Source: Paludibacteraceae bacterium
GTDB lineage: Bacteria > Bacteroidota > Bacteroidia > Bacteroidales > Paludibacteraceae
Direction: 5' to 3'
NCBI GenBank assembly: GCA_017938155.1
Contig: JAGBCD010000003.1
Location: 1 to 43,120 of the forward strand
Length of the DNA stretch: 43,120 nt
Below the pieces are notes generated by a model. It had not been told where the DNA came from. It was given only the letters and a program-made list of their open reading frames with translations, and ran no database searches. Position 1 is the first letter of the stretch; each line of letters opens with the position of its first letter. The translations under genes and the position numbers were made by a program. Shown piece by piece: positions 1 to 43,120 of this stretch.

Positions 1-30
1 ATCCTGAGCCAGGATCAAACTCTTCGTTGT
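1..30 (-). rRNA. rrs: 16S rRNA, 5' end only
   Basis: Read on the minus strand, the first bases contain the near-universal start of bacterial 16S rRNA (AGAGTTTGATCCTGGCTCAG), preceded by ACAACGA as in Bacteroidota. Only the first ~30 nt are in the window; the gene runs off the left edge. The exact mature 5' end is estimated, not visible. Confidence 0.95.
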
Positions 31-151
31 AAATTATTTAATCGCGCTCAGAACTCTCGTCTTAATTGAGTGTACTAATTAACGGGAACATATTTTTCCC
101 AATTTGAGCATTTATTGCTCGCTTGTACTACATCTTGATTGATCAAACTTT

Positions 152-161
152 TCAAAGATCA
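152..161 (-). promoter_or_regulatory. boxA-like antitermination site in rRNA leader
   Basis: On the minus strand the sequence TGATCTTTGA lies about 120 nt upstream of 16S and resembles the boxA element (consensus TGCTCTTTA) bound by NusB/S10 in rRNA leaders. Two small hairpins follow it toward 16S (arms 106-110/116-120 and 84-88/96-100). Assignment rests on motif and position only. Confidence 0.45.
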
Positions 162-214
162 CTTTCTTTCACTTGATAATTCCATTGATTTTTGGTTATC
201 AGCGAAATCGACTG

Positions 215-246
215 CAAAATTACTGCTATTTTTTGAATTGACCAAA
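215..246 (-). promoter_or_regulatory. rRNA operon promoter P2
   Basis: Minus strand: TTTG at 246-243, 20 bases, TAATTTTG at 222-215, which fits the Bacteroidota -33/-7 consensus. The spacer lies inside a 27-bp sequence that is repeated exactly 200 bp upstream in P1. It is the proximal of two tandem promoters for the 16S gene. Confidence 0.75.
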
Positions 247-414
247 TTTTTCTAAAACTTTTTTGAAAAAAGTTTGTAAGTCATTGATTTTCAAACGCAG
301 CTTTTTTCTCAGTATTTTTAGTTGCTTTCTCTTCGGGCAGTAAAAAAAAGAATCTAAACGATTCAGTTGATTTTCCAAAGCCAAGATAAACACTCTATCT
401 CTCGAAAGCGGGTG

Positions 415-446
415 CAAAGGTACTGCTATTTTTTGAATTGACCAAA
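415..446 (-). promoter_or_regulatory. rRNA operon promoter P1
   Basis: Minus strand: TTTG at 446-443, 20 bases, TACCTTTG at 422-415, a full match to the Bacteroidota consensus. It shares an identical 27-bp core (421-447) with P2 (221-247). AT-rich sequence upstream could act as an UP-like element. Confidence 0.8.
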
Positions 447-447
447 T

Positions 448-1032
448 ATTTATGCAAGTTTTTTAATATTAAAATCACAACTCATTGAAAATCAACAAAA
501 GAATTTTCACTATTATTAAAAACTATCCCCTGCAGTACTTATACAACCATGTTTTTTCGCTCACGCGCATGCGTATGCATACATCGCACGTATATATATA
601 GGATTTTAGCCCTTATTTAGGATTATAGCCCTCTCACGAGTAAATGTGTCTTTAAGAAATTTAGGTAGAAGGCTACATAAGATGATGATTAAGGATAATG
701 AATAGAGGTAGAGGTATCCTTCATCCTACTACGCCTTAAGCGTTGACCGTCGGCTCACCGTCGGCTCACCGTCGGCAATGACTCGAAAATAACTCGAAGT
801 AATCACTGATTACATGAACACCCGAATAACATTCGGGACAAGGAACATAGGAGAAGCTCTATTGAAGGACACAAAAGATAATGAACATAGAAAAAAGCAC
901 TATTGTAAGGAACATAGAAAAAACATTATCAAAACGCTATTGCACCCTGATGAAAAATAAACACAGATGGAAAGGTATTTCTACATTGCCAACTCATTTG
1001 TTTCAAATGCCTTAGAAACAGATAGAACCCTA
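448..1032. other. Gene-free region upstream of the rRNA promoters
   Basis: I see no convincing gene in this stretch of almost 600 bases. It holds an imperfect ~15-bp direct repeat (about 600-632), an 11-bp tandem repeat (746-776) and two copies of AACATAGAAAAA (about 883-895 and 910-921). The segment from 800 to 960 is A-rich. The 3' end of the exported protein gene starts at 1033. Confidence 0.5.
746..776. repeat. 11-bp tandem repeat, nearly 3 copies
   Basis: The unit ACCGTCGGCTC occurs at 746-756 and 757-767, with a third partial copy to 776. It is GC-rich against an AT-rich background. A second tandem repeat of 11-bp units with different sequence lies at 10301-10327. Confidence 0.8.
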
Positions 1033-2199
1033 TCAATTGAATATGTTCTTCAAAATCTTAACGGCTTGAGCAGTTTTCTTGACCGCATTAGCAGTCTTTT
1101 TGATATTTTTTGCTGTTTTCTCTGCATTCTTAGCAGACTTTTTGTTCGTTTTGGTGTTGTGTTGAATAGCAGAAGAAGAAGAAGTATCTTGAATAGCGGG
1201 AGATGATTCCTGAACTGTTGTAGAGGCATCTTGAACAACGGTAGAAATCTCTTGAACAGTTTTGCTCAGTTCACTCAGGGTGTCACAAACAGCTCTTACA
1301 CAATGTGCAACATAGCGATTGGCAGTTGACATATAACCTTGCTCATAATTGGCAATATACGAGTGTGCACCATTCGTACTTATACCCGTGGAAGTCCAAT
1401 ATGCCAAGTTGTATGTAGTGTATTTGAGTTTATAAGTACAATCATCTGTAAAACCCGTACTTGGTAGAAAAATGGTATTGTAAGTTTTTCTACTAGTAAA
1501 TAGTACCCCATATACACCATTAACCATCACATAATCCCACACACAATACTTAAGAAGTTCTTCCCATTGCTGTAAAGTAGGTGTATACCATTGTTCTCCC
1601 CACTTAGCAGTAGCCAAGTCATAGATAGGATTACCAGCATAAGATGCTATTTCAACGTTGTTTTGCGTGTAAGTATCGGGAGAAAAGAGTTTCTTGGTAG
1701 CGGTCTCCCCCCATGCGATGCGTGTGCCGACACCATGGATATCCTTGGCTCCCACATTGCAAGTAGCCCATTTGGTACCAGATGGCAACCCGAGATCTAC
1801 CCATTGGTGAGAATTGGTCTCACCCTTGAGCGGAATGGGAGTCACAGCTTGAACAGCAGCTTGCTTTTGAGCCAAATCGGCATCACGTTTCTCCTGTTCT
1901 ATACGATAGATTTCAACATTGATTTCATCTTCTAATTTGAGGTTTTGTTGAGTTATACGGTTTGACTTCTTATCCAATTTCTCTTTCACTGCTATATGCA
2001 CTAATCTTTCATCATCCGTTTTGCATTGAGCAATAATGCGATAGATGCTATCATACTGCAATTGCAGACGTTCACCTTGTAATTGCACATCTTCTTTGAG
2101 ACGCTGAAGACTATCTAAACGAGCAGATTGAGCCATTGAAGGCATAGCAACAATAAGTAGCATGGATACGCTGAGAAAATAAAAATAAATGTTTTTCAT
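1033..2199 (-). CDS. Exported FISUMP-type protein with coiled coil and Lys/Ala-rich tail
   Basis: 388 residues. The N-terminus is a signal peptide (positively charged start, hydrophobic core, MPSMAQS cleavage region). Residues ~25-120 are charged and heptad-like and probably form a coiled coil. Residues ~130-305 match the FISUMP/major paralogous domain common in Bacteroidota surface proteins: WVDLGLPSGTKWATCNVGA near 132, an AWGE segment, and YTPTLQQWEEL near 205. A low-complexity stretch of [ST]-x-VQ-[DE] repeats follows, then a basic tail rich in KKTA and AKN units (~345-388). The specific function is unknown; I infer a secreted or surface role. A TACCTTTA promoter-like box lies upstream at 2262-2269. 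The tail could be mistaken for a nucleoid-protein tail, but the signal peptide argues against a cytoplasmic role. Confidence 0.8.
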   Translation of the reverse strand: MKNIYFYFLSVSMLLIVAMPSMAQSARLDSLQRLKEDVQLQGERLQLQYDSIYRIIAQCKTDDERLVHIAVKEKLDKKSNRITQQNLKLEDEINVEIYRIEQEKRDADLAQKQAAVQAVTPIPLKGETNSHQWVDLGLPSGTKWATCNVGAKDIHGVGTRIAWGETATKKLFSPDTYTQNNVEIASYAGNPIYDLATAKWGEQWYTPTLQQWEELLKYCVWDYVMVNGVYGVLFTSRKTYNTIFLPSTGFTDDCTYKLKYTTYNLAYWTSTGISTNGAHSYIANYEQGYMSTANRYVAHCVRAVCDTLSELSKTVQEISTVVQDASTTVQESSPAIQDTSSSSAIQHNTKTNKKSAKNAEKTAKNIKKTANAVKKTAQAVKILKNIFN

Positions 2200-2261
2200 A
2201 TCATAGATGATTTTTGTATGTTATGTGTTTTTTAGTTTCAATATAAAACACATTCAATTCC

Positions 2262-2291
2262 TAAAGGTACACAAATATTTATAAAATGCAA
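2262..2291 (-). promoter_or_regulatory. Probable promoter of the FISUMP-type gene
   Basis: Minus strand: TTG at 2291-2289, 19 bases, TACCTTTA at 2269-2262. The last base departs from the TAnnTTTG consensus. It lies about 60 nt before the start codon at 2199, between this gene and folK. Confidence 0.45.
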
Positions 2292-2299
2292 GACTAAAA

Positions 2300-2770
2300 C
2301 TATAAACAAATATTACTCAAATTTATTTGTTCCTCAATGGAAGATAAATCTATAGATTCGTCGTAAATATGCTTCAAAGGAACAAGAACAAAAGGACGCT
2401 CAAACATCTTGGGATGAGGAATAGTCAATGTTTCTGACTGAATAAATAGTGACTGGCTTGCACTATCAAATGCAAGCAAAATATCAATGTCTATCGTGCG
2501 GTCGGCATAAACACCTTTAATGGTCCTTCCTAAATCTTTTTCAATAACTTGAGTGATGATAAGTAATTGCTCTGGATGTAGCGAAGATTGTATCTTGATA
2601 ACATTATTGATATATTCGTTGTCTGATTGATACCCCCACGGCTGTGAATGATAATACGGAGACTGCTGCACTAAATCCCCTACTCTATCCTGCAAGCATA
2701 CAATAGCCTGCTGCAAATAAGATTTGCGGTCGCCGATATTACTTCCAAGTGATAAATAGTATGTGAACAT
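2300..2770 (-). CDS. folK: 2-amino-4-hydroxy-6-hydroxymethyldihydropteridine diphosphokinase (HPPK)
   Basis: 156 residues, the usual length for stand-alone HPPK. The enzyme transfers pyrophosphate from ATP to 6-hydroxymethyl-7,8-dihydropterin in cytosolic folate synthesis. Visible family motifs are YYLSLGSNIGDR at the N-terminus, the ATP/Mg-binding DRTIDIDILL near residue 90, and IPHPKMFERPFVLVPL near 117. It sits alone; no other folate gene is adjacent. The sequence upstream of its start (2771 onward) is repeat-rich and has no recognisable promoter, so its transcription start may lie in or beyond the repeat patch. Confidence 0.95.
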   Translation of the reverse strand: MFTYYLSLGSNIGDRKSYLQQAIVCLQDRVGDLVQQSPYYHSQPWGYQSDNEYINNVIKIQSSLHPEQLLIITQVIEKDLGRTIKGVYADRTIDIDILLAFDSASQSLFIQSETLTIPHPKMFERPFVLVPLKHIYDESIDLSSIEEQINLSNICL

Positions 2771-2800
2771 GGGGATTGGTGATTGGTGAGCGCAAGCGTT

Positions 2801-2855
2801 CAGTTTAGAGGACGCTCACGAGTGAGCTACTGTTTAGAGGACGGCACACAGTGCC
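2801..2855. repeat. REP-like module: two CAGTTTAGAGGACG copies each followed by a small palindrome
   Basis: CAGTTTAGAGGACG (2801-2814) is followed by the palindrome GCTCAC/GTGAGC (2814-2827). CTGTTTAGAGGACGG (2830-2844) is followed by GGCAC/GTGCC (2843-2855). The same core recurs inverted at 39319-39360 with a different palindrome. Confidence 0.75.
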
Positions 2856-2870
2856 TACAGGGAGAATTGA

Positions 2871-3024
2871 TGATTGATGATTGGTGGTTGGTAATTGGTA
2901 ATTGGTGATTGGTAATTGGTAATTGGTGATTGGTAATTAGTAATTGGTGATTGGTGATTGGTAATTGGTAATTGGTGATTGGTGATTGGTAATTAGTGAT
3001 TGGTAATTGGTGATTGGTGATTTA
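2871..3024. repeat. Heptanucleotide tandem repeat, 22 units
   Basis: 22 consecutive 7-bp units of the type T[AG]ATTGG fill 154 bp, with occasional variants such as TAATTAG. The array holds phase throughout, which argues for growth by slippage or unit duplication. Comparable 7-bp arrays occur at 10337-10371, 33430-33457 and 39243-39305. Confidence 0.85.
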
Positions 3025-3046
3025 CAGACTCCTCCGCCCTTCGGCA

Positions 3047-3067
3047 CCTCCCCTAACTTAGGGGAGG
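3047..3067. repeat. Perfect 10+10 bp palindrome
   Basis: CCTCCCCTAA (3047-3056) and TTAGGGGAGG (3058-3067) are exact reverse complements around one central base. It lies in a GC-rich stretch (3027-3070) downstream of the minus-strand phosphoesterase operon. It could be transcribed as a hairpin, but there is no clear U-run, so I call it a repeat and not a terminator. Confidence 0.6.
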
Positions 3068-3123
3068 AGTTTAATAGTGTATCCGTTGCACTCCTTCACC
3101 CCTAACTTTAGTGGAAAGTGAGT

Positions 3124-4059
3124 TTACGGGTTAGAGTACTTGTCCACTTGTATAAATCGGTAATCAATCTCATCTCCCATATTGGCAATCATGTAAAATG
3201 CAGGAGATTTATAATCAAGCATCGCTCCAACCGTTATGCACTCAACATTCTTGAATATAGAAATCTCTCGCGAATGGTCATGACCACACCAATACATATC
3301 AATATGATGCTTGGAAAATAGGTCCAATAACTCATACGTTTCTTCAAGCGAATAATTAGTAGATGGAGTCTGCGAATTATCACGTTTGAATAAATGCGTA
3401 TGGGTGCATACAATCTTGTGTCTAAAATCCTGCTTATCACTCCAGTTGAGAAGGTCCTTGAACCATCGCATCTGATCCACCCCTAAAGTACCCTCCGAGG
3501 AATCGATGACAAAATAAATATCCCTATAATTGGATGGAGTCTGAACAATGAAATAATAAGATGCCGTACCAAAATAACTTCGATATATTTCCCATTGGTC
3601 GAAATAAATATCATGATTGCCTACTGCTACCATCATTGTGTCATATTTGTTGGGATTCTTAGGATAATCTTGATAAGCATGCATCATTCGTTCCCAGTTG
3701 GTTTGTGCATCTATCACATCTCCTAAGTGCACAGCAAGTGGAGCAATGGTATCGTTTCGAAAATGTTTGAGGAAAGTTTCAATATTTCTGGTTGTTTTTC
3801 TAACGTGCGTATCAGTATGCACATAGACATTGTAATTGTCCACAGGCGCTTGTATGGTAGCAAATCCATGTTGGTTATTGTATTCCTGCGACTGGGCAAA
3901 ACGTTGTTTGATTCTGGGGGATGAGCCAGAAAACATACCAGCAATGTCTAAGTTGGTAGTATCAGGATCAACACATGCATTAAGAACAAATGCAGTGATT
4001 AAGAGTATGATAGAATATTTGAAAAATCTCATAGTATTGTGTATTATGGAGTTAAACAT
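3124..4059 (-). CDS. Lipoprotein calcineurin-like metallophosphoesterase
   Basis: 311 residues. From the internal Met at residue 10 (start 4032) the protein begins with a basic n-region, a hydrophobic core and the lipobox LNAC, so it is probably a lipoprotein. The outer start at 4059 lies 2 nt after the stop of the upstream gene; either start is possible and the signal peptide favours 4032. Metallophosphoesterase motifs appear in order: DTH near residue 83, GDVID near 114, GNHD near 147, a CTHTH segment near 220, and GHDH near 261. These would bind the two-metal centre. Substrate is unknown. It is the last gene of the minus-strand operon that starts at 8520. Confidence 0.85.
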   Translation of the reverse strand: MFNSIIHNTMRFFKYSIILLITAFVLNACVDPDTTNLDIAGMFSGSSPRIKQRFAQSQEYNNQHGFATIQAPVDNYNVYVHTDTHVRKTTRNIETFLKHFRNDTIAPLAVHLGDVIDAQTNWERMMHAYQDYPKNPNKYDTMMVAVGNHDIYFDQWEIYRSYFGTASYYFIVQTPSNYRDIYFVIDSSEGTLGVDQMRWFKDLLNWSDKQDFRHKIVCTHTHLFKRDNSQTPSTNYSLEETYELLDLFSKHHIDMYWCGHDHSREISIFKNVECITVGAMLDYKSPAFYMIANMGDEIDYRFIQVDKYSNP

Positions 4060-4061
4060 AT

Positions 4062-4787
4062 CTAAAATCTATAGTCAAATCCGACCCTTGCATCAATACC
4101 ATACATATTGGCATTGAGGTGAAACATACCAGCCGTTTTGTAATACAGTGACGCATATATTCGCCAATGTTGGTCCACGTTGTACCATCCTGATAGCATA
4201 GCAGATGGTTGCCAAAAACGTTCAATTTGCCAATCTGTAACGTCCATAATAGCGAGCGAAAGATTCCAATTGGATGTTTGCGGACGAACAAAACACTGTA
4301 CTTTGTAAAGCAAGTTGAAGGGTTCTGCTATATACTCGCTATTGGTATTGTGTTGGAAATTCATATCCCCTATCACTTTGCTCCCCCATCCTATCGCCAC
4401 ATCAATGTACTGCATTCTATATCCGAGCATCAAAGCTGCCGTGAGGTCAAAAATCTGGTTTCGAGCAAAAACAGTACTGATGGCTCTGGTTTCAAAATAC
4501 AGTGCTCCGACGGGCAATGTAATCTTAGGTCTCACTTGCAGTCCAAATGCATAGTTGTTGGTGGTAGCGAGTCTAATATCTGCTTGAAGTTCGAGGTGTT
4601 CGTTGACTGGCATAAAAGCTCCGACATCAAATGTAGCATAGTGACTATAGGTTTTGTTGAATGCGTATGCAGAACGAAACTTCACAGCATATGCAGTATC
4701 ACCATGTTGCACCTGCGCTCTCGTTGGCAAAACAAGTAACGTAAGGCTAAATAGTAGAAAAGAAATACGTAATAGTGATTTATTCAT
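4062..4787 (-). CDS. Outer-membrane beta-barrel protein
   Basis: 241 residues with a clear signal peptide ending near PTRAQ. The rest is rich in alternating aromatic and polar residues typical of transmembrane beta strands (for example YAVKFRSAYAF, GIDARVGFDYRF). It ends in a C-terminal Phe, the usual signature for BAM-dependent outer-membrane insertion. No conserved domain is recognised. It lies 15 nt after mutS2 and 2 nt before the phosphoesterase lipoprotein, so those two envelope proteins are probably co-expressed. Confidence 0.75.
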   Translation of the reverse strand: MNKSLLRISFLLFSLTLLVLPTRAQVQHGDTAYAVKFRSAYAFNKTYSHYATFDVGAFMPVNEHLELQADIRLATTNNYAFGLQVRPKITLPVGALYFETRAISTVFARNQIFDLTAALMLGYRMQYIDVAIGWGSKVIGDMNFQHNTNSEYIAEPFNLLYKVQCFVRPQTSNWNLSLAIMDVTDWQIERFWQPSAMLSGWYNVDQHWRIYASLYYKTAGMFHLNANMYGIDARVGFDYRF

Positions 4788-4802
4788 TTGAGGCTATTGA
4801 TT

Positions 4803-7157
4803 TTATGATATTTCTATGACTGTAATTCCTGCTCCACCTCTATTAGGGTCTCCATCATGGAATTGTAAATTTCCTCGTTTGAGTTTTCGCATGGAATGTG
4901 CTTTTTCTGTTAGGTAATCACGAGTTAATTGTTTCAACGCTCCAGTGCCTGTTCCGTGTAGTATTGTCACGACATCTGCTCCCACCATAACGGCATCATC
5001 TACGTATGAAATGAGTATTTCGAGTGCCTCATCCACTCTGCATCCTCTAAGGTCAAGTTCTCGTTTGAAAGCAAGTTTCTTTTGTCTCATCTGTTGTGCA
5101 ATGGATGAGGTGGCATATGTATTGTTTGGGGTTTGTTGAATAATCTTAACTGGATTTTTGGTAAGCATTTTCAACTCGCTAAAGTCTTTGAGCACTTTAG
5201 AAGTATTGTTGTTTGCTGGAGTGGTGCTTTGTTTGTTTTTGGGTTGACTATCAATGGTCTGTTTGAGTGCTTCAACTTTTTTTCTTGCTTGTTTGGTTTT
5301 TTCTTTTTCAGCCTTGGCCTCTTTGATTTCTCGGATGGTTCGTTCGATGGTTGCGTTGGACTGTTTCAAGAGTTCAGCCGCTTGATTTTTGGCTTCCTCG
5401 ATGATTTGTTTCTTCTGCACTTTGATACCCGATAGTTTTTCTTCGTAGTTAGCAATTTTCTCCTCCAGTTGTTTCTCTTTGAGACGAATATTTTTTCTTT
5501 TATTCTCCCAATACCTTTTGTCTCGAGCGATGTCCTGAAGTTGTTTATCGTAATCGATATGTTCCTCTCCCACCAATTGGGTAGCCTGTTGAATAATTGT
5601 TTCGGGTAATCCTATTTGTCTTGCTATCTCAACAGCAAACGATGATCCTGCTTGTCCGATGGATAATTGGAAGAGAGGCTTGGTAGCGCCTCTATCGTAG
5701 AGCATTGCTCCATTGATGATGCCTGGGGTTTGCTCGGCATAGTGTTTAAGATTGGAGTAGTGCGTTGTTACGATGCCTATAGATTGTTTTTGATGTAGGT
5801 TATCTAATATACTTTCAGCAATAGCACCTCCAATTATGGGTTCGGTACCTGTTCCAAACTCATCAATAAGGAAAAGAGTATTCTCATCTGCGTTTCGGAT
5901 GAAATATTTCATGTTGCTAAGATGCGAACTATAGGTAGAAAGGTCGTCTGCTATGGACTGTTCATCGCCTATATCAATCATGATTTTCTTGAAGATACCC
6001 ATCTGACTTGCTTCTTTCATAGGAACCAATAGTCCACATTGGAACATATATTGCAGTAGGGCAACTGTTTTGAGGCAAACGGATTTACCACCAGCATTAG
6101 GTCCAGATATGACTAAGATGCGGCTATCGTGCTGAGGGGTATTGAGTTGTATTGAGAGTGGAACGACCGATTTGTTGGTCGCCATAAAATTGAGGTACAA
6201 CACAGCATGTTTTGCATCAACCCAATTGATAAAAGGTTGTGGCACAAGCTCAGGAGCTATGGCATTGAGTGATTGTGCAAGCAATGCTTTTGCACGAAGA
6301 AAGTCATAGCGTGCCAAGAACTTAGAAACGGAAAGGATAGCATTGACATTGGGTTTGAGTTGTTGAGTAAAATGTATGAGAATGCGTATTCTTTCCCTAC
6401 GTTCTTGCGCTTCTAATTCACGGATATGATTATTCGCCTCAACGACTTGTTGTGGTTCGATAAAGAGTGTTTTACCTGTAGCAGATTCATCGTGTACTAT
6501 ACCTCCTATCTTGCGTTTGAAGGCAGGTGGTATAGGCAATACCAATCGTCCTTCACGGAGTGTAGGAGTCGCATCTTTGTCTAAAAAACCGTCGCTTTGT
6601 GCTTTCTTGAGTATAGCATTCATAGCCCTTGAAACGGAGCCCTGAGCAAGTGCTAACTCTTTTCGTATTCTTGCCAACTCGGGAGATGCATTATCTTTGA
6701 GTTTACCATACCTATCCAGTAGTTGGTCTATCTGTCGAACGATATTAGTAAGGAGATTGTCGTTGTCCTGATGTATGATATTAGGCAAGGTGATAAGTGA
6801 AGCAAAACGTATAGGGTCCAACGAATGGAAGAAACGTTCCAATTCGGTGGCATAGTCCAATATTCGCTTGAGAGCAAATAGTTCGGATTCATCCAAATAG
6901 AGTCCCTCTACACGTATTCTCATGATAGGTTCTCTAAGGTCCACAATGTCTCCTTGTGGCACTGAGATTGACGCATCGTTGAGCAGATTGGTCATCTGCT
7001 GTGTCTGTTGGAGTATTGGACGAAGCGTATTGGGGTCGTGCAAAAATCGCATTTGCTCAATACACTCTCTTCCCAAATCAGAAGCACAAAGAGAACTGAG
7101 TTTGTGCCTTATGACATGAAAATCTATTTTTTGCTCTATATTATTGGGATAAATCAT
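4803..7157 (-). CDS. mutS2: MutS2 family ATPase/endonuclease
   Basis: 784 residues, normal for MutS2. The core-lever region (~1-310) is followed by the MutS-type ATPase: Walker A SGPNAGGKS near 351, the STYSSHLSNM segment near 402, Walker B LFLIDEFGTGTEP near 425, and TTHYSNLKHY near 459. A long coiled coil (~520-640) leads to a C-terminal Smr domain with LDLRG near 707 and HGTGTGALK near 738. Unlike MutS, MutS2 lacks the mismatch-recognition domain; family members act on branched DNA or on collided ribosomes. Translation starts 19 nt after the DUF721 gene, in the same operon. Confidence 0.95.
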   Translation of the reverse strand: MIYPNNIEQKIDFHVIRHKLSSLCASDLGRECIEQMRFLHDPNTLRPILQQTQQMTNLLNDASISVPQGDIVDLREPIMRIRVEGLYLDESELFALKRILDYATELERFFHSLDPIRFASLITLPNIIHQDNDNLLTNIVRQIDQLLDRYGKLKDNASPELARIRKELALAQGSVSRAMNAILKKAQSDGFLDKDATPTLREGRLVLPIPPAFKRKIGGIVHDESATGKTLFIEPQQVVEANNHIRELEAQERRERIRILIHFTQQLKPNVNAILSVSKFLARYDFLRAKALLAQSLNAIAPELVPQPFINWVDAKHAVLYLNFMATNKSVVPLSIQLNTPQHDSRILVISGPNAGGKSVCLKTVALLQYMFQCGLLVPMKEASQMGIFKKIMIDIGDEQSIADDLSTYSSHLSNMKYFIRNADENTLFLIDEFGTGTEPIIGGAIAESILDNLHQKQSIGIVTTHYSNLKHYAEQTPGIINGAMLYDRGATKPLFQLSIGQAGSSFAVEIARQIGLPETIIQQATQLVGEEHIDYDKQLQDIARDKRYWENKRKNIRLKEKQLEEKIANYEEKLSGIKVQKKQIIEEAKNQAAELLKQSNATIERTIREIKEAKAEKEKTKQARKKVEALKQTIDSQPKNKQSTTPANNNTSKVLKDFSELKMLTKNPVKIIQQTPNNTYATSSIAQQMRQKKLAFKRELDLRGCRVDEALEILISYVDDAVMVGADVVTILHGTGTGALKQLTRDYLTEKAHSMRKLKRGNLQFHDGDPNRGGAGITVIEIS

Positions 7158-7176
7158 GTATTCAGTAGGGATTGTA

Positions 7177-7470
7177 TTATCCTAATATTCGTATGTCGCG
7201 TATGACGGCTGTACCGACAATATTGTTAAGTTTTTGTAGCAATTGAAATCTGCAGTTGAATAACTCCATCTTGAGTGCTGCACTTTGTATGTAGGCATAC
7301 AATACTCCGTTTTTGATTTCCACTTTCTTTGTGAGTCTGGCAGCAGTTGTTCCTACCACTTCAGGCCATGCATTGATGATTTTGTTTTCAAGTAATGGTT
7401 TTTCAAGGCCTGTATCTCTCAAGTATTGAGCGAGGACTTCGGATATCGCTTGTGTATGATTTCGTCTCAT
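7177..7470 (-). CDS. DUF721 (DciA-like) protein
   Basis: 97 residues from the Met at 7470, which starts just after the stop of the upstream glucosaminidase gene. An upstream in-frame start at 7512 would overlap that gene and is less likely. The sequence has the DUF721 pattern: a helical N-terminus, the NAWPEVVG segment, then alternating strands with AYIQSAALKMEL. DUF721 proteins include DciA, the replicative-helicase loader of many bacteria without DnaC, and that role is plausible here. The link to this protein is by family only. Confidence 0.8.
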   Translation of the reverse strand: MRRNHTQAISEVLAQYLRDTGLEKPLLENKIINAWPEVVGTTAARLTKKVEIKNGVLYAYIQSAALKMELFNCRFQLLQKLNNIVGTAVIRDIRILG

Positions 7471-7471
7471 A

Positions 7472-8452
7472 TTATCGGAGTCTAAGTTTTTGCCTTGTAA
7501 CCAATGGAACACCTTCGGGGATTCCGTTGATTTGATATATTGATTTCATTTGTATTCCCATTTGCTGCGCTATACTCCAGGCAGTATCACCTTTTTTGAC
7601 ATAGTAGTAAGCATGTTTTCGGTCTGCCACTTTCTTTTTTTTGTAAAGATAGACACGATCACCTTTTTGCAGTTCTCTTCCGTCTGTAGCATCGTTGTAT
7701 CGGCGCAGCGTCTTTTCGTTCATATTGAGTTCGTAAGCCAAGTATTGAAATGTGTCTCCAGCATCGGCAATGAGGTACCTCACACCATTTTGTTTGCCCG
7801 ATTGGTGTCCATGATATAAGGAAACGCTTCCCATGGAAGCAACTTCTTGAAAGTCTGGTAAGTCTTCAACGATGGTAGTATCAATAGCATGAACGGTGTC
7901 TGGTAGATGTTGTGCAGATGTCTCCGCATTCACCCATGCAAAATCGGCAGGTTCCTCAGCCGTCAACAAATGCAGACCATACTCTTCTATGATTCGTATG
8001 AGTTTGGATGGGTAGTTAGGGTCGGTGGCATATCCACATTGGCTAAGCCCTTTAGCCCACGCTTTGTAATCTGTGATGGGATATTGAAAGAGGGGCTGAT
8101 AGCGTTTGCGCAGCAAAAATTTAGAGTGGTCTTCATAAGACTGTTGAGGGTGTGAGTATTTACGAAAACATTCATTTTTCGCATCATCATCGTGAGCATA
8201 AGAAGGCCCCGTCCAATCGCCAGCACATTTGATACCAAAGTGGTTGTTTGCTTTTATGGCCAATTCGCTTTTTCCAGCAGCAGATTCCAAGATGCCTTGT
8301 GCAAGCGTTATGGAAGCAGGAATACCATGTTTGTGCTGCTCCTGCAGAGCAATCGCTTTGTATTGGTTGATATAGTCCAAATAAGATTGGACTGGTGCAG
8401 CAAAAAAAGATAACGATAGACCAATAAAAATAAGTAAACAAGATTTTCTCAT
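7472..8452 (-). CDS. Exported glucosaminidase with LysM domains
   Basis: 326 residues from the Met at 8452. That start gives a clean signal peptide (MRKSCLLIF...) and lies downstream of the promoter at 8490-8520. The upstream Met at 8488 is too close to the -7 box to be used. Residues ~20-165 form a GH73-type N-acetylglucosaminidase: ASITLAQGILESAAGKS (catalytic Glu), NNHFGIKC and SYEDHSKFL. Two C-terminal LysM modules follow (about 225-270 and 280-325), the second with YYYVKKGDTAWSIAQQMG. It probably trims or remodels peptidoglycan outside the cytoplasmic membrane. It is the first gene of the operon running to 3124. Confidence 0.9.
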   Translation of the reverse strand: MRKSCLLIFIGLSLSFFAAPVQSYLDYINQYKAIALQEQHKHGIPASITLAQGILESAAGKSELAIKANNHFGIKCAGDWTGPSYAHDDDAKNECFRKYSHPQQSYEDHSKFLLRKRYQPLFQYPITDYKAWAKGLSQCGYATDPNYPSKLIRIIEEYGLHLLTAEEPADFAWVNAETSAQHLPDTVHAIDTTIVEDLPDFQEVASMGSVSLYHGHQSGKQNGVRYLIADAGDTFQYLAYELNMNEKTLRRYNDATDGRELQKGDRVYLYKKKKVADRKHAYYYVKKGDTAWSIAQQMGIQMKSIYQINGIPEGVPLVTRQKLRLR

Positions 8453-8489
8453 AAATAAGTATTCCTTTGAAAAGAAACAAAATCGCATG

Positions 8490-8520
8490 CAAAGGTAGTG
8501 TTTTTTTTCTAAAAAAACAA
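8490..8520 (-). promoter_or_regulatory. Promoter of the glucosaminidase-DUF721-mutS2 operon
   Basis: Minus strand: TTG at 8520-8518, 20 bases, TACCTTTG at 8497-8490. Transcription would start just downstream, leaving a short leader before the ATG at 8452. Confidence 0.75.
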
Positions 8521-8536
8521 GTTTGCATGATACGTT

Positions 8537-9223
8537 TCAGTCGCCTACGCCTAAATCAACTTTATTGAGCAACACCTCAATCCCTTGTTCGTCCTTGAGT
8601 TGCGGATAAATCGTTTGCTCGAACCACTCCGCTAATTCTTCGTTTCTTTTTTGATTGGTAGAGTTGTTACAAAACAAATTGATACTGAAGTATTCAAAAT
8701 ACTGACGTGCAATTTGGATGTCGTTGATGATACGTTGTTGGTTGTCATGTTGTGTGCAACATAAGAGGCACACCCCTTGAAAATACTGTGCAATCATTTG
8801 CGGTGTCACGTTCTCAGGAATTCCTTTGTTCCATAAGGTACGCATCTTTGGATCGAAGGATTCAACGCCGCATCTAAATTTAACTTGAACGGGTGCAAAA
8901 AACTGAGCAAAGGCAGCTAAACGCTTGTGATACATATAATGCGCTTCGAACCATAATGTGTGTATGGACTTTTGCAGCACCACTTCTTTGATAGCATGTA
9001 AAGTCTGTTGGTCAAGCTCCATTGCTGAACCAGAATTGATAATATCCAATACGCCATACTGTCCTGTCACTTTGTTTAGAATGGGTCTATTGGTAGCAAA
9101 AGGGTCGTTGGATGTATCGCTATAGTAATCACAAAAAGTACATTTTTTCCATTTGCAGCCTTTCCCTTGTAACAAGACGAATTCCCTTGGCATATGGTTA
9201 TGAATGCAAGCGTATCTATTCAT
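8537..9223 (-). CDS. Radical SAM protein, probably in queuosine salvage
   Basis: 228 residues from the Met at 9223. That codon overlaps the end of the transporter gene by 8 nt, so the two are translationally coupled; a longer frame to 9292 exists but lies wholly inside the transporter. Near the N-terminus is GCKWKKCTFC: Cys23, Cys28, Cys31, a C-x4-C-x2-C spacing instead of the canonical C-x3-C-x2-C of radical SAM enzymes. Later segments (INSGSAMEL, WFEAHYMY, RCGVESFD) fit a partial TIM barrel. The coupling to a YhhQ-type queuosine-precursor transporter suggests a Q-salvage enzyme such as a QueL-type queuine lyase. That is inference from context and family memory; a different SAM reaction remains possible. 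Confidence 0.7.
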   Translation of the reverse strand: MNRYACIHNHMPREFVLLQGKGCKWKKCTFCDYYSDTSNDPFATNRPILNKVTGQYGVLDIINSGSAMELDQQTLHAIKEVVLQKSIHTLWFEAHYMYHKRLAAFAQFFAPVQVKFRCGVESFDPKMRTLWNKGIPENVTPQMIAQYFQGVCLLCCTQHDNQQRIINDIQIARQYFEYFSINLFCNNSTNQKRNEELAEWFEQTIYPQLKDEQGIEVLLNKVDLGVGD

Positions 9224-9890
9224 CTGTTTTGATTCGTTTTTCGATGTGATGTATTGCAGCATATGCCATTGGGGTGCCAAAGAGCATCTCAATAAGAAGT
9301 TTAGCTACGTATTGGAAAGCAAGCATGTAACATAGATCTCGTGTGGAAACAACCCCAAGAAAAGCAATCAAAACAAATGGCAAAGAGTCGAACAAATAGG
9401 CTATAGCAGAACTACCTATCGTTCGTACCCATAGATGTTTGCCATTCATCATTTTTTTGATTCTGTCCATAAGCCAAGCATTGGATAGTTCTCCCTGCAA
9501 GAATCCTACTAATGAAGCAACGACTATTCTAGGGACATAGGTGAACATCGTGTTGTAAGCTTGCGCTGTTGCATCCAAATAGTTAGGTGAAGGAAGATAA
9601 ACACCCAATTGAGTACATAAAACCATGAGTACATTGCATAGAAAAGTCGCCCAAATAACTTTTTTTGCTGTTTTGTATCCCCAAATCTCTGTTAGTACAT
9701 CTCCTAACATGTATGCAAACGGAAACGTTATAGTTCCTGCATCAAAATAAAACAAACCGAAAATGCTAATAATCTTGACCGCCATTATATTTGAAACCAC
9801 GTAAAACGTTGCAAATAACGTTATGACGATAATAAATGAGGTCTCTTCTTTTGTTCGGTTTTTGAAAGGGTTTTCCGATACCTTGTTCAT
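9216..9890 (-). CDS. yhhQ: Queuosine precursor transporter (YhhQ/DUF165 family)
   Basis: 224 residues with about six hydrophobic helices. Family features include the N-terminal ATFYVVSNIMAVK, the AGTITFPFAYMLGDVLTEIWGY segment near residue 50, and the C-terminal FQYVAKLLIEMLFGTP. YhhQ-type carriers import queuosine precursors (preQ0/preQ1 or queuine, depending on subfamily) through the inner membrane. The next gene is a radical SAM protein whose start overlaps this stop by 8 nt. The promoter sits only ~25 nt upstream, so there is no room for a preQ1 riboswitch in the leader. Confidence 0.9.
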   Translation of the reverse strand: MNKVSENPFKNRTKEETSFIIVITLFATFYVVSNIMAVKIISIFGLFYFDAGTITFPFAYMLGDVLTEIWGYKTAKKVIWATFLCNVLMVLCTQLGVYLPSPNYLDATAQAYNTMFTYVPRIVVASLVGFLQGELSNAWLMDRIKKMMNGKHLWVRTIGSSAIAYLFDSLPFVLIAFLGVVSTRDLCYMLAFQYVAKLLIEMLFGTPMAYAAIHHIEKRIKTDE

Positions 9891-9912
9891 ACGTTAAATA
9901 GAAATTAGGGTG

Positions 9913-9944
9913 CAAAGGTACAAGTTTTTTTTGGCATCTGCAAA
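9913..9944 (-). promoter_or_regulatory. Promoter of the yhhQ-radical SAM operon
   Basis: Minus strand: TTTG at 9944-9941, 20 bases, TACCTTTG at 9920-9913. It is a full match to the Bacteroidota consensus and lies about 23 nt before the start codon at 9890. Confidence 0.8.
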
Positions 9945-10010
9945 CACACATATCAAAAATTCTTAATTCATATGCCCGAAATATTACGACCCCATCGCGC
10001 GAAATTTATG

Positions 10011-10041
10011 TTTGCTCAATCGGATTTTTTCTTTACCTTTG
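10011..10041 (+). promoter_or_regulatory. Plus-strand promoter without a downstream gene
   Basis: TTTG at 10011-10014, 19 bases, TACCTTTG at 10034-10041. It is as good as the promoters of known genes here, yet no plus-strand reading frame follows for almost 2.9 kb. It reads into the candidate RNA at 10047. Confidence 0.7.
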
Positions 10042-10046
10042 CAGCA

Positions 10047-10260
10047 AATCTACTTCACTCGCCATTAAAAAGTTTCACGCATCGTAGATGCTTGTTTCAT
10101 CGCTTCGCTGTTTCATAGGTTAGAGATAGAGAAACTCGCGGGGAAATCTGCGAGCACTCAACCGGTTGTAACCAACTATGCTGGGAAGCGGGGGTACATA
10201 TCACCGAATAATGTAGAGCATCAGTCTTTATGCCATGTCACCCAGCAAAACAACCCAACC
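10047..10260 (+). ncRNA. Candidate small RNA
   Basis: The transcript predicted from the promoter at 10011-10041 crosses a stretch without usable reading frames. It can form several helices: GCATC/GATGC (10079-10083/10087-10091), CTCGC/GCGAG (10135-10139/10150-10154), and a longer hairpin with GCTGGG/CCCAGC (10180-10185/10241-10246) enclosing ACAT/ATGT (10196-10199/10235-10238) and GCAT/ATGC (10218-10221/10230-10233). The hexamer GTTTCA occurs three times between 10072 and 10115. I do not recognise it as tmRNA, SRP RNA, RNase P RNA or 6S RNA. The 3' end is a guess because no clear terminator is visible. Confidence 0.4.
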
Positions 10261-10300
10261 AAACAATGCCAAATAGACCAACTTTTTACCGACGGTCACG

Positions 10301-10327
10301 TATACCCTTGCTATACCCTTGCTATAC
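10301..10327. repeat. 11-bp tandem repeat
   Basis: TATACCCTTGC occurs twice in tandem (10301-10311, 10312-10322) followed by a partial third unit. It has the same unit length as the repeat at 746-776, and a GACGGTCA sequence lies just before it. Confidence 0.7.
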
Positions 10328-10336
10328 ACCTACGCT

Positions 10337-10371
10337 AATTAAGAATTTTGAATTTTGAATTAAGAATTAAA
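10337..10371. repeat. Heptanucleotide tandem repeat, 5 units
   Basis: Five 7-bp units of the type AATT[AT][AT][GA] in register, just past the stop of the GHL10 gene. It is the same class of element as the arrays at 2871 and 39243, with different sequence. Confidence 0.7.
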
Positions 10372-10382
10372 TTTGGTAATGG

Positions 10383-12737
10383 TTAATATGAAACCATGTA
10401 TTTGGCAGTCTTAGTCCCTTGTTTGATGATAAACACCCCACCCTGCAGATTGGCAACTGAATTGCTCACAAGTCGCCCCATTACATCGTAGATCTCAACA
10501 GGTTGTGACAAGTCGATAACCTCCTCTAAATGGTCTGGTGGATTCATTCCTTCCCAATTGGCATGGAGTGTTCCTCTCCAATAGGGAGGTATAGAATCAA
10601 TAGATGCTCCTACAAACATAGGATTGTCCCACCAACCAAGGAAAGGATAGCCATCGGGATGGAACAAGGTAGTAGGTAAGATATATGTAGCATTGACTGA
10701 TGTTGGTAATGTGTACATGCCTTTGGATGCTTGGTAAGCAGGGCCCCACTGCTGGGGTAATCCAGCTTGAGTAAAATCGCCCACCTCAGCCCAAGTAATC
10801 TGCTCGCCCGATGCATAATAAACCTTGTTGGTAGCATTGAAGAAAGCATAAAGATTGAAGCGCCATTGACGGACGTCGGAAATAACACCTGCTATGCTTT
10901 GGATGTATTCGGCCAACCATAGCCAATCGGGATGTTGCGTCATGAACTCCAACCCTACTGCCTGAGAAAAACCACTGGGCCATGTATATTCTAAAATGGA
11001 AGTTGTAGGCAAGTCCCTACCCTTGACATAATTGGGATAGAGAGCAGCATAGAACGCATCAAAATCTTTTTTGAAGTTGTCCCATAATTCTTCTCTCGTC
11101 GGTACGTCAACATGAGGAAATTCACCGCCATTCAGTTCCCACGTTATGGCTGGTTTCCACTCGGGTTCTGGTCCTTCTACGGCATTCTTGTCCTCGTTAT
11201 AGAGTGCTACTCCATGTTCTACACCATACCTATCGTAAGAAAAAACAGCGAGCGTAGTGTGGGTCAGGTCGCCTAAGGTAGTAGCATCGAAACTATAACC
11301 GTTAACCACTTTTTGCAAATAGGTAGGATTGTTTCGCGCATTCCCCAAGGCAATACCTTTGGGATATGCATAGACTGTAAATCGGTTTGCAGTTGGGTGT
11401 GACCACGTCAATGTGGTACCCTCCAACGTTAAGTTTTCAGGCGCAGACAAGGTGTCGGTCACTTTCCAATCAATAGGTGGTGTCAAAGCCTTGTAAATAA
11501 AATGCGAATTGGCTATTTTGCTATGCATCTTTAGATACGACGTTGTATTGTAGAAAACAGCACCCGTGTAACCAGAAGACAAGTTTGCACGATTGGCATC
11601 TATCTCTCGTTGAATCTCCAACACGCCATCCTCATATCCCTTGGACCCATCATAAGCCTTGTATGCAGCAGGAGATGGGAAAAAGTAAACTTTCTTGCCG
11701 TTGGGCAACTGATTGGAAAAATGTTCGCATACATCTTGACTCCACCATTTGCATAGTACATCATAATCCTGCAATGGTACTCGTGTGGACCAATAGAGTT
11801 GTGGGTTGACATAGTCAACATATCCATTTTTGATCCATTCTATGGGATTGCAATATAAATGTGTGTACGAATCGGCGCCGCGAATTCCCTCGGGCAAGGT
11901 TATATTATAGGCCGTCGCAGCCTTGGCGTCCACTGTCCAAATACCACCGGATCCCATTCCCATTTTCACCCATGGTTTGACCGATTGAATGCTATCGTAA
12001 ACACCCTTGATAACAGCATCTACATTGCTACGTCGCCAATCATCCAACGTATTGCCGTCGTTGTTCATATCCGTCACTTGAGCAGGATGGTAATACAAGG
12101 CTTGAGAACGTTGGTCCTCATTGGTCGTACCTCCATAAGCATAAAAATAGTCATCCATTACAATACCATCCACATCGTATCGATTGATAATCTCCATGAG
12201 CACCTTAATCACATATGCACGCGCATCGGGATAGCCAGGGTCGATGATATATCCCATGAAAGAGCCTTCATTATTGTACTTGATCAACCATTCTCCTGCG
12301 TTGTTCCACACAGGGTCGGATGTAGCCAAGGAAGATGTAGAGGCACGAAAAGGATTGACCCAAACATGCAATTCCAAGCCTCTCTTGTGTGCTTCCTCCA
12401 CGGCAAAAGCTAACGGATCGTAACCAGGATCCTGACCACGTGTACCGGTTAATGCTGCTGACCAAGGTTCGTATGAGGACTGATACATAGCATCGCATAA
12501 TGCACGCACTTGCATACATATAGCATTCATATTTCCCGCTACCATCTTATCAAGGATATCGGTCAACTCTTTTTGTTGGCGCAAACGATTGGCCTCAGAT
12601 GTTGCTTTGGTTTTTGGCCAATCGATACTGGAAACAGTGGCGAGCCAAGTAGCACGAAACTCATGCTTGGGCGGTCTGGCTACTATGGTAGGAAGTAACA
12701 ATAACAAGAGTGCAATGGATAGGAAAATTCTTTTCAT
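10383..12737 (-). CDS. Exported GHL10-family (DUF187) glycosidase-like protein
   Basis: 784 residues with a signal peptide ending near IVARP. Residues ~25-400 match the GHL10/YngK-type TIM-barrel family: EFRATWLATVSSIDWP at the start, ELHVWVNPFRAS near 120, DGIVMDDYFYAYGG near 190, and YVDYVNPQLYWS near 305. A fibronectin-like region follows (~425-510). An InlB-like segment opens with ITWELNGGEF near 535, contains a long insertion and closes with GWWDNPMF. The last ~35 residues (PVEIYDVMGRL..., GGVFIIKQG) resemble type 9 secretion sorting tails. Family members are thought to act on glycans; the substrate here is unknown. It is a single-gene unit with its own promoter. Confidence 0.85.
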   Translation of the reverse strand: MKRIFLSIALLLLLLPTIVARPPKHEFRATWLATVSSIDWPKTKATSEANRLRQQKELTDILDKMVAGNMNAICMQVRALCDAMYQSSYEPWSAALTGTRGQDPGYDPLAFAVEEAHKRGLELHVWVNPFRASTSSLATSDPVWNNAGEWLIKYNNEGSFMGYIIDPGYPDARAYVIKVLMEIINRYDVDGIVMDDYFYAYGGTTNEDQRSQALYYHPAQVTDMNNDGNTLDDWRRSNVDAVIKGVYDSIQSVKPWVKMGMGSGGIWTVDAKAATAYNITLPEGIRGADSYTHLYCNPIEWIKNGYVDYVNPQLYWSTRVPLQDYDVLCKWWSQDVCEHFSNQLPNGKKVYFFPSPAAYKAYDGSKGYEDGVLEIQREIDANRANLSSGYTGAVFYNTTSYLKMHSKIANSHFIYKALTPPIDWKVTDTLSAPENLTLEGTTLTWSHPTANRFTVYAYPKGIALGNARNNPTYLQKVVNGYSFDATTLGDLTHTTLAVFSYDRYGVEHGVALYNEDKNAVEGPEPEWKPAITWELNGGEFPHVDVPTREELWDNFKKDFDAFYAALYPNYVKGRDLPTTSILEYTWPSGFSQAVGLEFMTQHPDWLWLAEYIQSIAGVISDVRQWRFNLYAFFNATNKVYYASGEQITWAEVGDFTQAGLPQQWGPAYQASKGMYTLPTSVNATYILPTTLFHPDGYPFLGWWDNPMFVGASIDSIPPYWRGTLHANWEGMNPPDHLEEVIDLSQPVEIYDVMGRLVSNSVANLQGGVFIIKQGTKTAKYMVSY

Positions 12738-12766
12738 TGGTATGATGGATTAACGTATTTAGGCAG

Positions 12767-12798
12767 CAAAGTTAGTGTATTTTTTTCAAACATCCAAA
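12767..12798 (-). promoter_or_regulatory. Promoter of the GHL10 gene
   Basis: Minus strand: TTTG at 12798-12795, 20 bases, TAACTTTG at 12774-12767. It lies about 30 nt before the start codon at 12737. Confidence 0.75.
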
Positions 12799-12876
12799 TT
12801 TGGAATTTAGGAATGGGTCATTTAGGAATTTTTCAAATGGGTAAACGCAATATTATGCATAACAAGGGCAGTACAA

Positions 12877-12908
12877 TTTGGTTATATAAAAAAAATGTAC
12901 TAATTTTG
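12877..12908 (+). promoter_or_regulatory. Promoter of the mtaB operon
   Basis: TTTG at 12877-12880, 20 bases, TAATTTTG at 12901-12908. It is divergent from the GHL10 promoter. A start of mtaB at 12926 would leave almost no leader, which favours the ATG at 12965. Confidence 0.75.
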
Positions 12909-12964
12909 TTGCCTAATAGGATATCATGCATATCACATTGTATCCTACAAACAAAGATATTAAG

Positions 12965-14278
12965 ATGAAAATTAAGTTTGTTACATTAGGGTGCAAATTG
13001 AATTTCGCTGAGAGTAGCGCTATTGGCAAAGAGTTGATAGCGCAAGGTCATCAACGTGTTGGGCGTCAAGAGCAAGCAGATGTGTGCATTATCAACACAT
13101 GTACTGTTACGGACCATGCAGACCAAAAAGACAGGCAAGCAATACACCGAATACGTAGAGAGAATCCGAATGCGACTCTTATCGTGACAGGGTGTTATGC
13201 TCAATTGAACAGGAGCCAAGAGGTACGCGACAAACATGCATCCTTATGGGCTCAAGTGGACTATATCGTGGGGCAAGATGAAAAATCCAGCATACCCGAT
13301 ATCGTAGCACACTTGGCTGAAAAACAGGCATCTGGCACTCACACTGCGCTACAAGTGGCTGTAGAAGAGCCCTGCCACTTCAACCATGCCGTATCCTATG
13401 ACGATCGCACGCGTTGTTTCCTCAAGGTACAAGATGGTTGCAACTATTTTTGTTCGTACTGCACGATACCTTTCGCACGTGGAAGGAGTCGTAACCCTGC
13501 CATCAAGGAGTTGGTCGTCCAAGCTACTTCTGCTATAGAGCAAGGCGCCAAAGAACTGGTACTAACAGGTGTGAATATAGGAGACTTCGGACGAAGTACT
13601 AATGAAAATTTCATATCATTGCTTAAGGCATTGGATGCGATAGAACGTTCCGAGTTTCGCGTACGAATCGGTAGTTGTGAACCGAACTTACTAACGGAAG
13701 AGATTATTGATTTTGTAGCACAGTCCAAACACTTTACCCCACACTTTCATATTCCCCTCCAGTCGGGAAGTAATCGGGTGTTGAAAATCATGGGTAGGCG
13801 CTATACACGTGAACTATTTGCCCAACGTGTCGCCTATATAAGAAGTGTATTGCCCGATGCATTTATAGGCGTAGATTGTATGGTCGGTGTGCGAGGAGAG
13901 GATGAGGCATGTTACCAAGAGTATTTAGAATTTATTCGAGAGCTCCCTGTTAGTCAATTGCATGTTTTCACCTATTCTGAACGTGCCAATACGCGTATCT
14001 TGAAAGAGGAACTATTGGTTGTTCCACACAAGCAACGGGAAGCACGTAGCAGTGAAATGCGACAATTGAGTGATAGGAAGACACAGGCCTTCTATGAACA
14101 AAATATAGGAAAGCCCCTTACCATCCTATGGGAATCGAACCAATGCAAAATAAACGGAGTAGCCTACATGAACGGATTTAGTGAAAACTACATTAAAGTA
14201 AGTGCTCCGTATGATAAAAATAAAATCAACACGTTTGAAACAATCACATTAGCCCCATCACATTTACTATCTAAATAA
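12965..14278 (+). CDS. mtaB: tRNA t6A37 methylthiotransferase
   Basis: 437 residues from the ATG at 12965, which gives the family start MKIKFVTLGCKLNFAES; an in-frame ATG at 12926 would add 13 unmatched residues. MtaB converts t6A37 of certain tRNAs to ms2t6A with two [4Fe-4S] clusters. The N-terminal cluster cysteines are in TLGCKLN, NTCTVT and TGCYAQ. The radical SAM motif is Cys159-x3-Cys163-x2-Cys166 in DGCNYFCSYCTIPFARG. A C-terminal TRAM-like region ends the protein. The KLNFAES signature separates it from RimO and MiaB. It is the first gene of an operon with the OmpA protein, 4 nt apart. Confidence 0.92.
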   Translation: MKIKFVTLGCKLNFAESSAIGKELIAQGHQRVGRQEQADVCIINTCTVTDHADQKDRQAIHRIRRENPNATLIVTGCYAQLNRSQEVRDKHASLWAQVDYIVGQDEKSSIPDIVAHLAEKQASGTHTALQVAVEEPCHFNHAVSYDDRTRCFLKVQDGCNYFCSYCTIPFARGRSRNPAIKELVVQATSAIEQGAKELVLTGVNIGDFGRSTNENFISLLKALDAIERSEFRVRIGSCEPNLLTEEIIDFVAQSKHFTPHFHIPLQSGSNRVLKIMGRRYTRELFAQRVAYIRSVLPDAFIGVDCMVGVRGEDEACYQEYLEFIRELPVSQLHVFTYSERANTRILKEELLVVPHKQREARSSEMRQLSDRKTQAFYEQNIGKPLTILWESNQCKINGVAYMNGFSENYIKVSAPYDKNKINTFETITLAPSHLLSK

Positions 14279-14282
14279 TCCT

Positions 14283-16154
14283 ATGAAAAAAAGTATCTTT
14301 CTTATTTTAACTTTGCTATTATGTAGTTTTGGATATGGACAAATAAAACAAGCTACGAATCGTTCTCCTTTGGTCACCTTGCAAAAACAAGGATGGGACA
14401 TTCATTCACATACCTTGTCGTATGATGAACAAACCATCGTATTCTCGGCCAAAGCACCACAACAAAAGCAATATGACCTCTACACAGCCAGAAGAAAAGG
14501 TAACACGTGGGAAGATGTACAAGCGCTTTCTATCAACACTCCTACTGACGAATTGTACCCTACTCTATCCAGCAGTGAAGGCACATTGCTATACGTTAAG
14601 CAAGTCACAGAAGAAGGTAAAGGAAAGAAACAACAGACTACCTACTACCTCATGCACACCAACAAACGAGAAGGTATATGGAGTAATCCCGAAGTGATTA
14701 TCATATCCAAAGGACAAGACATCTCTCCTCTACTAATGCCTGACAACAAAACTGTTATTTTCGCGTCAAGACGAATAACCGAAACAAAGAAAGAAGAAAA
14801 TTTCGCCCTCTTTTACACACGTCGCATAGACGAAAACAACTGGTACAATCCGGTCCTTATTTTGGCACCAGAAGATAAGAATTCACACTACTATGCTCCC
14901 TACATTGAGCGCGTAGCGCAAGAGGGCAATGTTCGTAATATCACGATTGGCTATACACATCAAAAATGCGCACATCGAGATACTACCTACCAAGTAGAGC
15001 ATTTTTCACTGCCAGAGAAATTTCATCCCCTACCTGTCTTAACCATAGAAGGTAAGATAAGAGAACATAATACCCATCGTAACATAGCAGCACAAATCAA
15101 TGTATTTCACGCCATTAGTTTCAAACCATTGGCTCAAGTCAAAAGCAGTAATTTTGGTACATATAAAGTGGCATTGCCTCAAGGTGTACCCTACTTTATT
15201 GATATCACGGGAGAAAATTACTCACACTACTACTGCGAACATTCATGCGTGCATTTGGCGAAGGATAGCGTAGTAAAAAATGATATCGAATTGGATAAAT
15301 TACTAAATATTCGCATCAATGCTTTTGACAAAGAAGTGCTACTCCCCATAATGCCTGACCGTATCCTATTGAACGGCGGAACAGTAACAAGAGGGGATAA
15401 TTATTCAGAAGTTCGTTTACCAATAGGAGGTGTATATGATATTGTCTATAAAAAATTAGGCTACAAAGACACCACGGTTCACATCAACACCAATACCAGT
15501 ATCCTTCTCACCCAATCAGAATTGGATATTGAGATGCAACCAAGCAAAACCAATATCGTTGTACAACTAATAGACGGCGATAGTTTGTTTGTCGTATCTG
15601 GCAAGATTGATATACGCAACCAAGACAAAGATGAAGAATTGACCATCAAAACCAACAATCGTCACGAGAAACTGCTTGAGGTACGTCAAGGCAACACCTA
15701 TTTGCTCCATGCCCAAGCCAAAGGATATATATACAAAGACACGTTATTGCATATTCCGTACACATACGATACCGTCAGACATACAATCCCGCTGACGGCA
15801 TTACGTAAGGAAATGGTACTTCAGTTGCGTAACATACAGTTTGACAACAATTCATATGCGTTGACGCCATCGTCCTATGCAGAACTGAATCAATTGCTAA
15901 GACTGATGCAAGACAATCCTTCTATGCAAATTGAATTGTCGGCACACACGGATGACATCGGAAGTGAACAGTATAATCTTCGATTGTCACAAAAACGAGG
16001 CGAAGCTGCTAAACGCTATTTGGTGCGACAAGGCATAGAAGCCGATCGAATCGTAGCAAAAGGATACGGAAAAAACAAACCATTAGTGCCTAACGATAGT
16101 GATACCAATCGAGCTATCAACAGACGTGTAGAATTCACCATTAAAGCATTATAA
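14283..16154 (+). CDS. OmpA-family protein with PD40-like propeller
   Basis: 623 residues. A signal peptide ends near SFGYGQ. Residues ~25-240 contain PD40/WD40-like beta-propeller pieces (LSYDEQTIVFSA, DELYPTLSSSEGTLLY, DISPLLMPDNKTVIFASRR). Two carboxypeptidase-regulatory-like regions follow (about 255-500, with IEGKIREH and GGVYDIVYKKLGYKDTT). The C-terminal ~115 residues are a full OmpA peptidoglycan-binding domain: IQFDNNSYALTPSS, LSAHTDDIGSEQYNLRLS and NRAINRRVEF. The architecture resembles PorE of the type 9 secretion system but lacks its TPR part, so that link is tentative. It is co-transcribed with the next gene (4-nt gap). Confidence 0.85.
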   Translation: MKKSIFLILTLLLCSFGYGQIKQATNRSPLVTLQKQGWDIHSHTLSYDEQTIVFSAKAPQQKQYDLYTARRKGNTWEDVQALSINTPTDELYPTLSSSEGTLLYVKQVTEEGKGKKQQTTYYLMHTNKREGIWSNPEVIIISKGQDISPLLMPDNKTVIFASRRITETKKEENFALFYTRRIDENNWYNPVLILAPEDKNSHYYAPYIERVAQEGNVRNITIGYTHQKCAHRDTTYQVEHFSLPEKFHPLPVLTIEGKIREHNTHRNIAAQINVFHAISFKPLAQVKSSNFGTYKVALPQGVPYFIDITGENYSHYYCEHSCVHLAKDSVVKNDIELDKLLNIRINAFDKEVLLPIMPDRILLNGGTVTRGDNYSEVRLPIGGVYDIVYKKLGYKDTTVHINTNTSILLTQSELDIEMQPSKTNIVVQLIDGDSLFVVSGKIDIRNQDKDEELTIKTNNRHEKLLEVRQGNTYLLHAQAKGYIYKDTLLHIPYTYDTVRHTIPLTALRKEMVLQLRNIQFDNNSYALTPSSYAELNQLLRLMQDNPSMQIELSAHTDDIGSEQYNLRLSQKRGEAAKRYLVRQGIEADRIVAKGYGKNKPLVPNDSDTNRAINRRVEFTIKAL

Positions 16155-16158
16155 CATC

Positions 16159-17730
16159 ATGAAATATATTTCTTTTCGCCACATTGCATGCACCCTATTG
16201 TGCATGGTAGTACTTTCCCTATATGGGCAAGAAAATTTTGAAGATCATCTTAATGCCATTGGCAATATGACCCCTTATCAAGCGGTCTATCAACTAGAAC
16301 AATATCAAGCCACACATCCCAAATTTGCAGGAGTATATTACCATTTGGGCAAAGCGAATGAAGAAATGATAGCGACTATACATCCTATCATTGATTATGA
16401 ACTATTGAAACGGACAATATACAACACCAAATTGTATTATGGTAATTGTATGCACTACGCACAAAACTCGTCACTGAAAAACGAATATTTTGTAGGCATT
16501 CCCACGAAAGGAAAACGTATTGAATATGAAGATATTGTCCCCTTTGTACGTGAGAAATTGAACAAAAACAAAGAGACTGAAAAATTGGTAGATAATCTTT
16601 ATACGACCTATTTTGCTATGGTACAACGATATGGAGAATGTCGTCACCTATTCACAAAATTTTGCGAACGCTATCCGAGTGAAAAACAAGCGCATCTCCG
16701 CCTTAAGGCAGAAGATATCACATTACTGGAGACATTGAAAGAGCAATTTGACTCACTCAAATTGGATATCTCAGCATTTGAACGTGCTTTGGAGGCTTAT
16801 CCCATTGAAGATTACAAACTCAATATTGTGTACAATGATATACGTCTCTATCGATTGGATGGTTTGAGTCATACACCTTTTTTAACATCGCCAATCCCTC
16901 TATGGGATTATGGAACCTATGCAGAACAATTTTTGAAAAGACAAAATAGCGAATATGCTCAATATTACCAAACGATAGAAAAAGAATATCAACAAATAAA
17001 TGAAGCAGTTCATCAAGCAAGAAATGGTAACAAACAGCCTATTAAAAGCAACAATATCTTGACTAATTACATCAATAAGATGGACTACGAATCTTTCATG
17101 CTTCCATTGACTAAAATACAGCAACAATGTGCCGATATGATTAATTGTTATGCCAATGGATTGTTTGACATAAACGATAGTATTCCTGAACAAATTGAAC
17201 AAGTATTATCCACATTGTATGCCAAACATCTCGTACTACAAGAGAACCAACAATTAATCGTACTACTGAAAGAAAGAATGAGTATGACAGAGCTTGATAA
17301 ATACAAACAAGTTTTGAGTATGAGCGCTGGCACCACTCCAGAGCATATCGAACGATTTGCACAAGAAAGGACTTACATAGCTGATAGCATGTACAATGAG
17401 TTATGCAAACAATTCTATACAACAATAGAATCACGAATACAGCCTTTTGAGAAATATGTGGATGAGTTGACCGATCAAGTGATAACGGCTGAGCAAGTGA
17501 ATATAGAGAATGACACCATTGTAACAGTGCTTCCTATAGCAGGAGAATACTTGGTAGTCTATGCAAGTGGGCGATTGGTGGTTATGGATGCAAACTTGAT
17601 GATAACCAAGACATTTGAGCATAGTCAATATACCCCTATCAAAGCTGCATATAAAATAAATGGAGACAACTACGCAATAGTATCTCCATCATACGTTTAT
17701 TTTATAGATAATGAAGGAAAAATCAAATAA
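16159..17730 (+). CDS. Exported protein of unknown function
   Basis: 523 residues. The N-terminus is a signal peptide (hydrophobic run then LYGQEN). The body is mostly helical, rich in Tyr, Glu and Gln, with a tetratricopeptide-like start (YQAVYQLEQYQATHPKFAGVYYHLGKANEEM near residues 40-70). The final ~90 residues look like beta-strand pairs of a small propeller-like piece (AGEYLVVYASGRLVVMDAN, YAIVSPSYVYFIDNEG). I do not recognise the family. Its place 4 nt behind an OmpA/PD40 protein suggests the two work together at the outer membrane or periplasm; together they would supply the TPR-like and OmpA parts that a PorE-type protein carries in one chain. Confidence 0.7.
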   Translation: MKYISFRHIACTLLCMVVLSLYGQENFEDHLNAIGNMTPYQAVYQLEQYQATHPKFAGVYYHLGKANEEMIATIHPIIDYELLKRTIYNTKLYYGNCMHYAQNSSLKNEYFVGIPTKGKRIEYEDIVPFVREKLNKNKETEKLVDNLYTTYFAMVQRYGECRHLFTKFCERYPSEKQAHLRLKAEDITLLETLKEQFDSLKLDISAFERALEAYPIEDYKLNIVYNDIRLYRLDGLSHTPFLTSPIPLWDYGTYAEQFLKRQNSEYAQYYQTIEKEYQQINEAVHQARNGNKQPIKSNNILTNYINKMDYESFMLPLTKIQQQCADMINCYANGLFDINDSIPEQIEQVLSTLYAKHLVLQENQQLIVLLKERMSMTELDKYKQVLSMSAGTTPEHIERFAQERTYIADSMYNELCKQFYTTIESRIQPFEKYVDELTDQVITAEQVNIENDTIVTVLPIAGEYLVVYASGRLVVMDANLMITKTFEHSQYTPIKAAYKINGDNYAIVSPSYVYFIDNEGKIK

Positions 17731-17782
17731 ATAGATCTTCAAAATATTGATAGGCAGACGTCATATTGTTTGTACACCAAAC

Positions 17783-17813
17783 GAAGAACACTGATATCCA
17801 TTCAGTGTTCTTC
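17783..17813. terminator. Bidirectional hairpin between convergent genes
   Basis: Arms GAAGAACACTGA (17783-17794) and TCAGTGTTCTTC (17802-17813) form a perfect 12-bp stem with a 7-nt loop. T-rich sequence on both sides fits termination in either direction. It ends the mtaB operon and the transporter-PqqD operon; its right arm touches the stop codon of the PqqD-like gene. Confidence 0.8.
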
Positions 17814-18079
17814 TATTCTATAATACCAGCTTTACGCCATGACTCAAGGGTGGTCTGTGCATCCGCTAATGCTTGTGACTCAGATACATCGTATTCCTCT
17901 TGTAGCCATTGAGCCATAATGGTAGCATCAAATTCCTGCAAAAGAGCTTTGTTCCATAAAAAAGCGGCGGTTTGATTCATTGTAATCATCTTGTTGAAGT
18001 CCACTTGTTCAATGGAATCTGCTATCAAAATATAATCTTTGCCTAATGGACGTAAAGTAAAACCAGTTTTTGTTTTCAT
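17813..18079 (-). CDS. PqqD-family small protein (RiPP recognition element)
   Basis: 88 residues, typical for stand-alone PqqD-like chaperones. The pattern is family-like: RPLGKDYILIADS, then MNQTAAFLWNKAL near residue 42, an acidic EEYDVSESQALADAQ helix, and a C-terminal LESWRKAGIIE. PqqD-type domains bind leader peptides of ribosomally made, modified peptides and hand them to radical SAM or other enzymes. No precursor peptide or modifying enzyme is visible nearby. It follows a signal-peptidase-like gene by 6 nt. Related pairs occur in Bacteroidota genomes; the role of this one is unknown. Confidence 0.8.
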   Translation of the reverse strand: MKTKTGFTLRPLGKDYILIADSIEQVDFNKMITMNQTAAFLWNKALLQEFDATIMAQWLQEEYDVSESQALADAQTTLESWRKAGIIE

Positions 18080-18085
18080 ATTATG

Positions 18086-18589
18086 CTATTCATATAAAAT
18101 GGGAATAATTATTTTTCTATAACATTTCAATAAAAAGCGTCTGCAAAAATGCAAATTACGCCAAAGAAATGCCCTATTAACACACTTATGCTTGCCTGTC
18201 GGGGTAAGTATTTGTACTACCTTGCCATAGACATTTGCTTGGTCCACAAATTCTGTTCCTTTCAAGTTTCCATCTCCCATTAAGGTAAACTTATTATCCT
18301 TGATGGCAATGATACGATGCAGAACATATAAGGGAGTCGGAGTTGTGGATACTTTTGCCAAGACGATATCTCCCACTTGAAAAGTAGTAGTTTTAACTAA
18401 TACAACAGTATCTTTTCCTCCTTCAATAAAAGGGCGCATACTCTCCCCTTTTGGAGAGAAATGCACCCTCTTACCTCGTTGAAGCAAATCGTCAATTTGT
18501 GCAATCAATATGTCTTTATCAACTGTGAGAGACAAGTTATTGATTTTTACCTTCTTTGATAATAACAACCGATACTGCTCCCAATACAA
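18086..18589 (-). CDS. S24/S26-type signal-peptidase-like protein
   Basis: 167 residues from the only ATG (18589), which would overlap the transporter gene by 53 nt. A TTG at 18535, 1 nt after the transporter stop, gives 149 residues and is a credible alternative. The core has the peptidase signature HFSPKGESMRPFIEGG with candidate nucleophile Ser50. YVLHRIIAI (His91) and LMGDGN (Asp106) follow; a Ser-His pair would make it closer to the archaeal/ER-type signal peptidases than to the Ser-Lys bacterial type. No transmembrane anchor is obvious, but the basic C-terminal segment could associate with the membrane. The likely role is processing of a peptide handled by the PqqD-like partner. Confidence 0.7.
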   Translation of the reverse strand: MYWEQYRLLLSKKVKINNLSLTVDKDILIAQIDDLLQRGKRVHFSPKGESMRPFIEGGKDTVVLVKTTTFQVGDIVLAKVSTTPTPLYVLHRIIAIKDNKFTLMGDGNLKGTEFVDQANVYGKVVQILTPTGKHKCVNRAFLWRNLHFCRRFLLKCYRKIIIPILYE

Positions 18590-19883
18590 GAAGCACTCCT
18601 GCTGCCACTAACATACCCACTTGCGAGCCTGCGCATATATACTTAAGGATAGCGCCACCTATCAATGCTGCCACAATCTGAGGCAAGCAGATAGTACAGT
18701 TGAACAAACCGAGGTAATAACCCATATTGTCGCCCTTGAGCGAGTTGGTCAAAATAGTGAATGGCACTGCCAACATTGCTGCCCATGCTGCACCAATGAA
18801 TGCGTAAGAAACAAGCAATACGTATTGGTTGGTCACAAACAATGTAGAAATAAATCCTAACGCACCAACAATCAAAGAGATAGCGTATGCGCCCTTATTA
18901 TGGAATTTCTTTTCCAAAGCAGGCATAATCAATGCCCATAGCATTGAGCCTACTGCTTGAATAGCAAAACAAACACCTACCCAGTTGCCTGCGTTTTGGA
19001 AAGGCTCTGCTGCTGTATTGACACCATCCCAACCGAAACATTGAGTAGCGATAGCACCATTGGAATATGTCCACATAAAGAGGAAAGCTGCCCAACAGAA
19101 GAATTGCACAAGACCTACTGTCCAGAATGTAGAAGGTGCGTCAATAAGCAGGCGGATGAAACTAGCGTCTTGTTTCTTCTCGTCTTTCTTCGTATCTAAG
19201 CCATGGAACTTAGCATACTCTTCTGGGTTCAACTCTTTGACAGTGAAGAAGGTATAGAGCACACAGAAAATCAAAAGGCCTGCACCTATGTAAAAACTCC
19301 ACTTCACAGAATCTGGAATAACGCCCTCTGGAGCTGTATTAGCAATACCTACCCAAGTAAAGAGAATTGGGAAAATATAACCTGCCAATGAACCAGCGTT
19401 GCAAAGGAATGATTGGATGGAATATGCCAAACCTTTTTGCTCCTCGTTCACCATATCGCCGACCATCATCTTGAATGGTTGCATAGCAATATTGATAGAG
19501 GTATCAAGGAACATAAGAGAGAACAATCCGAACCACATAGCCGCATTCAAGCCAAGGAAAAGGGATTGACCGAAAGTGAAGTTACCAGCATTAGGCAAAA
19601 GCAACATCACAGCCACAGCAATGAGTGCACCTACGATGAGATAAGGTTTACGACGTCCCAGGCGATTCCAAGTCTTGTCGGAATACTTACCAACCAATGG
19701 TTGCACAATCATACCCATCAATGGAGGAAGCACCCAAAAGAAGGAAAGCTGATGAGGATCTGCGCCGAGCGTAGCGAAAATACGAGAGATATTTGCACTT
19801 TGAAGCGCATAAGCAATTTGGACTCCAAAGAATCCAAAACTAAGGTTAAAAAGTTGTCCAAAAGATAATTTTCTTTGTTCCAT
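18537..19883 (-). CDS. SLC45-like MFS sugar transporter
   Basis: 448 residues with about 12 hydrophobic helices. The N-terminus (LSFGQLFNLSFGFFGVQIAYALQ) and the cytoplasmic loop GKYSDKTWNRLGRRKPYLIVG are characteristic of the GPH/SLC45-type family that carries maltose, sucrose or related sugars with protons. It is probably an inner-membrane disaccharide importer; the sugar cannot be told from sequence. No glycosidase or kinase gene is adjacent. The two small genes downstream (signal-peptidase-like and PqqD-like) share its transcript but have no obvious link to sugar uptake. Confidence 0.85.
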   Translation of the reverse strand: MEQRKLSFGQLFNLSFGFFGVQIAYALQSANISRIFATLGADPHQLSFFWVLPPLMGMIVQPLVGKYSDKTWNRLGRRKPYLIVGALIAVAVMLLLPNAGNFTFGQSLFLGLNAAMWFGLFSLMFLDTSINIAMQPFKMMVGDMVNEEQKGLAYSIQSFLCNAGSLAGYIFPILFTWVGIANTAPEGVIPDSVKWSFYIGAGLLIFCVLYTFFTVKELNPEEYAKFHGLDTKKDEKKQDASFIRLLIDAPSTFWTVGLVQFFCWAAFLFMWTYSNGAIATQCFGWDGVNTAAEPFQNAGNWVGVCFAIQAVGSMLWALIMPALEKKFHNKGAYAISLIVGALGFISTLFVTNQYVLLVSYAFIGAAWAAMLAVPFTILTNSLKGDNMGYYLGLFNCTICLPQIVAALIGGAILKYICAGSQVGMLVAAGVLLVLGAVSVVIIKEGKNQ

Positions 19884-19911
19884 AATTTCTACTAAATTGT
19901 TAAAAGTCGGG

Positions 19912-19942
19912 CAAAGTTACAAGTTTTTTTTTACACTCACAA
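19912..19942 (-). promoter_or_regulatory. Promoter of the SLC45-like transporter operon
   Basis: Minus strand: TTG at 19942-19940, 20 bases, TAACTTTG at 19919-19912. It lies about 28 nt before the start at 19883 and diverges from the recQ promoter. Confidence 0.7.
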
Positions 19943-19969
19943 TTATTTCATTTTTTTAGAGAGAAAAAT

Positions 19970-20001
19970 TTTGTTAATTCAAAATAAAACCATTACCTTT
20001 G
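19970..20001 (+). promoter_or_regulatory. Promoter of recQ and probably the following operon
   Basis: TTTG at 19970-19973, 20 bases, TACCTTTG at 19994-20001. It is followed by a ~45-nt leader to the recQ start. The tight packing downstream allows one long transcript; further internal promoters were not recognised. Confidence 0.8.
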
Positions 20002-20052
20002 CACTAAAATAAAAGCAATTAAAAATCACGTTAAGATTAAGATAAATTACGA

Positions 20053-22236
20053 ATGAATCGACATGAAATGTTAATCGCTGCACTGCAGCATAATTTCGGA
20101 TTTGACACATTCAAAGGAAATCAAGAAGCCATCATCAATAATATTATGGATGGTAAGGACACTTTTGTTCTTATGCCCACAGGTGGTGGTAAAAGTTTGT
20201 GTTATCAATTGCCTTCTTTGCTGATGGAAGGAGTAGCTGTCGTTGTATCTCCCTTGATTGCTCTAATGAAGAATCAAGTAGATGCAATGCGCAACTATTC
20301 GGAAGAAGATGGTATCGCTCATTTTATTAATTCATCCTTATCTCGTCAAGAGATTAATCTTGTTAAGAATGATTTACTCTCTGGTAAGACTAAATTATTG
20401 TATTTGGCACCAGAGTCCCTCAACAAAGCAGAGAATATTGATTTTTTACAGGGAGTAAAAATAAGTTTCTATGCTATAGATGAGGCACATTGTATTTCAG
20501 AATGGGGGCATGATTTTCGTCCAGAATATCGCAATATACAGAAAATGACCAAGCGCATTGGACGTGCACCTATTATTGCATTGACAGCCACAGCTACACC
20601 AAAGGTGCAACACGATATACAAAAGAACTTGGGCATGTTGAATGCGACGATTTTCAAATCCTCATTCAATCGTCCTAACTTGTACTATGAAGTACGTAAG
20701 AAGAATGATGACATAGATAAGGATTTGATTAAATACATCCGTTCGATGGAGGGTAAGTCTGGTATCATCTACTGTTTGAGTCGTAAGTCGGTAGAAGATT
20801 TGGCAGAGACTTTGCGTGTAAACAATATTTCCTCATTACCTTACCACGCAGGTATGGATAGTGCAACGCGTACTGCTAACCAAGATGCTTTTTTGATGGA
20901 GCGAGTACAAGTGATTGTAGCCACCATAGCATTTGGTATGGGTATAGATAAGCCAGATGTTCGCTTTGTGATTCACTATGACATACCTAAATCATTGGAA
21001 GGTTATTATCAGGAGACTGGACGTGCAGGTCGTGATGGAGGAGAAGGACAATGTATATGTTATTATTCTCCAAAGGATATTGAGCGTTTGCGCAAATTTC
21101 AACAAGGTAAACCTGTTGCTGAGCAAGAGATAAGCAATCAACTTCTATTTGAGACTCAGTCTTATGCAGAGTCTCCAATATGTCGCCGCAAGTTGTTGCT
21201 CCATTATTTTGGAGAGGAATATAGCCTTGAAAATTGTAATAATTGCGATAACTGCAAGAAACAATATCGTTGGGAAGATGAATCGGAAGTATTGTCTATC
21301 ATCTTGGAAACCATCCAACAAGTGAACGAGAAGTTTAAGTCTGAACACATCATTGATATTCTTCGCGGCAACGAGACAGCAGCAGTCACATCCTATCATC
21401 ATTCCAATTTAGATAATTTTGGTGCTGCAGAAGACAAAGATGAAGCAACATTACACGCTATCATTAGACAAGCACTGATATCTGGTTATATCAAACGCGA
21501 CATTGAATCCTATGGTGTAATTAAGATAACTCCTGATGGTCGCAAATTTATGAAACGTCCAAGTACTTTTGAAGTCCCATTGGAAGTTCGTGGTAACGAT
21601 GATGATGAGATCATAGAAGCAAACATGGCGGGTTCTGCGGCTGCTGATGAGGTTTTGTTCTCTATATTAAAAGATATGAGAAAGAAACTGAGTAAGAAAC
21701 TTGATGTACCTCCTTTTGTTATTTTCCAAGATCCAAGTTTGGAAGCCATGGCTACCTCCTATCCAATCACCATGGAAGAATTGCAAAACATTTCTGGTGT
21801 AGGTGCGGGTAAGGCAAAACGATATGGAGAAGAGTTTTTGCGTGTCATCAAGGAATATGTAGATGAGAATGAGATTATCCGTCCTGAAGATCTTCGCGTG
21901 AGAACGGTAGCAAAAGATTCGACTAGAAAAATAAGTATTATCCAAGCTATTGATAGACGTGTTGCTTTGGATGATTTGGCTGAGTCAAAAGGAATGTCGA
22001 TGGAAGAGATATTGGAAGAGATTGAAGCTATCGTATATAGTGGAACAAGGCTAAATATCAATTATTTTATAGAAGAAGTGGTTGATCCAGACGAAGAAGA
22101 AGAAATATACGACTATTTCAAAACAGCAGAGAATGATAACATACAGACTGCAATGGAAGTTTTGGGATATGACGACTATGATGAATTGCATGTTCGTTTG
22201 GTGAGAATTAAGTTTCAAAGCGAATTAGGAAATTGA
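20053..22236 (+). CDS. recQ: ATP-dependent DNA helicase RecQ
   Basis: 727 residues, long for RecQ but common in Bacteroidota. The helicase core has Walker A PTGGGKS (Lys47), Walker B DEAH (143-146) in AIDEAHCISEWGHDFRPEY, ALTATATP near 177, and the motif VI region YYQETGRAGRDGG near 320. The zinc site of the RQC domain is formed by cysteines near 377 and in ENCNNCDNC (~395-402). A winged-helix region and an HRDC domain (~535-605, with ISGVGAGKAKRYGEEFL) follow. The C-terminal ~115 residues, acidic and helical, extend beyond the usual domains. It unwinds DNA 3'-5' in recombination repair. rimO follows after 8 nt. Confidence 0.96.
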   Translation: MNRHEMLIAALQHNFGFDTFKGNQEAIINNIMDGKDTFVLMPTGGGKSLCYQLPSLLMEGVAVVVSPLIALMKNQVDAMRNYSEEDGIAHFINSSLSRQEINLVKNDLLSGKTKLLYLAPESLNKAENIDFLQGVKISFYAIDEAHCISEWGHDFRPEYRNIQKMTKRIGRAPIIALTATATPKVQHDIQKNLGMLNATIFKSSFNRPNLYYEVRKKNDDIDKDLIKYIRSMEGKSGIIYCLSRKSVEDLAETLRVNNISSLPYHAGMDSATRTANQDAFLMERVQVIVATIAFGMGIDKPDVRFVIHYDIPKSLEGYYQETGRAGRDGGEGQCICYYSPKDIERLRKFQQGKPVAEQEISNQLLFETQSYAESPICRRKLLLHYFGEEYSLENCNNCDNCKKQYRWEDESEVLSIILETIQQVNEKFKSEHIIDILRGNETAAVTSYHHSNLDNFGAAEDKDEATLHAIIRQALISGYIKRDIESYGVIKITPDGRKFMKRPSTFEVPLEVRGNDDDEIIEANMAGSAAADEVLFSILKDMRKKLSKKLDVPPFVIFQDPSLEAMATSYPITMEELQNISGVGAGKAKRYGEEFLRVIKEYVDENEIIRPEDLRVRTVAKDSTRKISIIQAIDRRVALDDLAESKGMSMEEILEEIEAIVYSGTRLNINYFIEEVVDPDEEEEIYDYFKTAENDNIQTAMEVLGYDDYDELHVRLVRIKFQSELGN

Positions 22237-22244
22237 CATCATAG

Positions 22245-23540
22245 ATGCACTTAAAAGAGATAGACATAATCAGTCTTGGATGCTCAAAGAACCTTGTGGA
22301 TGTGGAAGGTTTGATGTATGCGTTGGAAAGAATGGGTTATACTTGTGTTTTTGAATCTAAAAAACCACAAGGTGAGATTGCTATTATCAATACATGCGGT
22401 TTTATAGGTGATGCAAAAGAGGAAAGTATACAAACTATATTACAATTTGCACAACGCAAACAAAAAAAATCACTGAAGAAGCTCTATGTAATGGGATGTT
22501 TGAGTGAACGATACTTGCATGAATTGGAAGAGGAGATTCCTGAAGTGGATAAATGGTATGGTAAATTTAATTACTATGATTTGTTGCAAGAACTGAGTAA
22601 AGATTGCATTTGTTGTACACCATCATTTAGACGCAAACTAACTACCCCATCGCATTACACGTATTTGAAGATTAGTGAAGGTTGCAATCGTTTTTGCTCT
22701 TATTGCGCTATTCCCTTAATCACAGGACGACACCAATCGCGTGCGATGGAAGATATTGTTGAGGAAGTGAAATATTTGGTGGGTAAAGGTGTAAAGGAAT
22801 TCAACGTCATTGCACAGGACCTATCTTCCTATGGGGTTGATTTATACAAAGAGCATCGTTTGCCTCAACTGATAGATACGATAGCTCAAATAGAGGGTGT
22901 AGAATGGATACGACTGCATTATACGTACCCCTCTGATTTTCCGGAGGAGTTGTTGGATGTAATATCCAAGCATGACAATGTATGCAACTACTTGGACATC
23001 GCCTTGCAACATTGTACAGACCATATGTTAACAATAATGCGTCGTCATATCACAAGTGAGGAACAAGATAAGTTGATACGTCGCATTAGAGCCAAAGTGC
23101 CCAATATATGTTTACGCACCACGTTAATGGTAGGGCATCCTGGTGAAACAGAAGAAGATTTTGAAAAACTAAAAGAATGGGTACGCACCATGCGTTTTGA
23201 ACGTATGGGAGCATTTATCTATTCTGAGGAAGAGGGAACCTATGCTGCTAAAAACTATACTGATGATATACCAACTAAAACCAAGGAAAGACGTTTGGAT
23301 GAATTGATGCAAATTCAACAAGAGATTTCTACTGAAATATTATCCAAAATGGTTGGTACTAAACAAAAGGTGATTATTGATCGAGAAGAAGACTCTTTCT
23401 ACGTTGGACGCACGCAATACGATTCGCCTGATGTAGATTGTGAAGTGCTGATAACCAAAGTTCCTAATATAGAGATTGGTAAGTTTTATGATGTGACTAT
23501 CACTAAAGCTGACGAATTTGACTTATACGCTACATTATGA
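22245..23540 (+). CDS. rimO: Ribosomal protein S12 methylthiotransferase
   Basis: 431 residues. RimO adds a methylthio group to an Asp of ribosomal protein S12. The N-terminal iron-sulfur cysteines lie in ISLGCSKNLVDVE (Cys13), NTCGFIGDAKEES and VMGCLSERY. The radical SAM triad is Cys147, Cys151, Cys154 in EGCNRFCSYCAIP. The TRAM domain at the C-terminus includes VDCEVLITKV. SLGCSKNLVD is diagnostic of RimO against MiaB and MtaB. Its stop overlaps the start of the HU gene by 4 nt (ATGA). Confidence 0.96.
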   Translation: MHLKEIDIISLGCSKNLVDVEGLMYALERMGYTCVFESKKPQGEIAIINTCGFIGDAKEESIQTILQFAQRKQKKSLKKLYVMGCLSERYLHELEEEIPEVDKWYGKFNYYDLLQELSKDCICCTPSFRRKLTTPSHYTYLKISEGCNRFCSYCAIPLITGRHQSRAMEDIVEEVKYLVGKGVKEFNVIAQDLSSYGVDLYKEHRLPQLIDTIAQIEGVEWIRLHYTYPSDFPEELLDVISKHDNVCNYLDIALQHCTDHMLTIMRRHITSEEQDKLIRRIRAKVPNICLRTTLMVGHPGETEEDFEKLKEWVRTMRFERMGAFIYSEEEGTYAAKNYTDDIPTKTKERRLDELMQIQQEISTEILSKMVGTKQKVIIDREEDSFYVGRTQYDSPDVDCEVLITKVPNIEIGKFYDVTITKADEFDLYATL

Positions 23541-23815
23541 CAACAAAAGAATTGATAACAAGCATTGCATCTGATACCAAGATGACAAAAAAACGAGTAG
23601 AGTCATTGCTATCTGCTATGACCCGTGTTATTTTGGATGGTAGTACTGAGGGCAAATCCGTACAACTTAAGAATTTCGGGACATTAGAAGTTAAAACTAA
23701 GAAACCGCGTAAGATTGTGCACCCCAAGACAAAAGAAGTGAGTATGACAGAAGAAAAACGTGTCTTATCATTTCGCCCCAATACAAACATCAAAGACGAA
23801 GTTAAAAACCTATAA
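23537..23815 (+). CDS. HU/IHF-family DNA-binding protein
   Basis: 92 residues, the standard size of HU. The N-terminal helices (TTKELITSIASDTKMTKKRVESLLSAM) provide the dimer interface and the beta-arm region includes VQLKNFGTLEVKTKKPRK. It ends with LSFRPNTNIKDEVKNL, as in the family. It bends and compacts DNA as a dimer. It is translationally coupled to rimO and followed 11 nt later by a second HU-domain protein with a membrane anchor; the two might form mixed dimers. Confidence 0.92.
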   Translation: MTTKELITSIASDTKMTKKRVESLLSAMTRVILDGSTEGKSVQLKNFGTLEVKTKKPRKIVHPKTKEVSMTEEKRVLSFRPNTNIKDEVKNL

Positions 23816-23826
23816 GACACACGACC

Positions 23827-25047
23827 ATGATAGAAAAGAATCAAAATAACAAGATATCTTGGGTTACGTTGCGTCATGCAATTGCCAAACAAGCAGGGGT
23901 CACCGAAAAGGATGCCCTAATATTCTTGAATTCGTTGATAGTACAATTGACGAATGGTTTGAAACAAGATAAGAGTGTGAAGATAAACAATCTTGGTACT
24001 TTCCGTTTGGTAGTTGTTGCTCCACGAAAGAGCATAGATGTGACAACGGGAGAGGCTATTATCATCCCAAGTTATAATAAAGTAACATTCGTTCCTGAAT
24101 CTTCCATTCGCGAAGCAATGCATCCTTCAAAAGTAGAACCTATATTGGACGCAAATGACCCTATCAAAAAACTCAATGAGCAGGCTGATGAGATTATAGA
24201 TATTTTGGCAGATTTGGGTCAAGGTCCTAAAGCCTCCAATGAAGAAGAGGTCATATCTCCTACAGATGTACCAGAAGAAAGTGCAGTAGAAGAAGGAGTA
24301 ACACAGACTTTAGAAGATGTAGTGAGTGCAAAGGATATACAAGAAGAAGTTGTGATAGTTCAAGTAGGTGAAGAAGCAAAGGAAGAAGAGGCAGTTCAAA
24401 TTATTGAAGAGGTTTCAAGTGAACCTACCATAGAAACAAGCACCATTACAGAAGTTGAAAATACCAAAGAAATAGATACCATTATTGAGAGCACTACGGG
24501 TAATGAACCAGAACCAAGTACTACAGAGAAAAAAACGATGTCTGTAGGAAAGACAATCTTTGTATCAATCGTTGCTTTTTGCTTGCTTTTAGTAGGTTTG
24601 TTCTTCTTCTTGCAGCACAAGGTTGAGACATGGGTAGAGACGTTGCGTGAAAAGACCACGGCCCCGCAGGTAGAAACAGTTGTGAACGTGGATAGTAAGA
24701 AGGATGTGTCGCAGATTGAGATTGCAGCAACGGTCACAGATACTCCTCAAATAGTACCTACAAAAGAAATTCGCTCAACAGATTTGGTTTATGAGGAGTT
24801 CATCACTACAGAACATATGCATAAGAATAGTCGATTGGCGTGGATGGCATATCGTTTTTACGGGAACAAAGACCTTTGGGTATTTATTTATGATGCCAAC
24901 AAAGACAAATTGACTTCTCCTCATCACATCAAAGTAGGTACCCCTATTCGCGTACCCAAACTTAATAAGGAGTTGATGGACACAAACAATCCAACAACAA
25001 AACAAATTGTAGAAGAACTGAAAAATAAGTTTGCTTCTATACAATAA
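23827..25047 (+). CDS. HU-domain, transmembrane, LysM fusion protein
   Basis: 406 residues in three parts. Residues 1-~100 are an HU/IHF-type domain (WVTLRHAIAKQAGVTEKDALIFLN, KINNLGTFRLVVVAPRK, ending FVPESSIREAM). Residues ~100-237 are acidic, Glu/Val/Thr-rich and probably disordered. A single transmembrane helix lies at ~243-263 (IFVSIVAFCLLLVGLFFFLQ). The outer part ends in a LysM-like module (~330-385: SRLAWMAYRFYGNKDLWVFIYDANKDKL, then IKVGTPIRVPKL). LysM modules bind peptidoglycan N-acetylglucosamine. The topology would place DNA-binding inside and wall-binding outside. No signal peptide precedes the HU part, as expected for type II insertion. Function is inferred. Confidence 0.88.
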   Translation: MIEKNQNNKISWVTLRHAIAKQAGVTEKDALIFLNSLIVQLTNGLKQDKSVKINNLGTFRLVVVAPRKSIDVTTGEAIIIPSYNKVTFVPESSIREAMHPSKVEPILDANDPIKKLNEQADEIIDILADLGQGPKASNEEEVISPTDVPEESAVEEGVTQTLEDVVSAKDIQEEVVIVQVGEEAKEEEAVQIIEEVSSEPTIETSTITEVENTKEIDTIIESTTGNEPEPSTTEKKTMSVGKTIFVSIVAFCLLLVGLFFFLQHKVETWVETLREKTTAPQVETVVNVDSKKDVSQIEIAATVTDTPQIVPTKEIRSTDLVYEEFITTEHMHKNSRLAWMAYRFYGNKDLWVFIYDANKDKLTSPHHIKVGTPIRVPKLNKELMDTNNPTTKQIVEELKNKFASIQ

Positions 25048-25056
25048 AGTGATTTA

Positions 25057-27795
25057 TTGAAAAACAAATATATTCACATAAAAGGCGCCCGTACACACAA
25101 TCTTCAAAACGTATCGGTTGATATACCAAGAAATCAATTGGTTGTTGTTACAGGAGTTAGCGGAAGTGGTAAATCATCACTCGCCTTCGACACATTATAC
25201 GCAGAAGGACAGCGTAGGTACGTAGAAAGTCTATCTTCCTATGCGCGTCAGTTTATGGGTAAAATGCAAAAACCTGAAGTGGATATTATTGAAGGCATAC
25301 CTCCTGCTATTGCTATTGAGCAACGAACTATCACCCGCAATCCTCGTTCCACCGTAGGTACCACCACTGAGATTTATGATTATCTAAAGTTATTATTTGC
25401 GCGTATTGGGCATACTATATCCCCTATCAGTGGTCAAGAAGTGAAACGTCACACGATTCGTGATGTGGTCAACTATGCATTGCAAACACCCATAGGTACA
25501 AAGATTTTGTTGCTCGCTCCTATACACGAGATAGCGAATGAGCAACATCTACAAGATATTCTCAATGGTTGGTTGCAAGAAGGATTTAGCAGGTTGTGGA
25601 TAGATGGCGAAATAGTACGCATAACCGATGCTATCAATAAAGTCCAACAATGGGCAAACAAACCCCTTTATCTACTGATAGACCGCATCGTATCCGACCA
25701 TGAGCCGACAACTGCCAATCGCTTTGCTGATTCGGTACAAACAGCATTCTATGAAGGCAAGGGGAAATGCTGTATATGGTTAGATAAGGAAAATAATTTG
25801 ACTCATTTCTCTGAAAATTTTGAGAGTGATGGCATTACCTTCATTGATCCTTGCGAACATTTGTTTGATTTTAATAATCCATTGGGCGCATGTTCTCGCT
25901 GTGGAGGCTATGGCATGGTAATGGGCATAGATCCGAACTTGGTTGTAGCAGACAAGTCGTTGTCCATATATGAAGGAGCCATAGCATGTTGGCATGGAGA
26001 GAAAATGAGCAAATGGAATGATGCGTTGGTGTATAATGCTCATCTATTTGATTTTCCTATCCATACTCCATTCTACGCATTGAGTGCTGAACAAAAACAG
26101 TTGATTTGGACGGGAAACGAATATTTTAAGGGCTTGGATGAGTTCTTTGCGATGTTGGAGAATAAGCAATTTAGTCGAATACAATATCGTGTGATGCTTG
26201 CACGCTACAAGGGTAAAACACTTTGCCCAGAATGCAATGGTTATCGTCTGCGCAAAGAGGCTAGCAACGTATATGTTGGAGGTTATAATCTCCCTACATT
26301 ATGTGGTATGTCGATTGTTGAGTTGGAACAATGTTTCAAGAATTTACAGATAAGTGAAACAGAAAAGATCGCAGCCAAACAATTGCTTGTAGAGATACGT
26401 TCAAGGATACAGTTTATGAAGGATGTAGGATTGGGTTATCTGACCCTCAACCGTATGAGTAACACGCTAAGTGGCGGTGAGAGTCAGCGTATCAATTTGG
26501 CTAAATCGTTGGGAAGTAGTTTGGTGGGTTCGTTATATGTGTTGGATGAGCCCAGTATTGGTTTGCATCTCAGAGATACTAAAAACTTGATACATGTATT
26601 GCAGGAGTTGAAAAACTTGGGCAACACCATCGTTGTAGTAGAACACGATGATGAAATACAAAAAGCTGCTGATCATATCATTGACATTGGACCAGGAGCG
26701 GGAAGAAATGGTGGAAAAATAGTCTATTCGGGTAAACCCCAATTGGAGAAATACACCTATGATATTCCTGAGTATAGAAGAAAATGGAACAACTACATTG
26801 AGGTAGTTGGTGGAACAGAAAACAACTTAAAAAATATTGACGTTAAGTTCCCACTCAATGTTATATCTGTAGTTACGGGTGTAAGTGGAAGTGGTAAGTC
26901 AACACTTGTTAGCAAAGTTCTTTATCCTGCATTGCAGAAGTATTACGGTGGAATAGCAGAGCAGATAGGTGATTATGGAAGTTTACGAGGAAGCATGCAC
27001 TTGATTAAGCATGTGGAATACATTGACCAAAATCCATTGAGTAAATCTTCACGTTCTAATCCTGCTACCTATCTAAAGGCATATGATGAAATACGTAAAT
27101 TATTCTCAGAGCAGCAATTATCCAAGCAATTAGGATTTACGGCAGCACATTTCTCGTTCAACACACCGGGAGGTCGTTGCGAGGAGTGTCAAGGAGAAGG
27201 AACAATAACGATTGAGATGCAATTTATGGCGGATTTGAAGTTGGAGTGTCCCCATTGTCATGGTAAGCGTTTCAAGCAAGATGTATTGGAGGTTTTATAC
27301 CGAGGTAAAAGTATCTATGACATTTTGGAGATGACAGTCAATCAGGCGGTTGATTTCTTCAAAGAAGATGTCAACTGCAATCGTCTCTTGCAGCGATTGA
27401 TTCCATTACAAGAAGTAGGTATTGGTTATGTCAAATTAGGTCAATCCAGTAGTACGTTATCTGGAGGAGAGTGTCAACGTGTGAAGTTGGCATCGTTTTT
27501 GGCTAAGGAGAATCAAACGCCGACATTATTCTTGTTTGATGAGCCTACAATAGGTCTTCATCACAAAGATATCAAAATACTACTCAAGGCTTTGAATGTA
27601 TTAGTAAGTAAAGGGCATACAGTTATTATAATAGAACATAATCCAGCTATCATTTTGGCAGCAGACCACGTCATTGATTTAGGTCCAGAAGGAGGAGATG
27701 AGGGAGGACAAGTAGTCTTTGAAGGCACTCCTGAAGATTTGATGAATTGTGCACGTAGTCATACTGGTACATGTATAAAAAAACTATTGTTATGA
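25057..27795 (+). CDS. uvrA: Excinuclease ABC subunit A (UvrA)
   Basis: 912 residues starting at a TTG; no ATG fits and the family start (K-Y-I-H-I-KGARTHNLQNV) begins right there. UvrA is the damage-sensing ATPase of nucleotide excision repair. Both ABC modules are intact: Walker A Lys39 (GVSGSGKSSLAF) and Lys614 (GVSGSGKSTLVSK), signatures TLSGGESQRINLA and TLSGGECQRVKLA. The second zinc module is complete (CEECQGEG...CPHCHGKRF). In the first module only CSRC (Cys279, Cys282) remains; the position of the preceding CxxC pair reads ESDG. The next gene overlaps the stop by 4 nt (ATGA). Confidence 0.95.
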   Translation: MKNKYIHIKGARTHNLQNVSVDIPRNQLVVVTGVSGSGKSSLAFDTLYAEGQRRYVESLSSYARQFMGKMQKPEVDIIEGIPPAIAIEQRTITRNPRSTVGTTTEIYDYLKLLFARIGHTISPISGQEVKRHTIRDVVNYALQTPIGTKILLLAPIHEIANEQHLQDILNGWLQEGFSRLWIDGEIVRITDAINKVQQWANKPLYLLIDRIVSDHEPTTANRFADSVQTAFYEGKGKCCIWLDKENNLTHFSENFESDGITFIDPCEHLFDFNNPLGACSRCGGYGMVMGIDPNLVVADKSLSIYEGAIACWHGEKMSKWNDALVYNAHLFDFPIHTPFYALSAEQKQLIWTGNEYFKGLDEFFAMLENKQFSRIQYRVMLARYKGKTLCPECNGYRLRKEASNVYVGGYNLPTLCGMSIVELEQCFKNLQISETEKIAAKQLLVEIRSRIQFMKDVGLGYLTLNRMSNTLSGGESQRINLAKSLGSSLVGSLYVLDEPSIGLHLRDTKNLIHVLQELKNLGNTIVVVEHDDEIQKAADHIIDIGPGAGRNGGKIVYSGKPQLEKYTYDIPEYRRKWNNYIEVVGGTENNLKNIDVKFPLNVISVVTGVSGSGKSTLVSKVLYPALQKYYGGIAEQIGDYGSLRGSMHLIKHVEYIDQNPLSKSSRSNPATYLKAYDEIRKLFSEQQLSKQLGFTAAHFSFNTPGGRCEECQGEGTITIEMQFMADLKLECPHCHGKRFKQDVLEVLYRGKSIYDILEMTVNQAVDFFKEDVNCNRLLQRLIPLQEVGIGYVKLGQSSSTLSGGECQRVKLASFLAKENQTPTLFLFDEPTIGLHHKDIKILLKALNVLVSKGHTVIIIEHNPAIILAADHVIDLGPEGGDEGGQVVFEGTPEDLMNCARSHTGTCIKKLLL

Positions 27796-29735
27796 AACAT
27801 CGATTTATAAACAACATTTTACAGTCTGATTTTTTTAATCATATAACATCAATGGGATATCTTCCAAGATGGTGTATATTGTTGATAGATATCCTACTAT
27901 GTGCTTTGGCATTTGCTCTCAGTGTTGGTTTGGGCAACAATATGTTTACATATGGAATCAATGAGCAGTTGCTTCCTATTTGGAATCAGTTTATTATTTT
28001 ATTAGTTGTTCAGATTCTCACATTCCTACTCTTTCACACCTATTCAGGTATCATACGATACACCACGTTTGTGGATATGCTGAAAATTATGTTAGCAGTT
28101 GGTACAGCCAGCGTTTTACTCATGCTTACCAATTTCATCACATATTGGGTTGCAGATTTCAAACCTTTCTTGAATACGATACTTATCATCTATGTATTTA
28201 TATCCTTTGTATTGTTGTTCAGTTTGCGTGTGGGTATCAAGACCATTTACGAAAACATCTACCACCACATACACACGAGTCCTAAAGCGCTGATTTATGG
28301 TACCAAATCAGCAGGTATTGCTATTGCGAAGATGCTTAAAAGTGCAGGAAATGTCCCATACCATCCAGTAGGATTTATAGGTGAAGTAGATAGGAAGAGC
28401 AACCACAATATTGGGGGGCTTCATATCTTTGAGTTGAATGAAGACTTGTTTATATGGATGAGAAAACACAATGTAAACAATGTGATAATCTCTCCTAAGA
28501 AGATGCAAGAGATTAATCCTTCCAAGGACTTGAATATATTCCTAAAGAATAATATCCATGTATTGACTACACCTTATTTCAAGGAATACGACAAAGAATC
28601 CGATATTACGAATGTAGGACGCATCTCATCAATACAAATTGAAGACCTATTGGAGCGTCCAGCCATCCACATTGACACGGACAATGTGAAACAGATAATT
28701 GAAGAGAAGACAGTCATGATTACCGGTGCGGCAGGTAGTATTGGTTCAGAATTAACAAGGCAAGTTCTGCGATACAATCCCCAAGCTGTTATTCTCTATG
28801 AAATAGCGGAGTCTCCTCTACACGAATTGACATTAGACTTGCGACAAGAGTTCAAACAAGCCCAAATCATTCCAATCATAGGTGATATACGCAACTATGA
28901 GCGTTTGGAGGAAGTATTTAAGGAGTTTAGACCAGACGTATTGTATCATGCAGCAGCATACAAGCATGTACCTTTGATGGAACATCACCCTAATGAGGCT
29001 ATCCAAACGAACGTATTAGGAACCAAAAATGTTGCCGACTTGGCTGTCAAATACAAAGTGGAACGTTTTGTAATGATTTCGACAGACAAGGCTGTTAATC
29101 CAACCAATGTTATGGGAGCGAGCAAGCGAATAGCAGAGATATATGTTCAATCCTTATACAAACACTTATTCAAGTTGGACACCAACTGTACCAAGTTCAT
29201 CACGACTCGTTTTGGTAATGTTCTGGGCAGTAATGGTTCGGTAATTCCATATTTCAAAAAACAGATTGAACATGGAGGTCCTGTTACTGTCACTCATCCC
29301 GAGATTACACGTTTCTTCATGACCATTCCTGAGGCATGTTGCTTGGTAATGGAAGCATCCACGTTAGGAAATGGTGGAGAGATTTTTGCCTTTGACATGG
29401 GACATCCAGTCAAGATTCTTGATTTGGCAAATAACATGATACGATTGGCGGGATACACTCCGGGAACGGAGATTCCTATTGTATTCTCGGGGTTGAGACC
29501 TGGTGAAAAACTATATGAGGAGTTGTTGAATAAAAAAGAAACCACAATGCCTACTGCTCATGAGAAAATCATGATTGCACGTGTAAGGGAGTTTGCTTTT
29601 GACTCCATATCAGAACAAGTGGATCACCTTATCCTGACCAGCAGACAAAATAAACCATTCATTACTGTGCAAGAAATGAAACAAATAGTACCTGAATATA
29701 GAAGTAAGAATTCCATTTACGAACAATTAGATTGA
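27792..29735 (+). CDS. Membrane-bound nucleotide-sugar 4,6-dehydratase (CapD/PglF/WbpM type)
   Basis: 647 residues from the ATG at 27792, which overlaps the uvrA stop; an alternative GTG/ATG-like start 21 nt upstream is less likely. Four transmembrane helices (~18-140) precede a CoA-binding-like domain (~150-270) and a short-chain dehydrogenase domain with the NAD-binding TGAAGSIGSELTRQ near 308. The catalytic region STDKAVNPTNVMGASKR near 440 has Met in place of Tyr in the usual YxxxK, as in this family. It probably converts UDP-GlcNAc to a 4-keto-6-deoxy sugar for surface glycans. It is grouped with wecA-like and glycosyltransferase genes. Confidence 0.9.
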   Translation: MKHRFINNILQSDFFNHITSMGYLPRWCILLIDILLCALAFALSVGLGNNMFTYGINEQLLPIWNQFIILLVVQILTFLLFHTYSGIIRYTTFVDMLKIMLAVGTASVLLMLTNFITYWVADFKPFLNTILIIYVFISFVLLFSLRVGIKTIYENIYHHIHTSPKALIYGTKSAGIAIAKMLKSAGNVPYHPVGFIGEVDRKSNHNIGGLHIFELNEDLFIWMRKHNVNNVIISPKKMQEINPSKDLNIFLKNNIHVLTTPYFKEYDKESDITNVGRISSIQIEDLLERPAIHIDTDNVKQIIEEKTVMITGAAGSIGSELTRQVLRYNPQAVILYEIAESPLHELTLDLRQEFKQAQIIPIIGDIRNYERLEEVFKEFRPDVLYHAAAYKHVPLMEHHPNEAIQTNVLGTKNVADLAVKYKVERFVMISTDKAVNPTNVMGASKRIAEIYVQSLYKHLFKLDTNCTKFITTRFGNVLGSNGSVIPYFKKQIEHGGPVTVTHPEITRFFMTIPEACCLVMEASTLGNGGEIFAFDMGHPVKILDLANNMIRLAGYTPGTEIPIVFSGLRPGEKLYEELLNKKETTMPTAHEKIMIARVREFAFDSISEQVDHLILTSRQNKPFITVQEMKQIVPEYRSKNSIYEQLD

Positions 29736-29739
29736 TACT

Positions 29740-30831
29740 ATGTTAGATTTTTTCTTTCAACATACTTATTTGATTGGTTTTGTTTCCTTTGTAGTGGGAT
29801 TGATGCTTATGCCTGTGGTATTACGCATTGCTCAACAAAAGCATTTTGTAGTGCGTCCTAACAAGCGCATGTCACACATAGGAGAAATTCCTAATATCGG
29901 TGGTTTGGATATTTGCTTATCCTTTATGTTGACCTATATGCTTTTTGAGTTTAACCACCTACAACAATCGCAGTTCCTACTCATAGGTTTATTTACCATT
30001 ATGATTGTAGGTTTTATTGATGACATTTTGGTGTTATCTCCATTGTCTAAACTTCTATGTGAGATGTTTGCAGGTATTTCGCTGATTGGTTTTGCAGATA
30101 TTCGCATCACGCATCTACATGGTATTTTAGGAATCACTGATATACCAGAAGTTGCATCTTATTGTATCTCATTTTTTGTACTGCTTGCTATTATCAATGC
30201 CATTAATCTCATAGATGGAGTAGATGGTTTGGCTTCTGGATTGGGTATAATATATTGTCTATTCTTTGCAGTATATTTTGCATTAGTAGGTGAAAGAGAT
30301 TGGTCTATCTTGGCAATATGCATGATAGGGTCGTTGGCGGTATTTTTTACCTACAATGTATTTGGAGGGGCTAAGAGAAAAATTTTTATGGGAGATAGTG
30401 GGTCTTTGTTGCTCGGTTATATGATTACTTCGTTCGTTTTTCAATTTTGCGAACTTAATGCTCACCAACCAATACCTGAACATCTTCAATTCTCTGCTGC
30501 ACCAATAACAGCAATATGCGTATTGACCATTCCTATTTTTGACACCATACGTGTATCCATAACACGTATTAAGAATAAAAAATCGCCCTTCTTGCCAGAC
30601 AAGAACCATATACATCATCTATTATTGAAAACGGGCATCAATCATATTCAAACCACCTGTACACTTTTGTTTTTCTCGTTGCTATTCATTGGCATTGCCA
30701 TTATAGGTCGTCAATGGAATATGTGGTTATTACTTTTCATTGATTTTGCTATTGCGACGATACTTACCATTATATTGTGGCGCATCATTGATTATGTAAA
30801 TAGAAAAAACAATACACCTCCCACTAAATAG
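29740..30831 (+). CDS. WecA/MraY-family undecaprenyl-phosphate sugar-1-phosphate transferase
   Basis: 363 residues with ~10-11 transmembrane helices. Family motifs are GGLD near residue 50, GFIDDILVLSP near 89 (Asp-Asp pair), NLIDGVDGLASG near 152 and FMGDSGSLLLGY near 211, plus the KNHIHHLLLKTG loop near 288 for nucleotide-sugar binding. It transfers a sugar phosphate to the lipid carrier, starting a surface polysaccharide or O-antigen-type chain. It follows the dehydratase by 4 nt, whose product could be its substrate or a later one. Which sugar is used cannot be told. Confidence 0.9.
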   Translation: MLDFFFQHTYLIGFVSFVVGLMLMPVVLRIAQQKHFVVRPNKRMSHIGEIPNIGGLDICLSFMLTYMLFEFNHLQQSQFLLIGLFTIMIVGFIDDILVLSPLSKLLCEMFAGISLIGFADIRITHLHGILGITDIPEVASYCISFFVLLAIINAINLIDGVDGLASGLGIIYCLFFAVYFALVGERDWSILAICMIGSLAVFFTYNVFGGAKRKIFMGDSGSLLLGYMITSFVFQFCELNAHQPIPEHLQFSAAPITAICVLTIPIFDTIRVSITRIKNKKSPFLPDKNHIHHLLLKTGINHIQTTCTLLFFSLLFIGIAIIGRQWNMWLLLFIDFAIATILTIILWRIIDYVNRKNNTPPTK

Positions 30832-30834
30832 TCT

Positions 30835-32640
30835 ATGCTTATCAACCTTGAACATATTCATTTGGAGTACTCCTCTAAACCGATACTCAACGATATATCC
30901 TTCTTGGTCAATGCCAAAGAGCGCATAGCATTGGTCGGCAAGAACGGAGCAGGCAAGACTTCGCTTTTACGTCTTATAACGGGCAAAGAGCAACCCACAT
31001 CGGGTAATATCTCCTTCGCTGCTAATATCACCATTGGCTACTTGCCTCAAGTGATGTTACATACGGATGGCAACACATTACAACAAGAAGTGATGTCTAT
31101 TTTTGCAGGAGATACTCCAGAAGAAGATGCCAAACACATTGCTGAGATGGATAAAACCATCATAGGCTTAGGTTTTGAGCGAAAAGATTTGGCACGTCCT
31201 TGTTCTGAGTTCTCTGGGGGATGGCGTATGCGTATTGAATTAGCCAAGATACTACTTCAGCATCCGGACCTATTACTGTTGGACGAGCCTACAAACCATT
31301 TAGATATAGAGTCCATACAATGGCTAGAACAGTTCCTAAAAAACAGCAATAGTGCACTTATCCTCGTTAGTCACGATAGAGCATTCTTGGACAATGTAAC
31401 CACACGAACGATAGAAATAACACTGGGGCACATATACGATTACAACGTATCATATAGTCACTTCAAAGTTCTCAGACAAGAACGCCACGAACAACAGGTG
31501 CGAGCCTACCTTAACCAACAAAAACTCATTCAAGACACCAAAGAGTTTATTGAACGTTTTCGATACAAAGCAACCAAAGCGGTACAGGTACAATCACGAA
31601 TCAAGCAATTGGAGAAGTTGGATATCATAGAGGTGGATATGGACGACACATCCAGACTGAACCTCAAGTTTCCACCTGCACCAAGAAGTGGCGATTATCC
31701 TATCATTGTTGAAGAATTACGAAAAGATTTTGGGGCGCACACTGTTTTCCAAGATGTCAATTTCACCATCAAACGAGGTGAAAAGGTAGCATTCGTAGGT
31801 AAGAATGGAGAGGGAAAAACAACCCTTGTCAAGTGTATCATGAACCAATTGGATTATCTGGGAAGCTTGCGCATTGGACACAACGTCAAGATTGGTTACT
31901 TTGCACAAAATCAAGCGGCCTTGTTGGATGAGAACCTAACTGTCTTTCAAACCATTGATTATGTAGCCGTAGGCGATATACGAACCAAGATACGGGATAT
32001 ATTAGGAGCATTCATGTTTGGAGGAGAAGCTTCGGATAAGAAAGTAAAAGTTTTATCCGGAGGAGAAAGAAGTCGCTTGGCAATGATAAGACTACTGCTT
32101 GAACCATGCAACTTACTCATATTGGACGAGCCAACCAATCACTTGGACATGCAGTCGAAAGATGTACTCAAAAATGCACTTCAAAACTTTGATGGTACCG
32201 TGATTTGCGTAAGTCATGATCGTGATTTCCTGGATGGACTCATTGATAAAGTGTATGAATTCAAAGGAGGTAAAGTAATTGAGCATCTCGGAGGAATATA
32301 TGACTTTTTGCGAAAGAAAAACATTGATTCGTTGCAAGAATTAGAAAGAAAGAAAACCGTCTCCACTCTCTCTACCAAAGGAGGAGAGATAGGGGAAGTG
32401 ACGAGTGCTAAACTTGACTATGCGGCTCAAAAAGCGGCAGCGGCTGCAAAAAGAAAAAAAGAAAAACAGATAGCGGACATTGAAAATCAAATTGCGCTAT
32501 TGGAACAAGAGCAAAAAGATATAGAACAACTCTTGACATCAGTAGAAGAACAAACACAAGAAAATTTCCAACGATACGAGCACGTCAAACATGAGTTGGA
32601 AAAACGCTTGTATGAATGGGAGATACTCAGTGAAGAATGA
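30835..32640 (+). CDS. ABC-F family ATPase (ribosome-associated)
   Basis: 601 residues, two ABC domains on one chain without transmembrane helices. Walker A sites are ALVGKNGAGKTS near 34 and AFVGKNGEGKTT near 318; signatures are CSEFSGGWRMRIELA near 125 and VLSGGERSRLAM near 406; both domains have LLLDEPTNHLD or LILDEPTNHLD. The linker between domains (~215-260) is helical and basic, as in translation factors of this family. A C-terminal charged coiled coil (~530-600) makes it closest to Uup-type or YdiF-type members. It probably acts on stalled ribosomes. It sits 3 nt after the wecA-like gene. Confidence 0.9.
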   Translation: MLINLEHIHLEYSSKPILNDISFLVNAKERIALVGKNGAGKTSLLRLITGKEQPTSGNISFAANITIGYLPQVMLHTDGNTLQQEVMSIFAGDTPEEDAKHIAEMDKTIIGLGFERKDLARPCSEFSGGWRMRIELAKILLQHPDLLLLDEPTNHLDIESIQWLEQFLKNSNSALILVSHDRAFLDNVTTRTIEITLGHIYDYNVSYSHFKVLRQERHEQQVRAYLNQQKLIQDTKEFIERFRYKATKAVQVQSRIKQLEKLDIIEVDMDDTSRLNLKFPPAPRSGDYPIIVEELRKDFGAHTVFQDVNFTIKRGEKVAFVGKNGEGKTTLVKCIMNQLDYLGSLRIGHNVKIGYFAQNQAALLDENLTVFQTIDYVAVGDIRTKIRDILGAFMFGGEASDKKVKVLSGGERSRLAMIRLLLEPCNLLILDEPTNHLDMQSKDVLKNALQNFDGTVICVSHDRDFLDGLIDKVYEFKGGKVIEHLGGIYDFLRKKNIDSLQELERKKTVSTLSTKGGEIGEVTSAKLDYAAQKAAAAAKRKKEKQIADIENQIALLEQEQKDIEQLLTSVEEQTQENFQRYEHVKHELEKRLYEWEILSEE

Positions 32641-32668
32641 GATTACCACACCTTAATCTATCATATAC

Positions 32669-33853
32669 ATGAACGATATCGTATCATACATCATTTCTTT
32701 TCTATTGTATGGTGAGCAGGATGCTGTTCACAGAGTAGGATATACAGCTGACCAAGAACAATGGCATCAATACTCTGTTATTATCATACCTAATGGACAT
32801 TTGGGTAAAGATATCGTGTTGCCTGATTTGTCTGCGCCTCGCATTGAGCCTATTGCATCCATCTATTCGGATAACAAACAAAAACGTTATATCATTCATA
32901 CCGATATCGTTTACAATACGTTTTTCTTCATTTCAAGAGCAGAAGAACTTATTAATAGTCAGCGGGATGAACACGGGCGTTTTCTGGCTAAGTACTCCAT
33001 ATTAGGTAAGAATAACCATTTACTCATTCCGTTGGTGGACGAGTATGGACGCACGCTACTCAAACTATTAGAGTGTCCCCTACCCACTCCGACCATGCAA
33101 AACATCTACCTCACACACGATGTTGATTCCATTGACCAATATCGCCATCTACGAGGCTTTGTTGGGGGGATTGTTCGCAAACAATACAAGGCGGTCATAC
33201 GTGCATGTCAATCCATAGAAAATGACCCTGCCTTTACTTTCTCTTGGCTCATTTCACAGGACAAAAAAGTGAAAAGAACTAAATGTATTTACTTTGTCAA
33301 GGACACGAGGGGAAAAGGATATGATTATCCCCAATACAATTTGAATGGTAAAGACTTTCAGACTGCTGAAAAACTAATCAAAAATAGCGGTGCTAAAATT
33401 GGGTTACACTCCAGCTACTACGGAATAACTCAAAATTCAAAATTAAAAATTCATAATTCACTGCACCGTAGCCACTACTTACGTTGTAGTATAGACCAAA
33501 TGCAACACCTTGTAGAACATGGGATAACAGACGATTTTACCATGATGTTTCCTGACCATGTAGGCTTTAGGTTACAAACATGCAGACCTGTGCGATGGAT
33601 CAATCCCAAGACGATGCAACTCACATCTTTGCTACTCCATCCATTAACCATCATGGACTGTACTTTGAGCAATCATCAGTACATGAATCTAAATGAGGAT
33701 GAAGCATACTTCACATGCGAGCAAATCTTTGACAAATGCATAGCCAACAATGGAGAGATTGTTTTGCTATGGCACAATACCAATCCAACGAACAACCCCT
33801 ACCATCGTTCGTTATACAACAAACTCATTCTATTACTTAAGAACATATCATAA
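32669..33853 (+). CDS. Polysaccharide deacetylase-like protein (DUF7033 type)
   Basis: 394 residues, no signal peptide. The N-terminal ~125 residues form a separate domain often seen in Bacteroidota before NodB-like deacetylases. NodB-like features are THDVD (His150-Asp151-Val152-Asp153), where Asp153 aligns with the catalytic Asp motif, IGLHSSY (His247) as the second metal-binding histidine region, and LLWHNT near 373. It probably removes acyl groups from a cell-surface glycan or its precursor. Residues ~254-264 (QNSKLKIHNSL) come from four heptanucleotide repeat units inside the gene. The glycosyltransferase start overlaps its stop by one base (TAATG). Confidence 0.8.
   Translation: MNDIVSYIISFLLYGEQDAVHRVGYTADQEQWHQYSVIIIPNGHLGKDIVLPDLSAPRIEPIASIYSDNKQKRYIIHTDIVYNTFFFISRAEELINSQRDEHGRFLAKYSILGKNNHLLIPLVDEYGRTLLKLLECPLPTPTMQNIYLTHDVDSIDQYRHLRGFVGGIVRKQYKAVIRACQSIENDPAFTFSWLISQDKKVKRTKCIYFVKDTRGKGYDYPQYNLNGKDFQTAEKLIKNSGAKIGLHSSYYGITQNSKLKIHNSLHRSHYLRCSIDQMQHLVEHGITDDFTMMFPDHVGFRLQTCRPVRWINPKTMQLTSLLLHPLTIMDCTLSNHQYMNLNEDEAYFTCEQIFDKCIANNGEIVLLWHNTNPTNNPYHRSLYNKLILLLKNIS
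33430..33457. repeat. Heptanucleotide tandem repeat inside a coding sequence
   Basis: Four 7-bp units (TCAAAAT, TCAAAAT, TAAAAAT, TCATAAT) lie in register within the deacetylase-like gene, between the HSSY motif and HRSHYLRC. The sequence looks like the intergenic arrays at 39243-39305. The 28 bp is not a multiple of 3, but the reading frame stays open. Confidence 0.7.
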
Positions 33854-35688
33854 TGCCCTTGCGTATTCTCATATTAGCCGACCCATATTGCAAGCCTGCC
33901 TACACACCGCGGTTACGCTATGTGTGCGACTATCTCATACGCCAAGGACATCAAATAGAGGTCTATACAGAAGCCTTCGAAGCGCACGATTTTGAGCATC
34001 ACTACCCTATCCACGAAAAGCCCCTGACATACAACAATACCTTCCAATGGGCATTGCATGCTTTTTGGTCCTTACTGACCGATTACCGCAACAGGGCCTT
34101 TACGAAATGGGTAAGCCAACAGGTGGAGAACAAAACGTATGACATCGTTTTTTGCACAACATTCTCCACCTTTCCACTGCGAACAGCACATGAACTATCC
34201 AAACGATTACATGTCCCTCTCGTTGTAGATATACGTGACATCGAAGAACAAGTGCCTGGCAGGCAATACCAAAACCACCGACAATGGTGGGCACGTCCAT
34301 TCAGCATATGGTACCGAAACATCAATATCATGCGCAGAAACAGAGCGTTAAAACAAGCCCATGCTATTACTACGATTTCACCATGGCATGTGCAATTCTT
34401 GAAGAACATCAACCCCAACGTGCATCTTATATACAACGGCTACGACCCTGAACAGTTCTATGCCGAAGATATACCGACAGAAACATTTGATATCGCCTAT
34501 ATCGGTCGCTTGTATCCTTTCCAAAATATCCAACCCGTACAACAAGCCATCGAGCAACTGCATAACCCCGACATAAGACTCGTGTATCATACTCCCCAAC
34601 ACCAACCCATCCCCATCCATCAAGTGGGAGACGTCTTGAGGCGAACGAGCATAGCCGTCGTACTCACTTCCGAACATACACATGGTATGATGACAACGAA
34701 GTTCTACGATGCCCTGGGATGCGAAAAACCTGTACTATGCGTACCTTCCGACAAAGGAGTGTTGGCACAAACGATTCAACAAACCAACGCCGGCATTGCT
34801 ACGGACGACATTGAGCAAATCAAACACTTCATATCAGACAAATACAACGAATGGAAACAGCAGGGATATACGCGCCAACCCGTAATACAGAAACACCTTT
34901 TCTCACGTCTCTACCAAACCGAACGGCTGGAGCAAATACTACTACAAACGACCCAACCCACCATCTCCATCATCATTCCGTATTACAATGCTGCCACGAC
35001 GCTCAATAGGTGCCTCGATAGCATCATAATGCAGTCCTATCCACACTTGGAAATCATTCTCATCAACGATGGTTCTACCGACCAAAGTCCTATCATCGCA
35101 CAACAATATGCTAAAAAAGATAAACGCATACGCCTCATCGATGTACCACATGCAGGACAATCTGCCGCGAGAAACGAAGGACTGAAACATGCCAAAGGAA
35201 CATGGATATCCTTCATCGATAGTGACGACTACCTACCACAAGACCTCTACGCCGAATTGGTACGCAACATGCCACCACATACTGATATACTTTCGTTTGG
35301 CTTCGCTAGAGTAAACGAACAAGGACAGATAATCTACCAACGCAAACCACACAACCCCTACCGATATACGGTGTCTTGGAATAAACTATACAGAAAAGAC
35401 TTTTTGGACCAACATCACATCACCTTCGTACAAGGCATGTACTACGAGGATGTGCTCTTCAACATCGATGCATGGTTGGCGCACCCTATACAACACACAC
35501 TACCCATCATCGGCTACCATTATGTAGCCAACAACCATTCCACCACCGCCACCAAGCACCCGGAAGACCAAAAGAAACTATTTACACAGTTGCACAAAAG
35601 ATTAAAACAACACACCCCATGCAACAACACATTGTTGCTTATCTATACCATTATAAGACTTAAATTACATTTTTTACGTTCGTTATGA
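33853..35688 (+). CDS. Fused GT4-GT2 glycosyltransferase
   Basis: 611 residues. Residues 1-~365 are a GT-B fold transferase: ILILADPYCKPAYTPRLRYV at the start, VVDIRDIEEQVPG near 121, FDIAYIGRLYPFQNI near 212, and a C-terminal DALGCEKPVLCVPSDKGV near 287 for nucleotide-sugar binding. Residues 370-~590 are a GT-A fold GT2 transferase: TISIIIPYYN at 370-379, LINDGSTDQSP near 395, GQSAARNEGLKHAKG near 430, and FIDSDDYLP (the DxD-type motif) near 453. It probably adds two sugars in sequence to the same glycan. It is soluble, without helices. The gene is C- and A-rich on its coding strand, unlike uvrA or rimO. Confidence 0.88.
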   Translation: MPLRILILADPYCKPAYTPRLRYVCDYLIRQGHQIEVYTEAFEAHDFEHHYPIHEKPLTYNNTFQWALHAFWSLLTDYRNRAFTKWVSQQVENKTYDIVFCTTFSTFPLRTAHELSKRLHVPLVVDIRDIEEQVPGRQYQNHRQWWARPFSIWYRNINIMRRNRALKQAHAITTISPWHVQFLKNINPNVHLIYNGYDPEQFYAEDIPTETFDIAYIGRLYPFQNIQPVQQAIEQLHNPDIRLVYHTPQHQPIPIHQVGDVLRRTSIAVVLTSEHTHGMMTTKFYDALGCEKPVLCVPSDKGVLAQTIQQTNAGIATDDIEQIKHFISDKYNEWKQQGYTRQPVIQKHLFSRLYQTERLEQILLQTTQPTISIIIPYYNAATTLNRCLDSIIMQSYPHLEIILINDGSTDQSPIIAQQYAKKDKRIRLIDVPHAGQSAARNEGLKHAKGTWISFIDSDDYLPQDLYAELVRNMPPHTDILSFGFARVNEQGQIIYQRKPHNPYRYTVSWNKLYRKDFLDQHHITFVQGMYYEDVLFNIDAWLAHPIQHTLPIIGYHYVANNHSTTATKHPEDQKKLFTQLHKRLKQHTPCNNTLLLIYTIIRLKLHFLRSL

Positions 35689-36947
35689 CGAATCAGGATA
35701 TACTCAACTTGCTCCATCACGAGGTCACTCCTGCTATCGGTTGCACCGAACCCATTGCTGTGGCATTATGCGTAGCCAAAGCCACCGAGAAATTAGGGCA
35801 TGAACCTGAACAGATAAAGGTGAACGTGTCCAAAAACATTTACAAGAATGCAATGGGAGTAGGCATCCCCAATACCAGTATGACAGGACTACCCATTGCC
35901 ATCGCTTTGGGAGCTACAATAGGCAAATCAGCCTACCAATTGGAGGTCTTACGAGATGCCAAAACGGAGGACATTCACTATGCCAAAGAATACCTGGCAC
36001 GGACACCCATTCACATCGACATTGAGCAACAAAACAAGAGCATCCTATACATCCATGCAGAAGTCCGTTTTGCTCAACAAACAGCCATGGCGACTATCCA
36101 AGACGAGCACACACACTTCATTGAGGAAGACTGCAAAGCCTCAATGCCTAACAATAGTGATGAAGCAAAGCAACCTACCCTTAGCCTACGGCAGGTATAT
36201 GATTTTGCAACCAGCGTTGATACAGAACAACTACTATTTCTACTACAAGGAGCCAAAATGAATGTCGCCGCTGCTGAGCGTTCGTTCGATACCCACTACG
36301 GCCATGGGCTGGGCAAACTTTTGCAGCAACCCAATGAGCACGTTGAGAAACTATATGGCAACACTCTGCTAACCAAGATCATCAGTTATACATGTGGAGC
36401 GTGTGATGCACGAATGGCTGGGGCCATGGTACCTGTAATGAGCAACTCGGGGAGCGGCAATCAAGGTATCGCTTGCTCCATTCCTGTCTATTTGTATGCA
36501 CAGGATAACCATTCATCACAAGAACAATTATTGAGGGCGCTCGCAATCAGCAACCTCACCGTTATTTACATGAAGCAGTCGCTCGGAAGGCTATCTGCCT
36601 TGTGCGGATGCGTCGTCGCTGCCACGGGGTCGGCTGCTGGAATAACATACCTCATGGGAGGACAATACACTGAAATAACCTACGCCATCAAGAACATGAT
36701 CGCCAATATCAGTGGAATGATATGTGACGGAGCCAAACCTGGATGCTCACTCAAAGTCACATCCGGAGTCATGACCGCTGTACTATCGGCCACACTCGCT
36801 ATGCAACACCGCGTGGCTACACCCAACGAAGGTATCGTGGAAGAGGATATCGATCGGACCATCAACAACCTAACCAGAATAGGGCGAGATGGCATGAACG
36901 AAACCGACAATCTAATCATTGACATCATGACGCATAAAAAATTATAA
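35685..36947 (+). CDS. UPF0597 / L-cysteine desulfidase family protein
   Basis: 420 residues. It belongs to the CyuA/YhaM (UPF0597) family; an archaeal member is an iron-sulfur L-cysteine desulfidase releasing sulfide, ammonia and pyruvate. Conserved cysteines are present: Cys20 in AIGCTEP, Cys237 and Cys240 in YTCGACDARM, and one in KPGCSLKV near 350. A serine-dehydratase-like fold is suggested by SGSGNQGIACSIP and GMICDGAKPGCS. The start overlaps the glycosyltransferase stop by 4 nt (ATGA) though the function is unrelated to glycans. It would detoxify or use cysteine in the cytosol; the exact substrate is inferred from family. Confidence 0.88.
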   Translation: MTNQDILNLLHHEVTPAIGCTEPIAVALCVAKATEKLGHEPEQIKVNVSKNIYKNAMGVGIPNTSMTGLPIAIALGATIGKSAYQLEVLRDAKTEDIHYAKEYLARTPIHIDIEQQNKSILYIHAEVRFAQQTAMATIQDEHTHFIEEDCKASMPNNSDEAKQPTLSLRQVYDFATSVDTEQLLFLLQGAKMNVAAAERSFDTHYGHGLGKLLQQPNEHVEKLYGNTLLTKIISYTCGACDARMAGAMVPVMSNSGSGNQGIACSIPVYLYAQDNHSSQEQLLRALAISNLTVIYMKQSLGRLSALCGCVVAATGSAAGITYLMGGQYTEITYAIKNMIANISGMICDGAKPGCSLKVTSGVMTAVLSATLAMQHRVATPNEGIVEEDIDRTINNLTRIGRDGMNETDNLIIDIMTHKKL

Positions 36948-36966
36948 TCACTTAATATTTATTACT

Positions 36967-38604
36967 ATGTACAAATTTTCATTTACTACCGTTGGAGGTT
37001 CTACCCGTGTTAATATTCATACGGGAGAAGACATCCGTCACTTGGCTGAACTGGACCAAAAAATGTGGACCGTACTTTCATGCCCTACCACAGGACTTGA
37101 AATAGACGAGAATAGTCTCAAATGTATGGATACGGACCAAGACGGAACATTGCATGTCAAAGAAGTTATCCAAACTGCAGAATGGATTTGCGGAAATCTC
37201 GTCGATGCCAATTCGTTGTTACTCTCCACCGACCAAATAATGATTGACAACATCGCCAATCCACAACTCAAAGAGTTGGCAACGAACATCGCTGGAGAAA
37301 ATAACTATATCGACTTGAATATCGTGAACACGGTCATCGCCAATGCACAACAACAAGTCGCACAACAACCCCTCCCATCTGCACCATATAACGCTGAAAT
37401 AACAGCCGCATGCAAAGAAAAGAAAGACGAATATACCAACTACTTCCGTCTCACCAAACTACAAGAAGCAGGATTAGCCACTATACCCGCTGATACACCC
37501 GTTCCTGGGATGAGCGAAGAGGAATACAATCAAATGCTCGGGGCAATCACTGCACATGAGAACGAAGTGGCTGCGATACAACAAGCAAATGCTGATGCTA
37601 TAGCTGCTGCCACTGCACAATACGAACCTTTGAAGAAAATGATACTCGTTCATCGAGACCTATACACCCTATTGCGTAACTTCGTTACACTTAACGATTT
37701 CTTCTCCAACGACCCAAAACAACTGGCCATTTTCCAAGCAGGAACACTCATCATCGATCAAAGGGCATGTTCCTTGTGTATGATAGTCAACGACATGGGC
37801 AAACAAAATGCGCAAGCAGGAGCATCGGGGATGTTCTTGGTTTATTGCAACTGCCGTAGCAAGAAACTCAACAAAACCATGGATATCGTTGCAGCTATCA
37901 CCGTTGGAGATATCAAGAATATCACCGTAGGCAAAAATGCCATTTTCTATGACCGTAAAGGCAACGATTGGGATGCTACCGTCACCAAGATTATTGATAA
38001 CCCTATATCCATCAGTCAAGCATTTTGGAGTCCATACCGCAAGTTCGGACAATGGGTAACTGACCTTATCAATAAATCCGCATTGGAAAAAGATAAAAAA
38101 GCTTTTGAGAGCATGACAACCACCGTACAACAACAAACAGCACCGGCGGATGCTGCTAAGAAAGAAAGTTTTGATATTGCTAAGTTCGCCGGTATCTTTG
38201 CTGCTATCAGCATGGCATTTGGTGCTATTGGATCTGTCTTAGTCGATTTGGCTAAGGGCATCAATGCCTTGGAGTGGTACAAGTTGTTGGCGGCTATCGT
38301 TGCCATTTTGTTAGTCATCTCAGGACCATCCATGGTACTGGCATGGATTAAGCTGCGCAAACGCAATTTGGCGCCTATCCTCAATGCCAACGGCTGGGCT
38401 ATCAACGCAGAAGCCATTATCAATGTTGTTTTCAGTTCCACACTCACTACACAAGCCAAGTTCCCTATTTTACAGGTGAAGAAACACAAGAAAAACCGCA
38501 AATGGGCCATCGCTATTGCAGTTATCGTGAGCGTATTGCTCATACTTGCACTGTTAGGATACTATTTCTGCTGCCAACAAGGCTGCAACCTTTGCGCTCA
38601 ATAG
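36967..38604 (+). CDS. Membrane protein with EF-hand-like motif, unknown function
   Basis: 545 residues, no signal peptide. A calcium-loop-like EF-hand sits at 55-66 (DTDQDGTLHVKE, matching DxDxDGxxxxxE). A helical, Ala/Gln-rich middle follows. Near 260-345 there is a beta-rich module with ACSLCMIV, YCNCRSKKLNKTMD and ITVGDIKNITVGKNAIFYDRKG. Three transmembrane helices lie at about 405-428, 436-460 and 511-535, and the protein ends in a Cys-rich YYFCCQQGCNLCAQ. I do not recognise a characterised family. It is flanked by the desulfidase-family gene and rlmH, and gives no operon clue to function. Confidence 0.75.
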   Translation: MYKFSFTTVGGSTRVNIHTGEDIRHLAELDQKMWTVLSCPTTGLEIDENSLKCMDTDQDGTLHVKEVIQTAEWICGNLVDANSLLLSTDQIMIDNIANPQLKELATNIAGENNYIDLNIVNTVIANAQQQVAQQPLPSAPYNAEITAACKEKKDEYTNYFRLTKLQEAGLATIPADTPVPGMSEEEYNQMLGAITAHENEVAAIQQANADAIAAATAQYEPLKKMILVHRDLYTLLRNFVTLNDFFSNDPKQLAIFQAGTLIIDQRACSLCMIVNDMGKQNAQAGASGMFLVYCNCRSKKLNKTMDIVAAITVGDIKNITVGKNAIFYDRKGNDWDATVTKIIDNPISISQAFWSPYRKFGQWVTDLINKSALEKDKKAFESMTTTVQQQTAPADAAKKESFDIAKFAGIFAAISMAFGAIGSVLVDLAKGINALEWYKLLAAIVAILLVISGPSMVLAWIKLRKRNLAPILNANGWAINAEAIINVVFSSTLTTQAKFPILQVKKHKKNRKWAIAIAVIVSVLLILALLGYYFCCQQGCNLCAQ

Positions 38605-38668
38605 GTGCATACCATTGCTTTCTAATAGAGAACTGGAGAGCACCGCGCTCTATTTAGTGTTTTGAAAC

Positions 38669-39139
38669 ATGAAAATAACGTTATTAGTTGTAGGAAAGAC
38701 TACTGACAAGACATTGGATACACTCATACAGGAGTATAAAAACAGGTTGGCACACTATGTTAGTTTTGACATAGCATGTGTCAACCTACGACTCAAATCC
38801 GATAGGTTATCCATCAACGAGCAGAAACGAATGGAAGGCGAAATGATCCTACTCAACATACCTTCCAGCGCCGAACTTATTCTGCTGGACGAACATGGCA
38901 AAGAGTTTCGCAGCATTGAGTTTGCCGACTATGTACAAAAGAAAATGATGCAAGGGAGAGATGTTGTCTTCGTTATTGGAGGACCTTATGGATTCAGTCA
39001 GGAGGTCTACGACAGAGCTAACAGCAAACTATCATTAAGCAAGATGACCTTCTCCCATCAGATGATACGCCTACTTTTTGTTGAGCAACTCTATCGAGCC
39101 TTTACCATCCTCAAAAACGAACCCTATCACCACGAGTGA
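38669..39139 (+). CDS. rlmH: 23S rRNA (pseudouridine1915-N3)-methyltransferase
   Basis: 156 residues, the usual length of this SPOUT-class enzyme. RlmH methylates pseudouridine 1915 in helix 69 of 23S rRNA on the assembled ribosome, using S-adenosylmethionine. Visible motifs are the N-terminal KITLLVVGKT, LILLDEHGKEFRSIEFA near 73, the knot-forming FVIGGPYGFSQEV near 103, and the C-terminal FSHQMIRLLFVEQLYRAFTIL, ending in YHHE as in the family. It lies 64 nt after the EF-hand membrane protein and is followed by a GC-rich hairpin and a repeat patch. Confidence 0.96.
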   Translation: MKITLLVVGKTTDKTLDTLIQEYKNRLAHYVSFDIACVNLRLKSDRLSINEQKRMEGEMILLNIPSSAELILLDEHGKEFRSIEFADYVQKKMMQGRDVVFVIGGPYGFSQEVYDRANSKLSLSKMTFSHQMIRLLFVEQLYRAFTILKNEPYHHE

Positions 39140-39140
39140 A

Positions 39141-39162
39141 GGAGTGCGACGGAACGCACTCC
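39141..39162 (+). terminator. Hairpin after rlmH
   Basis: GGAGTGCG (39141-39148) and CGCACTCC (39155-39162) form a perfect 8-bp stem with a 6-nt loop, 1 nt after the rlmH stop. No U-run follows, so termination is uncertain. The left part (GTGAAGGAGTGCGACGG) matches, reversed, the sequence CCGTTGCACTCCTTCAC near 3083-3099 at 15-16 of 17 bases. Confidence 0.5.
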
Positions 39163-39242
39163 GAGTGTTGTGCCCGAAGAGTCCCCACTCTAAGGATTAG
39201 CGCAAACATAGAACCATTACCCGTGGGAGGGGTAGGGGTCTG

Positions 39243-39305
39243 ATAACTCATAATTCATAACTCATAACTTATAACTTATAACTTATAACTCATAACTCAT
39301 AATTC
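39243..39305. repeat. Heptanucleotide tandem repeat, 9 units
   Basis: Nine 7-bp units of the type ATAA[CT]T[CT] in register over 63 bp. It has the same unit length as the arrays at 2871, 10337 and 33430, but a different base sequence. Confidence 0.85.
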
Positions 39306-39318
39306 AAAATTAGCGGTG

Positions 39319-39360
39319 CCGTCCTCTAAACTGTAGGGCTCTGCCCGTCCTCTAAACTGT
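39319..39360. repeat. REP-like module, two inverted copies
   Basis: CCGTCCTCTAAACTGT occurs at 39319-39334 and 39345-39360, separated by the palindrome GGGC/GCCC. It is the reverse complement of the core found at 2801-2844. In both places the core comes in two copies beside a 7-bp tandem array. Confidence 0.8.
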
Positions 39361-39389
39361 ATGTTATTCGCTATTTTCAAGAGAAACAA

Positions 39390-39417
39390 CAGTCCACACC
39401 CAAAAGGATGTGGACTG
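39390..39417 (-). terminator. Terminator of the BspA-small protein unit
   Basis: Arms 39390-39401 and 39406-39417 pair at 11 of 12 positions around a 4-nt loop. In the minus direction the hairpin is followed by TTGTTTCTCTTG, a T-rich tail. It lies 35 nt past the stop of the 39-residue gene. Confidence 0.7.
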
Positions 39418-39451
39418 GATATATAATTAATTGGTTTAATGTTTGTACGTA

Positions 39452-39571
39452 TTACCAACCTTCAATGTTATCCATGGGGATGTCATTGATATAGATGCTT
39501 GCACATAAAAATGTGCTTGGTTCCAAATCTACTACTTGCGTATCTGGAGTTTGATATACATTCTTTTTCAT
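39452..39571 (-). CDS. Small protein, 39 residues
   Basis: The frame begins ATG AAA AAG at 39571 and ends TAA at 39452-39454. It reads MKKNVYQTPDTQVVDLEPS, then a short hydrophobic FLCASIYI, and ends DNIEGW. The opening matches a very common but uncharacterised type of small Bacteroidales protein (MKK-x-Y-x-x-P-x-x-x-V-hydrophobic-x-L). It lies 43 nt after the BspA-like gene on the same strand and before a terminator hairpin, so it is probably the second gene of that transcript. The single Cys near residue 23 could matter for lipidation or disulfide formation, but no signal peptide is clear. Function is unknown. Confidence 0.65.
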   Translation of the reverse strand: MKKNVYQTPDTQVVDLEPSTFLCASIYINDIPMDNIEGW

Positions 39572-39614
39572 ACTATGGTGATATATTTATTATCGTTTTA
39601 CATCTATTTTATCT

Positions 39615-42600
39615 TTATAGCGCAATGAATACTTTCTTGCCGTTGATGATATAGAAGCCACTTACTGTTGGAGTATCCACTTTGCGTCCTAAGATGTCGT
39701 ACACTCCTTCTTGCATTGGTGCAACGATAGATTCGTCGGTGATATTATCCAACGCAGTCGTTGCGTTCTCTTCGGAGTAATCCATACTCACACGTTTGAT
39801 GCCCGGTATAGCAGGGTGATCTTTGTCAGATATCTCATCCAATTCTATGTATGCACGATTTGCAGCCAAGGAGCAGCCATCTCCACACAATACCATCCTA
39901 TCGCCTGCAACAAGGTACTTTCCTTTTAGGAAATTGGATGCAGCCGTGATGCCATCAAAGGTGCCATGCAAACCATTATGCGAAAGTGGGATGGCGCTGG
40001 TGGTATTATCGTAATAGATAGTCACCTCATTGCTGTGAGGATAGAAGATATAAGGCTTGCCTGCTTCAAGAGTCTTCACTTCGTCGAAGAAAATCTTCTT
40101 TTTGTTTTTGAGGATGTGTGCTATCTCATAGAACGTTGCTCCTGTGAAGTTGCTCGAACCATGAGGCAAACAGATGGTGTTGTAGCCGATGCGTACATTG
40201 CGAGAATAGGAACCATTATTTTGCTCAAACTCTGCTGTGAGTTTCATATCTTCAGTCACTGTCAATGTGCGTGGATTGTCGGTGTTGCCGTCAGACCATT
40301 GCGTAAAGGTATAGCCATCGTTTGGAGTAGCTGCAATAATCGCAGCAGTTTCACAACCTGGTTCTTGAGTGATAACAGCATTACCCATTGATTCGTCTGC
40401 AGAAGAAACCTTGAAATCAAAATGGAATTCATCATTTTCAACAAACTCGCCCACATATTCCGCCCAATACACTGCCTCGTATGCAGATTTGGTTCCGCAA
40501 GGGATATAAACAGTAATAGGAGTTTCTCTTGAAAAAAAAGTATTGCCATCTACAATTGGTGGAGTTGTAGCATTACTAGCAATAGAGGGATAAGTAGAAT
40601 ATGCAAAAGCGTATTCTTTTATTGTTGTAATACTCTTTGGAATAACTGTATTTTGACACCCAACTAAAAGTGTATTTGTGCCCGTTTCAATAATTGCATT
40701 GCAATTATCTCGGCTATCATAGTTAGGATTACCTTCTTCAACCACTATAGATGTCGCAGAATTACATCCAGTAAGGATGGCACCTTCTATCTTTGTAACA
40801 CTTTTAGGGATTTTTATCGAAGTCAATGAAGGACAGAACACGAAAGCTCTAACACCAATCGTTTTTACACTATTTGGTATTGTGATTGAAGTGAGAGTAG
40901 AGCAATACCAAAATGCTGATCTACCAATGGTGGTTACAGTATTAGGGATAATTGTATTTTTACATCCAGCAATTAGAGTATTGGTTGCAGTTTCTACAAT
41001 AGCGTTGCAATTATTACGACTGTCATATACAGGATTTCCATTCTCAACGATTATACGGCTTAATGCTGGACATCCTGCTAGTGAAGCCTCTTCTATATAT
41101 ATAACACTATTGGGGATGCTAATAGAGGTCAAAGAGGTGCAATTTCTGAAAGCCTGATTACCTATACATGTTACACTATTAGGTATAGTAATGGAAGTGA
41201 GAAATGAGCACCCTTCGAACGCGTTATATAACACAATTTGTGTGCCATTTTTGATGGTATAAGTACCTGTTAAATCATCTTTTGCCTTGATTAGACAATT
41301 TCCCATATACATACACCCGTTCTCCCAATAGGATTCATTATTGTATATTGAAGTGCCATCGAAAGCCCCATCTCCGATACTCGTCACGCTATTAGGAATA
41401 GTCACCGAAGTCAAAGAGGAGCAACCTGAGAAAGCACCCTTTGCGATACTCGTCACGCTATTAGGAATGGTCACCGAAGTCAAAGAGGAGCAATCTCTGA
41501 AAGCATAATCAGCTATAATGCGTGTTCCATTTTTAATTGTATAAACACCTGATAAACTCTCTTTTGCAGCTACTAAACAATTGCTAATGTATAGCACCCC
41601 ATTCTCCCAATTTGAGTTATCGTTGAATATCCCAGTATTAACGAAAGCCTCTTCTTCGATACTCGTCACGCTGTTAGGAATGGTCACCGAAGTCAAAGAG
41701 GTGCAATCTCTAAAAGCCCAATATCCGATACTCGTCACACTATTAGGAATGGTCACCGAGGTCAAAGAGGAGCAATTATAGAAAGCCCGACCTCCGATAC
41801 TCGTCACACTACTTGGAATGGTCACCGAGGTCAAAGAGGTGCAATAATAGAAAGCCCAATATCCGATACTCGTCACACTATTAGGAATGGTCACCGAGGT
41901 CAAAGAGGAGCAATATTCGAAAGTCGAAAGTTCTATACTCGTCACGCTACTTGGAATGGTCACCGAGGTAAAAGAGGAGCAATGGCTGAAAGCAGAAGTT
42001 CCGATACTCGTCACACTATTAGGAATGGTCACCGAGGGCAAAGAGGAACAATTTCTGAAAGCTTCATCTCCGATACTCGTCACGCTATTAGGAATGGTCA
42101 CCGAGGTCAAAGAGGTGCAATTCCAAAAAGCATAATTTCCGATACCAACGATACCATTAGGAATCGTAACCATTTTGATATCTCTTTTACAACCAACAAC
42201 TATATTGTCTTTTATCAACAATCCATCTTGTTCCTTATCTGCCAATATTGCTCCCCAATTATTATTAGACGTGCAAACACTGTTATTGATAAACTTATCC
42301 TTTGGTAAAACACAATAATAGAAAGCATTATATCCGATACTCGTCACGCTGTTAGGAATGCTCACCGAAGTCAAAGAGGAGCAACCTTGGAAAGCCACAT
42401 TTCCGATCCTCGTCACGCCATTAGGAATGGTCACCGAGGTCAAAGAGGAGCAATAAGAGAAAGCCCCAATTCCGATACTTGTCACTGCATAGGTAATGCC
42501 GTTATACGTAACAGACGATGGGATTGTAATATCCCCTGAATATTTAGTATTTCCACTTGTTACCTCCACTGTATAGGGGGCAACATTGCTGGTAATGTTA

Positions 42601-42686
42601 TAATAAAAATCTCCCGATTGAAAATCGTATGCCCAAAGCATAACGGAGGTCATTAGGGTTAGAAAAAGAGTAAAAAACTTTTTCAT
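39615..42686 (-). CDS. BspA-type leucine-rich-repeat surface protein
   Basis: 1023 residues. A signal peptide (hydrophobic run ending VMLWAYD) is followed by a large array of ~23-residue LRR_5 units with the consensus SVTIPNSVTSIGxxAFxxCSSLT (written here in two parts: SVTIPNSVTSIG and AFxxCSSLT). Non-repeat inserts such as NWGAILADKEQDG and ENGVLYISNCL break the array. After the repeats comes an InlB-like segment (~755-825, with DGYTFTQWSDGNTDNPRTL), a beta-rich region, and a short C-terminal tail (GVYDILGRKV, GFYIINGKKV) like those of Bacteroidales secreted proteins. BspA-type proteins mediate adhesion to host matrix or other bacteria in some oral species; the ligand here is unknown. Confidence 0.9.
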   Translation of the reverse strand: MKKFFTLFLTLMTSVMLWAYDFQSGDFYYNITSNVAPYTVEVTSGNTKYSGDITIPSSVTYNGITYAVTSIGIGAFSYCSSLTSVTIPNGVTRIGNVAFQGCSSLTSVSIPNSVTSIGYNAFYYCVLPKDKFINNSVCTSNNNWGAILADKEQDGLLIKDNIVVGCKRDIKMVTIPNGIVGIGNYAFWNCTSLTSVTIPNSVTSIGDEAFRNCSSLPSVTIPNSVTSIGTSAFSHCSSFTSVTIPSSVTSIELSTFEYCSSLTSVTIPNSVTSIGYWAFYYCTSLTSVTIPSSVTSIGGRAFYNCSSLTSVTIPNSVTSIGYWAFRDCTSLTSVTIPNSVTSIEEEAFVNTGIFNDNSNWENGVLYISNCLVAAKESLSGVYTIKNGTRIIADYAFRDCSSLTSVTIPNSVTSIAKGAFSGCSSLTSVTIPNSVTSIGDGAFDGTSIYNNESYWENGCMYMGNCLIKAKDDLTGTYTIKNGTQIVLYNAFEGCSFLTSITIPNSVTCIGNQAFRNCTSLTSISIPNSVIYIEEASLAGCPALSRIIVENGNPVYDSRNNCNAIVETATNTLIAGCKNTIIPNTVTTIGRSAFWYCSTLTSITIPNSVKTIGVRAFVFCPSLTSIKIPKSVTKIEGAILTGCNSATSIVVEEGNPNYDSRDNCNAIIETGTNTLLVGCQNTVIPKSITTIKEYAFAYSTYPSIASNATTPPIVDGNTFFSRETPITVYIPCGTKSAYEAVYWAEYVGEFVENDEFHFDFKVSSADESMGNAVITQEPGCETAAIIAATPNDGYTFTQWSDGNTDNPRTLTVTEDMKLTAEFEQNNGSYSRNVRIGYNTICLPHGSSNFTGATFYEIAHILKNKKKIFFDEVKTLEAGKPYIFYPHSNEVTIYYDNTTSAIPLSHNGLHGTFDGITAASNFLKGKYLVAGDRMVLCGDGCSLAANRAYIELDEISDKDHPAIPGIKRVSMDYSEENATTALDNITDESIVAPMQEGVYDILGRKVDTPTVSGFYIINGKKVFIAL
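41377..42490. repeat. 69-bp coding repeats of the BspA-like gene
   Basis: About twelve near-identical copies of a 69-bp unit, each with CTCGTCACGCTATTAGGAAT-type and GTCACCGAGGTCAAAGAGG-type blocks. Spacing is exactly 69 bp across at least 41661-42083, matching 23 residues. High DNA identity between units, beyond what the protein needs, points to recent duplication or gene conversion. Confidence 0.85.
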
Positions 42687-43007
42687 AGTTTTATATTTTG
42701 TAGGACATCGGTTCCAAATGACCTAATAAATATACGAAAAGCGTGGAACCTTACTATTGCTTATTCTCTTGACAAAGGTTCTAGCAAAACCCAACACACA
42801 AGAATAAACAATGAATGCCCACGCCGATATGCTCATCGTTGTAAAGCACAACGAATTAAACACACCAAGGGGCATTTACCGCTCTCTTGTTTCGGGTGTG
42901 TGAAAATTTGCTAGATTTTTGTCAACCAAAACAAGCGCCAATAAACGCCTTTTATTATGTCTGCTACCCTCCGCCAGCAATGTCAGACATCCCTCGGCGC
43001 AGGTTTA
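42687..43007 (-). ncRNA. Long structured leader RNA of the BspA-like gene
   Basis: The ~320-nt leader between the promoter and the ATG at 42686 has many exact complementary segments (plus-strand positions). Nested long-range helix: 42918-42925/42769-42776 (8 bp) and 42907-42915/42780-42788 (9 bp). Local hairpins: 42957-42963/42984-42990 and 42836-42842/42848-42854. Helix 42895-42901/42860-42866 with 42870-42876/42814-42820 would form a pseudoknot. Segment 42746-42752 can pair with 42775-42781, and 42745-42750 alternatively with 42710-42715, about 24 nt before the start codon. A 5-codon upstream frame lies at 42708-42691. I do not recognise a known riboswitch class. Confidence 0.6.
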
Positions 43008-43013
43008 CGGTGA

Positions 43014-43045
43014 CAAAATTACACTTTTTATTTTACATGTGCAAA
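43014..43045 (-). promoter_or_regulatory. Promoter of the leader/BspA-like unit
   Basis: Minus strand: TTTG at 43045-43042, 20 bases, TAATTTTG at 43021-43014. It is a full consensus match. It lies ~330 nt from the start codon, much farther than other promoters in the window (20-60 nt). Confidence 0.75.
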
Positions 43046-43120
43046 AAAAAAATTGCCTTCCATCACATTGTTATAAATGCTCCATACATTGCAATTCATA
43101 ATTATTATCAAGACATTATC

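What the first reader, a model, noticed from the sequence alone, without database searches (positions are those of the whole stretch)
42687..43045. Long structured leader with nested, pseudoknotted and competing helices upstream of a BspA-like adhesin
Seen: a consensus promoter ~330 nt before the gene and eight exact complementary segments of 6-9 bp. Two of them (8 and 9 bp) are nested in the order A-B...B'-A' and enclose the rest. One pair crosses another, as in a pseudoknot. Segment 42745-42752 has two exclusive partners, one (42710-42715) close to the start codon and one (42775-42781) that overlaps the strands of the long helix. Inference: this is a regulatory RNA that switches between two folds, or a stable RNA processed from the leader. 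Other genes here have leaders of only 20-60 nt.
Basis: partly seen in the sequence, partly recalled or inferred. Interest (0 to 1): 0.75.

Follow-up and report, generated by a model that had tools for sequence, protein, structure and literature searches.

The report
Kissing-hairpin leader RNA in Bacteroidales
The stretch before this surface-protein gene is one copy of a large structured RNA, absent from the Rfam library, that gut Bacteroidales place in front of many accessory genes; it is built from two hairpins with matching, fast-changing loops and ends in a terminator-like stem.

Summary
The leader (about 42687-43007, minus strand) is one of seven full model matches in its genome. Matches occur in 104 of 151 genomes of the genus (short motif), 239 of 300 of the family and 61 of 295 of the order Bacteroidales. 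Rfam 15 has no match for it. In 131 of 136 copies examined a same-strand reading frame begins within 420 nt downstream, most often about 50 nt away.

Covariation supports a pseudoknotted fold: hairpins a:b and c:d carry loops that pair with each other through helices P_A, P_B and P_C, and the second hairpin sits in a stem (e:t) that abuts a conserved U-run. In 67 sequences 93.7% of cells pair, against at most 48.6% in slid controls. This resembles the plasmid R1 CopA-CopT complex, within one RNA. The loop helices differ on both arms between otherwise nearly identical loci.

Best explanation: a cis-acting attenuator of accessory, mostly envelope genes. The structure is firm; termination control and the signal are inferred.

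The parts
43014..43045 (-). promoter: TTTG (-33 type) and TAATTTTG (-7 type)
   Evidence: copies with otherwise different promoters keep the same boxes; TAnnTTTG within 220 nt upstream in 140 of 181 copies, shuffled expectation 0.09
42687..43007 (-). whole leader, from the inferred transcription start to the base before the start codon
   Evidence: start inferred from the promoter; not mapped
42957..42990 (-). 5' hairpin ATGTCTG ... CAGACAT
   Evidence: direct reading; replaced by other hairpins in some copies; not counted for covariation
42733..42966 (-). conserved RNA core (match to model R1)
   Evidence: E 1e-50 (the window core is one of the sequences the model was built from)
42935..42948 (-). 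hairpin HP0 GCGU-UUAUUG-GCGC
   Evidence: 98.9% of cells paired, 1 of 4 pairs with a double change
42926..42935 (-). strand a of hairpin a:b
   Evidence: 97.2% paired, 4 of 9 pairs with double changes
42886..42895 (-). strand b of hairpin a:b
   Evidence: cognate better than non-cognate in 119 and worse in 18 of 185 copies
42919..42925 (-). P_A 5' arm, in loop of a:b
   Evidence: 91.6% paired, 7 of 7 pairs with double changes; cognate better in 183 of 185
42769..42775 (-). P_A 3' arm, in loop of c:d
42908..42915 (-). P_B 5' arm, apical part of loop A
   Evidence: 96.8% paired, 6 of 8 pairs with double changes; 180 of 185
42780..42787 (-). P_B 3' arm, apical part of loop C
42896..42901 (-). P_C 5' arm
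   Evidence: 6 of 6 pairs with double changes but 78.6% paired; 182 of 185
42794..42799 (-). P_C 3' arm
42870..42876 (-). P_D 5' strand AAUGCCC, possible antiterminator
   Evidence: 93.8% paired, 5 of 7 pairs with double changes
42814..42820 (-). P_D 3' strand GGGCAUU, shares two bases with strand e
42819..42824 (-). strand e of the stem before the U-run
   Evidence: e:t 99.2% paired, 3 of 6 pairs with double changes; stem of at least 6 bp in 97 of 97 class-1 copies
42801..42811 (-). strand c of hairpin c:d
   Evidence: 92.2% paired, 6 of 11 pairs with double changes
42757..42767 (-). strand d of hairpin c:d
   Evidence: cognate better in 114, worse in 32 of 185
42741..42746 (-). strand t of stem e:t
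42737..42740 (-). U-run
   Evidence: at least 4 U in the 6 bases after stem e:t in 183 of 183 copies long enough to score, of 185, against 13.2% of six-base windows elsewhere in the cores
42745..42750 (-). GGUUCC, partner of the loop before the start codon
   Evidence: GGRRCC present downstream in 80 of 85 copies with GGUUCC, in 0 of 35 without (120 copies with a gap of 25-80 nt)
42701..42725 (-). 3' hairpin with loop GGAACC (42710-42715)
   Evidence: folds at -6.1 kcal/mol, z -1.2, 24 of 200 shuffles as good; covarying exceptions L028, L136, L245, L219, and L067 against
39615..42686 (-). downstream gene, BspA-type leucine-rich-repeat protein, 1023 aa
   Evidence: PF13306 E 2.6e-133

Best explanation
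This is a cis-acting leader RNA of a family spread through the order Bacteroidales and not in Rfam 15. Transcription starts about 320 nt before the gene. The first half folds into hairpin a:b with a loop of 30 nt; the second half folds into hairpin c:d inside stem e:t, which ends directly at a U-run, like a large intrinsic terminator. The two loops are complementary and pair through P_B (apical loops, as in a kiss) and P_A and P_C (flanking arms). Together with a:b and c:d this makes an intramolecular four-way junction of the kind known from plasmid antisense RNAs. Helix P_D shares two bases with strand e in the window copy, more in class-2 copies whose e:t stem is longer, and would weaken e:t. 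I infer that the balance between P_D plus loop pairing and the stem before the U-run decides whether polymerase stops or reads into the gene, and that after read-through GGUUCC is caught by the hairpin before the start codon. Shown by comparison: the helices, the U-run, the place in the leader and the gene linkage. Inferred: simultaneous geometry, termination, direction of control. Unknown: the signal.
For: Seven-helix structure: 93.7% of 3307 cells paired, 447 cells changed on both sides against 136.5 in shuffles (0 of 500), slid controls 43.6-48.6%. P_D 93.8%. Loop arms pair with their own partner and not with those of other copies: P_A -5.75 against -0.02 kcal/mol. Stem abutting the U-run: 97 of 97 class-1, 54 of 55 class-2, 20 of 25 other copies have at least 6 bp, shuffled 5-17% (177 of 185 copies scored). 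U-run in 183 of 183 scored copies, against 13.2% of windows elsewhere. The second half alone folds as one hairpin, z -4.8, 0 of 200 shuffles as good. Promoter upstream, same-strand frame downstream in 131 of 136. Ten loci from across the order that I read keep the design: a P_A-type helix of 8-9 pairs in nine (in L286 the best helix was P_B), a U-rich end in ten (broken by a C in L287) and a downstream frame in ten.
Against: No transcript data exist here: neither the start nor any termination was observed. In the window copy the U-run is only four U. In most copies about 50 nt more follow the U-run, with a second hairpin in class 1, which a terminator does not need. In some copies (L305, L313) the start codon follows the U-run at once, which suits control of translation equally well. 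P_D and e:t overlap by only two bases in the window copy, so they might coexist. e:t cognates were better in 112 but worse in 65 of 185 copies. Covariation counts do not correct for relatedness, and one of five measures (further pair types, 97 against 90.9) was reached by 22 of 500 shuffles. The rival rod pairing also exceeds its shuffles, though slightly (86.8% against 85.5%, 0 of 500).
Confidence: 0.5

Rival explanations
1. The same RNA controls translation or mRNA stability rather than termination: the compact fold and the hairpin before the start codon hide or expose the initiation region, or protect the 5' end.
For: The GGUUCC to GGRRCC contact lies downstream of the U-run; GGRRCC begins 23 or 29-33 nt before the start codon in 69 of the 80 copies that have it. 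In L305 and L313 AUG follows the U-run directly.
Against: It does not explain a U-run in 183 of 183 scored copies next to a strong stem, also in class-2 copies without GGRRCC.
Confidence: 0.25
2. A riboswitch-like or protein-binding leader: the conserved internal loops and the stretch around P_D bind a small molecule or protein, and the paired loops are only scaffold.
For: Near-invariant bases persist from genus to order; many unrelated genes share the leader, as with second-messenger riboswitches (general knowledge).
Against: No single metabolic theme among 30 downstream proteins that I chose and scanned; scaffold helices need not change on both arms faster than neutral sites.
Confidence: 0.15
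3. A mobile or recombining repeat (MITE-like, or a recombination site between promoter and gene) that happens to be transcribed.
For: Several copies per genome; about 35-nt insertions in HP0; loop arms shared by unrelated loci and different in orthologous loci; only 5 of 30 fetched MBOAT loci carry it at E below 1e-30.
Against: Orientation and place between promoter and gene are nearly fixed, and the helices stay paired; no match in the phage, plasmid and viral collections searched.
Confidence: 0.08

Closest known systems
CopA-CopT loop-loop complex of plasmid R1
   Same: Two hairpins with complementary loops; loop contact plus two flanking inter-hairpin helices and two kept stems (kissing start and leader target from passages of PMC10798244; the four-way junction details recalled)
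   Different: There two RNAs from opposite strands, in trans; here both hairpins lie in one leader and many genomic copies have different loops
pT181-type antisense transcription attenuators
   Same: Loop-loop recognition linked to transcription attenuation, with loop sequence setting specificity (passages of PMC3753616; terminator role recalled)
   Different: The complementary loop is in cis; a separate antisense RNA was not looked for
Rfam 15 cis-regulatory families of Bacteroidetes
   Same: Leader position before Bacteroidetes genes; DUF805b (RF02914) even lies between this RNA and the gene in L257
   Different: None matches this RNA itself at its gathering score in the window or in the 20 loci scanned
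ops/JUMPstart, LoaP and UpxY leaders (NusG paralogues)
   Same: Leaders of glycan and other accessory operons (recalled)
   Different: Only one NusG gene was found in the own genome, 93% complete

Membership tests
Transcription attenuator with intrinsic terminator | Stable stem directly followed by a U-run in the leader | tested here: met
   97/97, 54/55, 20/25; 183/183
Transcription attenuator with intrinsic terminator | Mutually exclusive antiterminator | tested here: inconclusive
   P_D shares bases with strand e (two in the window) and covaries; class 2 has a local stem at the same place in 52 of 55; exclusion not proven
Transcription attenuator with intrinsic terminator | Short terminated transcripts | not testable with these tools
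   no RNA data
CopA-CopT-like loop-loop complex | Complementary hairpin loops and flanking helices | tested here: met
CopA-CopT-like loop-loop complex | Two separate RNAs acting in trans | tested here: not met
   both hairpins lie on one strand between promoter and gene; so it is not filed as a member
Known Rfam family | Match at gathering score | tested here: not met
Riboswitch | Ligand-binding conserved core with a metabolic gene theme | tested here: inconclusive
   conserved bases exist; genes are mixed; binding not testable
MITE or repeat | Insertion without regard to gene orientation | tested here: not met
   131 of 136 sense frame downstream (86 of 124 at a control point), 20 of 110 divergent frame upstream
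MITE or repeat | Terminal inverted repeats and target duplications | not tested
   none
NusG-paralogue antitermination leader | Specialised NusG paralogue in the genome | tested here: not met
   one genome only

The most novel reading that the evidence does not exclude
The matched loops are a specificity code. Because many near-identical leaders coexist in a cell, each must recognise its own second half and not that of another leader; loops are exchanged between loci as matched pairs and differ where neutral sites hardly do. Released leader RNAs might then act in trans on leaders with the same code, a chromosomal counterpart of plasmid antisense incompatibility that governs surface, glycan and peptide genes.
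Probability: 0.2. Interest if true: 0.9.

Novelty: new variant of a known kind. Interest (0 to 1): 0.77.

Why it matters
Bacteroidales are major gut bacteria, and little is known of how they use RNA to control accessory genes (general knowledge). A leader of about 250 nt, before adhesins, a secreted protease, acyltransferases, glycosyltransferases, a DNA methylase and peptide precursors, would be a broad regulator missed by Rfam. The paired, rapidly exchanged loops give a natural set of matched RNA-RNA pairs and a direct test of whether paralogous leaders are insulated from each other.

Tried and rejected
Rod model (a:d and b:c, the minimum-energy fold): a:d cells pair at 95.0% but 0 of 9 pairs have double changes (strand a hardly varies, so the test is weak there). 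b:c pairs in 76.1%; all 7 of its pairs have a double change somewhere, but only 14 cells in all. The two together exceed their shuffles slightly (86.8% against 85.5%, 0 of 500; pairs with double changes 2 of 500) and their slid controls clearly. Cognates: a:d better in 78, worse in 38 of 185, with nearly equal means; b:c better in 40, worse in 72. So the rod is less supported than a:b, c:d and P_A to P_C, not excluded as a second state. Partner 42776-42782 for GGUUCC: no covariation seen by eye; its ACCU is explained by a mini-hairpin GGGU:ACCU (only 80.2% paired). A small reading frame inside the window leader (by eye) is broken in copy C43a. Local terminator hairpin in class 1: at least 6 bp in only 2 of 97. 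NusG-paralogue idea. Integron attC-like site: considered, not tested. P_A uniqueness within genomes: 5 of 292 within-genome pairs share P_A against 160 of 16179 between genomes, so no avoidance within genomes was seen; this is against the code idea in its simple form. Anti-phage library: only the type III methylase L244 matched, of 10 proteins. A first U-run count used an anchor that itself demanded U, so it was redone by alignment column. Literature: eight searches that ran on structured leaders, attenuation and kissing RNAs listed nothing recognisable as this RNA; I saw listings, and passages of four papers. Supplements could not be read, so the numbered candidates of PMC8040213 (passages seen) may include it.

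Full report
What was checked. The stretch upstream of the BspA-like gene (39615-42686, minus strand; PF13306) folds far better than shuffles: -121 kcal/mol, z -7.3, 0 of 100. Rfam 15 has no match in the window; with a lax threshold the three hits were far below their cut-offs.

It is a family. A DNA search of the own genome (1.96 Mb, 45 contigs, 93% complete) found further copies. A covariance model found seven full matches with E at most 1e-25. Six of them are among the sequences the model was built from; the seventh (C29:33056-33311) was read and has its own matched P_A arms. Partial or weak matches follow. Copies whose promoters differ in sequence still align at the promoter boxes and at the start of the RNA. 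In the genus, 81 of 151 genomes match by BLAST, with only four candidates scored per genome, and 104 of 151 by a short motif with up to two mismatches (at least one such hit belongs to a relative with a different second half, L215). Their titles name Paludibacteraceae, Bacteroidales, Ca. Colicola, one Bacteroidaceae, one Bacteroidia and one Ruminococcus MAG (perhaps a binning error), many from gut or rumen samples. No match was found in the viral, phage and plasmid collections (an exact motif in the first, one copy as query in the others). The model matches 239 of 300 family genomes at E 1e-4, six candidates scored each, and 61 of 295 order genomes at E 1e-8, seven scored each. Opposite-strand shadows reach about 1e-7 in the own genome, so the weak end of the family tally should not be trusted. 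Ten strong order-wide matches were read, all ten fetched for that purpose: nine have a P_A-type helix of 8-9 pairs (in L286 the best helix was P_B), and all end U-rich, one with a C inside.

It is a leader. I collected 185 full copies (183 distinct sequences, 80 genome labels) among 199 records with 86 labels. The labels were assigned by me from handles, accessions and contig lengths. Of 136 copies with at least 1500 nt downstream, 131 have a same-strand reading frame of at least 100 aa (60 aa if it runs off the stretch) starting within 420 nt, and in 89 of those 131 the gap is 25-80 nt. The same test 900 nt further on gives 86 of 124, and a divergent frame upstream is found in 20 of 110. With a shorter frame limit 174 of 185 have a frame, the commonest gaps being 46-55 nt. 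A Bacteroidetes promoter box lies within 220 nt upstream in 140 of 181, shuffled expectation 0.09. In the ten order-wide loci the box is present in 9 of 10, at 50-58 nt before the core in 7 of 10, and all ten have a same-strand frame of at least 60 aa within 500 nt. So the RNA sits between promoter and gene.

The genes. I chose 30 downstream proteins, 29 of the 82 non-redundant ones and the window's own. Of these, 18 had a Pfam match: BspA-type repeats (four), a trypsin-like protease, an MBOAT and a type-3 acyltransferase, a sulfatase, an ABC transporter subunit, a DegT-type and a class I/II aminotransferase, two family-2 glycosyltransferases, GtrA, a polysaccharide deacetylase, a sorting-domain protein, a glycan-transferase N-terminal domain and a type III DNA methylase; 12 had none. 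Some without a match look like twin-arginine Cys-rich peptide precursors (by eye; kind recalled). The theme is accessory, mostly envelope-facing functions, not one pathway. For one gene family (MBOAT), 5 of 30 fetched loci carry the RNA at E below 1e-30, five more a shorter relative at 1e-8 to 1e-10, and the other 20 none at E 1e-6, so leader and gene are separable; one of the 30 loci (L296) lacks the gene start.

The structure. Covariation over 160 distinct copies put P_A, P_B and P_C at the top: the eleven best column pairs all lie in them, with z 17.7-27.6 and 91-99% standard pairs. On an alignment of 67 diverse copies, chosen by me to span classes, seven helices with 51 pairs give 93.7% paired cells and 447 double changes against 136.5 in shuffles; slid controls pair at 43.6-48.6%. 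One of the five measures (further pair types) was reached by 22 of 500 shuffles. P_A has double changes in 7 of 7 pairs, P_B in 6 of 8, P_C in 6 of 6 (but only 78.6% paired), c:d in 6 of 11, a:b in 4 of 9, e:t in 3 of 6, HP0 in 1 of 4. P_D is supported too: 93.8%, 5 of 7. These tests do not correct for relatedness.

Cognate pairing. Across 185 copies, arms pair better with their own partner than with partners of other copies in 183 (P_A), 180 (P_B) and 182 (P_C). For a:b the split is 119 better to 18 worse, c:d 114 to 32, e:t 112 to 65. The rival rod helices give 78 to 38 with almost equal means (a:d) and 40 to 72 (b:c). In one search a:d has no double change and b:c only 14 cells, though the two together still exceed shuffles slightly. 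I therefore prefer the two-hairpin fold but do not exclude the rod as a second state.

Reading the fold. The loop of a:b holds P_A5-P_B5-P_C5 and the loop of c:d holds P_C3-P_B3-P_A3. Strand order around the contact is a, P_A, d, c, P_C, b: a four-way junction with a:b and c:d as kept stems, P_A and P_C as inter-hairpin helices, and P_B as the apical contact. That is the arrangement I recall for CopA-CopT. Passages of PMC10798244 describe its hairpin kiss and report that extending such a contact beyond six pairs is hard, so whether all helices form at once is open. Strand e pairs with t directly before a U-run: at least 6 bp in 97 of 97 class-1 copies, 54 of 55 class-2 and 20 of 25 others, against 5-17% in shuffles (177 of 185 copies could be scored). 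Class-2 copies can form a second, local stem at the same place (52 of 55). Of 183 copies long enough to score, all 183 have at least four U in the six bases after the stem; elsewhere in the cores 13.2% of windows do. The second half of the window leader alone folds into one long hairpin, -32.9 kcal/mol, z -4.8.

The contact near the start codon. Copies with GGUUCC before the U-run have GGRRCC between RNA and gene in 80 of 85, copies without it in 0 of 35 (the 120 copies with a gap of 25-80 nt). The two groups are largely two sequence classes, so this alone could be shared descent. Over all 120 the own downstream leader is the better partner in 88 and the worse in 26; for the 35 without GGUUCC there is no advantage (-3.44 against -3.83 kcal/mol). 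Four exceptions change both sides together (L028, L136, L245, L219), while L067 breaks the contact and L026 has a changed segment without a partner hairpin (by eye). The window copy uses 42745-42750 with 42710-42715.

Fast, matched change. Among 62 pairs of copies with homologous genes and cores at least 90% identical outside the loop helices (not independent pairs), third positions are 76% identical, the 3' leader 96%, the core outside the loop helices 95%, but P_A only 44%. In L020 and L025 third positions are 100% and upstream DNA 99% identical while P_A is 29% identical, paired in both. Other pairs keep all loops. Among 182 copies there are 101 P_A sequences, and the same P_A occurs with different P_B and P_C. 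Since identical loop sets turn up at loci with different genes (L018 and L020), exchange between paralogous leaders is the simplest cause. Selection for difference is possible but not shown, and sharing within genomes (5 of 292 pairs) is not rarer than between genomes (160 of 16179).

How it most likely works. I favour an attenuator: pairing of the first half with the second, and P_D with e, compete with or shape the stem before the U-run. I put this at about 0.5; control of translation or stability at 0.25; a ligand- or protein-sensing leader, which could also be the trigger of the first, at 0.15; a repeat without regulatory role at 0.08. A single NusG gene was found in the genome, which speaks against a dedicated NusG paralogue.

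Novelty. No Rfam family matches, and the literature searches listed nothing like it (listings, with passages seen of PMC8040213, PMC7366714, PMC10798244 and PMC3753616). I rate it a new variant of a known kind: an attenuator-like leader with an intramolecular loop-loop complex.

Noticed in passing
L011:10403-12998: A copy of the RNA (L011:9680-9912) stands about 490 nt before a frame that looks like a variable secreted protein, followed by a frame that looks like a reverse transcriptase (11745-12998), possibly a diversity-generating retroelement; read by eye only.
   Followed up: no
L257:2212-2246: Rfam DUF805b RNA (RF02914, E 2e-11) lies just downstream of this RNA, on the same strand.
   Followed up: no
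L304:3016-3216 (also L307, L310, L314, L317): A shorter relative of about 200 nt before MBOAT genes, with its own long complementary arms and a U-run that is directly followed by the start codon; perhaps a separate class.
   Followed up: partly
L056, L057, L059, L064, L066: A hairpin of about 35 nt is inserted in the loop of HP0 in several copies, four of these five before MBOAT genes.
   Followed up: no
upstream of cores such as L076, L045, L042: Some copies have one or more small hairpins of the type CGTCACTTACTGACGTTAAAC or CGCTGGCACCGACAGCGTAAAA between the promoter and the core.
   Followed up: no
L010:5146-5293 (C32), L015:3-59 (C29): Promoter plus only the first part of the RNA, 97% and 95% identical to the window copy; in C32 directly before another gene. 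C32 and the paralogue C43a also share an upstream flank with GTCGG repeats.
   Followed up: no
L215:1486-1520: The first part of the RNA (5' hairpin and HP0) is followed by an unrelated second half before a secreted-protein gene.
   Followed up: no
L208:1812-1871; L286:926-962: SAM-II riboswitch and abiF RNA matches near, but not part of, two copies.
   Followed up: no
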